NCBI GenBank assembly: GCA_026874595.1
Contig: CM049321.1
Span: 10,899,979-10,963,978 of the forward strand
Origin: Sipunculus nudus
Lineage: Eukaryota > Annelida > Sipuncula > Golfingiida > Sipunculidae
DNA length: 64,000 nt
Direction of reading: 5' to 3'
Part shown: positions 1 to 64,000 of the stretch, in pieces
Layout of the letters: every line of letters begins with the position of its first letter
Numbering within the stretch: position 1 is the stretch's first letter
The notes under the pieces: model-generated
Told to the model about the DNA's origin: nothing
Database searches by the model: none
The model's input: the letters and a program-made list of their open reading frames with translations, nothing else
Made by a program: the position numbers and the translations under genes

Positions 1-2043
1 TTTCTCAGATTGTAATATTTTTTCACAAACTGTGCACTTGAAAGACTGCTGTACAGGATGTGGCTTTCTAGCTCTACAATGCCTCTTCCGGTGTCTATAT
101 AGGTACTGACGTGTAGCAAACGTATGTCCACAATCTCTACAACTGAATGGCTTCTCCCCAGTGTGTGTGAGTTTATGTTCTTCAAGTGTACCTGGACTGA
201 CAAACCTTTTACCACAAAACTTGCAATCAAGCCGTTTTTCCTCTCTATGTGTGCGGTTGTGTACAAAGAGTAAAGCTGAACTAGTGAAATTTTTCCCGCA
301 GTGCTTACACTGGTACTTTTTCTCTCTAGCATGTGACCGTTTGTGAATAATTAGAGCATGTGCAGTGGCAAAGCTTTCGTCACAAAATACACATTTGTGT
401 GTTTTTCCAGTTTTATGTGACTGTTCATGCCTTTCAAATGATGTTGCAGAGGTAAAACACTTTCCGCAGTGCTGACATTTTAAGGACATTTTATCTGAAT
501 GCACAGTACGTATATGATATGAAAGCGAAGCATTAGCGGTATAACATTTCTCACAATACTGGCATCTATATTCTTTTTCTTTTATGGTTTTATTTGGAGA
601 AGTGATTTTTCGCACAGTTAGTCTTTTAACAACAGGATTCTTTTTTGGCTGCTTTTCTCGAACTGGATTCTGCTTGGGTTGTTTTTCTTCGGCATGTCTC
701 CTGATATGTCTTGACAGTTTACTTTGCATTTGGAAACGTGTACCACACAAACTACACATAAAAGGTTTCTCCCCTGCGTGCGTCTTTGCATGATTGATAG
801 CTTTCAGTTTGTCACTGAATTCCACTTCACACATCAAACACTTGAACCCATTTACTCCAGTCGGGATTTTGCCAGGTTTTACAATTTTGTTTCCATCTGT
901 CTCCTCCCCTTTAGCTTCATCATGCTGCTTCTTGTGGAGTTTCATTGTGAAGTGACTGTTGAAGCTTTTCCCACAAATAAGACACAGAAATGGATTACCC
1001 TCATTCTGTGCATGTGTTGGAATGTGTGCAACAAGATGACTGTGCAAGATGAAAGACTGCTCACAGAATATACACTGAAATGGAGTTTCTCCAAAATGTC
1101 TCCTCCTGTGAATCTTGAGTTTGAGTTTATTGCCAAGACCTTTCCCACAAAATATACAGTCTAAGGGGTTTCTATCCCGGAGGCGTCTAATGTAACCCAT
1201 GACATCAACCTTTGTGTCTGAGCCATCGACAGCATCGGAGCCATCTTCAGCATGTGATTTCATGTGGAATAAATAACTATTTCTTGTTGTGTAACATCTT
1301 CTGCACTTTTCACATGTATCACGTTTGTGTTGTTTCAATTCTCTCATACTCAAAAAGCTTTTCCTACATATGCCACATTTTAACCTTTTAAGGTCTGTAT
1401 CTATGGGTTCTTTTTCAAGAATTCTACCTGATTCTTCATGCATTCTAATGTGTGTTTCCCATTCACCACTATCCTGGAAACTCTTGCCACATGTGTCACA
1501 TCTGAACATTTCCCAGGCTGCCTCAATCGATTCTTCAGAAGGGTTCCCTGTACTGACGTTATAGCCAACATTGTCATTCTCACAAATCGTGTTCTCTTTA
1601 GCATTTTCCAAGTCATGAATATATTCTTCTGTGGATTTTTCAATATCCTTTGCAGCAGAGACAAGATTTCCATCAATTGTTTCTTTACATACATCTGTTG
1701 CTACTTTTGGATCAGCTTCAGACTCAGAAAGCAGGGTTACACTTGAAACTCCATGATTTCCTTCTATCAAACTGATTACTGGCTCCTGGGAAACAACAGC
1801 ATGATCCAACATAACAGATCCATTTATTGACTGTACATCGCCTGAGTCAATAGAAATTTCATTTCCTGACAAACCAAGGGCTGCTAACTGTTCTGGTGTG
1901 AGAAACAATCGGACAGCTTCAGGTTTTCCAGTTTCTGTATCTACACAGTTTAACACAACCTGCCCATCAAAAGTTCCACGAGTCATATCCCCGGTTCCAT
2001 CTTCCACTGCTGATGTCGAGTCTGCTTGCAAGGTGATATCCAT
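1..2043 (-). CDS. Multi-finger C2H2 zinc-finger protein, C-terminus cut by window edge
   Basis: The minus strand is open without a stop from the ATG at 2043-2041 to base 1 (681 codons) and continues beyond the window. Residues 1-178 are acidic and finger-free, with a stretch LFLTPEQLAALGLSG; no KRAB, BTB or SCAN domain is visible. Fourteen C2H2-type fingers follow from residue about 180, for example CDTCGKSF, CIFCGKGL, CSLCGTRF, CKHCGKNF and CKFCGKRF, and a fifteenth is cut by the edge. The second finger ends in Cys rather than His, and the third (CEKCRRC) is crowded. A lysine-rich linker (about residues 449-485) splits the array in two. Few linkers are canonical TGEKP; most diverge, so this is an old poly-finger gene and not a recently amplified one. 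The role is probably nuclear sequence-specific DNA binding. An in-frame TGA just upstream, next to a splice acceptor, suggests that a 5' UTR exon lies further right. Confidence 0.92.
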   Translation of the reverse strand, partial: MDITLQADSTSAVEDGTGDMTRGTFDGQVVLNCVDTETGKPEAVRLFLTPEQLAALGLSGNEISIDSGDVQSINGSVMLDHAVVSQEPVISLIEGNHGVSSVTLLSESEADPKVATDVCKETIDGNLVSAAKDIEKSTEEYIHDLENAKENTICENDNVGYNVSTGNPSEESIEAAWEMFRCDTCGKSFQDSGEWETHIRMHEESGRILEKEPIDTDLKRLKCGICRKSFLSMRELKQHKRDTCEKCRRCYTTRNSYLFHMKSHAEDGSDAVDGSDTKVDVMGYIRRLRDRNPLDCIFCGKGLGNKLKLKIHRRRHFGETPFQCIFCEQSFILHSHLVAHIPTHAQNEGNPFLCLICGKSFNSHFTMKLHKKQHDEAKGEETDGNKIVKPGKIPTGVNGFKCLMCEVEFSDKLKAINHAKTHAGEKPFMCSLCGTRFQMQSKLSRHIRRHAEEKQPKQNPVREKQPKKNPVVKRLTVRKITSPNKTIKEKEYRCQYCEKCYTANASLSYHIRTVHSDKMSLKCQHCGKCFTSATSFERHEQSHKTGKTHKCVFCDESFATAHALIIHKRSHAREKKYQCKHCGKNFTSSALLFVHNRTHREEKRLDCKFCGKRFVSPGTLEEHKLTHTGEKPFSCRDCGHTFATRQYLYRHRKRHCRARKPHPVQQSFKCTVCEKILQSEK

Positions 2044-2076
2044 ATTGTTCCAGTCGCAGTATTTCACAATGATGAC

Positions 2077-2100
2077 CTGTCAAACAAAATACAATAAAGG
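2077..2100 (-). other. Splice acceptor in front of the zinc-finger coding exon
   Basis: Read on the minus strand, a T-rich stretch ends in TTTGACAG directly before the exon that begins at 2076. The TGA inside this stretch is in frame with the zinc-finger ORF, so the ORF cannot extend further upstream without splicing. This supports either initiation at 2043 or joining to an unseen upstream exon. The next 10 kb upstream of the gene is almost wholly mobile DNA, which would make it a large repeat-filled intron. Confidence 0.5.
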
Positions 2101-4869
2101 TTTACAAATTGTCTACTCTGTTTCAGCACTGAAATGTGATCTTACCGAGCAGGGTTGGAAGTTTTATCTGCAGCAGGTTTAAACAACTGGTTAAATCTGG
2201 ATTAATCTGGATCGGATAAACAGGTTTAATCCAGTTTTATCCAAAGTTTGGGTATATAGTGTCTGTGAGGTAGACATTTTATATAAAGTTTAGCTTTCCA
2301 CTGGACAATAATACAATGCTAATACGAAACATTTGTGTCTAGCTAACTGAATTATTATGTGAACATACGTTTATACTTTAACAGATTTTTTGCCTTAGAT
2401 TGAAGTCATGATCTTAATTATAATTTGGAAACTTGAAACTATTTCTCTTCTTTAGAGAGGTCAGTAGGAGAGTGATTTGTTAAAACATCACCTATTTTGT
2501 ACATTACACTATAAACTAGAATATCAGCAGAAGCTGACAAAAGCCCTCAGCCAAAAGAACAGTATTTATAGGTGGTAACAGTAACAAGTGCAAAACATTT
2601 GTTCTCTCATGGATGTATATCCGTATATGTCTCAGTAATAAATTTAAACTGGAGAGGTATTTACCATGTTTCAATACAATCCACCAAATGCTTTTAGAAG
2701 ATTTCCTGCTCTCAAGGCCAAAGTTGAAAAATCCGATAAACAAGGGACCCATGGGTCACGGCGCTCAGCTGATCGTGGTTGGACTATAAATGTTTCTCCA
2801 CTGTGATGCTATATCGAGTCGATAAAGCTTATGAATATCATGGACATGTTGGGCTATTATAAAGGAATGTAATGTAATATGTGAGTAAATGATAAATAAA
2901 ATTACCTGACTGATGGATTAATAGAGTAAAATATAGTGGTTTATTTTTTATTTATTTAGGAGGGTTGAAAATTGTGATATATTTGAGCAAATATGAATGC
3001 AATGACAGCAGTAATAAGCAGTAGTAGAATGATGATAAGGCTATTTGTTGAAAGATCTAAAGTGTATGGTAGTCTGCAAGCTTTCAATTTGACAGATATG
3101 ATGTTATGATTAACTATGCTGATGAAGTGATTTATGAATTTGTGACTGTATGACACAATATCTCTTTAGTCTTGACAAGGTACATTATTGTGATGCCCAC
3201 TATGTCTACATATTACACAATATTGACATAATTTCTGGCATGTACATAGGTACCTATGGACGAATAGTTATACAAAATATTAAAGTATGAATATATCTGA
3301 TTCATCTTGTTCTTGCTTACTGAGGCTGACTTTGGGATGGGGTTCGGAGAAGGGAAAAGTGAGGGCAGCACGAAGGTGGATGTAGAAATATTCTATTGTA
3401 ATGTTTTTCATTTATATAAGAATATGAAAAGCTAAGAGGAAAGGGGCCCTCCTACTTGGTTATAGTAAAGTTCTAAATATATGATTGCAAACTAATACTC
3501 TGACAAGACTTTCATGAAGAAAAACCGTAAAAGTTTTGAGATACTGGGATGCCTATGAAAGTTTACAGAATGACAGGCAAGTGGACAGAATGGACTAATA
3601 CCTTTATTTCACTTTCAAGGGAATAATGCCTTTAAGTTTATATATAATCCTATTTTTTTAAGCATATCCACTTTTTCCATTAAGAAGTTTTTATCTGAAT
3701 CATTTTTTTATTTACAGGTTTTATAAATTTTTAATAAAAAACCTGAAAATATAAGTTAAAATATTAGAATTTTTGCAAAAGTTACAATCATTATATATAC
3801 AGATTTAAAAACTGAAACTATAAGTTAAAATATTAGAATTGTTGCAAAATTTGCAATCATCATATATCCAGAGTGTAGCTCATATTGGGTCATATTATGC
3901 ATGCACATATACTTTATTATTTTTAAATCATAAATGTTTAAACTGAATTTAAAAGAAAATAATGCCACAACATGGCATCTACAAGAATATTCCTTGAATC
4001 ACTATTAAAAAGTTTTGAACATTGGAGTTTTCAGTACATGCTTAATTTTATTCACCAAAATGTAATAAAAGATTCAGTAATTTTGATAAAATAAAACATC
4101 TTTTCAAATATAGTATACACGCTGTTGGTTGAGTGAGGGACAAACAATATCATTGTGCTAATTACTATCCCAGTTTTAATTTATTACTGGAAATAATAGT
4201 CAATTTCACACCTGGTGAAGTTTTTACTTTTCTGAAGTAAGGAATTACTTATCTCATGAACATCCACACTTTCATAGCAATACACCACTTTGTGGACATA
4301 ATTAAATATACACTTTAATCATTGTAACCCTGGTGGTACAATACAAAATCTAAAATGTAGCATATCCTAGAATAAGAATGAATCAAATATAGAAAATAAT
4401 AACATTCATCTAGTTTATGCATCATCTGGGGGGGGGGGGGAGTGCAGGGCAGAGGGGAAGCCTGCTGGTAGTGGCCAAGCTGACCCAAGGCAAGCTGCCT
4501 GGGGTGGGTTACATAATGCAAGTGAAGGCTGTACTAAAAGGGGGGCTAGATGTAAACAACACTTGACATGGTATATGAAAACATGAATAAAAGCTATTCT
4601 TTCCAATCAATTTCTTTGAAATTTCAGATTTTAAAAGATTAAATCCTTATGTATACATGCTGTGAAAATTAAATCAACAGTGCCAAAGTTGGACAATATT
4701 TAAGGTATTGATTTTTTATTTATGCTAATAACTTAAAATTGCAAAATTCAGATCTAATTTTGGGTAAACAATTGAATCTTGATTAAATAAAATTATATTC
4801 CTGAAAAAAAGTCTCTTGGTTCAGCAATACTCATGTTAGGTGAGTAAATATATTTCCTGATTTTTTAAA

Positions 4870-7303
4870 CAAGTGACCCATGGGTCATGACGCTCAGCTG
4901 CCAAGCATGACCTGTGACATCATGGACTGAGATTCACAACTTCCAGTCAAATTTTGAAGAACCAATTTGCCAATTTGTTGAAAATTTTCTATGACAACAG
5001 AAATATATATCACCTATGTCTGGTTAAAACACAGTGAATTGATGGTCTGAGGAAAATGCATGATTGTTAAGCTATCAGGAACTATTCCAACAGCTTGCTT
5101 GAAACCTGTCAGTCTCAAAGGAACACCACAAAGGGCAAATATAAGATCAAAATATATAGCAAAAATCAAGGAAATACATGCAAGAATTATTGAGAAACAG
5201 GTGCTTCTGTATGAATTTTTATTCAATACAAGCCAACTGTACTGCACTTTTATAAATGATGGTTATATTTATTCAGAAATATTTGACCCAATCCTTTACA
5301 AGATTACATAAATATACATCCAACTGCATTCACTTTAACTGTTCTTGAGATAATATGATCAAAAGGAATTAAAAGATGGTTGATGGTGGCCATATTGGAC
5401 TTCTGACAAGTCTGAAATCAGACAACAAACATTCTCTAAATCTGACCAAACATTAAAGAAAAATTACTGAAACTGCACTGAAGAAAGAATTTCTAAGGTG
5501 GCTAACTGGCAGACATAATGGATTTCTGACAGGTATGACATTTGATATCCCACATTCTCCAATAAGAGACCAAACTTGGGGCAAATTATCCAGTAATGAA
5601 TACCCAAAATAATTCAAAAGGCATGTCCAGGCCCTCATATCAGATTTATAGATATGCAATTGTAAAAAGTGTAAGTCCAATATTTTTTATTATCACTCTG
5701 CTTTTCAATGGGGTCAGCAGGGTAGGTAAACTGCCAAACCTGAAAGAAAAGAAATGCAGAAAGCATGACTAAGAGTCTTGAAATAAAACAAAAAGCCATC
5801 CTAAATCAAGGTACACATCCACATATTATGAGAACAAACACTTGCTTTTATATGTGGTGATATAAATTAAAATATTCAGATATCTAGGAAACTAAGTTTA
5901 TTGCTAGGATTTCATAAAATAAACTGCAAAATGTTCCCATCATCTTATAAATCAGTAGCTAAACCTCAATACTATACTCTCATAGTCTTAATGCCTGGCT
6001 GAAGCATTCTGACAACAGTGTTTTTGTTATGAAGTAACGAGGTACTTATCACTGAGCCTTATCACTTAATAGGCTGATACAAAAAGGAGTCATATGTCAC
6101 CAGTGTCACTCACAATTACAGCCACACAGGGAGATGTACCAGCTGGAGTGGGATGGTTATATATACAAGAAAAATAGAGATGGTCTATAAAATAAGTAAT
6201 TGTGAACATCCCTGACCTATGACCTTGGCCTTTTGCCCATATATCAACTGGATTCTTTCTAAATGATTGGTTACTACTAACCACTAAATCTGGTGTAATT
6301 ACTTGGCAACCAATGGGTGAATAACTTTGACCTTCAACCTTTAACCTGCTGACCAGCTGACCCCAAAATCAATAAGTTATTTATTCAAGCAAAAAGACCC
6401 ATAAATATGAAGTTTGAGTCAAACTGAGTGATGCATAGATGTAGCATATGTGAAAGACTGAAGGTTTCGGTTGAACAGTTACACTTGAAATATGCTCACA
6501 AGCATTTAGAACAATTAAATATTGTGACCTTGACCTTTGACTTTTTGACCTCAACATCAATAGGCTTCTTCCCTTATTGGTAGGTAAGCCATATATGACA
6601 GATGGAAGGTACAGATTTAAAAGTTTGCCTGAAAATGACTCCACGCAAGAAGTGGGTGCTGTGAACTTGACCTTTGACATCAAAATCAACAGGTCTTTTC
6701 CCCTGTTGGCAGAGAAGCGATATCAGTGCTGGAAGGTTTGGAATGAAAAGTCTAGCTTGAAATGTGTCCACAACCTTTTCAAAGAAGTGGATCCTGTGAC
6801 CCTGACCTTTGATCTTGTGACCTCAAAATCTATAAGATTCTTCTCCAACTTAGTAGGTGAGCTGTATGTGAAAAATCAAAGAACTGGGGTGAAAGGGTTG
6901 GCTTAAAATGCATCCACAGGCTTTTCAAAGAAGAGGCTCCTGTGACCTTGAACTTTGACCTTTTGACCTAAAAAAAATTATGGTTCTTCCCCTGTTGGTA
7001 GGTGAGCTGTATGTGAAAGATGGAAGGTTTGGGATGAAAATTTTGTCTCAAAGAGTTATTTCTGGGGGGTGCAAACACACCCCATAACTTCGAGAATATA
7101 GGTCGCAGTGACCTAATTTCAGGTTTGCAAGGAGATCTTTTTATAACCTCTAAGACTGCATAGGGTTCATGGCCCTAGCCCCTATGGTTACGATTTGTGC
7201 CCTGCTAATGGACGGACGGCCGGCCGGACGGACAGACGGAAGGAAGACGGACAAAGACCCATCGCTATAGCCCAGCATGACTGAAAGTCAGCTGAGCTAA
7301 AAA
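4870..7303 (-). mobile_element. Family 2 Helitron-like element (copy Z), nested inside copy X
   Basis: The 3' end is at 4870 (CAAGTGACCCATGGGTCA on the plus strand, containing the 14-bp palindrome TGACCCATGGGTCA). The 5' end is at about 7303 (GTCAGCTGAGCTAAAAA, preceded by its own foldback and by GACGGACGG at 7211-7250). The same position in copy Y, about 11255-11265, is uninterrupted, so Z moved into X after the X/Y ancestor existed. The core holds a tandem array with a period of roughly 140 bp. It is non-coding. Confidence 0.75.
6200..7050. repeat. Tandem array (about 140 bp unit) carrying TGACCTTTGAC motifs
   Basis: About six diverged units each contain a TGACCT-TGACC-type block followed by CTTCCCCTGTTGGTAGG and a GGAAGGTTTGGGATGAAA-like segment. 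The blocks fall near 6205, 6318, 6531, 6664, 6800 and 6949. The block at 6949-6961 is TGAACTTTGACCT, whose complement AGGTCAAAGTTCA fits the DR1 nuclear-receptor consensus (HNF4/RXR type). The array forms the core of nested element Z. Confidence 0.7.
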
Positions 7304-9430
7304 TTGCATTATGTTTTGGCCAATAACTTCAAAATAATACCCAATACTGACCTAATTTTTGGTATGTTCATAGAAAATGTATGAAAGGATGTGAATACTG
7401 AAAACGATCAAAAACAGATCAGTGGTTTTGATATTTGGCAGCCTTGAAGTGTAACAATGGCTTTTTTTAAGGAAAACAGAGTTTTTTCCTTAATATCTCG
7501 AAGGAACTAAGTCCCAATGACCCAATTTTCGGTATGGTATGTGCTTTTGGGGACATCTAAAATTATGCCATCAGCCTGGGGAGCATAGAGATGAGCACTG
7601 AATGACCTACAGTCATCAAAGTGGACTGCTTGACAATGTAAGGGAATACAACAAGAGCCTCCAAAAAAATTCAATAACTAGCCTAATTTTGCAGCTTTTA
7701 TTTTTAATTGTCAGATTTTAACAGATTAAATCCTTATGTATACATGCTGTGAAATTTAAATCCACAGTTCTTAGAGGAAAAAAACGTGCCGTGGCCAAAG
7801 TTGGGCAAAATTTAAGGTACCAATTTTATATTTTTGCCAATATTTAAAAAAATTTAACAGATTTTGATCTAATTTTTGGTATACAATTAAATTTTGATTA
7901 ATTAAAGTTGTATTACTGGAAAAAAGTCCCTACCTTTAACACTTTTGGTCTTAAGTGACCAAATATCTTCCTGATTTTTTTACAAAGTCCCTTATGTTTG
8001 GGCCCATAACTTTTTTAAATTATATAATACTGACCTAATATCTGGCATGTACATAGGAACTACATAGAGGAATATTTATGGTAAATATGAAGAAAACCAG
8101 AGGAGTGGTTTTGATATTAGGCAGTCCTGAAGTGTGTAAATAGATTTCTAATAAAAAATTGAGGTTTTTCCTTAATATCTCAAAGGAACGAAGTCCTTTT
8201 GACCCAATTTTCAGCATGGTAGGAGATTTTGGGGACATCTAACGGTATGCTGAATTTCAGATTCGTAGGTTCAACTGTGTCGAAACGTGCCAGTCTTACG
8301 GACGGAAATCCAGACGGACGGACGGACAGACAGACAGACGGACAACGGACAATGGACCACGACTATAGCTCAGATTACTTATAGTCAGCTGAGCTAAAAA
8401 TCATTAAAATCAGGAATTGTAGGTGGTGCCCCCAAACTTGTGCAGCAGGTCAAGGTCACCCATATTTTTGAACTTGAACGAGACTTTGTGAATATACATC
8501 TTCACCGAAGAAATAAAATTCCTAAGGTGAATCCTTTTGGAGATATCCTGCTCACAAAGCCAAAATTGAAAAATCCGATAAAAATTCATTAACAAGGGAC
8601 CCATGGGTCACGGCGCTCAGCTGATCATGATTGGACTATAAATGTATCACCATTGTTATACTATATTGAGTAGAAAAAGCTTATGAATATCATGGTCATG
8701 TTTGGATTTTATAAAGGAATATAATGTAATATGTGAGTAAATGATATATGAGATAATCTGACTGATGGATTAATATGGAGTAAAATATAGTGGTTTATTT
8801 TTTATTTATTAGGGAGGGGTAAAAAAAACAATTTGTTTGAGCAAATATGAATGCAATGACAGTATACAAAGCAGTGGTATAATGATGATAAGGCTATTTG
8901 TTGAAGGATCTATAGTGTATGGAAAACTGCAAGCTTTCAATATGACAGATACAAGGTAATGATTAACTATGCTGATGACGGGATTTATGAATTTGTGACT
9001 GTATGACATGATATCTTGACAAGATCGGTCTTGACAAGGCACATTATTTTGATGGACCTCACGTCTACATATTACACAATATTGACATAATTTCTGGCAT
9101 GAACATAGGTACCTATGGACAAATGGTCATCAGTACTGAACCACCTAGAAGTTTAAAATATTAAAAATATGATGAAACGTAGATAAAGTTTGAGAGGAAG
9201 AGGTAATTTGGGCAATGATTGGTTTATATGATTGAAGAAAATGTTGCAAATAATATTTGAGATCTGACCATGCCTTTCCATCGGTTACATTTTTGATAAG
9301 CTGTTGACAGTTCAACAGTTTACACATTTGTCTGATGAGATCCAATTTATTTGGCAAACCTTTTTTATCAATTTTATGATATGTATACAGTTGCCATAGC
9401 GTCCCCACTCCACAGGTGCAATGACTTGAT

Positions 9431-9452
9431 GGGGGGGGGGGGGGGGGGGGGG
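9431..9452 (+). repeat. Poly-G run (22 bases)
   Basis: An uninterrupted G tract inside copy Y. It is G-quadruplex prone, and its length is unreliable in most sequencing. Confidence 0.9.
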
Positions 9453-9949
9453 TGTTGTGTTATGATTAGAGTTACAATGCCTCTGTCTCTCTGTAGATAT
9501 TTTCTTTAATTATTAAATTTTATGCTATAGCCATAGAACTATTGTTCACAGTGCCAAGGAGCAAAGCCTCAGTGGGATGAAGAAGGGGATGGTGAGAGTT
9601 ACAACACCCTTGCATGTACATACAGGATATGAAATTTAATTCAACAGTGCTTATAAAAAAAAGTTCATTTATGAACATTAAATATTTAAAACAGGCAGAA
9701 AGATGGAGAAACAAAGCAAATCATTTTTTTCCCCATTCTACTGAGCCAATAAAAATTAACAATATTTGCATTTATTCCTTTTTTTCATTACATAATTTTA
9801 TCCAGGTTTACGAATGTTACTATAAATTTACAATATAACATACATGTGATTGTGAATATTTCAGTTGATTCACATTCCTAAATTGCATCAACATTTATAG
9901 CTAATGTATCTAGTTTATAGTACCTGTCAACAGAATGGGACGGAGGGAG

Positions 9950-10008
9950 GAAGGGAGGCAATAAGAGAGAGAGAGATGGAGATGGAGAGAGAAAGAGAAA
10001 AAGCAGAG

Positions 10009-10053
<45 letters not shown>

Positions 10054-10110
10054 AGAGCTGGACTGCCAGAGAGAGAGAGAAAAAAAGAGAGAGAGAAAGA
10101 GAGGCTCTCT
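9950..10110 (+). repeat. GA-rich purine tract
   Basis: An imperfect (GA)n / (GAGAAA)n stretch, purine on the plus strand for about 150 bases and broken once by CTGGACTGCC. It lies inside copy Y. Such tracts can form triplex DNA. Confidence 0.9.
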
Positions 10111-12476
10111 GGTAATTACTGCCTGACCAGGCCTGACCTAGACACTCACAGTGGCAGTAGGTCAGACCTGAAGGTGTTATGTAACTGCCCAGTACACTGC
10201 ATTTATACTGATCTGATGTAAACAATGAAGACTTGGTACCTGGAAACTTGAATAAAATCTACAGTTTTTGATCAATTAGTTTCAAATTTCAGATTTTAAC
10301 AGATAAAATGCTAATGTGTACATGCTGTGAAAATTGAATCCACAGCACTAACAGGAAAAATTTTAAAATTTTAATTTTTTTAAATGGTATCAGGAAAAAA
10401 GAAAAATATTCTCAACTATGAAACTAATACATGTGTTAAAATTAATTCAAGGATCAAAACACCCAATATATTATACCAGGAGCAAACTGGAGTTGGGAAT
10501 GTTTAATTTTATGAACTGAAATAAAGGATCAGCAATATAAATTTTGATTATTTAGCCAGTATCATGTAACAACTGATACAACCATGAGTTATAAGTCAAA
10601 CAAATTAAAATCTTTAATGAGCACTCTGATGAACATCCACACTTTCATAGCAATACATCACTTTGTGGACACAATTAAATGTGCACTTTAATCATTGTAA
10701 CCCTGGTGGTACAATACAAAATCTAAAATGTAGCATAGCCAAAAATAAAATAAAATACAGAAAATTATAACAGTCATCTAGTTTATGCACCAGCTGGGGG
10801 GTGGGAGTGCAGGGCAGAGGGGAAGCCTGCTAGTAGTGGCCAAGCTAAGCCAAGACAAGCTGCCTGGGGTGGGTAACATAATGCAAGTGAAGACTGTATT
10901 ACTAGGTGGGCCAGATGTAAACAACACTTGACATGGTGTATGAAAACTTGAATAAAAGCTACTCTTTTCAAACAATTCCTTTGAAATTTCAGATTTTAAA
11001 ATATTAAATCCTTATGTATATATGCTGTGAAAATTCAATCAACAGTGCTTACAGGGAAAAAACGTGCCATTGCCTAAGTCAGACAAAATTTAAGGTACTG
11101 ATTTTTTATTTATGCTAATAACTTGAAAAATTTGCAAAATTCAGATCTAATTTTGGGTAAACAATTGAAACTTGATTAAATAAAGTTATATTCCTGAAAA
11201 AAAGTCTCTAGGTTCAGCAATTCTCATGTTAAGTGAGCAAATATATTTCCTGATTTTTAAGAAACTGCATTATATTTGGGCCCATAACTTCAAAATAATA
11301 CCCAATACTAACCTAATTTTTGGTATGTGCACAGAAAATGTATGAAAAAACATGAATACTAAATATGATCAAAAACAGATCAGTGGTTTTGATATTAGGC
11401 AGCCTTGAAGTGAAACAATGGCGTTTTTTTATGGAAAACAGAGATTTTTTTTCCTTAATATCTCGAAGGAACAAAGTCCTAATGACCCAATTTTCGGTAT
11501 GGTAGGAGATTTTGGGGAAATCTAAAATTATGTCAACAGCCTGGGGAGCATAGAGATGTGCACTGAATGACCTACAGTCATCAAAGTGGACTGCTTGACA
11601 ATGTAAGGGAATACAACAAAAGCCTCCAAAAAAATTCAATAACTAGCCTAATTTTGCAGCTTTTATTTTCAAATTTCAGATTTTAACAGATTAAATCCTT
11701 ATGTATAAATGGTGTGAAAATTAAATCCACAGTACAAACAGGAAAAAAACGTGCCATGGCCAAAGTTGGGCAAAATTTAAGGTACCAATTTTATATTTTT
11801 GCCAATATTTAAAGAAATTTAACAAATTTTGATCTAATTTTTGGTATACAATTAAATTTTGATTAATTAAAGTTATATTACTGGAAAAAAGTCCCTACCT
11901 TTAACACTTTTGGTCTTGAGTGACCAAATATCTTCCTGATTTTTTTACAAAGTCCATTATGTTGGGGCCCATAACTTTTTTAAATTATATAATACTGACT
12001 TAATATCTGGCATGTACATAGGAACTATAAAGAGGAATATTTATGGTAAATATGAAGAAAACTAGATGAGTGGTTTTGATATTAGGCAGTCCTGAAGTGT
12101 GAAAATAGATTTCTAATAAAAAATTGAGGTTTTTCCTTAATATCTCAAAGGAACGAAGTCCTATTGACCCAATTTTTGGCATGGTAGGAGATTATGGGGA
12201 CATCTAACTGTATGCCAAAATTCAGATTCGTAGGTGTAATGGTATCGAAACGTGCCAGTCTATGGACAGACGGACAGACAGACAGACGGACTGATGGACG
12301 GACAGACAGACGGACGACGGACAATGGACCATGACTATAGCTCAGATGACTTATTGTCAGCTGAGCTAAAAATTAATCCTGCATAATCTGGATAAAACTG
12401 GATTAAACCAGATAAAACCCAGTTTTATTCATTGTCCTGGATTTAACAAGTTTAATCTGGATAAAACACAACCCTG

Positions 12477-13039
12477 TAACAAGGGTAATAGCTACCATTA
12501 ATTTCAAATGATTCTGAATATTATCCCATCGACATGGTCAATTAAACAATCATGCAAGATTCTTAGAAATATTTAACTTTAACGTGTAAAACTAAAAAGA
12601 TAACAAGATTCAACAAAGACAAAATGAAGCTATATTCAGGGACAAGAATTAACCATCCTTTATTTTTCTGCCATAGAAGAAAATTTACAAGAACCAGTTA
12701 AGCAATGACTAAAATTTGTCTGTGTTCAACAGAATCATGCACAAACTACTCAAATCAAAACAAACAATCCATTTACCATCAAACAAGACTGAAATTGACA
12801 CACCTTTAAAGGTCATCGCACAAAAATATGTTACATTATACTTTTTGCAGTTTACAAGAACCTCTGTGCACATTATTTTTTAATATTCCACACCTAATGC
12901 CTGCTAATAAAACACTTAAAGCTGTAGTCTGTCATTCTCAACAACAGACCCCAGTCTGGGTCTTATGTTCACTCTGTGCAAAACTGTACATGATAGTAAC
13001 AATAAGAATGGCTTAGCAGCGCAAAATCAGATAAATGTC
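12477..13039. other. Intergenic, no recognised feature
   Basis: AT-rich unique-looking sequence to the right of the hAT-like terminus. No gene, RNA gene or clear repeat was seen. Confidence 0.5.
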
Positions 13040-13490
13040 TCCCCCCTAGGAGCCATCCCAAAACATTAGGGGTAAAATATGCACAATCTCAAAATAATTA
13101 TTCTAGATTTCAGCAGATCTGACCTTTAAGGTCAAGGTCAGTGCTTTTGAGGTCCTATATTTTGGCAGAAAGAACTGGTGTGTCAAAAATAGACAAAATA
13201 TGTAAAAATTGGAAAAAATACAGGTGGCACCACCAGTCTGCAGGAACTGACGAAACAGTCCAATATGCATGGAAAAAATAAAGGCCACTTGCATTAGTTA
13301 TTCGGTTACTGGAGCTTTTGTTTCAAATTTTTAATTATTCTGGGGGGTACTTACAAGCCCATAGCTCACAGGACATGGGTAACAAAGACCTTATTTCAGG
13401 TTTCCAAAGGGATATTTTATTGACCTCACTGGATGTCAAGGTTGAAGATTGTCCAATGGACAGATTTGTGCCCTGTAAATGGACAACCGA
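13040..13490 (-). repeat. Single unit related to the 340-bp repeat of element 53782-58263
   Basis: The complement matches the 54-58 kb array unit: ...CTGCAGACTGGTGG.GCCACCTGTATTTTT..., 'acccatgtcctgtgagctatggg' and 'ctttgttaccc'-like words recur in the same order. The palindrome here is GGTGGCACCACC (13211 region), one base off the main form. It is an isolated, inverted and decayed copy. Confidence 0.6.
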
Positions 13491-13689
13491 ATCTTTTAAA
13501 AACTCAAAAATAGAGATAAAATGCATTACAAGGCCTACAAGCCTAATGCGAACCTGTGCAATGGGATATACACCAGGTATAATGCTTCAATGCTGGACCA
13601 TTACAAGTACATGTGTAACATGTAAATGAACTATGCAATTACTAAACATTTTGAATAAGATACTATTACACAAGCATCACTGCTGAAAT

Positions 13690-13850
13690 TCTGGCATTGG
13701 TGCACACAACACAAAAATGATTATAGCTGGCACAACCAGTCTTGTATACAACCAAGCTATCAGAGATATATACATATGCCCCATTTTAGACTCATATATC
13801 AAACCCCTCCTGAGAAATAAGCAGGGACATACAGTGCAAAAATTATTGTA
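13690..13850 (-). repeat. Fragment related to the unit at 37840-38110
   Basis: The segment reading ATGATTATAGCTGGCACAAC...CTTGTATACA...GATATATACATATGCC...AAACCCCTCCTG is the inverse of the segment at 38020-38120. It is a solitary relic of the decayed family 1-like copy on the other side of the window. Confidence 0.55.
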
Positions 13851-14184
13851 CCGTAAAAACTCTCATAAAAGAAGAGAAATGTTCACCCTGAAACCACATC
13901 TAAAGTTGGGGGGTGACTAATGTCCAGGTACCAGTCTGAGAACTAAAAATTGTAACTTGAATGTCCGACCAACCCTTCAATGTCATGCATCGATCTGTTA
14001 CTGAAGAAGTTGATTCCAGTGAAATCTAGGTAGGTTTTTAGTTATTTTAATCATGAAAAATATTTACCTGTATTTTGTTTGTTATTTAATTTCATTTTAT
14101 ATTATTTATATACAGGATATATAAAAGGATTTGGACGTCCATCATTTATTAATATGTTAATGCCGCAAACCCAATATAATACAA

Positions 14185-15891
14185 CTAGAATACGGGTAAT
14201 CCACAAGTGACTACGTGTATCCGCCAAAATCAGAGAAGGACGGGTGAAGTGAGGCATGGATTGACTGACAAGGGGAAACACACATCCCATAAACATGATT
14301 GTAGGTGGCGCCACCTGTTATTTGAATGAGAAACTATCCAAGATGTATACACATGCAAAATCTCATGTGGAAAAGTCAAACCACTGCAGAGATATGAGTG
14401 ATTTTATCCCACAGCAGACAAACAGATGGACGCTGTGCAAAAATGCTGCAGGTGGCGCCACCATTTTTATGTATGTTATAAAGATATCCAAGGGCAACAT
14501 TTGTGTAATTTTTTTTTCCTGATTGGTCAAATGAGTCCGGAGATATAAGCATTTATGTCTGCAGCGTGAACGTTAATGTAGGTGGTGCCACCTGTCTTAA
14601 AATTTAAGAAAGCTATGCGGGATGTAATACGCATGTCGAATTTCAGGTAATTTGGTCAAACCACTGCAGAGATACGAGTGATTTTAACCCAAGGCAGACA
14701 TACAGATGGACGCTGTGCGAGAATGGCTGAGGTGGCGCCACCATTTTTGTGTACATTATAAAGCCATCCAAGGGCTACATTTGCGTAATTTTTTTTTCCT
14801 GATCGGTCAAACGGTTCCTGAGATATGAGCTTGGATGTCTGCAGCATTAACGTGAAGACAGGTGGCGCCACCTGTCATTAAATCAAGAAAGCTATCTAGA
14901 ATGTATACGCATGCCAAATTTCAGGTGAATTAGTCAAACCACTGCAGAGATATGAGTGATTTTAACCCAAGGCAGACAAACAGATGGACGCTGTGCAAAA
15001 ATGGCTGCAGGTGGTGCCACCATTTATGTGTATGTTATAAAGCTATCCAAGGGCTACATTTGAGTAAAATATTTTTCCTGATCGGTCAAACGGTTCCCAA
15101 GATATGAGCTTGGATGTCTGCAGCATTAACGTGGAGGTAGGTGGCGCCATCTGTCCGAAATCAAGAAAGCTATCTAGGATGTATACGCAAGCTGAATTTC
15201 AGGTGAATTAGTCAAACCACTGCAGAGATATGAGTAATTTTAACCCAAGGCAGACAAACAGATGGATGCTGTGCAAAAATGGCTGCAGGTGGCGCCACCA
15301 TTTTTGTGTATGTTATAAAGCTATCCAAGGGCTACATTTGTGTTTAAAAATTTTCCTGATCGGTCAAATGGTTCCTGAGATATGAGCTTGGATGTCTGCA
15401 GCATTAATGTGAATGTAGGTGGCGCCACCTGTCACAAAATCAAGAAAGCTATCTAGGATGTATACGCATGCCGAATTTTATGTGAATTAGTCAAACGACT
15501 GCAGAGATATGAGTGATTTTAACCCAAGGCAGATGAACAGATGGACACTGTGCAAACATGGTTGCAGGTGGCGCCACCTTTTTATGTGTATGTTATTAAG
15601 CTATCCCAGGGCTACATTTGTGTAATAAAATTTTTCCCGATCGGTCAAACGGTTCCCGAGATATGTGGGTTTATGTGTGGAAACAGACGCACAAACGGGC
15701 GCTGGGCAGAGAGGAAAGGTCAGAGGTCAAGGTCACTTGGTTAGGCACCAGTTCACATGTGACCCAATAATTTGTGTAAGTTTCGGAAAAATCCGTCCAG
15801 TAGTCTCAGAGGAGTTCTCCGGAAACGAACGCGACGGCAGCAGAACCCGGTCAAAAACATAGTATCCGCAAAACTTTGTTTTGGCGGATAC
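14185..15891 (-). mobile_element. Family 1 Helitron-like element (copy a)
   Basis: In minus orientation the 5' end at 15891 is a foldback, GTATCCGCCAAAA with its complement (plus strand 15862-15891). After a 5' region with a DR1 (15717-15729) comes a core of ten GGTGGCGCCACC-like palindromes. Then come the inverted subterminal repeat (GTATCCGCCAAAA on plus, 14217-14229), a decayed hairpin and CTAG (14185-14188). Palindromes start at 14304, 14451, 14581, 14731, 14861, 15009, 15139, 15288, 15418 and 15567, with intervals alternating near 147-150 and 130. This is the organisation known for non-autonomous Helentron/HINE elements: subterminal inverted repeats, tandem core, 3' hairpin. No coding potential; short frames across the units are by-products. 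Confidence 0.75.
15717..15737 (+). promoter_or_regulatory. DR1 plus extended half-site (nuclear-receptor-like)
   Basis: AGGTCAGAGGTCA is a perfect direct repeat of AGGTCA with one-base spacing. It is immediately followed by TCAAGGTCA, the extended half-site known for ERR/NR5A receptors. It lies in the 5' region of family 1 copy a. Binding is not demonstrated. Confidence 0.4.
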
Positions 15892-16090
15892 AAATATCAC
15901 TGAATGTTCGGCCAACCGGTCAATGTTGAGCCAAACCCCTTTCTCCTCATTCTACCATATAAATTACAGATATTCGTTCTTAAATAAATAACATTTCCAA
16001 AGGTCGAACATCTGGAGCTTATTTAGAAGTAATTAGTCTCCATGTCACGCATAAGCTCACAGATTGGCTCCACATACAGCCCTGAGAAAT

Positions 16091-16231
16091 CTGACACCCA
16101 TTAGGTTATCACATGATCCTCAAGAGCTGATCACATGCTACCTACCCATGAGGTGATCATATGGTGCTCATGAGGTGTTCACATGACACCCATGAAGTGT
16201 TCACATGACACCCATGAGGTGATCACATGCC
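16091..16231 (+). repeat. 22-bp minisatellite (about 6 copies)
   Basis: Units of the type GAGGTGATCACATGACACCCAT repeat with 2-5 differences each. Most units contain TGATCACA or TGTTCACA and CATGA. Confidence 0.8.
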
Positions 16232-16837
16232 TTGTGCCTGGCTGCACTAATTGAACTCTTGACTTATATCTGGCTGCACTGAATGAACTCTTGACCTGTT
16301 GCCAAATCTGAAACAGTTGGCAGTTTCTCAACCAATTTACAGATATAGACACAATCTTAGCCTGTTGGTAAATCTGTTTACACATACTGAAAGACTTTGG
16401 CTAAAATGCTTTTTTTTCAAGCTGACATTTTCATATGACTTTTTATCAAAATTTCTAGAATAATAAAAGATGCAGTCCTTTCATTGTTAAAAGTCCAATA
16501 ATTCTGCCAAAAATTATTCAAGTAAACTTGAACAAAGGCCACCCAAGAATAATTTTTGTGCAATATTACATAAGTTTTAACTTATAATTGAAACAATTTT
16601 TTAGAAAAAGACTATTGCAGTCCTCAGTTTGAAACAGACTTAATAATGGCCATTCTAACATCTAAAGCTTTTCACAACTCTACTTTAAATCAACAAACTT
16701 AATCTATTCTTATATGATTAAAAAAACCATCTTCTAGGATATTTCTTGTGAAAAATTGAAAGATTAAACTTGACAGTTTTACCGTACAAATTTTTAAGCT
16801 GAAAGAGGCTAAAATTATGAGGTCTTTGCTAAAAAAG

Positions 16838-17215
16838 ACAGGTCAATGTAGGTGACGCCACAAAATCTGCAATTTCAAATATGAGTCATGTGACCAACAT
16901 TTGAACAATAACTGGTGATGCTAGCTCCAGTCATTTCTGAGACTGCTATGTCAGTATGCTTACTTGGCCAAATGACTAAGTTCAAATTCACGTTACTCCA
17001 CCAAAATTCATCAAACACAAACCATTTGAACCAACTTGAGAGGACTAGCCTCTGGGATCATTTCTGTAAAATATGGAACAGTTTGACTGGACTGTTTACA
17101 AGAAGAAGACTTTTAAAGGTTTTACAGCTTTTTCCGTATAGAATCTACGTAAATGCAGATAGCAAAGCTGAGTCCCACAATATTTGATTTTGACAGATTA
17201 AATCTAGGGATATTA
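16838..17215 (-). repeat. Family 3 dispersed repeat, decayed copy
   Basis: It shares, in order and on the minus strand, the same words as 22510-23015 (plus): aaaagctttaaaa.., TTCTTCTCC-like, 'aattgtccaatatttcacagaaatgatcc', 'ctcaaatttgttc' and a final AGGTGACGCCAC at the GGTGGCGCCACC position. The 5' part is missing. Confidence 0.6.
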
Positions 17216-17339
17216 GCTCCTCCTATTCCTAAGAAATTATGGGTTCATGTACATGTGGCAAGACTGGCTTCAGTAGTTGCCAGAATATTACTGAGCTGAA
17301 TAATGTTCACTTGATAAAGATTTTTATAATCCTAGTCCT

Positions 17340-17640
17340 GACTAAAGCTTGAGCTCTATGTAGTTATTTTTTGTGACTGGGTGTCAATCGGGTGAATCCG
17401 GAGATTTGTTTACGATTCACTCACTTGGGTGATTCCAGAGACATGTTTACAGTGTGTTTGGAACGGAAATGACGACAAGCAAACTAGATGGCGCAAATTG
17501 GAAGGCGAACGCTGGCTGGTACAAACTCCTAAGTTCGAGATTCCAGACTGTATTTTGTGCCTGATTGTGTCCAGCCTTCATTTCGATACTTGATAAGGAT
17601 GTTCCACACCTCTGCTTGTGAACGTAAGGGCTTAGTTGTC
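17340..17640 (+). other. Possible exon or start region, GC-richer than surroundings
   Basis: A locally GC-richer stretch ends at a good donor (TGTGAAC|GTAAGG, about 17620-17630). It holds a 31-codon frame from ATG at 17470 and a CTCF-like word, AAACTAGATGGCGC (17481-17494). It could be a non-coding first exon of an unseen plus-strand gene. No downstream exon was found, so the call is weak. Confidence 0.2.
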
Positions 17641-18068
17641 CTTATTTTATTGTGAAATTGGTTTCTTACAGATTGGTCCGTTTTGTTTCACGTGTATCAA
17701 GAGCTACTGGGTCATTAGGCTTATGTGTCCCTGTATTTGTGCTCACTCCAGAACAATCTTGTCACAGACAGTTTTTCTTGCTCACTAAACCTGTATACTA
17801 AGAATTTATCTGCAAGTATACATGTTTATTGTTGATCCAAGACATGTAGAGAGTGTCTTTTAAATTCTTACGTTTATATATATAACGCTGGAATGTCCTT
17901 GCCAAGTCATGAAACGGTGATCATAGCGGTATCAGATTATTTTTTTGTATTACTTAATACCGCTCTGACAAGAATTTAAGCTGGAAATTGAATGTTGCAA
18001 TGAAGTATGTGTGTCATCCATGCTATACTATGAACATGTAAATGGTCCCTGTGATATAAAGAAACAGG

Positions 18069-18208
18069 AAGGAGGTTATGTTCAGAATGATGTTTGTTCA
18101 CTGAAGGTGGTTATATTCAGAATGATATTTGTCCATTGAAGAAGGTTATGTTCAGAATGATGTTTTTTCATGAAAGGAGGTTATGTTAAATTAATGTTTG
18201 TTTGATAT
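18069..18208 (+). repeat. 35-bp tandem repeat (4 copies)
   Basis: Units start AGGAGGTTATGTTCAGAATG and continue with ATGTTTGTTCACTGA-like sequence. The third unit drifts and the fourth is partial. Confidence 0.8.
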
Positions 18209-19237
18209 AAATATATATAATGCGGTAAGCTTAACCAACCCCTACATACACACACGGATATTCAGCAGTATTTTTTTATCATTGTTTGTTATTTTTGTGA
18301 TAGAAGACTATCAGTGTCCTAGTTGTTTGACCAAGGGGTAGTAGTAAACTCTGTTTTGACATGAGCCAATGATGTTTTGGGTTAATGCTGCAATGGAAAA
18401 TACAAGTCATAGGCCTAATTTCTCGGTGAAATTTCTCTGGGAATTCCTAGCAGTTAGCAGTAGGGATCTGATCAGTTCCTACTCCATGAGCTTTCTGTTT
18501 GGGGTAAACGTATAGTTGCTGAGAATTTCCCTTGTTCGCTTTGTAGGTCACTCTGACATATGTATGTGTGTTGCTTATCCTGGATGTGCATTACCCATGG
18601 AGGAGCCCAGCTTTTAGAACCTGTTACTACGGTTTGTGTTTGTAACATCAAACAGTATACTGTAACATTTCTACCAACATTTTAATTGTGGTCATTGTAT
18701 ATTTGCTCATTGTCATATAAGACTTTTAAGTGTAGAATTTAAGATTATTATTTCTGTTTAACTGTCAGATGGCTACTATAATGGACCTTCATTTTACTCA
18801 AATGGCACCTAATCTAAAACAGTGCCCTGTACTATTATTTCTAACTTTAACTTTGAAATATAAGGGTCCACATGTCTGCTTTAGTTTTATCAACACTGTA
18901 TTAAGCTCTAATATACTAATAATTAGTCATCTGCACCACAATCAGAGCTCAAGTATTCAGCAGATTAAACTCGCTGATGGAACATCAGGCCTTGACCAGG
19001 CAAGACAATAATGGATGATAACTAATTAAGTGACTTAAAGACACTAAATACAAAAGTACTATGTCATGTAAACAAGGATATTTATTTTGAGCAGTAATGC
19101 TCTGGCATTGTTTATTAAGGAATTTTATTTTGTATGTTTTAGGGTTTTCTAGTGCGGGAATAAAACTCTGATACATCCTTGATTGGTTGTCATTATTGTC
19201 GAACCTAAGTCCTCCCACATACTGATGACTCCCATAC

Positions 19238-19735
19238 AAAAAAGGTCAATGTCGGTGGCACCACCAATACCTGAATTTCATATATGACTCATGTGACCAA
19301 CACTGGCAAAATTTGGTGATGATAGGTCTGGACGTTTCTGAGATTGTCATTTTAGTATGATTTTCTCGAAAGATGACCTAGTTTAACTTCCTGTAACTCA
19401 GCCTAAATTCACCAAACTTTATCCATTCCAACAAACTTGAGAGAGAAGCTATACTGGAGATTATTTCTGTGAAATATTGAACAAATTGGCTGAACCGTTT
19501 CGGAGGAGAAGATTTATAAAGGTTTTTTAGCTTTATCTCGATACCTAAGAAAATGCAGTTGGCCAAATAAATAAACAAAAACCAATAAAATTTTTCAAAT
19601 GGCAAATTTTTTGCATAAAATTTCATGATGCTAGCTCTTTTCATTTTTAGCTAGTACGAGTTAACATACAGAACACAGATGATGGACCACACGACACCAT
19701 CACATAAGCTCACAGGTTCACTAAAAATTCGAAAA
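19238..19735 (-). repeat. Family 3 dispersed repeat, full-length inverted copy
   Basis: This is the inverse of 22510-23015 over about 500 bp. It runs from GGTGGCACCACC (19255) through 'aatattgaacaaattggctgaaccg' to the outer end CACATAAGCTCACAGGTTC (about 19698). The two copies face each other 3 kb apart. Read in its own direction, the family starts GAACCTGTGAGCTTATG and ends with the GGTGGCGCCACC palindrome. Confidence 0.7.
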
Positions 19736-19874
19736 GTACAGATGGGCCACTGGCGATTGATGAAACACTATGATCAATATGCATGCAAATAATCATGACC
19801 CGCCTCATAAGCTTGGGTGAACATACACATTACATGACACCAGCCACCCTGGCCAGAAGTTCCTCCAGGCTAAT

Positions 19875-20373
19875 TAAAGGTGCTTTTCCATAAGTGCATA
19901 GTCCGTATCCATAGTCCATATGCATAGTCCGCATGAGTAGTCCGCAAAGTAGTCCGTTTTCCCCATTCAGGCCATGCTGTATGCACAGTCTCTATTAACA
20001 ACTGGTATGAATGTCATTTCTGGCATCAGTTTTCCATAAACCCAACATATTGGCATATGGCTGAATTTTTATTTCCTTTCTTTATCACAGACAACAAGTT
20101 TTTAGATGATTGAAGCATAAACATCACTGTCGCGTATAAAATATTACTAATTAAGATCTTTTAAAAATTTTATTATTTTTATTTTGTTTAACTTTTGATG
20201 CTAATAAATACAAATGTACAATAAATATATGGTGAAATGGCTTGCAAAAAAAGATAAACTTCAGCTATCGAGCACCTACGCATATACATACGTATAGAAA
20301 ACGAACTTTGCGCATACGGACTGTGCATGAGCACTACAGATACGCACTACACATTTATGGAAAACCACCTTTA
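19875..20373. mobile_element. MITE with inverted termini (about 0.5 kb)
   Basis: The left end TAAAGGTGCTTTTCCATAAG is matched by the complement of the right end, TAAAGGTGGTTTTCCATAAA. The pairing continues over about 35 bp (GTGCATAGTCCGTATC against GTGTAGTGCGTATC). Internally, words of the type TAGTCCG(C/T)AT recur on both arms, making the whole a foldback. No ORF was found. The target-site duplication could not be fixed, so the superfamily is open. Confidence 0.7.
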
Positions 20374-20974
20374 CCCATTTTCCAAACATCAATGAAACAT
20401 CTCTGTGTATAATAAATTGGACTAGCGAAACCTGTTTAGGGCTAATACATTGGTATATGTGCTTTAATTTACTGTGTAGCAAATGGAACATGTGTGATAC
20501 GGTCCGCTTGTTAATTGGGCCCGGCTTTTTCTGGGAGCCTGGATATCCCGGCTCCCGGCCGGGCTTCCCGGCTTTTACCCTACTCCGGGTAATAACATTA
20601 CAACACTTGCAAACCACATTTCTTTGTACTGTCCGCATGCGAATGAAGATTCACAAATACTCAATCATTTATGCAACTTGATCACACCTTTTGCTTGTAG
20701 TAATGTATTTGTCCAGAGAGAGTAGAATGATAAACATACCAGCAAAACTGTCGGCTTTTACTTGCACTTGTCTTCCGCTTGGCTCACTTGTTTGTATATA
20801 GATTCGGGATAAGTGCAGAATAGGCACACCGGGCATAGTCGGCCTATTTCAAATTCGTATAATTTCTACTGAGCTTGCATACATTTTAATATTATATCAA
20901 GTTTGTCTGCCTCAATACTTTAAGAATTTCAAGAAAAATTACCTTTTTAATAGGACTAGTAAATAGAAAAAACA
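20374..20974. other. Intergenic; short CCGG-rich repeat inside
   Basis: No gene was recognised. Bases 20519-20575 hold a compact GC-rich run with repeated CCCGGCT words and a GCCGGGAG / CTCCCGGC inverted pair, unlike its AT-rich surroundings. Confidence 0.4.
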
Positions 20975-20975
20975 C

Positions 20976-21036
<61 letters not shown>
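20975..21036. repeat. (TA)n microsatellite
   Basis: A nearly pure TA tract of about 60 bases. Confidence 0.95.
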
Positions 21037-21480
21037 ACGCAGGGCTGCACATATATACCTTTAAATTAAATTACAAAATTTAACTAACCCTCACCATACC
21101 CCGAACCTTTCATAAATCCGGTCTGGGAAGACAAACATAAGATATAGGCGCAGGCCTGAATTATTTCTCCAGTCGGGGAGCAGAAATAAGGGATGCTAAT
21201 TTCCACTTCCCGTCATTATAAAACTCGGCTAGTATAGTCTTTGGAGCATTTTTAAAAATGATACATGAATGCAAGTTTTAAAATTTGATGCTTGTATACA
21301 CATACAATAAAATACATGAACTCCTTTTGCGTCCACCTCGGAGTATTAAGAATGTATACATAGTTATATATTTTGGGTATCTTACAAATAAAGTTTTACA
21401 CGGAAAGCCAAAACATTAAACATAATTCTAAACCATTTATGATTTTCAAAGGTAAAACCTGCCATTTAAGTTATATGATA

Positions 21481-21509
21481 TCTATATATATATATATATA
21501 TATATATAT
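21481..21509. repeat. (TA)n microsatellite, short
   Basis: A pure alternating TA tract in otherwise unassigned AT-rich sequence (21037-21826 holds no recognised gene). Confidence 0.9.
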
Positions 21510-21826
21510 TCATATACATGTGCGAACAAGCACGTACTCAAGGACAAAACAATATATAATTTAATGAAATAAACCATAGTCCTTAATTATCAGCATTAAA
21601 AAGATCATGGATTAATTGTTAATTGGCATTAGCAGGTGTAATTAGCATAGATCTAAACGTACATATATCATTAAGGTATTCGGAAAGTAGATCATGAAAA
21701 TTAGTTATTTCAGTATTGTATAAATTTATATATAGGCCTATCTGTTTTAGGCCGGCGTTTATTTTTCTTCGACATTTTTGCGAGCCCGGGCCAGTATAAG
21801 CAAGGCAGCTGAGCGACTATAATTAT

Positions 21827-21828
21827 TC

Positions 21829-21863
<35 letters not shown>

Positions 21864-21905
21864 GTTATTGTTGTTTTTGTTATTATTATTATTATTATTA
21901 CTTAT
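21827..21905 (+). repeat. (ATT)n microsatellite
   Basis: About 25 ATT/TTA units with a few GTT variants. Confidence 0.9.
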
Positions 21906-22142
21906 TATTATTTCAGTATATTTGTTTATATATATTTATACACAGTAACTTGTTCAGAAGTCATTCTGTTTTTCCACTGGACCTTGTTAAATTTACAGCT
22001 CTGAACGATCCCTAGGAGTGGAAATAATTAAGGAATTCTTAATTATCATTCCCTCAACAACTCATCATATATGTAGAATGGAATGGTTTACTATTGAAAA
22101 AATACACTAGGCCCTCATGATCAGTGGTAGCACCAACTTGAA

Positions 22143-22193
22143 GGGGGGGGGGTGTACGTACGTGGGAGGGGGAGGTGCCCCCCCCCCCCCCCC
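22143..22193 (+). repeat. Adjacent poly-G and poly-C runs
   Basis: A G10 run at about 22143-22152, then GGGAGGGGGAGG, then a C16-type run at 22178-22193. The complementary homopolymers can pair into a hairpin, and this is a likely assembly weak point. Confidence 0.85.
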
Positions 22194-22509
22194 GGTCAGA
22201 ACTTTTGAAAGCCATACTAGCTTTCGATTTGCCACATCTAAGTAAAACAAAAAGAACTGGAGACACAATTAATAACAATATTATAAAAAAATGCGTGAGA
22301 TGACTTGATGCAGCATGCACATTCAGGCTTATAATATATAAGGATGCATGCGAATACGTTTAGGATAGTGCATGCATGCATTTATATCTGTGGGAAAACA
22401 CATATCCTGTATCGCTCATACAAAAAAAAACACGTCCAAAAGTTAGGCTCATATACAAGGTTAATAAATTTCCAGGCCTCTGGACCCCATACAGCCGCTA
22501 AAACTCACG

Positions 22510-23015
22510 GTTTTTTTTAGCGAACCTGTGAGCTTATGCGATGGTGCGGCGTCGTCCGTCGTATGTCGTGCGTCGTCTGTAAGTTAACCATAGCTATCTC
22601 AAAAACGGCATGAGCTAGCATCACCAAATTTTTGCAAATAATCAGTCCTCCGAAAAACTCTATCGGATTTTGTTTAATTTTTCTAACTGCATTTTCTTAG
22701 ATTTCATAGGGAAAAAGCTAAAAAAACTTTTGAAATCTTCTTCTCCGAAAGTGTCCAGCCAAATTGTCCAATATTTCACAGAAATGATCCCTGGAACAAT
22801 CTCTCTCAAATTTGTTCGAATGGTTCCAGTTCAGAGATTTTTGGCCGAGTTACAGGAGGTTGAACTTTGTCATCCGTCCAAAAAAGCATATTAAAATTCA
22901 AATCTCAGAAACGGCTGGAGCTATCATCACCAAATTTTATGCCAATGTTGGTCACATATAGGTCATATCTGAAATTGAGGTATTGGTGGCGCCACCTGCA
23001 TCGGCCTTTTTTTTC
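22510..23015 (+). repeat. Family 3 dispersed repeat, plus-strand copy
   Basis: It starts TTTTTTAGCGAACCTGTGAG, passes a CGTCCGTCGT / CGTGCGTCGTC tract, and ends at GGTGGCGCCACCTGCATC (22985-23002) and a T-run. Other copies are at 19238-19735 and 16838-17215 (inverted), and remnants lie at 37340-37840. The shared GGTGGCGCCACC at its 3' end relates it to families 1 and 2. Confidence 0.7.
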
Positions 23016-23466
23016 ACGGGGTCATCAGTGACTGTATCACACTGTATACCCTTTATTTTTAGGTTCATTCTGCATAATGATACAGCACCACGCGACTTGT
23101 CACATTCATGCATGGATACCCAGCACTAATGGATACCAAAACATTGATAGATATGTTCCATTATATCACATGATTCTTTGATGTTACCAACACAGGATAT
23201 ATATATATATATATGCATCAATTCTCCATTTAATGATAACGTCTTTATAGGAGTTTAATATACACAAAAATTACATTTTATCACAATCACATTTTATCCG
23301 AATGGTGAATCACTGAAATGGAACGCTGCACTTAACAGACATATGTTGAGTGCCCTCGTGCAAGCGTATTGGATATGGTCGACGGACTCCTACTAAAATA
23401 TTTTACAAGTTATACAATTTATTTGTCTTCGACCTCAATATACTGGTTGAATTAGAATCACATCTC

Positions 23467-23508
23467 ATATATCCATATATATATATATATAGATATATAT
23501 ATATATAT

Positions 23509-23551
<43 letters not shown>
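23467..23551. repeat. (TA)n microsatellite with AGATAT interruptions
   Basis: About 85 bases of TA broken twice by AG. Confidence 0.95.
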
Positions 23552-23554
<3 letters not shown>

Positions 23555-23974
23555 AATTATTGAAAAAAGACTACCAATGATCGATTATTAATCGACTATG
23601 TTATGCATTGTTTATATTACCTTGCTATTTGTTGCAATCCTTAAATTCTGACCACAGTGCACAGTGTGGCATGTACATCCATTTTCACCTCTCATTCCAG
23701 GTCGACTTGCCGTCGGGCGGGCTGTTGTATGTTAATTTGGAGGTTATCTCTGACAGGTTTAAATTATTTGCGTGTGCATACATGTTCGTTTGGAATCGAT
23801 AACGAAAAAAAATGTTAGCGATTTAATCAGTTCATCGAAATTTGAAATAGCATGTCATATGCATGCAAGGTGGCTCCAGGACAACTACCCATGGTATAAA
23901 TTACACATTTAAAGTACACGTTTTACATTTAAATATATTCTGCGTAGCTAATGAGTAGCAAAGAATGCCAAAGA

Positions 23975-24172
23975 AATGAATAAAATTAAATGCAAACAAA
24001 AAATAAAAAGAAAATCACTTTAGATAATAATATCATGCTATTACTTATTATGATATCACTAATAGAGACTTAATAGATTACTTAATAAAATTAAACGCAG
24101 ACAAAAAATAAAAAGAAAATCACTTAAGATAATAATATGCTATTACTTATTATGATATTACTTATAGAGACT
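23975..24172 (+). repeat. Two-copy tandem duplication (about 100 bp)
   Basis: AATAAAATTAAATGCAAAC...AAAAAGAAAATCACTTTAGAT..TATTACTTATTATGATAT occurs twice in a row (about 23977 and 24082) with few differences. Confidence 0.85.
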
Positions 24173-24560
24173 GGTAAGAATGGATCAGAATGAATGGTAT
24201 TCCTTTTTGAATGGAATTATTTTGTATGCTTGCGGGTGGTTCTATGGACCATATGTTTACAAAGCTTTTGTTTTACAACTTGCCAATGTAAAGCATATTT
24301 CCTATATTGGACATTTACCATATATTTCCATTTTTTTACAATACACAAAACAATCATCTGAGAGGCATTGCCTAGAACTAGTAAACATGCAGCTACAGAA
24401 AACTTTATGTAATAGATTTTTTTTTCCTTTTTTTACAATACACATGATGTATGTACCTATGCTTGGTCTAAATTTTCTATCACCGATATTTGTTTTACTT
24501 ACAATCGGAATATTTGACTTTTAGTTTGTACAATGTGTACTTTAAAAGTGTTATTATACC

Positions 24561-24873
24561 ATGGGGGTAGTTGTCTGGGGGGTAGTTGTCCGGGGGGTAA
24601 TTGTACCGGGGGATAATTGTCTGGGGGAGGGGAGGGGTAGTTGTATGGGGGGTAGTTGTCCAAAGGGGGTGTTCAAGGGGGTAATTGTCCGGGGGTAATT
24701 GTACCGGGGGGGGGGTAATTGTCCGGGGGGTAGTTGTCTGGGGGTAGTTGTCCGGGGGGGTAATTGTCCTGGGGGTAATTGTCCAGGGGTTATTGTCTGG
24801 AGGGTAATTGTCCAAGGGGGTAATTGTCAAGGGGTAATTGTCCGGGGGGTAATTGTCCGGGGGATAGTTGTCC
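24561..24873 (+). repeat. G-rich 15-bp minisatellite (about 20 units)
   Basis: Units of GGGGGGTAATTGTCC / GGGGGGTAGTTGTCC vary from 13 to 17 bases, mainly in the length of the G run. Every unit carries a run of 4-10 G on the plus strand, so any four neighbouring units satisfy the G-quadruplex pattern. Because 15 is divisible by 3, the minus strand shows a spurious DNYPP peptide repeat. It lies about 220 bp upstream of the TATA box of the gene at 25158. Confidence 0.9.
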
Positions 24874-25096
24874 TGTTGCCATGCAAGGCGTACTCTCATC
24901 CAAGTTAGACAATAATCATAGATGATTAATTAGCCTGCACCTAAAGGAAATGTGAACTCGTGTGCATTCAAGCATTTAATACAAAACGCATTCAGCCTTG
25001 ACAGGACTCTTTATTAGTAGAAAAAAAATTATATATGGACTCATTTTCTTCCTGACTGTGCTATTTTATATGACGACAGACCCTTTACAAAAAATG

Positions 25097-25104
25097 TATA
25101 AATA
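25097..25104 (+). promoter_or_regulatory. TATA box
   Basis: TATAAATA lies 54 bases before the ATG at 25158. This fits a start site near 25127-25135 and a short leader for an intronless gene. Confidence 0.5.
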
Positions 25105-25157
25105 TCCGAGTTTAGGCTTTATGCTGTGTGTCCACCACGTTTGTTATAAGTTATACA

Positions 25158-25784
25158 ATGGCAGATGCTGCACAACATACGCTTGCTCAGCGTATGAACT
25201 TTGCTCATTACGAATTGAAGAAAGCATACCATGTTCCGTGGATTTTATCATGATAACGACGAGCTCGACGAATTTACATTTCTAGTAGTTCACGAAGGTA
25301 GATACGAAGTACAGCCTGACAGTCATGAACAATTATGTATAGATGAGGCCATACGGTCACTGAAAGAAGCACACAGCCATGCGAAAACAGCGTACACTGT
25401 TCTCTTTTTATTAAAGAAAGAACCGTTCCATGTGTATCAGTCTGGAGATACGCATGATTTTATGATGAAGGCGTACGCCCAGCTGCCTGATGAAAAACAG
25501 AAAGCATTACGTCACTTCAGACAGGTACAGCAAGCGTGTGAGGCTGTCCAGGAAAGCATTTTACGTGAAGTACGATGGTCACAGGAGGAACACTCGCTGG
25601 TTGGTGAACTAATTGATGTCGTACTCGACTTGTGTGGGGAGTTAGAAAATAGACCGTTATGTAGAATCATGCATGCCCCCGGGACTTATGAGACCCCCAC
25701 GAGCTAATTAAGTTTGAAATCGACACAATTCTGAAGGACGTCAATGACATTTGTTTGATGTCATACATCCCTAACAAAGATTGA
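25158..25784 (+). pseudogene. Intronless helical protein of unknown family, two compensating frameshifts
   Basis: The ATG at 25158 opens a frame (start MADAAQHTLAQRMNF) that stops at 25253. From about 25216 the reading continues naturally in the next frame, which is open to 25707 (158 codons from its internal ATG at 25231). After the CCCCC run at 25694-25698 the sequence again makes sense in the first frame (PHELIKFEIDTILK...) up to TGA 25782-25784. First and last parts are in the same phase, so one extra base near 25216-25231 and one missing base in the C run cancel. The protein would be about 208 residues, soluble and mostly alpha-helical (DEAIRSLKEAHSHAKTAY, LPDEKQKALRHFRQV). The composition is richer in GC than the flanks, with a TATA box upstream and no intron. 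I do not recognise the family. Either a real pseudogene or two assembly indels explains the breaks. Confidence 0.65.
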
Positions 25785-26478
25785 GATTTGGATTGTACTA
25801 TACCAGTGTTTAATGCGACACAACCACCAAAGTACCTACCACTCTTAGTTACTGTTTGTACTCATAAGATGGACCTCTGATATGAACTCATAGTTTGGAT
25901 GTTGTTTATCCTTCACACTCTACAAGGGATATGAACATATAGTCTGTACATGTTTGATATGATTAACAAGACAGTGAGTATAATATACGATACGTTTTGT
26001 TTTTATTTAAATCAGAGTAACGTGTAGGCGTGTGGGTGAAAATAATGATTTTCATGGAGGTATATGAACGGTATCTTCATGCATTCCTGACCATTCTGAA
26101 TGCAAAGCGTGGCGACAACTGAACCTGAATGCGCCTACATGAAGGTCTTACAATAAGAGTGGCACTCTTGATACTAGTCTGTATATGAGCAACATATTTA
26201 CGGTAGAGTAAACATAATCACACTCAAAAGTGAACACTGAAATTCTAAGTCACAGCTAATATACAAGCTGTATAGGAGTGTGCAACTGAATAAGATAACT
26301 TGCAATTGAATAATGGGTTCCTCAAGAGGTGTATAAGGAAGGCCCTGAAAATTTCTGTGGTTGTGGATTATTCAAGTGATCTTATTATTGACCTTAGACT
26401 TAACTGTGAAGCATCACTACCGTTAACAAGAACGTACTCTACCTGTTACCGACCCTTGGCCCTCCTCTTTACCCTGAT

Positions 26479-26480
<2 letters not shown>
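25785..26480. other. 3' flank of the helical gene, no further gene seen
   Basis: No AATAAA appears close to the stop. The sequence is unique-looking and AT-rich. Confidence 0.4.

Positions 26481-26519
<39 letters not shown>
26481..26519 (+). repeat. (GA)n microsatellite
   Basis: A pure AG tract of about 38 bases. Confidence 0.95.
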
Positions 26520-26522
<3 letters not shown>

Positions 26523-27398
26523 ATCATTAAAACAAAGTACGTATTAGCTGGCAGCTTTGTTTTAAATAGCTGGACAACATGTACTAAGAATCAGGAGTGA
26601 ACAAATTGACTTTGTACAATGGGTCAAACCCTCTCACGTTAAGGCAACAAAGACATTATCAAATCAAATTAGTTCATGAGTAAAAGAAATATGTAAATTA
26701 GCTTTAAAATAGAAAACAAAACAGAGTACGGTGAAATTAGTGAAATAATACGGAACTGTTGAAGACCACTACCTGTAATATCATCTGCTCATTACTTATG
26801 CAAATAAGCTAATTGATGCTAATAATAAGCTAATATTCATTAAACAATAGATCATTTACCAATTACCTTTGTACACAGACCTTAAATCCATTACATATGT
26901 TTCTTAATGACATGCAATTAAACAATCGATACCGCTATTCCGATTGGAAATATGCATGCAAATGTTTATTCATATGATTTTTTTTTAAATAAATGACACA
27001 AAACTGTAAATACACTTTAATATTAAAAACAATTAATACATAATTAAAATTAATGAGATTTTTTAATAAGTAAATTATTAAGCCCACTTTTGAAGTTTTA
27101 ATGTGAATACCACGGCCATTAATCTCAATAGTCTGTCTAATGTGAATAATGTTTATGCATTTTATCAATAAAATATAACAAATTTTATATCGACATACGT
27201 TAAACCTAATCAAATTTGATTATTTAGTATCCGAGATACTTTACTCTTTATATAAAAAGCTAATGTATTATTAGATTTAATTAATATATATTTAAAAAAA
27301 TAATGACATTTCCTACGACAAATTGCTCCAAGTATGTTCACTGATATTCTTATAGTCCAAGGGCCGCCTATCAGCGCCCGTCTAGTACCAATCTCGGC
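26520..27398. other. AT-rich intergenic sequence
   Basis: Strongly AT-rich from about 26900 to 27310; no gene or repeat family was recognised. Confidence 0.4.
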
Positions 27399-27590
27399 CT
27401 AGTCACTGGGTCATTACATGCGACATTTTGAAGGGCTCCAGTGCGTGGGGGATGTATCACTAGAAGTTATGTAGTACCTTGAAATGTCGAAATGTCTAGT
27501 CACTGGGACATTTTCTGCGACATCTCTAGAGGCTGCATGTACGGTAAGGAGTATGAGCCCGCATATAGCGCCCCCTGTCGGCAACCGTTT
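27399..27590 (+). repeat. 97-bp imperfect tandem duplication
   Basis: CTAGTCACTGGGTCATTACA (27399) recurs as CTAGTCACTGGGACATTTTC (27496), both followed within 10 bases by TGCGACAT. The second copy is followed by GCGCCCCCTGTCGG (27568-27581), a CTCF-like core on the minus strand. Confidence 0.7.
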
Positions 27591-28284
27591 CGTGCTGTTA
27601 CACTGCACATGTGTGGTGATGAGTGCTGAGATCGTCAGAGTGTTGGGGACATGTAGTAAGCCCTCGACTTCTTTAGGTCTGAAAATTTCTTTTCTACACT
27701 ATATGTGTAGATGATGCACATTGCTTAAATTTTTTTAGAAACATCTTATTGCATGACGGGGCGATTTTTTGGGACGAGCCTCCTCTCCCCCCTCCCAACC
27801 AATGACCTTTTAAGACAATTTTTATGCATGACAACCGTTGACCCCTCCCCGCAAAAAAAAAAAACCTGGATCCGCGTCTGCCCACCCGAATGCAAACCCA
27901 TCGATTTCAATTTTTTATTTCTGCCATTTTCTGTTTCCGCCATTTTCTTTTATTGATTATTCTCCTTTCGTATCTAGGTGAGGCCTACAGGGGTGGACGA
28001 GTTTATTGTTATATCTATAACTGCGTTAAATTGTTTCATGGTTCGATTTCGTACCCCCAACAAAAATAAAACCAAGAGTGCAAAACAATCTAATATTTAT
28101 TAATTTTTTGTTTGCTTCTTTTTTTTTGCGCTAGATCTCCAATGTTGCTCATTTTAAAAGCTGACTCTTTGCCAAAATATTATTTCTGGATTACAGCTTC
28201 GCACCTAATAAGTACGATTGGCCTTGACCTTATTTATTGTACCGTACACCCCATTACAGTTTCTGCATTATCGCCCACCTGTGT

Positions 28285-28309
28285 CCCCCCCCCCCCCCCC
28301 CCCCCCCCC
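28285..28309 (+). repeat. Poly-C run (about 25 bases)
   Basis: An uninterrupted C tract in an otherwise unassigned stretch (27591-28848). Bases 27840-27890 hold a short poly-A followed by CCTGGATCCGCGTCTG, a common repeat-derived word. Confidence 0.9.
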
Positions 28310-28848
28310 ATTTTCTTATGGCTGATTTTCAAAATCGGCAAAATATTAATTATCCCTCAATTGCATACATCTAATTTCAACACAGATACAATGACTGTTT
28401 AGTCCAACGTAATGCCTCAACAGAGAAGAAATCTTTAAAATCTGGCCTGGTAATGAGAGTTGTTTGTAGTGGCCCGTCCGATGCCGGTGGTTCTCTTTGA
28501 ATTATCCCGTTTCGTCCACCTGGGTCTAGAGACTACCTAGCGCCACCAAGTTGTGTCTTTTTTCTCTCATACAGATGTACCTATATACATTTGTATTCTG
28601 TGGAAACGAATAAAAAGCTAACACTAAATCAACCTAACGTAACTCCATAAGTTACCTAAGAAACCATTGATAATCTATATAATCAGCTACTACCACCTCG
28701 CGGCAAATTATAACACTACTTCATGGCTCTCTGACCGACCAGAACTGGCATTATCGTCTATCGGTACATGGAATCAAGTTTTTCTTACGCATTTTAGCAG
28801 CAACTATGAACACTGAGGCCTTGGCAGGTACTAATATTATAATTGTAA

Positions 28849-30589
28849 CTAGAATACGGGTAGTCGACAAGCGACTACGTGTATCCGCCAAAATCAGAGA
28901 AGGACGGGTGAAGTGAGGCATTGATTGAGTGGCAAGGGGATATAGAGTTACATGTGTTAAATATTAGAATGGATCTCTGCCACATAAACATGATAGTAGG
29001 TGGCGCCACCTGTTATTTGAACGAGAAACTATCCAATATATATACACATGCAAAATTTCATGTGGAAAAGTCAAACCACTGCAGAGATATGAGTGATTTT
29101 ATCCCACAGCAGACAAACAGATGAACGCTGTGCAAAAATGGCTGCAGGTGGCGCCACCATTTTTGTTCGTGTTATAAAGCTATCCAAGGGCTACATTTGT
29201 GTAAAAAAATTTTCCTGATTGGTTGAATGAGTCTGGAGATATAAGCATGGATGTCTACAGCGTGAACGTGAATGTAGGTGGCGCCACCTGTCATAAAATC
29301 AAGAAAGCTATGCGGGATGTATAAGCATGCTGAATTTCAGGTAATTGGGTCAAACCACTGCAGAGATATGAGTGATTTTAACCCAAGGCAGACAAACAGA
29401 TGGACGCTGTGCAAAAATGGCTGCAGGTGGCGCCACCATTTTTGTGTATGTTATAAAGCTTTCCAAGGGCTACATTTGTGTATTTTTTTTTTCCTGATTG
29501 GTCAAACGGTAAATATAAGCTTGGATGTCTGCAGCGTTAACGTGAATGTAGGTGGCGCCACCTGTCAGAAAATCAAGAAAGCTGTCTAGGATGTATACGC
29601 ATGCCGAATTTCAGGTGAATTTGTCAAACCATTGCAGAGATATGAGTGCTTTTAACCCCAGGCAGATTAACAAATGGACACTGTGCAAACATGGTTGCAG
29701 GTGGCGCCACCTTTTGTTGTGTATGTTATAAAACTATCCCAGGGCTACATTTGTGTAAAAAAATTTTTCCGGATCGGTCAAACGGTTCCCGAGATATATT
29801 GGTTTATGTGTGGAGCGTAAACGTGAATGTAGGTGGCGCCACCTGTCATAAAATCAAGATAGCTATCTAGGATGTATATGCATGCTGATTTTTAGGTGAA
29901 TTAGTCAAACCACTGCAGAGATATGAGTGATTTTAACCCCAGGCAGATGAACAAATGGACACTGTGCAAACAAGGTTGCAGGTGGCGCCACCTTTTGTTG
30001 TGTATGTAATAAAGCTATCCCAGGGCTACATTTGTGTAAAATGTTTTTCCGGATCGGTCAAACGGTTCCCGAGATATATGGGTTTTGTGTGGAGCGTTAA
30101 CGTGAATGTAGGTGGCGCCACCTGTCGTTAAATCGAGAAAGCTATCTAGGATGTGTATGCATGCTGAATTTTAGGTGAATTAGTCAAACCACTGCAGAGA
30201 TACGAGTGATTTTAACCCCAGGCAGATGAACAGATGGACACTGTGCAAACATGGTTGCAGGTGGCGCCATCTTTTGTTGTGTATGTTATAAAGCTATCCC
30301 AGGGCTACATTTGTGTAAAAAAATTTTACGGATCGGTCAAACGGTTCCCGAGATATATGGGTATATGTGTGGAAACAGACGCACAAACGGACGCTGGGCA
30401 GAGATGAAAGGTCAGAGGTCAAGGTTAATTGGTTAGGCACCAGTTCACATGTGACCCGATAATTTGTGTAAGTTTCGGAAAAATCTGTCTAGTAGTCTCA
30501 GAGGAGTTCTCCGGAAACGAACGCGGCGGCGGCGGCGGCGGAACCCGGTCAAAAACATAGTATCCGCAAAACTTCGTTTTGGCGGATAC
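28849..30589 (-). mobile_element. Family 1 Helitron-like element (copy b), best-preserved termini
   Basis: The 3' terminus on the minus strand is intact: CTAG (plus 28849-28852), an 8-base spacer, then a perfect 6-bp stem hairpin TAGTCG-ACAAG-CGACTA (28861-28877), then the subterminal repeat GTATCCGCCAAAA (28881-28893). The 5' foldback lies at 30560-30589. The core has ten palindromes starting near 28998, 29147, 29277, 29426, 29551, 29700, 29830, 29981, 30110 and 30260. A DR1 lies at 30409-30421 and a (GGC)n expansion at 30525-30540. It sits in one copy of a duplicated segment (compare 36083-36145) and is absent from the other. It is non-coding. Confidence 0.78.
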
Positions 30590-30984
30590 AAATATTACTC
30601 AATATTATTGAGTAGTGACAGCCTGGAAGGCTAGACATCCTTTAGATACAATCAGTTACTTACTGGTAAGTATTTTGTTGCAGCAGTAAACTGACCAAAA
30701 ATTTAATATTAAGGTTAATGATATCGTCAATAACCTCGTTTGTCTTCACCGTATCTGGCAACAGGTAACAAAGGAGATTTATTTAAGATTTCCTCCCTAA
30801 ATAATACGAGAGTACTTCGTCCGGAACACGTTGTTTATTTTATAAGCTGTCCCCCTGTTAATTCTCACCTGTTCCAGGGGCCCATCGGGCATCTGAATGC
30901 GGGTGAGTGTTCTTTTCTTGGTTGTTCACCAGCAAAAGACATTTAGATGACATATTGTTAAATAATGACATTTTCATTGCTAGA
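30590..30984 (+). other. Possible upstream exon of the methyltransferase gene, uncertain
   Basis: A short frame with ATG at 30740 ends near a donor-like GAATGCGG|GTGAGT (30902). It could be a 5' exon spliced toward 32416. Nothing confirms the join. Confidence 0.2.
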
Positions 30985-31960
30985 GTTTGGTCGGTATAGG
31001 TTTGTATGGACCAAAACAAATGCATTATGAATCAACACATTCAATATGATATACTCATTTAGCAACGTATAAACACTCATTGGAAAATAAATGGAACTAG
31101 GAAAGACAACCAGCCAAGTTTAAAGCTCGCAAACGATGATATTATCACCTTGATAAATCGTCAACGTGGAGATAACAAACATGACAGTGTTTGATGTATA
31201 TGCAGCAATCTTATCGAACAGCATTTTATTATACATATCGAAACATCTTTGCGTTTATTGATCTCAAACATACTAGGTGGCACACATATTTTTACGCACC
31301 TTCATATATGCAACGTGCGCATATATATGCCACGTAGGCTTTTAGGAAAGACACGTAAGTTCCCTCGAGGAAGGAATATTAGCCCTGACGAACCAAGTAA
31401 TCGTTACAAATTAAGGGCAGGAGAGGAATAATCGTAAGTACGTTACATGATTCTTGTTTCTCAAAACGTGTACACTGTGGTTGCCTTTTTGTTCGCGAGG
31501 GTTTTAATTCCCGAATGGCAAATATGAAACCCCCAGGAAAAATATGTCCCATTGACTGATATGAACAAGAGCACATGAGTACATGATGTATATGATTGTA
31601 TTATTGATTATAGCTTGCTGTACAATCCATGTGAAAAGTTTATATTCAAATAAGAGTCAATGGCTGGCTTCCCCTGTACCTTTGTCATGCACTAGTAATT
31701 GAATGTTACTGATCGGCTGGTTCTTCATTGCCTTTTAATACGCCCGTCTATGACGGGACGTATTATGGTATACGGACCCACGGCCCGTCCGTTAATTTTT
31801 AGTGTCGCCGCGATACTTACCGGGGCTTTGATAGATTTCATGAAACTCACTATAACCATTTATCAATATATTATCTCTCCCGAGTTTGGTTTATGGGCAA
31901 AACATACACATGATCATTAAGGTCAGAGGTCACTTGGCTACTACGCGGATGTCTCCGCGA
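30985..31960 (+). repeat. Segmental duplication, copy 1
   Basis: It matches 36140-37090 collinearly at an offset of about 5.15 kb. Shared landmarks include GGTATAGGTTTGTATGGACC, GCATATATATGCCACGTAGG, CGCCCGTCTATGA.GGGAC and AAGGTCAGAGGTCACTTGGC. Upstream homology resumes at 28720-28775 (against 36083-36140), showing that about 2.2 kb, including family 1 copy b, was inserted into this copy. The two copies flank the methyltransferase gene. Confidence 0.8.
31920..31932 (+). promoter_or_regulatory. DR1 nuclear-receptor-like site, 0.5 kb upstream of the methyltransferase ATG
   Basis: AGGTCAGAGGTCA is identical to the DR1 of family 1 elements and to 37056-37068 in the second duplicate. The element type is a known binding pattern for RXR/HNF4/COUP-type receptors; activity here is inference. 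Confidence 0.35.
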
Positions 31961-32254
31961 TAACCTACCAGGAAACTCAACAAAGTAATTATATTAATTA
32001 TAATATCTCGCCTAATTTTAATTTCCAGCAAAATCCAATACTTTTCTTTCATATCATTCTCGGCAATATGATGCGAACATTTTATATTTAGTAAGCACGA
32101 GATACTAAAGTGTGTGCAGGCAATACGTATAGTATGCACACAGGAATTACTGTGAGTTATCTCCAAGCAAGTGCAGATTGCCAGGATTTTTAAGTCTGGT
32201 GTTTGTTTTTTAGGTTGACATTTCATATATGTTCATTTTAAATATATATGTCTG

Positions 32255-32303
<49 letters not shown>
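32255..32303. repeat. (TA)n microsatellite
   Basis: A TA tract about 115 bases before the methyltransferase exon. Confidence 0.95.
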
Positions 32304-32307
<4 letters not shown>

Positions 32308-32430
32308 GCACCTTTTACTACAGAAAATAGCATCACAGACAGTAAGGCAGTTCTAATAATAGATACCATTTAACATTTACTAGTTTTACAAATATATTTC
32401 TTTTAATTTTTGTAGGTGATTGGAAAAAAG

Positions 32431-33450
32431 ATGTACAGGCAGACAAGTTTAATTGTTATGGTGTGTGTATTAATTGTCGTCATCGGTCTGTATATCGTCC
32501 CTGCGAGATGGGGTGCCACACAAAATAACACTAAATCTATTTTTCAATGGTCGATATTCAAGCAAAACAGCGTTCTAAAGAGCAGTCTCCTAACGTCAGA
32601 CGGAACGGTAAAACACTGCGTCACCCGTTATATGATTCGCTCCACACTTAACAAACCAACCAAGAATTATGACGGTATCCTGCACGTGGAGAGTAAAGAA
32701 ACGGCGGCCGAGCGAAAGCAATCTTTTGAAACCATTTACAAAAAGCGCACGTGGGGAGGCGTTCCTAATAACGCCGACCCAAGATTGAAAGACGTGTTAG
32801 GATCGGGTCCAAGCTCGACGCTGGATTACACCCAAGAAATAATGGGAGTTCTTCATACTGTAATAAATGAATTAAAGATGGTCTTGAATAAGCCAAAAAT
32901 ACGCCTGCTTGATATCCCATGCGGAGATTTCCAATGGATGTTCCGATTCTTGGTTCAAAGAAATGATATAGATTACACTGGCATGGATATTGTACCTCTG
33001 TTAATTGATAATCACAGGAAAGCCTTTAAGGACGTCCCTGATTGGACATTTATTCAGGGAGACATCGCGGAAGCCCAACCCCCGGGACAATATGATTTGC
33101 TAGTTTCGAGAATAGCATTAAACCACCTTCCTTATAAGGCGGTGCTTAAAGCTCTCACTAACCTTAGCAAAGCTGGTAAGTATCTCTTGTTAACAACAAA
33201 CGCAGGAGTTCAGAAAAATGTTGACTTGAACAGTGTACAATCCTTCAGATACAGACATCTCAATTTCGAAATACCACCAATATCTTTGGAGCCACCATTA
33301 TGTATGGCCCGTGACGGACCGCCGGGCCGCGCCAGAAATCATTCCATTGCACTTTGGAAACTTCCCCTCCACCAGGTGGCGCCATGCTCTACCCAACGGA
33401 TCAAAATTTCTCCATCAATAAGCGACCATGATTATTTTGTTTGTGGATAA
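32431..33450 (+). CDS. Type II membrane-anchored class I SAM methyltransferase-like protein
   Basis: Start is the first ATG (32431), 15 bases after an acceptor (TTTTTTGTAG|GTGATTGG); the protein is 339 residues. Residues about 3-23 (SLIVMVCVLIVVIGLYIV) form a signal anchor, so the catalytic part probably faces the Golgi/ER lumen. A Rossmann methyltransferase domain follows. Motif I is LLDIPCGDFQW (about 159-169), DYTGMDIV (182-189) is the strand-2 acidic loop, FIQGDI (207-212) is the adenine-contact region, YDLLVSRIALNHLPY (221-235) the motif IV region, and YLLLTT (251-256) a late strand. An FETIYKKRTWGG motif (99-110) and a C-terminal LWKLP are features I associate from memory with a metazoan family of uncharacterised methyltransferases. 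The catalytic residues look intact; the substrate is unknown. The tail after LPLHQ overlaps a GGTGGCGCC word shared with the repeats, so the last 20-odd residues may be lineage-specific. Confidence 0.8.
   Translation: MYRQTSLIVMVCVLIVVIGLYIVPARWGATQNNTKSIFQWSIFKQNSVLKSSLLTSDGTVKHCVTRYMIRSTLNKPTKNYDGILHVESKETAAERKQSFETIYKKRTWGGVPNNADPRLKDVLGSGPSSTLDYTQEIMGVLHTVINELKMVLNKPKIRLLDIPCGDFQWMFRFLVQRNDIDYTGMDIVPLLIDNHRKAFKDVPDWTFIQGDIAEAQPPGQYDLLVSRIALNHLPYKAVLKALTNLSKAGKYLLLTTNAGVQKNVDLNSVQSFRYRHLNFEIPPISLEPPLCMARDGPPGRARNHSIALWKLPLHQVAPCSTQRIKISPSISDHDYFVCG
33369..33382 (+). promoter_or_regulatory. CTCF-like motif inside the methyltransferase coding end
   Basis: CCACCAGGTGGCGC fits CCASYAGRKGGCRS at all 14 positions. 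A second near-match, ACACCAGGTGGCGT (12 of 14), lies at 33559-33572, past the poly(A) signal. Binding is not demonstrated. Confidence 0.35.
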
Positions 33451-33500
33451 GTCAATCCACGTTCCGCACATACAGGGACACATAGAGTAATCTAGAGAAA

Positions 33501-33506
33501 TAAATT
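33501..33506 (+). terminator. Poly(A) signal of the methyltransferase gene
   Basis: AATAAA lies 51 bases after the stop codon at 33450. Confidence 0.55.
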
Positions 33507-33572
33507 GAGCACTGATGTGGCAATATGCAGGACTGATTGATATTGATGCTGAAAGTGAACACCAGGTGGCGT

Positions 33573-34353
33573 TAGTGACTTTGTGGCACATGTTACTACA
33601 TTTTCTTGGCTTTTTTTATAAAAGTTCCAAGGGATGACCTTTAGTTTATAAGGGTCAAATAGGCGATGAACCCCTTCAAAGGATCTTTATCATGCGTGAG
33701 ATTGTAACATTACGTCAGCTTTCATAAGGTAGCAGGACTGGTCAAAATCCTATAAATTGGTGGGGTTTTTTTCAATAAAAGGTATACATTATATTGAATG
33801 CTGGGCGGATCTAATGCAGCTGAGCACATTTTGGGTCGCCGGTTGCATTTTGTGGAAAAGGGTGATTTCTATTCAGTAACACCAAGATGTGTTGACAGGG
33901 TGTTTGTAAACTAACTCCAGCCCTGCCACAGGCCTGTCAATCACTCTGCCCCCAGCCCTTACCTGGGTCATTCAGCCAATCGCGAGGTGCAAGTGTTTAA
34001 TAAATGCATGGGCCAAGTACCTCCGTTCACGAGGTGGCAAGAACTGACGGTCGACGTTTGATAGCCCAACCTAATTAGCAGAGCATACAACTGATAAGCG
34101 CTGGAGAGCAACCCTGACTCTAGCTAATTAATGTGCAAAAAAACCGTCCTTGTGAATGATCTGTTAGTGTCATTGGCCTTTCTGTCTTTTGTTGGGTATG
34201 TTTCGCCGAAACACAAATTTTCAGTTGACATCATGTTATTTCTGCTATATCCTGAGCCTATCGACAGATGCACGAAGTTACTTTATATTAAGCTGCTTCA
34301 TATCCCAACCATAACGTCTATGATATTCATACTGTCAACAAAGCAACAAATAA
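33573..34353. other. Intergenic between methyltransferase and candidate exon pair
   Basis: No convincing gene. The frame at 34131-34406 is AT-rich and hydrophobic, without family features; it overlaps the candidate exon in another frame. Confidence 0.35.
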
Positions 34354-34879
34354 ATATTACGCCAATACCAAACGAAACTACGATGGGCCGACGACGCAAA
34401 TCCTGAATGCAACTTGGAAAAACTGCAGCAGTTGAATGAAATCAAGAAGTCTCAGCGAGCCGGACCTTCTTCCGTGATCAAACTGATGGCCAGCGACGAT
34501 GAATCGTCAGATGACGGCATCTCTAAAATCTTCTGCCAACCACAACGTGGAGACCCACTGTCCGTCCGGTAAGTAATAGTATTGAAATATATAATGTTAC
34601 GCACTAAAAAGTGCATATAAACGGTTTATAAAACTAAACTGTATAAACAGTGAGGTTCAAAAATGTATTAACTATTAAATTAGTAATTATATATTCACGT
34701 TTATATATAATCATATATATAATTTATTAATAAATAAATAAAATATTATAATTTATTATTAAATGTTGGATCAGAATATACGCCATATCTAGTTTATTAT
34801 GCGTTTTTTTTTCAGGGGCCTACGCGGTCAACCTCCAGACCTTCTTGGACGCTGTTATTTTATTATTGATTCCATGTAA
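34354..34879 (+). CDS. Candidate 3'-terminal exon pair of an unrecognised gene
   Basis: A frame open after TAA 34351-34353 runs to a consensus donor (GTCCG|GTAAGT, exon end 34568). It reads as charged, low-complexity but protein-like sequence (NLEKLQQLNEIKKSQ, MASDDESSDDG) and is clearly GC-richer than its surroundings. The intron 34569-34815 ends in a T-tract and CAG. Joining at 34816 keeps phase and continues for 20 codons to TAA 34877-34879. AATAAA overlaps that stop, as in a compact terminal exon. The upstream boundary is unclear because no good acceptor is seen; an internal ATG at 34485 could be a start. The family is unknown. The consistent phase, splice sites and poly(A) signal are the support; chance is not excluded. 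Confidence 0.35.
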
Positions 34880-34884
34880 ATAAA
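34879..34884 (+). terminator. Poly(A) signal of the candidate exon pair
   Basis: AATAAA overlaps the TAA stop at 34877-34879. Confidence 0.35.
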
Positions 34885-35629
34885 CCTTCTTATAAGATAA
34901 TCGGGCTCCTTCTGTGACTTTAATGTGTGTGCATGATGTATGAATGTTACAAACCATCGTCTTCCTATACTTCCCTCCAATAAATTTACAATAAGTCCAG
35001 ATTTCACATATGACTTGTATGTGTATGCGAGATTTGTATGATCGTTATAAACTCGTCTCTACTGTCAACTCCTAAATGCCTATAATGTATGTAACATGTA
35101 ATGGCCAATGATGTTGGCTTGTTCATTCACATTGAGTAGAGGCGTCGGTGTATAATGAATTAGAAACACTGACTTTCATTATCGCCGTACAGGGTTTGAG
35201 TGACATGTTGGTAATTCCTGTGATTATTTTAATTTCTAAAAGATTATCAGCGAGATATTTGTTTATTGGTATATGTACCTGACTCGGTGCCTCATTTAAT
35301 TAACGTTGGTTAATTGATGGGCATAACATTATCAACCTACCATTAATATGCTGATCCTGGCAAACAGCAACGTTAACTCAGAAGATCATTTAATCATCGT
35401 TAAACCTATTTTCCTTTCAAAGGTAGCGAAGCATTTAATAAAGGTAAATTTCAGTTCCTTCATGCTACCACGAACATCATGCAGTTATTAGCGTTATCCC
35501 ATAAAAATTTAAAGACACCTCTTGAATTAGCCAATGAAACACCGATTGGCTTTTGGTGTCTATCCGACTCATGATCCAGATCAAGTAAGATAGGTATATT
35601 AACAAATGTGCAGTCACAATTGCCGATTG
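34885..35629. other. Intergenic, nothing recognised
   Basis: Unique-looking AT-rich sequence. Confidence 0.4.
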
Positions 35630-35800
35630 AACATGGGAATATGGGCCGAATAAGTGAATCGAAATACTTGTTGAACGAACTTGTTCAGCAATGAACCTGG
35701 CAATATGGGCAAATAAATGAATGAAAACTCGGGTTGTGGAGTACCCCACATTAAGCATATATCGCCCGCATGGAAGAGGCCTGCATTCCTGAAAATGCCT
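35630..35800 (+). repeat. Fragment of the GGCGGAGG-type dispersed repeat
   Basis: GAATATGGGCCGAATAAGTG ... ATGGAAGAGGCCTGCATTCC parallels the 3' half of the copy at 61860-62185 (AATATTGGCCCAATAAGTGA ... GGCGGAGGCTTGCATTCC). Confidence 0.5.
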
Positions 35801-36139
35801 TTTGCTGGTTCTAATTTTGCATATGTTGGGAAAAATTAATCAAATTGATTTTCTTCAAATTTTCCATGGTAATAGAAACGTGTAATGATCACATGTAGGG
35901 GTTGATCTATGACCCAAAACGCACAATGAAGGCCACATATAATAGACTGGCCCTATCGATGCAATGGTTTAGACTTCTCTTTCTCCTTGACAGGGCCATC
36001 AAACTAAATTGCGTAGGCTGTGTCGCGACGCTTATAGCAGCTACAACCGTCTCGCGGTTGATTCTGTTACTATACGTACTTTACGGCTCTCTGGCCGACC
36101 TAGAAATGGTATTGACGTCTATCGGTACATTAAATCGAA

Positions 36140-37090
36140 TCTGGTTGGTATAGGTTTGTATGGACCAAGTCAAATGCGTTAATAGTCAGAACATTAAATA
36201 AGATTTACTCATTAAGCAACGTATTCATACATTGGCAAATAAATGGTGCTATGAAAGAGAACCAGCTAAGTATCAAACTCGCATACGCTGATTTTATCAC
36301 CTTTACATTTCGTCAGTTGACGAGATAACATACATTATAGTTCAGGATGTACGTGCAGCTATTTTATCTATAAGCATTGATTTCAAACATACCTGTAAAT
36401 TTTGAATCCAAATGTGGCACACATTTTTATACGCACCCGTAAATATGCAACTTGCGCATATATATGCCACGTAGGCTTTTAAGAAAGACACGTAAGTTCC
36501 CACGAGTAAGGAATATTTGCCTTGAGGAACCAAGTAGTCGCAACAAATGGGTAGAAGATCAAACATTGTGAGTACGTTACCTGGTCCTTGTTTCTCAAAA
36601 CACTGTGCTTGCCTTTTAGTTCGACTGGGTTTTAATTCCCGAATGAGAAATAATGGCAAATATGAAACCCTCGGGAATAAAATGCCCCATTAACTGATAT
36701 GAGCAAGAGTTATGATTGTATTAGTAATAATAGCTAGTTGTACAATCCATGTTAAATAAATAAAGTTTATATTCAAATAAGAGTCAATCGCTGCCCCCCC
36801 CCCCCCCCCCCCGTATCTTTGTCATGTACTAATTATGGACTGTTATTGATCGGTTTGTTCTTCATTGCCTTTTTATTCGCCCGTCTATGATGGGACCTAT
36901 TTTCGTTTACCAACGGTCCGTCCGTTTACTGTTAGTGTGTCGCTGTGATATCTTACCAGGTCTTTGATAGAATTTCACGAAACTCACCGAAAATACTAAA
37001 CAACAATTATTCCACCTGAATTCAGTTTATGGGCACAATCTACGTATATTCATCAAGGTCAGAGGTCACTTGGCTACCTTGTAATGTCGC
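36140..37090 (+). repeat. Segmental duplication, copy 2
   Basis: This is the partner of 30985-31960. It includes the second DR1 (37056-37068) and a private poly-C run at 36794-36812. Unlike copy 1 it has no family 1 insertion, so it serves as the empty reference. Confidence 0.8.
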
Positions 37091-37243
37091 TAACTTACCA
37101 GGATTATGGTGGATTTTGATCTATTAATCTATATAATGTCTCGCCTAATTTTGACTTCCAGCAAAATCTGTGCCATTTAATCAGGTCCGAGGTCACCATA
37201 TTTCGGTGACGCCGTGATGACTTACCAAAAATCTGATGGGAGT

Positions 37244-37840
37244 TGGTTCAGCTGAATGTAAGTCAACTGAGGTATAGGAATGGCGCTTTGTCCGTCGGGC
37301 CGTCCGACCGTCCGGTCATCCGTTAGCAGGGCATAAATCGTACAAAAAACTTCTTCTCTGAAACAATATGGCCAAATATTTAATATCACAGAGAAATGTT
37401 CCTAGGGTAGTGCTTTCTGAAGTTTATTCAAACGGTCTCTGTTCAGTAACTTTTGGCTAAGTTATGGGAAGCTGAATTTAGTCATATGCCATAACAGCCC
37501 ATTTTAGCTCAGTGGCTACAAAGATCTTCTTCTGAAAAACGACTGGGCCAGTTTCTCAAATCTCACACATTAATTATCCTCAGATGTTGATAATTCAAGT
37601 TTGTTCATATGGTTTTAGTTCAGTGCTTTTTGGCTGAGTTACGGGAAGCTTAGCTTAGCCAATTTGCTGTATCTTTCTGTATGAGTTATAACCTGCGAAA
37701 CGTTTTTTGACTGATGCCACTGAAGCCAGTTTGTTAAATATTTTACAAGAATAATCCCTACAATAATTTTGATGGGAAGTTTGATGTATTGGCCTGATAT
37801 TTTGACCTGTCTATGCCTCTTTGATGGTATTCTCATTTAC
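37244..37840 (+). repeat. Decayed family 2 5' end joined to family 3-like sequence
   Basis: TTCAGCTGAATGTAAGTCAA with CTGAGGTATAGG, then CCGTCGGGCCGTCCG, parallels the family 2 5' foldback and CGTCCGTC tract of 53782-53860. Internal words (TTCTTCTCTGAAA, CACAGAGAAATGTTCC, GGCTAAGTTATGGGAAGCT) repeat at about 37340 and 37530, indicating two diverged tandem units. Confidence 0.5.
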
Positions 37841-39014
37841 AAGACAGGTGGTGCCACCTACATTGACTTTTGCAGTGTATGCGCCTGCTTATTTCTACAG
37901 AGGAATTTGATACATCAGCCTAAATTTGGGCATGTTTATACATACCGGGTAGCTTTATAGTGTACAAGACTGGTGGCGCCACCTACAAAAATTTTTGCAG
38001 TGTATGTCCCTGCTTATTTCACAGGAGGGGTTTGACATATCAGTCTGACATTGGGCATATGTATATATCTCTTTGATGTATACAAGACTAGTGGTGCCAG
38101 CTACAATCATTGTATTGCGGATGCCGCATAGGTTTCCGAAGAACTCCTCCGTAATCACTGGGCAGAATATTTTGAAATTCAAAATTATGATGGGGTCACA
38201 TGTGAACTGCTGCGCCGTCATTTTTAGTTGACCTCTGACCTTTCCTCTCTGCCCAGCGTCCATTTGTGCGTCTGTTTCCAAACATAAACCTACATATCTC
38301 GGGAACCGTTTGACCGATCAGGCTAAAAATTTTGCACAAACGTACCCCTTGGATAGCTTTATAACATACACTTAAAACGGTGGCGCCACCTGCAACCATT
38401 TTTGCACAGCGTCCATCTGTTCATCTGCCTTGGGATAAAATAACTCATATCTCTGCATTGGTTGGACTTATCCACCTGAAATTTTGCATGTGTATATATC
38501 CTTGGCAGCTTTCTTGACAGGTGGGGCAACCTACATTTATGTATACGCTGCAGACATTCAGGCTTATATCTCAGGACTGGTTTGACATATCCCCCTGGAA
38601 TTTTGAATATGTATAGATCTCACATAGCTCTTAATCATATCCAAAATTGGTGGCGCCACAGCGTCCGTCTCTTTGTCTGCCGTGGGCTAAAATCACTCAT
38701 ATCTTCAGTAGTGGTTTGACTTATTTGCCTAACATTTTGCATGTTTATACATCTTGGATAGCTTAATTTCTCGATTTTGTGGCAGGTGGCGCCACCTACA
38801 TTTATGTATACGCTGCAGACATTCAGGCTTATATCTCCGGACTGGCTTGACATATCCCCCCTTTGCCTGTGTCTAGATCTCACATAGCTCTTAATCATAC
38901 CAAAAATTGGTGGCGCCACCTGCCACCATTTTTGCACAGCGTCCTTCTGTTTTCCTGCTGTGGGATAAAATCACTAATATACAAGTAGTGGTTTGACTTA
39001 TCTGCCTAATCCTG

Positions 39015-39016
<2 letters not shown>
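37841..39016 (+). mobile_element. Decayed family 1-like element (copy e), 3' end lost
   Basis: From about 38110 it follows the family 1 5' region in order: GAAGAACTCCTC, GGGTCACATGTGAACTG, TGACCTCTGACCT (DR1, 38229-38241), CTCTGCCCAGCGTCC, then palindromes near 38380, 38640, 38783 and 38910. The preceding 37841-38110 holds two further palindrome units of another subtype. The expected subterminal repeat, hairpin and CTAG are missing where a (TA)n tract begins at 39017. Confidence 0.6.

Positions 39017-39093
<77 letters not shown>
39017..39093. repeat. (TA)n microsatellite
   Basis: About 75 bases of pure AT alternation. Confidence 0.95.
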
Positions 39094-39097
<4 letters not shown>

Positions 39098-39945
39098 CAA
39101 ATTTGATGTCAGATGAGAGTAGATATTTTTAGAAAAAAAAGGTAAACATAAATGGTGCCATCTGTAGTTTATAAACTCGTAAAAGTCACATGATTAATGT
39201 TTGGTAAAGCACATTACAAGTTGTAGGTAAAATCAAATATCAAATACAACATTAAGGGAATATGTTTAATCACGCTGAGGTAACGCTATGCCTCACATAA
39301 AGGCTATTTGTTTATTTCCTGATTCGAGTAGGATCGAAGAACTGGAAAGATCATTTTGATTCAAGTCAGCATGGGTGGCGATACTTACAACTAACACTGA
39401 CATACCAGTCGTGGGAATAATATACTGCACGGGTACTGGTCATAATACAAACACTTGTGATCAGCAAAGGTAAAATAGAGTTAAGACAAAGGAGTTATAT
39501 TTTGTTGGCTTGCACTAGTTAGGACAACCTATAGCATACAAACAAAATACCAGTCTTCAGACTTAGTTTTGTGTCCCTGGTTGACCCCGCCCTCCAACTT
39601 TTCCAGACCTTGGGACCTTTTTTATAGGTTTTGCCGTTCGTTCTGTCGTGGACCTCTCCTTTCTGAAACCCTGGATCTGGCCGTGTGAGGGCATATAAGT
39701 ATAACTGTAGGTAGGCCTACATACACCCATTAGTTGATGGTAAATGATACATCAATGAAAGATTTCTTTGCAGGATATAATTTTGGCATAAAAAGTTGTA
39801 TGAATTCTATCGATATAACAACTCCTTTGTCGTTTTTCCGAAGGGTGGGTGTAACTATATAAGAATGTTTAACTTAAGCTGTATATACCCAGGGGTCACA
39901 AATGGCATGTCAGGCTTGTAACCACTCTGAAGTCTATGTCCTTGA

Positions 39946-39946
<1 letters not shown>
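39094..39946. other. Intergenic, nothing recognised
   Basis: No gene or repeat family was identified. Confidence 0.4.

Positions 39947-40024
<78 letters not shown>
39947..40024. repeat. (TA)n microsatellite
   Basis: About 77 bases of pure TA alternation. Confidence 0.95.
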
Positions 40025-40028
<4 letters not shown>

Positions 40029-40730
40029 TATTTAGATACGTCATCCGACATAAAACATCGATCCATTCATTCACTAAAAGCTACCACTTTCATACTGCTA
40101 TCAGGCATTTTTATTACCTACGCATGTATACCTATCAAGCACACATGGTAAAAATTTGTCACTAAAATGGTACCGATACTACCGATGATCCAAATTTTGG
40201 GGTCTGGCTGAAGTAGGCCTAGCTACTATACAAGTATTACTTATTATATATAGTTAAGAAGATTTTTTCTATCCTATTTTTTAAATAAGATTATCAATTG
40301 CATATTTCTCAGATTTATATGGGACAAAATAGACGTATAGTTTCAGTACAATGTGATGTATAATCAAACATTTCTAACCATATATAGGCCTAGCTGGTAG
40401 TAGTAGGCCTATATATCTGTAAATCGTTGTAGTCATGCGCTCCAAATAAATGGGTACGACTTTGAAAATAACGAGTAGTCTGTAGTACGCAACGATTAGC
40501 CCTGCTGCTGTTAAAAGTCGGGACATTACATTTTAGCCTTCAAGTTGTCAAGCAGGCTGTCAGTTTATGATGTATGATGTATATATGCTGGGATCCCATT
40601 AGTTTCGGTCATTGCAATAAGGCGCAATCTTCAAGAAATGGAATCACGACCGCACTGAGACAACACATGGTAGTGTGATAACTGTAGTGAAGGCAAGTGT
40701 GTTACAAAATAATCCCTTAACTCTTTATAA

Positions 40731-43700
40731 GGGCACTTTCACACTAAAGGTTGGATATGAAAAATTGTTAAACAATGTGGTTCACAGGTAAGTTTTGTGG
40801 CTGAAAATATGATACATATTATCATATTTGTAAAGGCCACACCAGCCTCTATAAACACAGAAAATTTTATAACTCTAAGCCAATTTTTTAAGAAGTTCTG
40901 GCCATTTAAGTGTAATTTTCATCAAATTTTGGAGTCTCACTCACAAAAATGGAAAAATTTAATGTAAATATGACTGAAATTTGTTCACCAGAACAGAAAT
41001 ATTCTAATCACAGCACATGCTGTAACATGTAAACTACATGTGCTCCAAGTTTCATGACTTTCATAGTGGTGGTTAAAATTATCCAATCAATATCCTTCAG
41101 TATCATAATTGGTTAAAAAATTTTGCTGGGACCTGTCCTCTCCAGTACACTGCATCCTCACAAGAAATGTAATTCTCATGTCACAAAACAAAATCCTGCT
41201 TTAAACAGTCAGTATTATATCTAATCATGTTTTGGTAACTAAGGGCTGGGTATGTGTGTCCTGACCAGGATGATTTGGCACTTGTTTACCTGGTATATGC
41301 CTGTTAAAAAAATTGTCCTCTCCAGTACATACAGATAAAATTCACTTTAATGTAGAAATTAAAAGCATATTTAAGTTTATATGTAACAGGTAGCTAGGAA
41401 GATAAATTCCCTGGTGTTTGCATTGCATACCATCTAATATTCTGTGGCCAGTTTAGCAATGAGTGTATCTGTTAAAATGTCCTCTCCAGTACAATCATTT
41501 TTAACATGAGGCAGGCTAGAGGAATACTTCTCCAAGTAAGCTTAATATTTACTTCAAGTTTGTCCTAGTGATAAATATAAATAGACTGACTGGTTTAGGG
41601 AGGTAGTTTGGCTCATTATATATATAAATTAGCATGTAACTCCATTCATTGTCATACCAATGTTTAGAGTGATGAATCTTCATTGATGAATTCATGATAA
41701 AGCCTTTCTTTTACATGTTCCTTCTTTGTACAGAAGTGAGAAGCAGACAAAAAGCATACCTGCAATAACTGCATGTAAATTGCGACAGTGGCAGACTTTA
41801 ATTTTGGGTTACTTAAATGTACTGGAGAGGACATTTTTTTAACACGGGATAAAAGTGTCAAATGTACAACCCTACAGTCTTTCAGATTTGCACGGTAGTT
41901 CTTGAAGCTTTCAATCACTGTGGATACCTAACCTGCTTACTTTTAATTTTAATAAATACCATGCAGTTTACTACATAGACCCCTTCATCTAATTCTTTGG
42001 GTATTATAAAAAATGTGTAATTGTATCTGTTTTTAACTAGAACCACATACATATTAAGATTCCTTACCAAATTAGACCGGTAGAAATAGTCGAACAGCCC
42101 TAATTTTCATTTTTACCAAAATCTAACATTTCATTATCTGGATCATTAACTCTCTTCATGTCACATATTTTATGTAACTGTGCCATATTGATGATTTTAT
42201 TGCTGACGAATCAACGCAAATTGTTTTGGCCAAAGATAATTCTTATGAAAATACCAGTGCTTTTTGTTTCCTTGCCATCTCACCAGCTATGAATCATTAT
42301 TACTTCATGAGAGCAACTACAACCATATTTGCAGATACTTTTGCCTCATGAAAAAGTCAACAACTTGTGAAACCAAAGAGTTTGGTAAAACAGCTTTTGA
42401 AACTATGGTCTCCCAAATTGCTGGTACACATTTTAAATGACACAGTTATCAGTGTTGGGGCTGGGGGTGGTTAGTGTGAAGGCATCAAGTGAACTTGGTC
42501 TTTGACAACGTGCTTTTATTTTTCCATCCATTTTACCAAGTCTCATAGCAAAGTCTATGAAAACAATGATATCAACATTGTCTTCTTGCAAAAGCTTAAT
42601 TTTCTGGTTCCAGTTTATCTAAGTCTCAGAAAAGTTGTTTTTATATTTTAAATTCAAATTTAATGGTAAAATCCTCACAAGTAAAAAGCCAAAAGCAACT
42701 GAAATGTCCATTTTCACAACTGTTGTGTAACAATGTAAAATACTACTAGCAGGACCCATATCTGTAGTTATCACATGATACAAAAATGTATGTCCCAAAT
42801 TTTGAATAAATTAATATATATATATATGGATATTTTCCCCAGGTCTACGATAAACATTTTGTTTATATTTCATTCAGGAGAGCTATGTTGTCTATGAACC
42901 AATTGTTTAATGTATGCTGTAAAATAAGTTGATAGATGTTGATATTCAAAGTAAATGTGTTGGAAATAAAGCATGAGTGCAAAAAAAAAAACAAATTATA
43001 TTTGCATTACGGATTGTGAACAAAACTGCTTCTGATTAAAAATCTGTGAAATATTTAATTTTCAAGATGACCATTTCTCCAAATTTTTGTTAAAAATATT
43101 TTGTCTGGATTATATTTTTTTTCAACAAAGCAAAAGGTACAAGCCATTCAATATTTATAATCTCGCTTTAAGTGTCATTTAATATCATGGAGTCATAATT
43201 GACTTACATTATACTTAATAACTGATACTTGGGTATGTCTATTTTGTGCTCCTTTAACCACAAGGTCCAAATAGTTGCAGATGAACTTGCCTCTGGAAAA
43301 TGAGGTGGACACTGATTCACTTTATGTTCAAGAGGTCCATGAACAATACAAGAGAGAAAGGGAACAAAAATATTCCTTTTGAATTCTTCCACAGTGCATG
43401 TTAAAATGTCCTCTCCAGTACAAATGTTGGTAAAAACCGTTATCATATAAATCAAGTGACAACAGACTAAGGCATCAACATATTTCCTGATTTCTTGAAC
43501 TCTGTACAGCTGAACAACTTCTCTTACCATTTCTGTTACTAATTGTCCAGAGCAGTGTCAGAATAAAGACTGACAGCATACTTCCTTTAATCATAATTAA
43601 AATGCACTGTTAAATTTTTATAAAAATATGAAAATTTCATAAAACAAACAAATGTGATTGCAGTTTTTTTTACCATGCACTTAGGGCATGATCAAATACA

Positions 43701-43971
43701 TCAGATAAAGACATTAGAATAAACCAATGAGCGAAAATTTAAATTATGTAGGGCTGTGAAGAGAAAAAGATTATTGTAAAAATTTGGAATGTTTGAATTT
43801 CTGAATTCAATGTAACTTTTATTAGTTCATAGGTAAAATGGTATACTAAACAGTTTCCTTTAGCTAAGATATATACCTTTTCAGGGGTAAACTTAATATT
43901 GCTCTGTTAGGTATTCAGTTTTTACTCCCCAGTGAGACTAATCACTCAACCTTTTGTGTGAAAGTGCCCAT
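40731..43971. mobile_element. 3.24 kb element with 23-bp inverted termini and recurrent 16-base motif
   Basis: The left terminus at 40731-40753 starts GGGCACTTTCACACTAAAGG. The right terminus at 43949-43971 is its complement with a single difference at base 15. Flanks are ATAA on both sides (40727-40730 and 43972-43975), a plausible 4-bp target duplication. Inside, TGTCCTCTCCAGTACA occurs five times: 41134, 41314, 41478 and 43407 on plus, 41818 on minus. Four are preceded by TGTTAAAA or a close form. The longest frame is 43204-43530 on minus (108 codons, unrecognised). No DDE transposase motif was found, so it is probably non-autonomous or decayed. Superfamily is not assigned. Confidence 0.7.
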
Positions 43972-44430
43972 AAAGACCAGAAAAATCCTACAGTACAAAT
44001 GCTATTCATATTGTTTATAATTTAGCTGCATATGTTTATAATAAAATGCCAAAATAATCCACACACAATCAACAAGGACATCTGGTGGCAAGTCATATGA
44101 AACAGAGTTTTACAAATGTCATTAACTATAGAGACCATTTCAACGTCTGCACATATACAAGCAAAAACCTTAGGCGACATAGTTTTATTTTTGTCAACAC
44201 ATTTGTGTGTACATACAGCTTGTGTATGAACAAGGGGATACATCCATCACAGACGCATGATATGAAATCTTTATAAGTAGGAATTAAGTACAGATTGTTA
44301 ATATGTAAACCATAATCACTCAAATGCTACGAACAGGGGAGGTGAATAGCTGGTTTTTATCAATAATCAAATCAAGAACCTCCTAGCAAGTCATGTGACT
44401 GAAATTTAAAATGGGTTAAGTACCAATCAG
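43972..44430. other. Intergenic, nothing recognised
   Basis: No gene or repeat family was identified. Confidence 0.4.
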
Positions 44431-44432
44431 AC

Positions 44433-44990
44433 ATGGGGTATTCATATTCAGTATTTGTATTTTAATGTATTCAAACACACAATTTATAGTATTTGTATTC
44501 ATATTCAAATACTTTTATAAAATGTCAAATGTATTTGTATTTGCATTTGATTACATAGAAAATGTATTCATATTCAGTGAATACATAATGAATACTTTAT
44601 TTTAATTAGATTTTGGTACTGTTATAAACATTTTTAACTCTTAAGCAAAATTCTCTTTCATTTACTAATCTGAGAAGCACTAAAACAGATGATATTAGAG
44701 TTAAACTAAATATTAAAAAATTGTTTTATTTATCGAGTGTTAACTCAAAATAATAACAATATTATCTTAAAAGAAGGGTTTTTTTTTTCTAAATACTATA
44801 ACTAAAATAAATGAATATTAAATTACTGAAATATATTCTTGAATGCATTCATTAATACATTTTGAAAGTATTCACTTTCATTTTCAAGTACTTTCTTTTT
44901 ACCTGCATTTGTATTCATATTCATGGAATTATATACTGTTCATCTTAGTATTCAAATACATTTTCAAAGTATTCACCCCATGGTACTAGT
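44433..44990. mobile_element. MITE-like foldback rich in TATTCA/TGAATA words
   Basis: CATGGGGTATTCATATTCAG at the left faces the complement of the right end, CATGGGGTGAATACTTTG. Dense ATTCA/TGAAT words on both arms (for example TTGTATTCATATTC at about 44490 and 44904) make the segment self-complementary. No ORF. The termini are approximate. Confidence 0.55.
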
Positions 44991-45149
44991 ATACAATTTA
45001 TTTAACTTCCTGAAGTCATGGTCAGAACAATATTTATTATTCATAACTGTATCAAACTGAAAATATTGTAAGGTTTAGTTTTTATTCAAAATGAGTGAAT
45101 GCTCTCAATATCACACTTAAATACTTTATGCATTGCGGCTTAAATCCCT

Positions 45150-45168
45150 CCCCCCCCCCCCCCCCCCC
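45150..45168 (+). repeat. Poly-C run
   Basis: An uninterrupted C tract of about 19 bases. Confidence 0.9.
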
Positions 45169-45290
45169 ATTGACCCATTTGACAATTTTAAAAATCTCCA
45201 CTAGACTCTCATAATAAAAACACCCATCCTGTTATTATTTCACATCCACCCTCACTACTTAATTAGTCAGAGTGGGCCTGATTAAATTGG

Positions 45291-45835
45291 ACTCAATATT
45301 ATAAGGCCCTGCCATATATTGAGCCTGATATCCATACAGTGAGGGTTTCTACAATATAAGCCACAGTACATGCAACAGATCTGTTGCAGGTTCTTATTCT
45401 GAATTTTTTTATTGCCTAACAACAAGACACAGGATTACGCCATTTTGACACCGATAAACATGTTTCATAGTTTTGATAACAAAGAAACTTAAAATTGGAT
45501 CATAATTTGAAAGTTTTTACTGACCTTTTAACTAGAGGCATATTGATCAACAAATTTATTCGGGACAGTGAAGAACACATTCATATAGGCACTTGAATAC
45601 CTCAGTTGGGACCTCAGTGACTAGAGGGACAGAGAGCCATAACTTTGAACATTTTGTTTAATTTGTCCAACTTTGAATGAATAGTGACATGCTGGCACGA
45701 TTTAATTGTAAAACTGGTTAACACTGGTTACAAGGGCATTGAGTTGTGTGTAATTTGAGGCTTATATTGTAGAATCTCTCACTGCATGGATATCAGACTA
45801 AATAAGCAGGGCTTTATAATATTGATTCTGATTAA
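45291..45835. mobile_element. Foldback element with about 75-bp inverted arms
   Basis: The left arm (45291-45363) reads ATTATAAGGCCCTGCC, CTGATATCCATACAGTGAG, TTCTACAATATAAGCC. The right arm (45758-45835) gives the same words in complement: ATTATAAAGCCCTGC, CTGATATCCATGCAGTGAG, TTCTACAATATAAGCC. The roughly 390-bp middle is non-coding. MITE-like; target duplication unresolved. Confidence 0.75.
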
Positions 45836-46242
45836 TTCCAGCTAGTCAGGTCTTGACATTAAAATCTGAAAGTACTTGTCCACTCAGACAAGTAACATCT
45901 AGCTTTTACGTGCCCTACAAATACCACTGGTTGAAGCTATATGTTGTATTACTTGTTTTGTTGGATGTGAGACAGTAAATATTTTCAAATGTGTGTATAT
46001 TTATCTTTATATTTGTTCTGATAAATATGCATGTACTTTAAGATAAGAGGTATTGTAAATAGAATAAACTAATGAAAATTAGTCAAGATTAAGGCCTCTA
46101 GGTAATGGTTTATGTAAAATGCAATTGCTGGTTGGACAAGTAGGAGCCAAGTTTGCTGGCTCCAGGCAAGCAGTTAACCGTTAATGTTGAGCCCTGCTGG
46201 TGATTAACCACCCTACTCCCTGCTTGTCTCTCTGTCTGGTTT

Positions 46243-46620
46243 CCTCCGCCAAGTGGGGCTTAAGTTTTTGCCAGAATTGGTTTGTCTGTTAGCAACATCA
46301 CTAAAAAATTTTTAACATATCTGATGAAATTTTCAGAATAGCTCAGCAATGATACAAGGAATAATTGATTAAATTAAGGGGGTGATCAGGTTCAACGTCA
46401 GGATCCAAGATTTTTTTTAAGAAAATGCTGTACTTCTGGCAATGCCATATATGTGGGTAATGAGCTGCCTTATTAAGTTTGTTGCCACTAGATGGCGCTT
46501 GTGTGAGTATGCTATATATCATTCAGTTATTGTTGTGCTGGGGTAATCACACATTTCTGACAGTGCCATTAGGGGGTTAATGAGCTTCCTTTCCACAGGT
46601 CTGCGCTCTCTGAGTGCTAT
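46243..46620 (+). repeat. GGCGGAGG-type dispersed repeat, near-complete copy upstream of the zinc-finger gene
   Basis: The order CCTCCGCCAAGTGGGGCTTA, TTTGTCTGTTAGCAACATCA, TGATGAAATTTTCAGAATAG, ATCCAAGATTTTTTTTAAG, ending in AGGTCTGCGCTCTCTGAGTG, is that of a widely dispersed invertebrate repeat which I know from memory, not from a search. Relatives lie at 35630, 58386 and 61860. It occupies the presumed promoter side of the gene at 46947. Confidence 0.65.
46485..46498 (+). promoter_or_regulatory. CTCF-like motif upstream of zinc-finger gene
   Basis: CCACTAGATGGCGC matches CCASYAGRKGGCRS at all 14 positions and lies about 450 bp before the ATG at 46947, inside the dispersed repeat. Confidence 0.4.
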
Positions 46621-46946
46621 TCTAGTTATGGAACTACTATCCCCCATAAGTTTTCTAGTTATGATACCACTATCCCCCAAAAGTTAATACCACACCACAT
46701 TTAAGGTAAAGTTTGGCAGGTTTTAAATATTCTAAGTTTATTTCTCATGATTATGTTTATATTTGGTAAATTTATATTAATATTACTCTGTAAGATAGAG
46801 GAAAAGCTTACATATAGAAGTTTACGGGTCAATTTTGAATGTACATGTTATAGTTATTATAACTGTTTGTATCATCCATTTAAAAAAAACTAAATTAACA
46901 TTAAAATATGCTTTTCATTGCATGCTGTGGTATATTGTAGTCAGGC

Positions 46947-48149
46947 ATGGATTCATTTGAGGAAAACACACTTTCAAAGACTTCAGAAGAATCTGATGGA
47001 GAAATATGGGTAAAACAAGAAGAAGAAGAAGACCAACATTCAGTTGAAAGTCACAAAACTCCAGCTGTATCAGAATCTGCATGCACAACTTACATAGTGT
47101 TAGATACCATAAAATCTGAGAACATTGAAAATTTGACTTTGCCTTGCAAATCAACAGAGGAGGGCAAGGATTTAGCTGATGACAGTCAGACAAAAGCCTT
47201 AATAAATCACCAATCAGAGCTGTCAGTCTGCCAAAAATGTGGGACAAGTTACTCTAGTGATTATGAGCCTGATGAACGAGACAGTGAGTCACGAAGTACA
47301 GATGAAATACATATGTGTGAAAATTGTCAGAATTCACACTCAAACACTTTTTCAGCAGAGACTACAATAGAAACAAGCTGCACTTTTTGTGGAAAATCCT
47401 TTGCTAATGGCAGATACTTGCGGAGACACATTAAGATTCATACGGGTGATAAACGTTACAAATGTGAAAATTGTGGTAAAAGTTTCATCACAAAAACTCA
47501 ACATGAACGTCATGTACGCACACACACAGGAGAAAAACCGTTCCAGTGTCAGTATTGTAAGAAATGGCATGCTTCAAAGGGTGAACTAAGTGTGCACATA
47601 AGAACACATGAGACTGATAAAGCTTTCAAATGTCATATCTGTAACAAATGTTTTCCCACGAAGAGACATCTGACATTACATTTCAGATGCCACACAGGAG
47701 AGAAACCATTTGTGTGTGAATTTTGTGGCAAATCTTTCACCTCCAGCACAAATCGGGCTCGCCATGTTCTCGTCCACACTGGGGAGAAACCATTTGTGTG
47801 TGAGCATTGTGGGAAATCTTTCAGAGAGAAGTGTCAGCTTGTCAGACATGTCAGAACCCACACCGGGGAGAAACCTTTCAGTTGCGAGTTTTGTAGCAAA
47901 TCTTTCATCGATCAGAGCCATCTTGCACGTCACGTTAGGACTCATACCAAAAAGAAGTTTCACTGCTGCGAGTACTGTGGCAAAAGCTTTTCTGAAAATA
48001 GCAACCTCAAAACCCATAAGAGGATACACACGGGAGAGAAACCGTACCACTGTGAACTGTGTGAGAAAAGTTTCACTCAGAAGAGTAACTTGAAATCACA
48101 CATGAGAACACACTTTAGTCATAAGCCAGACACAGAATTTACCACATAA
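46947..48149 (+). CDS. Nine-finger C2H2 zinc-finger protein
   Basis: A complete 400-residue frame. The N-terminal 140 residues are acidic and disordered, with two SUMO consensus sites (VKQE at 22-25 and IKSE at 55-58) and no KRAB or BTB domain. A half-finger remnant, CQKCGTSY, has no histidines. Nine C2H2 fingers run from residue 145 to 389, with TGEKP or near linkers (TGDKR, TGEKP, ETDKA, TKKKF). The third finger has KKWHAS where KSF is usual, and the eighth has an extra Cys (HCCEYC). The arrangement is that of nuclear DNA-binding regulators with SUMO-dependent repression; targets are unknown. An acceptor-like TTGTAGTCAG ends just before GCATGG, so a 5' UTR exon probably lies upstream. The short C-terminus after the last finger is usual. 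Unrelated in detail to the finger gene at 1-2043. Confidence 0.93.
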   Translation: MDSFEENTLSKTSEESDGEIWVKQEEEEDQHSVESHKTPAVSESACTTYIVLDTIKSENIENLTLPCKSTEEGKDLADDSQTKALINHQSELSVCQKCGTSYSSDYEPDERDSESRSTDEIHMCENCQNSHSNTFSAETTIETSCTFCGKSFANGRYLRRHIKIHTGDKRYKCENCGKSFITKTQHERHVRTHTGEKPFQCQYCKKWHASKGELSVHIRTHETDKAFKCHICNKCFPTKRHLTLHFRCHTGEKPFVCEFCGKSFTSSTNRARHVLVHTGEKPFVCEHCGKSFREKCQLVRHVRTHTGEKPFSCEFCSKSFIDQSHLARHVRTHTKKKFHCCEYCGKSFSENSNLKTHKRIHTGEKPYHCELCEKSFTQKSNLKSHMRTHFSHKPDTEFTT

Positions 48150-48227
48150 GACAGTATGAGATGAAGTTTTTCTCTGAGAATAATTTTTTCTGCAAACATG
48201 AGTAGGATTGGGGCCAGTCATGTAGGG

Positions 48228-48690
48228 CTGAAGTCTATACTTGGACTTGGAGGTAAAAACTCGAGAAATCAGGCGGAGTCCATCTAGAGTCCAATAGAAA
48301 ACAACTCTATCACATTTTATAAAGACTTACCTACATGTGCAAACTGCTAACAGAATATTACAATATAATTTCATTATATACATATATATATTTATATACC
48401 AATTTTCGCTCAGCATCTGTAGCTATAAATGTAATTAACCATTATGGTAAAATCGTGTGAACAAACTTAATAATATACATGATAATCTGAGATTTCTATT
48501 TTAAATTGCTTTTTATCATATGGATATTTGTATTGGACTCTGACTTGGACTCAGGTTCCGAATGACTCTGACACAAAGAAGGATGACTTGGACTGGAACC
48601 TCAGTTACCAGACTTGGACTTGAGTGGCCTGTACTCAGAGTTGCACACAGACTCTGATGGTGTCGACTTTACTACAACACTGGTTGGGAC
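48228..48690 (+). repeat. Region of degenerate GGACTT/GGACTC repeats
   Basis: Dense GGACTTGGA, GGACTCTGACTTGGACTC and GAGTCC words occur at 48230-48300 and 48533-48660. The same vocabulary (GTGGACTCGGTCTGA, AGTCCGAGTCC) recurs at 60710-60790, suggesting a dispersed family. Confidence 0.5.
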
Positions 48691-49522
48691 GATTACCAGT
48701 ATCCAAAAAAAAAAAATCACGATATCAGTCAATTAAAATAACTGAACTGTTAACTTCCTTAATATTGTTGTTATATCACAATTTGTCTTTTAGTCCATTG
48801 TTTCGGTTCACATTAATTGATGAAATAGACTTGTGTTTTCAGAGTAACATATAATCTCAAGAGAGAAAATAATAACAAAGAAATACAGTAATCATTATAT
48901 ATACAAAACATGTATATAAATATTTTGAATTTATAATAACAAATTAATAGAATCATTAAAAATTATGTAAGTACCACTGACAGTTGTGATATGACACAAG
49001 GGCTCGAGTTCCTGTGCCAGATAATAATATCACAACTTATTGCAATAAATTTTTATATTATTTTTGTGATATAGGAAACTGATATTTCCCAAGAGAAAAC
49101 TTGAGGATATATTTAATATTTTGATCTTTATATTTATATTTTTTAACATTTCATCCTTATTTTTTTATATTTAAAACATTTCTATTCATGATGTTTAATA
49201 ACTTTATTTTTTTATAATAAATTTATGGAGAATGTGTAGTTTATTGTTAATGCTAAGGGATAAATGCTAAGTGGCAAGTATTATCCACAATAACAGGAGC
49301 TAACTTTTAAAACTTAAGTAAAATTGTTTCAGAGAAAAGCATTTTCTCACAGTAAGGGGGCTATAGTATGTTGTGATATTTTATATTTAACATTTATCAT
49401 ATATATCATTTATTTTTGATCTTTTAACAATTTAATCTTCTCAATGATAAATTCATGGGATGGGAGGATATTGTTGTTTATACTTATTGAATAATGCCCT
49501 TAAAATTCCAGATCCCTCAAGA

Positions 49523-49538
49523 AGTGGGGGGGGGGGGG
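49523..49538 (+). repeat. Poly-G run
   Basis: A G tract directly left of the inverted-repeat element at 49547. Confidence 0.8.
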
Positions 49539-49546
49539 TTCAGCTA

Positions 49547-49709
49547 AGATTCCTTATATATGGCATGCGGAATGCTTGTTAAGAGATTTCGTAAGTAACT
49601 GGCACGGCAACATACATTTTTTGTGTGGAACCGGCAATATTCGCTGCATGTAGTGACTTGTTAATAGCCGGATCAAATTCCACATGCCACAGCTGCTCGT
49701 AAGGAATCT
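49547..49709. mobile_element. Small inverted-repeat element (163 bp)
   Basis: AGATTCCTTA followed at short distance by TGGCATGCGGAAT at the left is mirrored by ATTCCACATGCCA and TAAGGAATCT at the right. Compact MITE-like foldback; no coding potential. Confidence 0.6.
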
Positions 49710-52251
49710 CACTTTATTTATTTAGTCAATAACGATTTTATCTACATTCTCTTTTCTGTACATAAGGACTTAAGTCTTAAAAACTTCCGAAAAATAACTT
49801 CACATATATTCAGCTCATGAGAAAAGAGATTGAAACCAACCCTCCTCTGCCCCTTGATCCACCCTGTTGTATTTCACCTTGTAGGTTAAAGGGGCCTCAG
49901 GTTTGAGCTGCATATTTTAAGTAATTAAAAAGTAATTGATATTTACTTGTCCCATCAGTTTGCACAGATCATATTATTGACTCACTGTAGTTTGCTGGTC
50001 ACTCCTCATGTCTAGGTTTGTAAAATATAACAAAGCCTCAAGGCTCACATAATTATCATCCATAGAAGTCTGATTTACCTGCTCAGCATAATGGTCAATA
50101 TATCATAGTATAAAAGTCTGTGTTTTGTCACCTGTTGGAGTCCAACGTGTCTATGCTCAACAACCAAGGTCCCGTTTGTCATGAATTTCATCAGATTTAA
50201 TCTTTACTTTATCCACACTTGTTCAGTACCCATAGTATTCATACATACATGTATATTAAAAACGAATATATTTATATATATATATATATATATACATATA
50301 TACATATATTCAAAAGTAAAATATTTATAAATAGTAAAATATTGAAATTGTTGTATTGAAACCATATAAGCTGAAACCCCTCATGTATTGAGGTGGCAGT
50401 TTTCTTACTTTGTAAAATCCCCCTTGCTTCTAACATCTGAATGTTGAAGTTTGCTGGTGGTTCCTTTTATATATACATATGTAATACCCAAAGTAATTTT
50501 ATATATCTCTTCATTTATGTTTTACTTAATTATTTTTTTTATTTTACAAGTGTCAGTACATCTATATAATTTCATTACTTCGCTATCAATTAAAAAATGG
50601 ATAAAAGTCTTCTTTCTTATTTTTTCTTACAGGTATTTCTCAAGGACCAATTCTATGTAAGCAGCGATTTATGTCATCTTGAGGAACTTAAATTTTTGTT
50701 TTCATTTAAATTTTGCTTCAGTATAAAATCATGTGTCATTGTCAGTGGACCTGTTACCAGATAATGGGTCACAAATCGTAACCTGTTTATTATAACAATA
50801 ATTATTCAGCAAACTAGTTTTGAAAACGCGAAATTCAGCATCAAATGAAAATTCGACATTTCCATGTGTGCAAGGCTGTTGAAGTAAAGATTTACAAAAA
50901 AAGCCTTAACAGAATTAAATATAATCCTCATTTTAATGGAGAAAAACAATGCATTCCTCTATTAAAGTCAATTCTTTAGTACCGCTTAAAGAAGTAGAAG
51001 TAGTGAGGGGTGGGTGGAAACCCTTTTGTACCGCCTCGAAAAAATTCTCTCGGAAGCTCTGATAATTATAACTGCATCTCAAGCTATTCTTCTATTTAAT
51101 ATTCAGGGCACGCACAACTTATTGGTGGTGGTGCTCAGTAACTGCAATAACAAACTGCCATTCTGTCTTGACTTAAGATAATACTGCTTTTAGAGCGTTC
51201 AAGTTGAGCTAGTTAACATTAACTACAACCAGTGGTAATATGTATATATACCCAATCTCAGTCTCGCTTTTGGTTGGGTAAATTGTGTGACTTTGTTTAA
51301 TTAGTTAAATAGGCAACGTGAATTGTTATGGATTGATGAGTATGAGAAAGTTATGCCTGTGAATACGTTTTTCTTGGAACGTTTCTGGTGTGCCCATAAG
51401 GATTATATGTACGATGTTCAACATATATGTGTCCACCTGTATTATACGTTTATGAAAAAAATATTCTTCAAGTCAGCATATATAAGTGATAGTCTAATAT
51501 GACAATCAAGATATTTGATATAAATCTCCAATTTATGTTTTACATTTTTTTTCTAATCTTTCTAATGATCTGACAGATCAGATGTGTAGCTGCATGAGTA
51601 GCATTTTTTAGCTTGTCATATTTTTGCATGTGACCAATGACCTTGACCGCCAAGAGTAGGCTGATATGTTGTAAAATGTAGACTAATTTTTCATATTTTT
51701 TTTTAATTCCTGTAATACTGTAAAAGGTAGGTATTGATTGCCCTTGTGGAAATTAGCTCCATTAATCTTCTACCCTAGAGTACCATTTTCTCCCTCGAAA
51801 TGTAAATAAATTTTCTTCGCATAGAAAAGATGAACATGAGGGAATGGAACAAACATAAGTAATGAACACATATAGTTATGTCTTGCTTTGTTTCAAACAT
51901 TCCTCACCAGTATGACCTCTTCTGAACGATATGCCGATTTCTATGAAGATAGGTTTCAGTGTATACAGAACTGTAAATTGTTAAGGGAGATTTATTTGCT
52001 TTTTTTTCATAAGATACAAACATCGGTTCGAGCAACCTTATCAGACTTTCGAAATCGACTTTATTTTGAATTTTAACTGTCAGTTAATGTTGTCTGGTTT
52101 CTGTTATAAATTTACAACTGTGGTCAAAATTCGTTTGGACCAGTCACAGTGAGCAATTGATGACTAATGATGCATGTACATGTAAACGGGGAAATACGTT
52201 TCGGTAGACTATCTAATTTAATTATCCTTTAACGTGACAGTTAACTTGCTA
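49710..52251. other. Long intergenic stretch, no gene recognised
   Basis: AT-rich, with a (TA)n patch at 50272-50310. The frames at 50451-50660 and 51888-52076 are short and featureless. Confidence 0.4.
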
Positions 52252-52589
52252 AGGCCAAAAAAAATTAAAGGTATGGTTCTCAGGCACCGCCCGCATCAAT
52301 TTTAAACCCCCGCTTCAAAACTTTTTATTTTGATTTTCAATAAAAATTTTCCAATTTTGAGCTGCTGCCGCTCCGAATTTCTTTCAAGAAGATAAAACCA
52401 TACAATTTACTTTGTTTTGTAGTGCTTTTACTTATTTAGCAAAATAAAACTGTTATTTTCTTGCTTTACCCTTATCATTTGACATTTTAATCGAAACATA
52501 CCAAAAAATTTAAAATAAAAAAAGCGCCCGCCCGCATTGATTTCTGAAAAAAAGTGCCTGAGAACCATACCTTTTTTTTATTTTGGCCT
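52252..52589. mobile_element. MITE with about 35-bp inverted termini
   Basis: The left end AGGCCAAAAAAAATTAAAGG, continuing TATGGTTCTCAGGCAC, is matched by the complement of the right end, AGGCCAAAATAAAAAAAAGG, continuing TATGGTTCTCAGGCAC. Inside the arms, CCGCCCGCATCAATTT and AAATCAATGCGGGCGGGC are again complementary. It is 338 bp and non-coding. Confidence 0.78.
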
Positions 52590-53781
52590 AAGTCAGAATT
52601 ATTCATTCGTTTGCTACATGATAGCTACAGATAAGTAGACGCGTGCCCCATACTCATTAAATCGACCCACTCTGAACCATGGCACAAATTTAAGAAGTCG
52701 GCTGGGATACAGACTTCAGGTTACACCAATTTCTGGCTACTTCACCCCCATTCCGCTCGTTGATTTAACAAAATGATAAATTCTCATATTTTTTTATATA
52801 TTATTTCTACGACTCAAACTTATTTTGGAAATCAAGAAGAAAACATATGAATTTTAAGTAGATAAACATAAAGAAAAACACTACCTTGTTGGGGAAATCT
52901 GAAATTGATTTCAAGTTAAGGGGGGCGGATCTGAAATCGATACACTGGTCTTGGCAGCAAAATGTTTGGGCGCTTTGCCATGCTGAACTATAAGGATCAG
53001 CCTTTGATCGTTATTTTTACATCCGGTCGTTTCATCCTTATGGTCGGCCTATAGTCCGTCCATTAACAGAGCACAATACGTAACCTTTAGATCTAGAAAG
53101 TTAATAATTGTTATCCAGTTAGGTTCTGGTAAAATGTCTTTCCAAACCCGAAATTAAGTCACCCTGATCTATATTCTACAAACTCTGGGTTAAAAATAAT
53201 TCATACTCTTCTGGGTGTTCAGAACTGCTCAGCACATCGATTACCTTATTATTTGCAAAGTTTTTTTATTATTTTTATTTGTTTGTGAGGTTTGTTTATA
53301 TTAATATTGAGACTAAAAAATAGCGGTGAGATGAGAGTTTAAGCTGTGCTTTATATCATAAGCTGCCTTTCGCTATTTATGGTAGGAGTACTACACCTGA
53401 TTTACATCTTTAACTAAGCAAGCATGCCTTAAATTAGGAACAAAATCAGATGAAACACATCGTCAGAAATGTCACTAAAAGCGGTACAATTTCACAACGA
53501 CTGGTGCTATTATAACAAAATTTTGTACAATAAATAATTCATTAATGCATGGATTGCCTTGAAAGTTGCAATGCATCTTGATCTGAATATAGTTTTTTAG
53601 TTGAAACGAGACTACGGCACCCCTTTTTATCATTAGTATTAGAAGTAATAGTAGTAATATTATTAGTAGATGTAGTCATATTTATCCAACGTTGCTCTGA
53701 TGTAACATAAGTAATATTGACCATTTCTTTAGGCATAATTATTCCAAAGAATAGAAGGTATTTCCATGATTCAATGTTTGA
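52590..53781. other. Intergenic, nothing recognised
   Basis: No gene. A short run of TAGTAATATTATTAG-like words sits near 53640. Confidence 0.4.
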
Positions 53782-53859
53782 TTTTTAGCTCAGCTGACTG
53801 AAAGTCATCTGAGCTATAGCGATCACTCTTTGTCCGTCGTCCGTCTGTCCGTCCGTTAA

Positions 53860-56800
53860 CCAGGCACAAATCGTAACCGCTGGACCTAGAACCTTGTAAC
53901 TTGGGATTCTGAGAGGTCCATAAAAAATCTCCTTGGAAACCAGAAATTAGGTCTCTGTTACCCATATCCTTCGAGCTATGTGGCCCCAAAGTACCCCCCA
54001 GAAAAGTCAAAAATTTCATACAAAAACTTCAATATCTCATTAACTACTTGACTGATGGTCATGATTTTTGGCATACATATTGATCATGAGATGTTACATC
54101 ACTTCCTGCAGACTGGTGGCGCCACCTGTATTTTTCGATTTTTTACGAATTTTTTTCTCTATTTTTGAGACCTTTAAAAATGTGAACATCTGTTAACAAG
54201 GCACAAATCATAAAGACTGGACTTAGAATCTTAATTTTTGACACACTGAGAGGTCCATGAAAAATCTCCTTGGAAACCAGAAATTAGGTCTCTGTTACCC
54301 ATATCCTTCGAGCTATGGGGCCCGAAAGTACCCCCAAGAATAGTAAAAAATTTCATACAAAAACTTCAATATCTCAATAACAACATCACTGATGGTCTTC
54401 ATTTTTGGCATACATATTGATCATGAGATGTTCTATCAGTTCCTGCAGACTGGTGGCGCCACCTGTACTGTTTGATTTTTTACGATTTTTTCCTCTATTT
54501 TTGAGACCTTTGAGGATGCTGTCATCTGTTAGCGTGGCACAAATCGTAACGACTGGACCTAGAATCTTCATTTTCGACACACTGAGAGACCTATGAAAAG
54601 TCTCCATGGAAACCAGAAATTAGGTCTCTGTTACCCATATCCTTCGAGCTATGGGGCCCAAAACTACCCCCCAGAATAGTCAAAAGTTTCATACAAAAAC
54701 TTCAATATCTCATTGACTACATCACTGATGGTCATGATTTTCGACATACATATTGATCATGAGATGTTTCATCAGTTTGTGCAGACTGGTGGCGCCACCT
54801 GTATTTTTCAATGTTCACGAATTGTTTTCTCCATTTTTGAGACCTTTAAGGATGTAGTTATCTGTCAACAGGGTACAAATCGTAACGACTGGACCTAGAA
54901 TCTTCGTTCTTGACACACAGGGAGACCCATGATAAGTCTCCATGGAAACCTGAAATTTGGTCTCTGTTACCCATATCCTTTGAGCTATGGCACTCCAAAG
55001 TACAGCTCAGAATAATGGAAAATTTGACTATGATACAAAAGCTAAAGTATCTGAACAACTAATGCAGAGATAACCATAATTGTTTGCATGGATATTGATC
55101 ATGGAGTGTTTCATAAGTTTCTGCAGACTGGTGGCACCACCTGTATTTGTTCGGTTTTTTTTTTTTTTACAAATTTTCCGGTATTTTTGAGACCTTTAAA
55201 GATATGAACATCTGTTAACAGGGCACAAATCATAAAAACTAGACCAAGAATCTTCATTCTTGACACACAGGGAGACCCATGAAAAGTCTCCATGGAAACT
55301 TGAAATTAGGTCTCTGTTACCCAATATCTTTAAACTGTATGGGTCCAAAATACCCCCCCCCCTTGAATAATGGAAAATTTGATACAAAAACTGCAGTATT
55401 TCAATAACTACAACACTGATGGTCATGATTTTCGGCATACATATTGATCATTAGCTGTTCCATCAGTTTCTGCAGACTGGGTGTGCCACCTCTATTTGTA
55501 TCCGCCAAAACGAAGTTTTGCGGATACTATGTTTTTGACCGGGTTCCGCCTCCGCCGCCGCGTTCGTTTCCGGAGAACTCCTCTGAGACTACTGGACAGA
55601 TTTTTCCGAAACTTACACAAATTATCGGGTCACATGTGAACTGGTGCCTAACCAAGTGACCTTGACCTCTGACCTTTCGTCTCTGCCCAGCGTCCGTTTG
55701 TGCGTCTGTTTCCACACATAAACCCTTATATCTCTGTAACCGTTTGACCGATCCGGAAAAATTTTTTACACAAATGTAGCCCTGGGATAGCTTTATAACA
55801 TACACAACAAAAGGTGGCGCCACCTGCAACCATGTTTGCACAGTGTCCATCTGTTCATCTGCCTGGGGTTAAAATCACTCATATCTCTGCAGTGGTTTGA
55901 CTAATTCACCTAAAATTCGGCATGCGTATACATCCTAGATAGCTTTCTCGATTTTATGACAGGTGGCGCCACCTACATTCACGTTAATGCTCCACACATA
56001 AACCCATATATCTCGGGAACCGTTTGACCGATCCGGAAAAAATTTTTACACAAATGTAGCCCTGGGATAGCTTTATAACATACACAACAAAAGGTGGCGC
56101 CACCTGCAGCCATTTTTGCACAGCGTCCATCTGTTTGTCTACCTTTGGTTGAAATCACTCATATCTCTGCAGTGGTTTGACCAAATTACCTGAAATTCAG
56201 CATGCTTGTACATCCCGCATAGCTTTCTTGATTTTATGACAGGTGGCGCCACCTACATTCAGGTTCACGCTGTAGACATCCATGCTTATATCTCCGGACT
56301 CATTCAACCAATCAGGACAATTTTTTTACACAAATGTAGCCCTTGGATAGCTTTATAACATACACAAGAATGCTTGTGTATATATCTTGGATAGTTTCTC
56401 ATTCAAATAACAGGTGGCGCCACCTACAATCATGTTTATGTGGCAGAGATCCATTCTAATATTTAACACATGTTACTCTATATCCCCTTGCCACTCAATC
56501 CATGCCTTACTTCACCCGTCCTTCTCTGATTTTGGCGGATACACATAGTCGCTTGTCGACTACCCGTATTCTAGTTTTTTTCAAATTTTTACGAATTTTT
56601 TTCTTTTTTTTGAGACCTTTAAAGATGTGGTTATCTGTCAACAGGGTACAAATCGCAACAACTGGACCTAGAATCTTCATTCTTGTCATGCAAGGAGGCC
56701 CATAAAAGGTGCCTATGGAAACTTGAAATTAGGTCTCTGTTACCCATATCCTTCAAGCTATAGGACTCCAAAGTATCCCTCAGAATAATGGACAATTTGA

Positions 56801-56918
56801 TACAAAAACTTAAGTATCTGAACAACTAATGCAGAGATCACCATGATTTTTTGCATGGATATTGACCATTAAGTGTTTTTATTAGTTTATGCAGACTGGT
56901 GGAGCCACCTGTATTTTT
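53860..56918 (+). repeat. 340-bp tandem array (about 6 units), interrupted by a family 1 copy
   Basis: Each unit carries CTGCAGACTGGTGGCGCCAC and TGTATTTTT, a TTTTTACGAATTTTTTTC stretch, GGTCTCTGTTACCCATATCC and a GATATTGATCATGAGATG-like segment. Palindromes start near 54115, 54453, 54788, 55132, 55478 and 56898, i.e. every 336-346 bp once the inserted element is subtracted. From left to right the palindrome decays from GGTGGCGCCACC to GGTGGCACCACC, GGGTGTGCCACC and GGTGGAGCCACC. Confidence 0.8.
55498..56574 (+). mobile_element. Family 1 Helitron-like element (copy c), intact ends
   Basis: The 5' foldback is GTATCCGCCAAAACGAAG with TTTTGCGGATAC (55498-55527). A DR1 lies inverted at 55663-55675. 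The core has palindromes near 55812, 55961, 56095, 56243 and 56412. The 3' part has the inverted subterminal repeat TTTTGGCGGATAC (56530-56542), a perfect TAGTCG-CTTGT-CGACTA hairpin (56546-56562), 8 bases, then CTAG (56571-56574). The flanks are T on each side and rejoin as one unit of the surrounding 340-bp array, giving an internal empty-site control. Confidence 0.82.
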
Positions 56919-58081
56919 GCATCTGCCAAAACGAAGTTTTGCAGATACTATGTTTTTGACCGGGTTCCTCTGCCGGTGTTCGTTTCCAGAGAGCTCCTCG
57001 GAGACTTATGGACCGATTTTCCCCAAACTTACACCTATTATCGGGTCACATGTGAACTGGTGCCTAACCAATTTGCGTTGACCTCTGACCTTTACTCTCT
57101 ATCCAGTGTCCATTTGTGGGTCTGTTTCCACTCATAAACCCTCATATCTCGGGAACCGTTTGACCGATCAGGAAATAAAATTGATACAAATGTAGCCCTT
57201 GGATTGCTTTATAACATACACAAAAAATGGTGGCGCCACCTGTAACCATGTTTGCACAGTGTCCATCTGTTCATCTGCCTTGGGTTAAAATCACTCATAT
57301 CTCTGCAGTGAATTGACTAATTCACCTGAAATTCGTCATGCGTATACATCCAGGATAGCTTTCTTGATTTAATGACAGGTGGCGCCACCTACATTCACGT
57401 TCACGCTGATGACATCCAAGCTTATATCTCGGGAACCGTTTGACCGATCAGGAAATAAAATTTATACAAATGTAGCCCTTTGATAGCTCTGTAACATACA
57501 CAAAAAATGGTGGCGCCACCTGTAACAATGTTTGCACAGCGTCTGTCTGTTAGTCTGCCGTGGCCTAAAATCACTCATTTCTCTGTAGTGGTTCGACATA
57601 ACTGCCTAAAATTTTGCAGGTTTATACATCATGGACAGCTTTCTTGATTTTATGACAGATGCCACCTACATTCTAGTTAACGCTGCACACATCCAAGCTC
57701 ATATCTCAGGAACCATTTGACCGATTGGGCCAAAATTGTGCATGTGTTTAGATCTCACATAGGTCTTTATCATACACAAAACTGGAGGGGTTACCTGCAA
57801 AGATTTTTGCACAGTGTTTGTCTGTTTGTCTGCCATGGGCAAAAATCGCTCATATACATGTAGTGGTTTGACTTTTCTGCCTAAAATTTTGCAGGTGTAT
57901 GCAACTTGGACAGCTTTCTGGATTTGTGGTAGGTGGCACAACCTACATACACATTTAGGCTGCAGACATCCATGCTAATATGCAACATACCTCACTCTAT
58001 TACCCCTTGCCACTCAATCCATGCCTCACTATCCGATTTTGGCAGATACATGTAGTCACTTGTCAGTTACCCGTATTCTAG
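56919..58081 (+). mobile_element. Family 1 Helitron-like element (copy d), older
   Basis: It has the same organisation as copy c but more decayed: foldback GCATCTGCCAAAACGAAG with TTTTGCAGATAC (56919-56948), inverted DR1 at 57079-57091, palindromes near 57230, 57377 and 57509, 3' subterminal repeat TTTTGGCAGATAC, a weakened hairpin, and CTAG (58078-58081). It sits in the next unit of the same 340-bp array. Confidence 0.75.
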
Positions 58082-58385
58082 TTTTAAAAGTTTACACATT
58101 TTTCTCTATTTTTGAGATATATAAATACAGACTAAATCTTGGCCTGTTGGTTAATCTGTTTGATGCTTCAGTTGAATGGGTATATACTACCATTCTGATG
58201 ATAAAATTTCCTTTTGCGAATCTCTTCCCAGTCAGCTGAGCGTCATGACCCATGGGTCACTTGTTTTTTTTTAGTCACTTAATTTTGCACCCCTTGTTGT
58301 TAAATTCGAAGTTGATATTATGTTTAACTGTTAGTGCGTCACAGAACTTTGTGTAAGCTGAGCGTTATTACCAAAGGGTCAGTTG

Positions 58386-58650
58386 TTTATTGCTTCCGCC
58401 AGGAGAGTATGCGTTTATCCTCGTTCCTGTATGTGTTTGAGTGTGCGTCTGTGTTCACAACATTACTGACGCAATCATTAACGGCATCTCATCACATTTT
58501 CAATACATTTCGGGAATTTGCCAAGGAAAAAGCGATTATAGACTTTGATGAGGATCTGAAACGTACATGATTCGGATTCAGGAACGCCATCAAGGAATAT
58601 TCACAAATGTAAAGTCACTTATGGCGGAGGCTTGCATACTTTAGATTGCA
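58386..58650 (+). repeat. GGCGGAGG-type dispersed repeat, partial copy
   Basis: From TTGCTTCCGCCAGGAGAGTA through GTTCACAACATTACTGACGC and GAATATTCACAAATG to ATGGCGGAGGCTTGCAT. Collinear with 61860-62185. Confidence 0.65.
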
Positions 58651-59035
58651 TATTTCTCGCTTTGATAAAAGATGCATTGTCAAATGTTTAGAACTTTAGG
58701 CGACCAGTCGCAGTTGAGAAATGATAATGCTAAATTATAAACAATTTTAGCTTTTCATCATTGAGTAATTAAAAGATCAACATGGCCGTGTATGTTAAAA
58801 ATACACAAACATATGCAATAATACATATGTGCATAAGCTCACGTGATTCGTTCATTTTGGCATACTGACTTTCTCCAGTTCATCTGTTTTATATACGTTG
58901 TTATGGTTCGGTGTGTGAGTAAACACATACCGAGCGCCATCAACCAAGCCACGGAGAGTGCCTCGTATTTCTTATTATAACTAGTTTTAAATCCATGTAA
59001 AATAAATAAAGTTTATAATATATGGTTTTCTGCCA
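58651..59035. other. Intergenic, nothing recognised
   Basis: It contains GCATAAGCTCACGTGATTCG (about 58830), which recalls the outer end of family 3. Confidence 0.35.
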
Positions 59036-59221
59036 TTTCAAGATTTCATTACCAGAGGACAGAACTTACGCATGCACGACAGCTCCCAAAGCAAGAATAA
59101 GTTACATGATAGAACCAACACAGGAGAAACCCGGGTAGGAAGATTAAAAATGAAGATTTGTGAAGTCGCAAGGTTCATCCACCAGGCGGAGTTGTATATC
59201 TTAGCTTGGCGGAGAAAATAA
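59036..59221 (+). pseudogene. Candidate terminal exon with faint zinc-finger resemblance
   Basis: A frame open from upstream runs to TAA 59219-59221, with AATAAA at 59217-59222 overlapping the stop. It contains LHDRTNTGET and ICEVARFIHQAEL, which recall a finger linker (RTHTGEKP) and a following finger, but the cysteine and histidine spacing is not preserved. Possible decayed C2H2 exon or coincidence. Confidence 0.2.
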
Positions 59222-59901
59222 AGGCTAACAACACTATATGCCATGTACATTTAACATACAAGGTAAATGAACAGTTCCCTTCAAATTATATAAATATACA
59301 CACAATTACTCTAAAAATTCTGGATAATTTGCTTCATTGATGATACTCGTAAATGCTGGAAATTTCATAGATAATTAGTTCAATTAAGATTATTATGTAC
59401 ATAAAGTCTCTAATATTGATATATAATAATGCCAGCATGAAGCTGTTTGGAATATGTTTACTTTTCTTTAGAGTAATGTACCTGGACGCATTAGGACACT
59501 GTGGTATCTCCAGACCGCTAAACGGAGGCATATCACCGAAAGGACTTCATGGTAACATACTCATCAAGTTCATAGTACAAAGACGACTTTTTTTCTGAAT
59601 TTTCTGTGCCTTGGCTAAACTAAATTGATATAAACGAACGTTAAATCCAGTAGTACAGGTTTATAAATATAATGAGGTCAGTTATGGGGTGTCCAAAGTC
59701 TTCGTCCAATAAAATCTCATTATTAAATGAAATTTTAAATGGAAATTTGTGATTAACAAATATTTTTTTTTAGTTCACGCATGCTTTTACTTTAATTATG
59801 TACACGTAAATCACGCTCAAGGTGTAGAGGTAGAGCTTGGTATATGTAGTCCTTTTACGTATGTATATTGTTACATGTATCTGTTTATTATGCGCATGGC
59901 T

Positions 59902-60583
59902 TGTTATGTTCCTGGCGTTCTGATTTGTTTTAGGCACAATCCCTGTGCGTTGCTATGGGAACCGCACTTGTTGAACTCTGGCTTACCCGCAGAGTGTAAA
60001 GACAGCGTGTTCGGTGTAGTCTAGAAGGTTCCGGACTGGAAGTTTCGGGTGAAAAAGCTGTAAATAGGGGCTGTGTTTATAGCCAGGAAAGGAAAACCAG
60101 CGGGCACTAAATGTTGCGACTTTCTCGTCAGCCTTGGGACCTACTCCGATAATTGCATATTTACAGATATTCTACGGACTTTATACAGATTTTTTACATA
60201 TTGTTTTCAGTTTGCCTTTGGGATTTTACCTGAACTTCACTTCTGAATTACAACAGATTGTCTTCGGGATTTAGTTGGACTATTCACCGGGAAGATTTGC
60301 TTGAACTGTTCACGTGGATTATTTATGCTAAGAGACTCTAGTTGGGCTGTGACAGTTGTGGTATCCAGTAATCAAAGCCAAAGATCCGGACTCTGGTGAT
60401 GTACACTTTTATTATTGTTATGTCTTACATACTGTGTAATTGTACTGATTTAGTGTTTTGTAATGTTAGGATTGTTCTAAGAATAAATTATAATTATTTG
60501 TAAACAAAAAACCGCTGATTTATTTATTCATTCTCCTAGACATTTCACGTGTTGTGGAATTGGATTTTTTTATTTCCGTAACA
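59902..60583 (+). mobile_element. Putative solo LTR of a retrotransposon
   Basis: It begins TGTTATG and ends CGTAACA (TG...CA ends with TGTTA/TAACA inverted). Internally a TAAATAGG TATA-like word (60061) precedes a GC-richer stretch, and AATAAA is at 60482-60487, about 100 bases before the end; this is the usual U3-R-U5 order. The flanks (TGGCT and CAAAT) do not give a target duplication, and no primer binding site or gag-pol frame is adjacent. The boundaries are tentative. Confidence 0.4.
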
Positions 60584-61859
60584 CAAATTTATGCTCGTCA
60601 CGATTACGCGATCTGTTATTATAAGGTTCTGTAACAATATTTAATTTTATACTTAGAGTAATTATTTCATTAGTTTGCACGTGTGTATAACTGGCTTTAT
60701 GTTGGACTTGAGGTGGACTCGGTCTGATTCTCGAGTCAATAAAGTCCAATGAAGTCCGAGTCCTTAAAAAATGGAATCGAGTCCTCCATTACTGGACAGC
60801 AGAGCATATATCTGGGATCATAGACTGTCAGACCGGAAATTAGAAAAAAGAGTGATAGTTTACCTGTCCACAATATCGAGGATATCTTTGGAAAGAAAAC
60901 CCTTATTTATATTTTGAAAATATTGAAAATATTGTGCTCATAGGTAATCACCCATTGAATGTGCGTTATGAGCTGCTGCCATCTGGTGAGAGACTGAGGA
61001 ACCAAGGGTACGCAAGTGACCCTTATCATTGTAGGTCAAGTAGGCGTATTCAAAATCTCATTATATCATCAAAGAATACCCTTGCCTATGAAATAATATT
61101 AATATAGATTAATCGTTTAATAAATCTAATTCCTGGAAGAAAAAACACATTTTTTCTATCTATTTTCATAAATGAGGTTGTGTGGTTTGTTTAAAAACTA
61201 CTGGCACATCCATGAGCAAAAAAAAAATACCTGTGACTAAAAATTCTAAATCTCATAAAAAGCTAAGTATTCCTGATACTTTCAGTTCCAAATTTACAGG
61301 GAAAATAAAAACAACATCTGTGGCTAGATTAAAGTCATTTCAAAATGTTGCCTGTGACGTCACACTTTACATCAGCCAATCACATCAGAGCCCATGCAGT
61401 CTCTGTTCTGATTGAAAAGCTCTGGACATAAAGACCCACGTGCTAATAGAAGTACTTATCCAAAAGATACGGCACTATGTACCATCTCCCAGATAGCTGT
61501 GCAATGCCAATTCCGTGAATATCAGGGGTTTAACCAGGCGTTCCCGAAAGTTGCGACTACATCATTGTGTGACAGCTTATATGTGACTGTCAGTCTAGGT
61601 CTACTGGAAATGCTTAAATGACTTTAAATGCATGATGATATTTCTAAAATGACATTTTATTGCGACTTTATTGCATTTAAATAATCAATTAATTGAACAT
61701 ATCACTGATATATGAAATTATGTTTTTTCGAATTACTGATAACATTCTGAAACTTCGCTGTTAACTTTTAAGATTTTTTTTGAAACTCTGGTTAAATATA
61801 AATATGTTTTAGCATTCCAACAAATGAACATAAGTTCTAGAATCTTATCTGATCTACAC
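60584..61859. other. Intergenic; GAGTCC-rich patch and one CTCF-like word
   Basis: Bases 60710-60790 carry the GGACTC/GAGTCC vocabulary also seen at 48228-48690. The frame at 61182-61415 is lysine/serine-rich and unrecognised. No gene is called. Confidence 0.4.
60976..60989 (-). promoter_or_regulatory. CTCF-like motif
   Basis: On the minus strand TCACCAGATGGCAG matches CCASYAGRKGGCRS at 13 of 14 positions. It stands outside any repeat array. Binding is not shown. Confidence 0.3.
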
Positions 61860-62185
61860 TTATTGCTCCCGCCAAAAGGGTATCCCCATTTATGTGTGTG
61901 TGTGTGTGTGTGTGTGTGGTTTTGTGTGTGTGTTCACAACATTACCCACGCATTAAGACGGAATCTCTTAAAATTTTCAGGGCATTTCGAAAATCGACTA
62001 AAGAAAAAATGGTCTGATTTTGATTTAGGATCCGGATTCAGGAGATGTTACCAAGGAATACTCACAAATGTATAGTCAGTTATATACGAATGAAACTGGA
62101 AATATTGGCCCAATAAGTGAAAGCAAACACGGTTTTGGCAGCATCCCGCTATAGGAACCGCACCTGGCGGAGGCTTGCATTCCTT
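61860..62185 (+). repeat. GGCGGAGG-type dispersed repeat with (TG)n expansion
   Basis: TTGCTCCCGCCAAAAGGGTA, a (TG)n tract at 61892-61931, GTTCACAACATTACCCACGC, GAATACTCACAAATG, and CCTGGCGGAGGCTTGCATTC. A longer sister of 58386-58650. Confidence 0.7.
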
Positions 62186-62439
62186 AGACTGCAGAATTTT
62201 AGTTTACCTTATGTATCCCTGTTCTCTAACATTAACACACTCACAGAAAATTCAGGTCTTCCCAACCTCTCTGCCATTTGATATGCTTAATCCATAATTT
62301 AAATATTAATTATTAATTTTTTTTTATCATATCGACTTCATGATCATTTTTGGTCAAGGTCAAGGGAATGTGAAGTTTTATGAAACACCATCGTACAGTA
62401 GACCGGATATTGAAATTTTTGTTGGTAATTTGATTGATT

Positions 62440-62640
62440 TATTAATTCAATCCACTGGGTTTCGATCCCCGGCGTGGCTATGAGAACTGGATGTTGTTGC
62501 CCGTTCAAGGCTGATGGTTTTCACCCGGTCCTCTGGTTTTCGCCACCTCTGAATTAACAAACACCCCCATTCCAGCCATGAAGAGTGTTTATGATTATTA
62601 TTAAAATTATTTGTGCAGTTCATGCATATTAAATCATTTA
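62440..62640 (+). repeat. SINE-like fragment (tRNA-type box B)
   Basis: GGGTTTCGATCCCCGGCGTG resembles the T-arm / box B and 3' end of a tRNA. It is followed by TTTTCACCCGGTCCTCTGGT and TTTTCGCCACCTCT, similar to the central part of widespread metazoan SINEs as I remember them. No box A is seen, so it is 5'-truncated. Confidence 0.4.
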
Positions 62641-64000
62641 AGTGATAATATTTAAAAACAATACTTATGAACCTATTCCTGAAAAGCCCCAGCATTCGAT
62701 GGCGCCTGTGAAAATATTTTAATTAATCTTTCCCTGAACTGTAATATTGAGTAACAGGGCTTAGTCCGTTTTTAAACAGAATACAATTAAATTTACTCAT
62801 TTAACTGAATAACTGCTGATGGAGAGTCGAGACAATTAACACTCCAGTCTTAAACTTCAGATAATGGAACTACGTTAATCCGAGAACAGTTAATTTAATA
62901 TCATTAATATGAAATCTAGAATGAAAACCTGAAATTATGACTGTTAATCTGATATTGTGATAAACATTAAATTTTCAAATCTTCTGAAGAATGTGCTTAT
63001 TGTTGTAACTAATTACAGCAAGCCTCACATAATTAAGCACTTGGTAAAACCCTTCAAAGAACCAGGTCCGCGGAGTACACGGTAAGAATATTTAATTGGC
63101 AATTATTTGAGGGAATATTTTGCAAAACGCCCAAGTCGGTTGTGTAAACCGTCAGAGTTCGACAAACCTCGTCATGTTAATAGCCATATAAACGTTTTAT
63201 GTCACAGCCGTTTAATTAAACGAGTTCTATCGGAACTGAATCTCTTAGTCCAGCTGTTTCGTGGTTTTATTATTCATATATGTATAATACTGTGTAAACT
63301 TACTCTTGACGATGGGCCCTATATTTGTAAAACGGTTTTGGACCTAATGCTGGTGGTGTTCGTGAAACAAGATTTCCACTTTGCTGGATAGGGATTGTGG
63401 GTAAAGAAATCCTTTCCCCACAATGCACTGGGGCTGTAGTGCAATACACCAGGCAAATACACGAGAGACGTAGATATAAATGTAATAATAATATATATAG
63501 TAATTACAGAGCGCCAATTCTCCGATGGTCGGACTCAAAGCGCAGTTGTGAGGAAATAATGCATATTAATTACCAAAAGCTAGCTTTTGATAAACGATAC
63601 CAATTTGATATGTGACGTCATAACGCCTTGTACCGGTGCACCGAAAATTGTAACAGCCTTATTATTCATACATGATTATCAATAAAATGTTCTAGCTCAG
63701 GAGTTCGTTAAAGCTACTTTACAAGCTGTAAATGACAAAAGCCACGCTGACCTGAACCAGGAACATTAAAAAGTGTTTTCTGTGGTACCTCCATGTTGTC
63801 GGGTGTTTATATATAATGTGTTTCTTGACTGTTAGGCTTAGGTTCAATACAAATGCATTTAAATTTTTGAAAATTTGAATTTTAATAAAAATTTGAAAAA
63901 TAACTCTGCTCTTAAATTTGCACCAGGATATGTTGTGATAATTCAAGGATACTTGTAGTTTTATTTTAAACAGAATGCTGCCTGGTCATAAACGTATAGA
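62641..64000. other. Right edge, no gene recognised
   Basis: Frames at 63107-63391 and 63719-63946 are short and without family features. A small inverted pair, GGATTGTGGGTAAAG / CTTTCCCCACAATGC, lies at 63390-63426. Confidence 0.35.

Follow-up and report, generated by a model that had tools for sequence, protein, structure and literature searches.

The element at positions 55498-56574 of the forward strand is very probably a HINE, that is, a protein-less transposon of the Helentron branch, which lies here as cargo inside an outer, mobile HINE with a likely Helentron partner. The window, by which we mean the whole stretch of 64,000 nucleotides that was analysed, corresponds to C16:10899979-10963978 of the 1.43 Gb genome of Sipunculus nudus. 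The original prediction, made from the letters of the window alone, had assigned the element to the HINE/Helentron group, and all HINE marks that could be tested were found. Reading from left to right, the inner element consists of a 5′ foldback, a (CCG)n-like microsatellite, a core array, a 3′ hairpin and a terminal CTAG, with inverted repeats in subterminal positions. The 5′ subterminal inverted repeat (subTIR), the 13-mer GTATCCGCCAAAA, lies at 55498-55510 (+) and falls within the 11-15 bp of HINE subTIRs, and an inverted repeat at 55515-55527 (-), with two mismatches to the 13-mer, completes the foldback (GTATCCGCC...GCGGATAC); the TT just upstream (55496-55497) may be part of the element. 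The microsatellite (55546-55562, +) varies in length in the alignment of the four inner copies. It is followed by the core array (55711-56425, +), built of ~149+131-bp monomers and containing five exact palindromes AGGTGGCGCCACCT (at 55812, 55961, 56092, 56241 and 56412). The ‘long palindromic core’ that had been described for it was overstated: a single 14-bp palindrome lies in each monomer, and the array as a whole does not read as one. The right end comprises the 3′ subTIR (56530-56542, -), the hairpin TAGTCG-CTTGT-CGACTA (56546-56562, +) and CTAG (56571-56574, +), after which comes TT. Compared with the canonical Helitron ends (5′ TC and 3′ CTRR), the 3′ CTAG fits, whereas the 5′ end, (TT)GTATCC, does not. 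No ORF of at least 150 aa was found inside any of the inner copies. The 30-base inner 5′ foldback, with one free position, has 2240 matches in the genome, and the backwards control has 0.

Five loci of the window had been proposed to share this plan. Four of them do, and the fifth, at 38106-39016, is a relic that lacks the terminal 13-mers. Apart from the main copy, the inner family is represented by free-standing copies at 14185-15891 (-) and 28849-30589 (-), the latter being nearest to the main copy (97.7% in the 5′ module), and by a more diverged copy at 56919-58081 (+). Identity of the 5′ modules is 94.9-97.7% among the first three copies and 86-88% between these and the copy at 56919-58081. 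The foldback and the inverted 13-mers were found where they had been predicted in all four loci: exact GTATCCGCCAAAA and its inverted partner are present in 14185-15891 (-), 28849-30589 (-) and 55498-56574 (+), and the pair in 56919-58081 (+) carries two and one mismatches. When up to two mismatches were allowed, the 13-mer had 12 matches in the window, one of which (at 46670) falls outside the elements; 100 shuffled sequences gave 1.6 matches on average and never more than 6. The tandem arrays were detected by TRF with a period of 278-280, and their length varies between 2.3 and 4.9 copies; the period of ~280 results from alternating steps of ~149 and ~131 bp, and GGTGGCGCCACC is exact in most inner monomers and variant in some. 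In the alignment the hairpin TAGTCG/CGACTA is perfect in 55498-56574 and 28849-30589; the copy at 14185-15891 has it in imperfect form, and in that at 56919-58081 it has decayed. The CTAG terminus was recovered throughout, as CCCGTATT-CTAG terminates all four inner copies. In the relic, neither terminal 13-mer was found within two mismatches at 38106-39016, related monomers start upstream at ~37846 (37846-39016, +), and (AT)n begins at 39017; it looks truncated, and it alone presents the core without the terminal hairpin, an arrangement that the original prediction had counted against itself. Downstream of the 14185 copy, 13684-13807 and 13214-13521 (-) hold an inner-type monomer near one 336-type unit, without terminal repeats.

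The two plus-strand inner copies are not free insertions at this locus. Both proved to be cargo of a second family, an outer HINE at 53782-58267 (+) that had been missed. Its 5′ end (53782-53818, +) consists of TTTTT, the subTIR AGCTCAGCTGACTG and the inverted repeat CATCTGAGCT, and it is followed by a GTCC-type microsatellite (to ~53854, +) and by a 336-bp tandem array (53855-55497, +; TRF 336 x 4.8), the units of which hold GGTGGCGCCACC or near variants. A further outer 336-bp unit (56575-56918, +) separates the two inner copies, and the outer 3′ tail (58082-58267, +) contains the subTIR (~58230-58242), the hairpin TGACCCATGGGTCA (58246-58259, +) and CTTG (58260-58263), then TT. BLAST of the window against itself revealed that both inner copies break 336-bp units at the same T-run. 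The outer 3′ end, taken as a 32-mer, has 3897 exact matches in the genome (backwards control 0). Best window matches to outer 5′ ends are at 7301, 8398 and 12370 (-) and 53784 (+), and those to outer 3′ ends at 2772, 4901 and 8624 (-) and 58232 (+). The order of ends at 12370-8591, 8398-2739 and 7301-4868 (-) suggests three further outer HINEs, one of them nested in a member of the same family. Repeats of the inner and the outer family have GGTGGCGCCACC in common; palindrome-blind profiles gave no match to the 336-bp unit, though a forced alignment lines the unit up with the inner monomer, and it is unproven that unit and monomer descend from one repeat.

The block 53782-58267 is mobile as one unit. 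A copy on C3 matches window positions 53782-58267 exactly in span (97.1% over 4514 bp), and a copy on C14 matches 54189-58265 (98.2% over 4081 bp) and stops at the outer 3′ end; in the latter the outer 5′ end is present and the array is apparently one unit shorter. Shared sequence stops at the outer 3′ end in the window, C3 and C14 copies and at the 5′ end in the window and C3 copies. The C14 copy sits in another 336-type unit, and its flanks, compared by eye, fit insertion at a T-run with no longer duplication. Among 40 scored inner 5′-end matches, 21 extend into a 336-unit flank, and in 20 of these 21, the window copy counted in, a scored inner 3′ module lies 1.1-1.4 kb off. In the first 25.65 Mb of C1, over which both sets of matches are fully covered, 18 of the 62 inner 5′ foldbacks are followed on their own strand by an exact outer 3′ end at a distance of 1,282-1,323 bp, and one more has such an end 5,141 bp downstream; within 6 kb, none of the 62 has an outer 3′ end downstream on the opposite strand, and two have one upstream on the same strand. 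Ten of the 18 pairs were read, and all ten have a 336-unit flank upstream and the outer tail, followed by copy-specific DNA. A chimera of an inner 5′ end and an outer 3′ end, to which the constant spacing of ~1.32 kb had pointed, was rejected on account of the 336-unit flank upstream in 10 out of 10 pairs. Taken together, the C3 and C14 copies, the 336-flanked matches and the C1 pairings indicate that inner HINEs frequently travel within the outer one. The units that hold the two inner copies in the window are 0.215 apart, whereas a different unit lies at 0.135 from the second one and groups with it (support 0.954); this argues against a mere doubling of one unit that already bore a HINE as the source of the two inner copies. 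The composite predates this locus.

Profile PF14214 (Helitron_like_N) matches the genome at 143 places, several of which lie in ORFs of 1,658-2,426 aa. In a group of such elements, lineage II, the outer 3′ end was found ~990 bases past a 2,342-aa ORF on C17 (one mismatch in 34) and after a 1,658-aa ORF on C7 (three mismatches); for the lineage II element on C13, the 16 kb read contained no outer end. With at most 9 of 34 mismatches, the outer 3′ end is present on the right strand at ten of the 12 loci presumed to belong to lineage II and at none of six lineage I loci, in 2-kb windows placed at the same offset from Rep, where the lineage I windows may end before the 3′ ends of those elements. 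Of these 12, three had been read in sequence earlier, and nine were assigned by hit coordinates before reading. One of the ten end-bearing loci also has an outer 3′ end on the opposite strand. Downstream homology links nine of the 12 loci, and the outer 3′ end is present in all nine; L052, L054 and L057 have no downstream homology to other lineage II loci, and the outer 3′ end is absent from the 2-kb windows of L052 and L057 and present with seven mismatches in L054. Homology among lineage II paralogs ends at the outer 3′ end in three subgroups. At the other side, an outer 5′ end marks the start of the sequence shared by the Helentrons on C10 and C17; both have another end of this type further in, by 1.06 kb on C10 and 0.72 kb on C17, so that the true start is ambiguous. 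In these 5′ regions (L074 and L075) the second 5′ end has the same direction and lies inside a 336-type unit. It looks as if this Helentron had entered an outer element and then moved on with it. The C17 Helentron extends from ~C17:35640367 to 35625477 (-), which is ~14.9 kb from the outermost start and otherwise ~14.2 kb. Its 2342-aa ORF, scanned in two pieces, has Helitron_like_N (3.3e-27) and PIF1 (1.2e-15) matches in one protein, a weak match to Exo_endo_phos (9.5e-5; 22.7 bits, below the cut-off of 24.5), the kind of endonuclease domain that Helentrons of this lineage would have at the C terminus, and DUF6570 and Herpes_teg_N matches closer to the N terminus. Judged from their termini, these Helentrons with outer 5′ and 3′ ends are most likely the autonomous partner of the outer family.

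The original prediction had suggested looking for an autonomous partner with the termini of the inner element; the one found has the ends of the outer family, not those of the inner one. Among the loci examined, no Rep-locus element has the inner family's ends, and only embedded inner copies were seen; the windows of six more Rep loci lacked the inner 3′ end, one of them having an inner 5′ end and one an outer 3′ end. Inner elements also travel in lineage II Helentrons. On C5, C10 and C17 these carry a variant inner HINE before the ORF, always at one position, where the C9 copy retains the 3′ end of that HINE. The lineage I Helentron (most of L011-L032, read further on C11) was rejected as a partner, since the 15.5-kb region read on C11 and six further windows contain ends of neither family. 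That region (L012, L043 and L044; C11:50376800-50392300) holds a Helentron-like element of lineage I with a 2235-aa ORF and a 69-bp-period repeat at its start. Ahead of its Rep there is, judged by eye, an OTU-like protease motif. Five loci (L055, L056, L060, L062 and L079) have a variant outer 3′ hairpin in which one pair is changed on both sides (TGACC/GGTCA to TGGCC/GGCCA), and four of these five 3′ ends terminate in CTAG, as the inner family does.

An empty site for the inner element was obtained from Helentron paralogs. The C9 copy reads AACAGTAATT, element, TTAATGTTATATTG (right flank TTAATG), and its empty paralogs on C5, C10 and C17 read AACAGTAATTAATGTTATATTG (AACAGTAATTAATG). Since in this comparison of one filled site with three empty ones TT alone is shared, either TT was duplicated or TT was carried at one end of the element. 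Insertion at TT without target duplication, as predicted, is borne out by this one site, where nothing past TT is shared. For the outer family, TT follows all 16 tallied 3′ ends of the CTTG type, and at Rep loci it comes next in 11 of 13 right-strand outer-type ends, with TA or TG in the other two. These observations agree with the TT preference and unmodified target of Helentrons in the available text of PMC4067079, and with the TT insertion without duplication of oyster HINEs in that of PMC7492417.

From the superfamily we infer rolling-circle movement, with nicking by a Rep/helicase and the hairpin as a stop signal. A Rep/helicase/endonuclease supplied in trans would recognise the inner ends, nick at the 5′ foldback end, replicate through the element and halt at the hairpin-CTAG end, and the single-stranded copy would then enter a TT site. 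The internal array may lengthen or shorten by slippage or unequal exchange. Because the composite has moved as a unit and free copies exist as well, the inner elements spread in two ways, by free insertion and as passengers of the outer family.

Three other accounts of the block were weighed against this one. That one lineage II Helentron moves both families, leaving the inner one with no partner of its own, is rather unlikely. Such sharing would fit the TT that flanks the inner element at the empty site and follows most outer ends, the lineage II elements that end in CTAG like the inner family, and the inner copies embedded in lineage II Helentrons, but the embedding may be due to chance followed by hitchhiking, and the subterminal repeats of the two families differ; PMC4067079 requires 11 or more identical subTIR positions for membership in one Helentron family. 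A satellite DNA spread by tandem or segmental duplication, with the terminal motifs as passive bystanders, would account for the abundance of the arrays and for two inner copies at the same place in adjacent 336-bp units. We nevertheless regard this as very improbable, because homology of the window, C3 and C14 copies stops at the outer 3′ end and that of the window and C3 copies at the 5′ end too, right flanks differ among the ten C1 copies, the empty site is clean, and the units with inner copies are not sisters. Scarcely credible is a cut-and-paste MITE or foldback element, which the small size and the inverted repeats near both ends might suggest: the repeats are subterminal and the two ends unlike, the filled and empty sites have TT alone in common, and Rep/helicase elements bear the ends of the outer family, whose plan is the same.

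A different proposal concerns the palindrome AGGTGGCGCCACCT, which has 41,719 exact matches in the genome (0 when read backwards). A host factor, CTCF for example, could bind the palindromes, in which case the arrays would be dispersed insulator-like clusters, a reading that we consider improbable. AGGTGGCGCCACCT holds on both strands a CTCF-like core (AGRKGGCRS), and when a CTCF matrix was applied, 27 of the 36 near-perfect palindromes in the window scored on one strand at a p no higher than 1e-4. Against the full motif CCASYAGRKGGCRS, the core matches but the upstream CCA half does not, and four window sites outside the elements outscore every element site with this matrix. An earlier conservation test was biased, as monomers had been picked via the palindrome, and its palindrome-blind replacement gave a weaker signal. 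In the palindrome-blind alignments the palindrome is conserved to 0.91 and 0.95 in the two monomer types, as compared with 0.84 and 0.83 in the remainder, but other monomer segments reach 0.93-0.96. The most diverged monomers (n = 14 and 5) favour a retained palindrome (0.90-0.91 vs 0.67-0.69 elsewhere), whereas the least diverged first-type monomers show no excess (0.923 vs 0.925). The CpG-decayed form AGGTGGCACCACCT is common as well, with 14,624 copies (backwards control 1), which counts against the proposal. A role of a host protein at the palindrome is possible; the larger scenario, in which nested Helentrons would have seeded more than 40,000 14-bp palindromes in evenly spaced clusters, kept by binding of a CTCF-like or other zinc-finger chromatin protein and forming a dispersed insulator-like network, has in our estimate only a small chance of being correct. 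The CTCF-like sites outside the elements, at 33366, 46482, 27566 and 33556, have the upstream CCA or a close variant, and the best of them lies in a methyltransferase-like ORF (32416-33450). The window also contains a 400-aa C2H2 zinc-finger ORF at 46947-48149.

The reading of the inner element as a Helentron-branch HINE carried by an outer one has several implications. HINEs spread satellite-like repeats through animal genomes, and Helentrons with both ends of one HINE family make the trans-mobilisation model testable. The nesting implies that one non-autonomous rolling-circle element can multiply as the cargo of another, and offers repeats a simple way of spreading with more than one pair of termini; the palindrome count illustrates how common one short element-borne motif can become. 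A search of paper texts gave, for the terminal subTIR strings, papers that by their titles are unrelated, and for GGTGGCGCCACC a single unrelated one. Exact searches of viral and prokaryotic sequence collections with the terminal and core strings gave no match.

Among known systems, the element is a member of the HINE family that is ordinary in kind. The closest description is that of Cg_HINE from Crassostrea gigas (PMC7492417, available text), which likewise has a left subTIR with a complementary inverted repeat and a microsatellite, central repeats (mostly 140-180 bp), a right subTIR with a palindrome, TT insertion without duplication, and insertion into other repeats. The elements described here differ from it in their alternating 149/131-bp core, in the 336-bp outer units, in a two-family composite that moves as a unit, and in a Helentron that carries both ends of the outer family. 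In the same text none of the ten autonomous elements of the oyster could be related to Cg_HINEs, and Pearl, DTC84 and MgE of bivalves are short elements with central repeats that resemble the present ones by description, Pearl having later been placed with Helentrons. DINE-1, HINE-Mo and Helentrons, as covered by the available part of PMC4067079, share with our elements subTIRs of similar length, an inverted repeat partly nested in the 5′ subTIR, a 3′ stem-loop, the TT preference and a Rep/helicase partner. The differences from DINE-1 and HINE-Mo in that source are the long central array and the ends, here a 5′ TT and a 3′ CTAG or CTTG before TT, which are nearer to those of the proto-Helentron (5′ TT, 3′ CTAG; PMC4067079). 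Oyster loci with nested Helitrons and Helentrons (PMC12628747 and PMC11136912) resemble the present case in mutual insertion and complex structure, but in the available portions of these papers no counterpart is described of a nested pair that moves as a unit in many copies. Three things in Sipunculus nudus are out of the ordinary: this nested composite, the Helentrons that have both outer-family ends, and the abundance of the motif.
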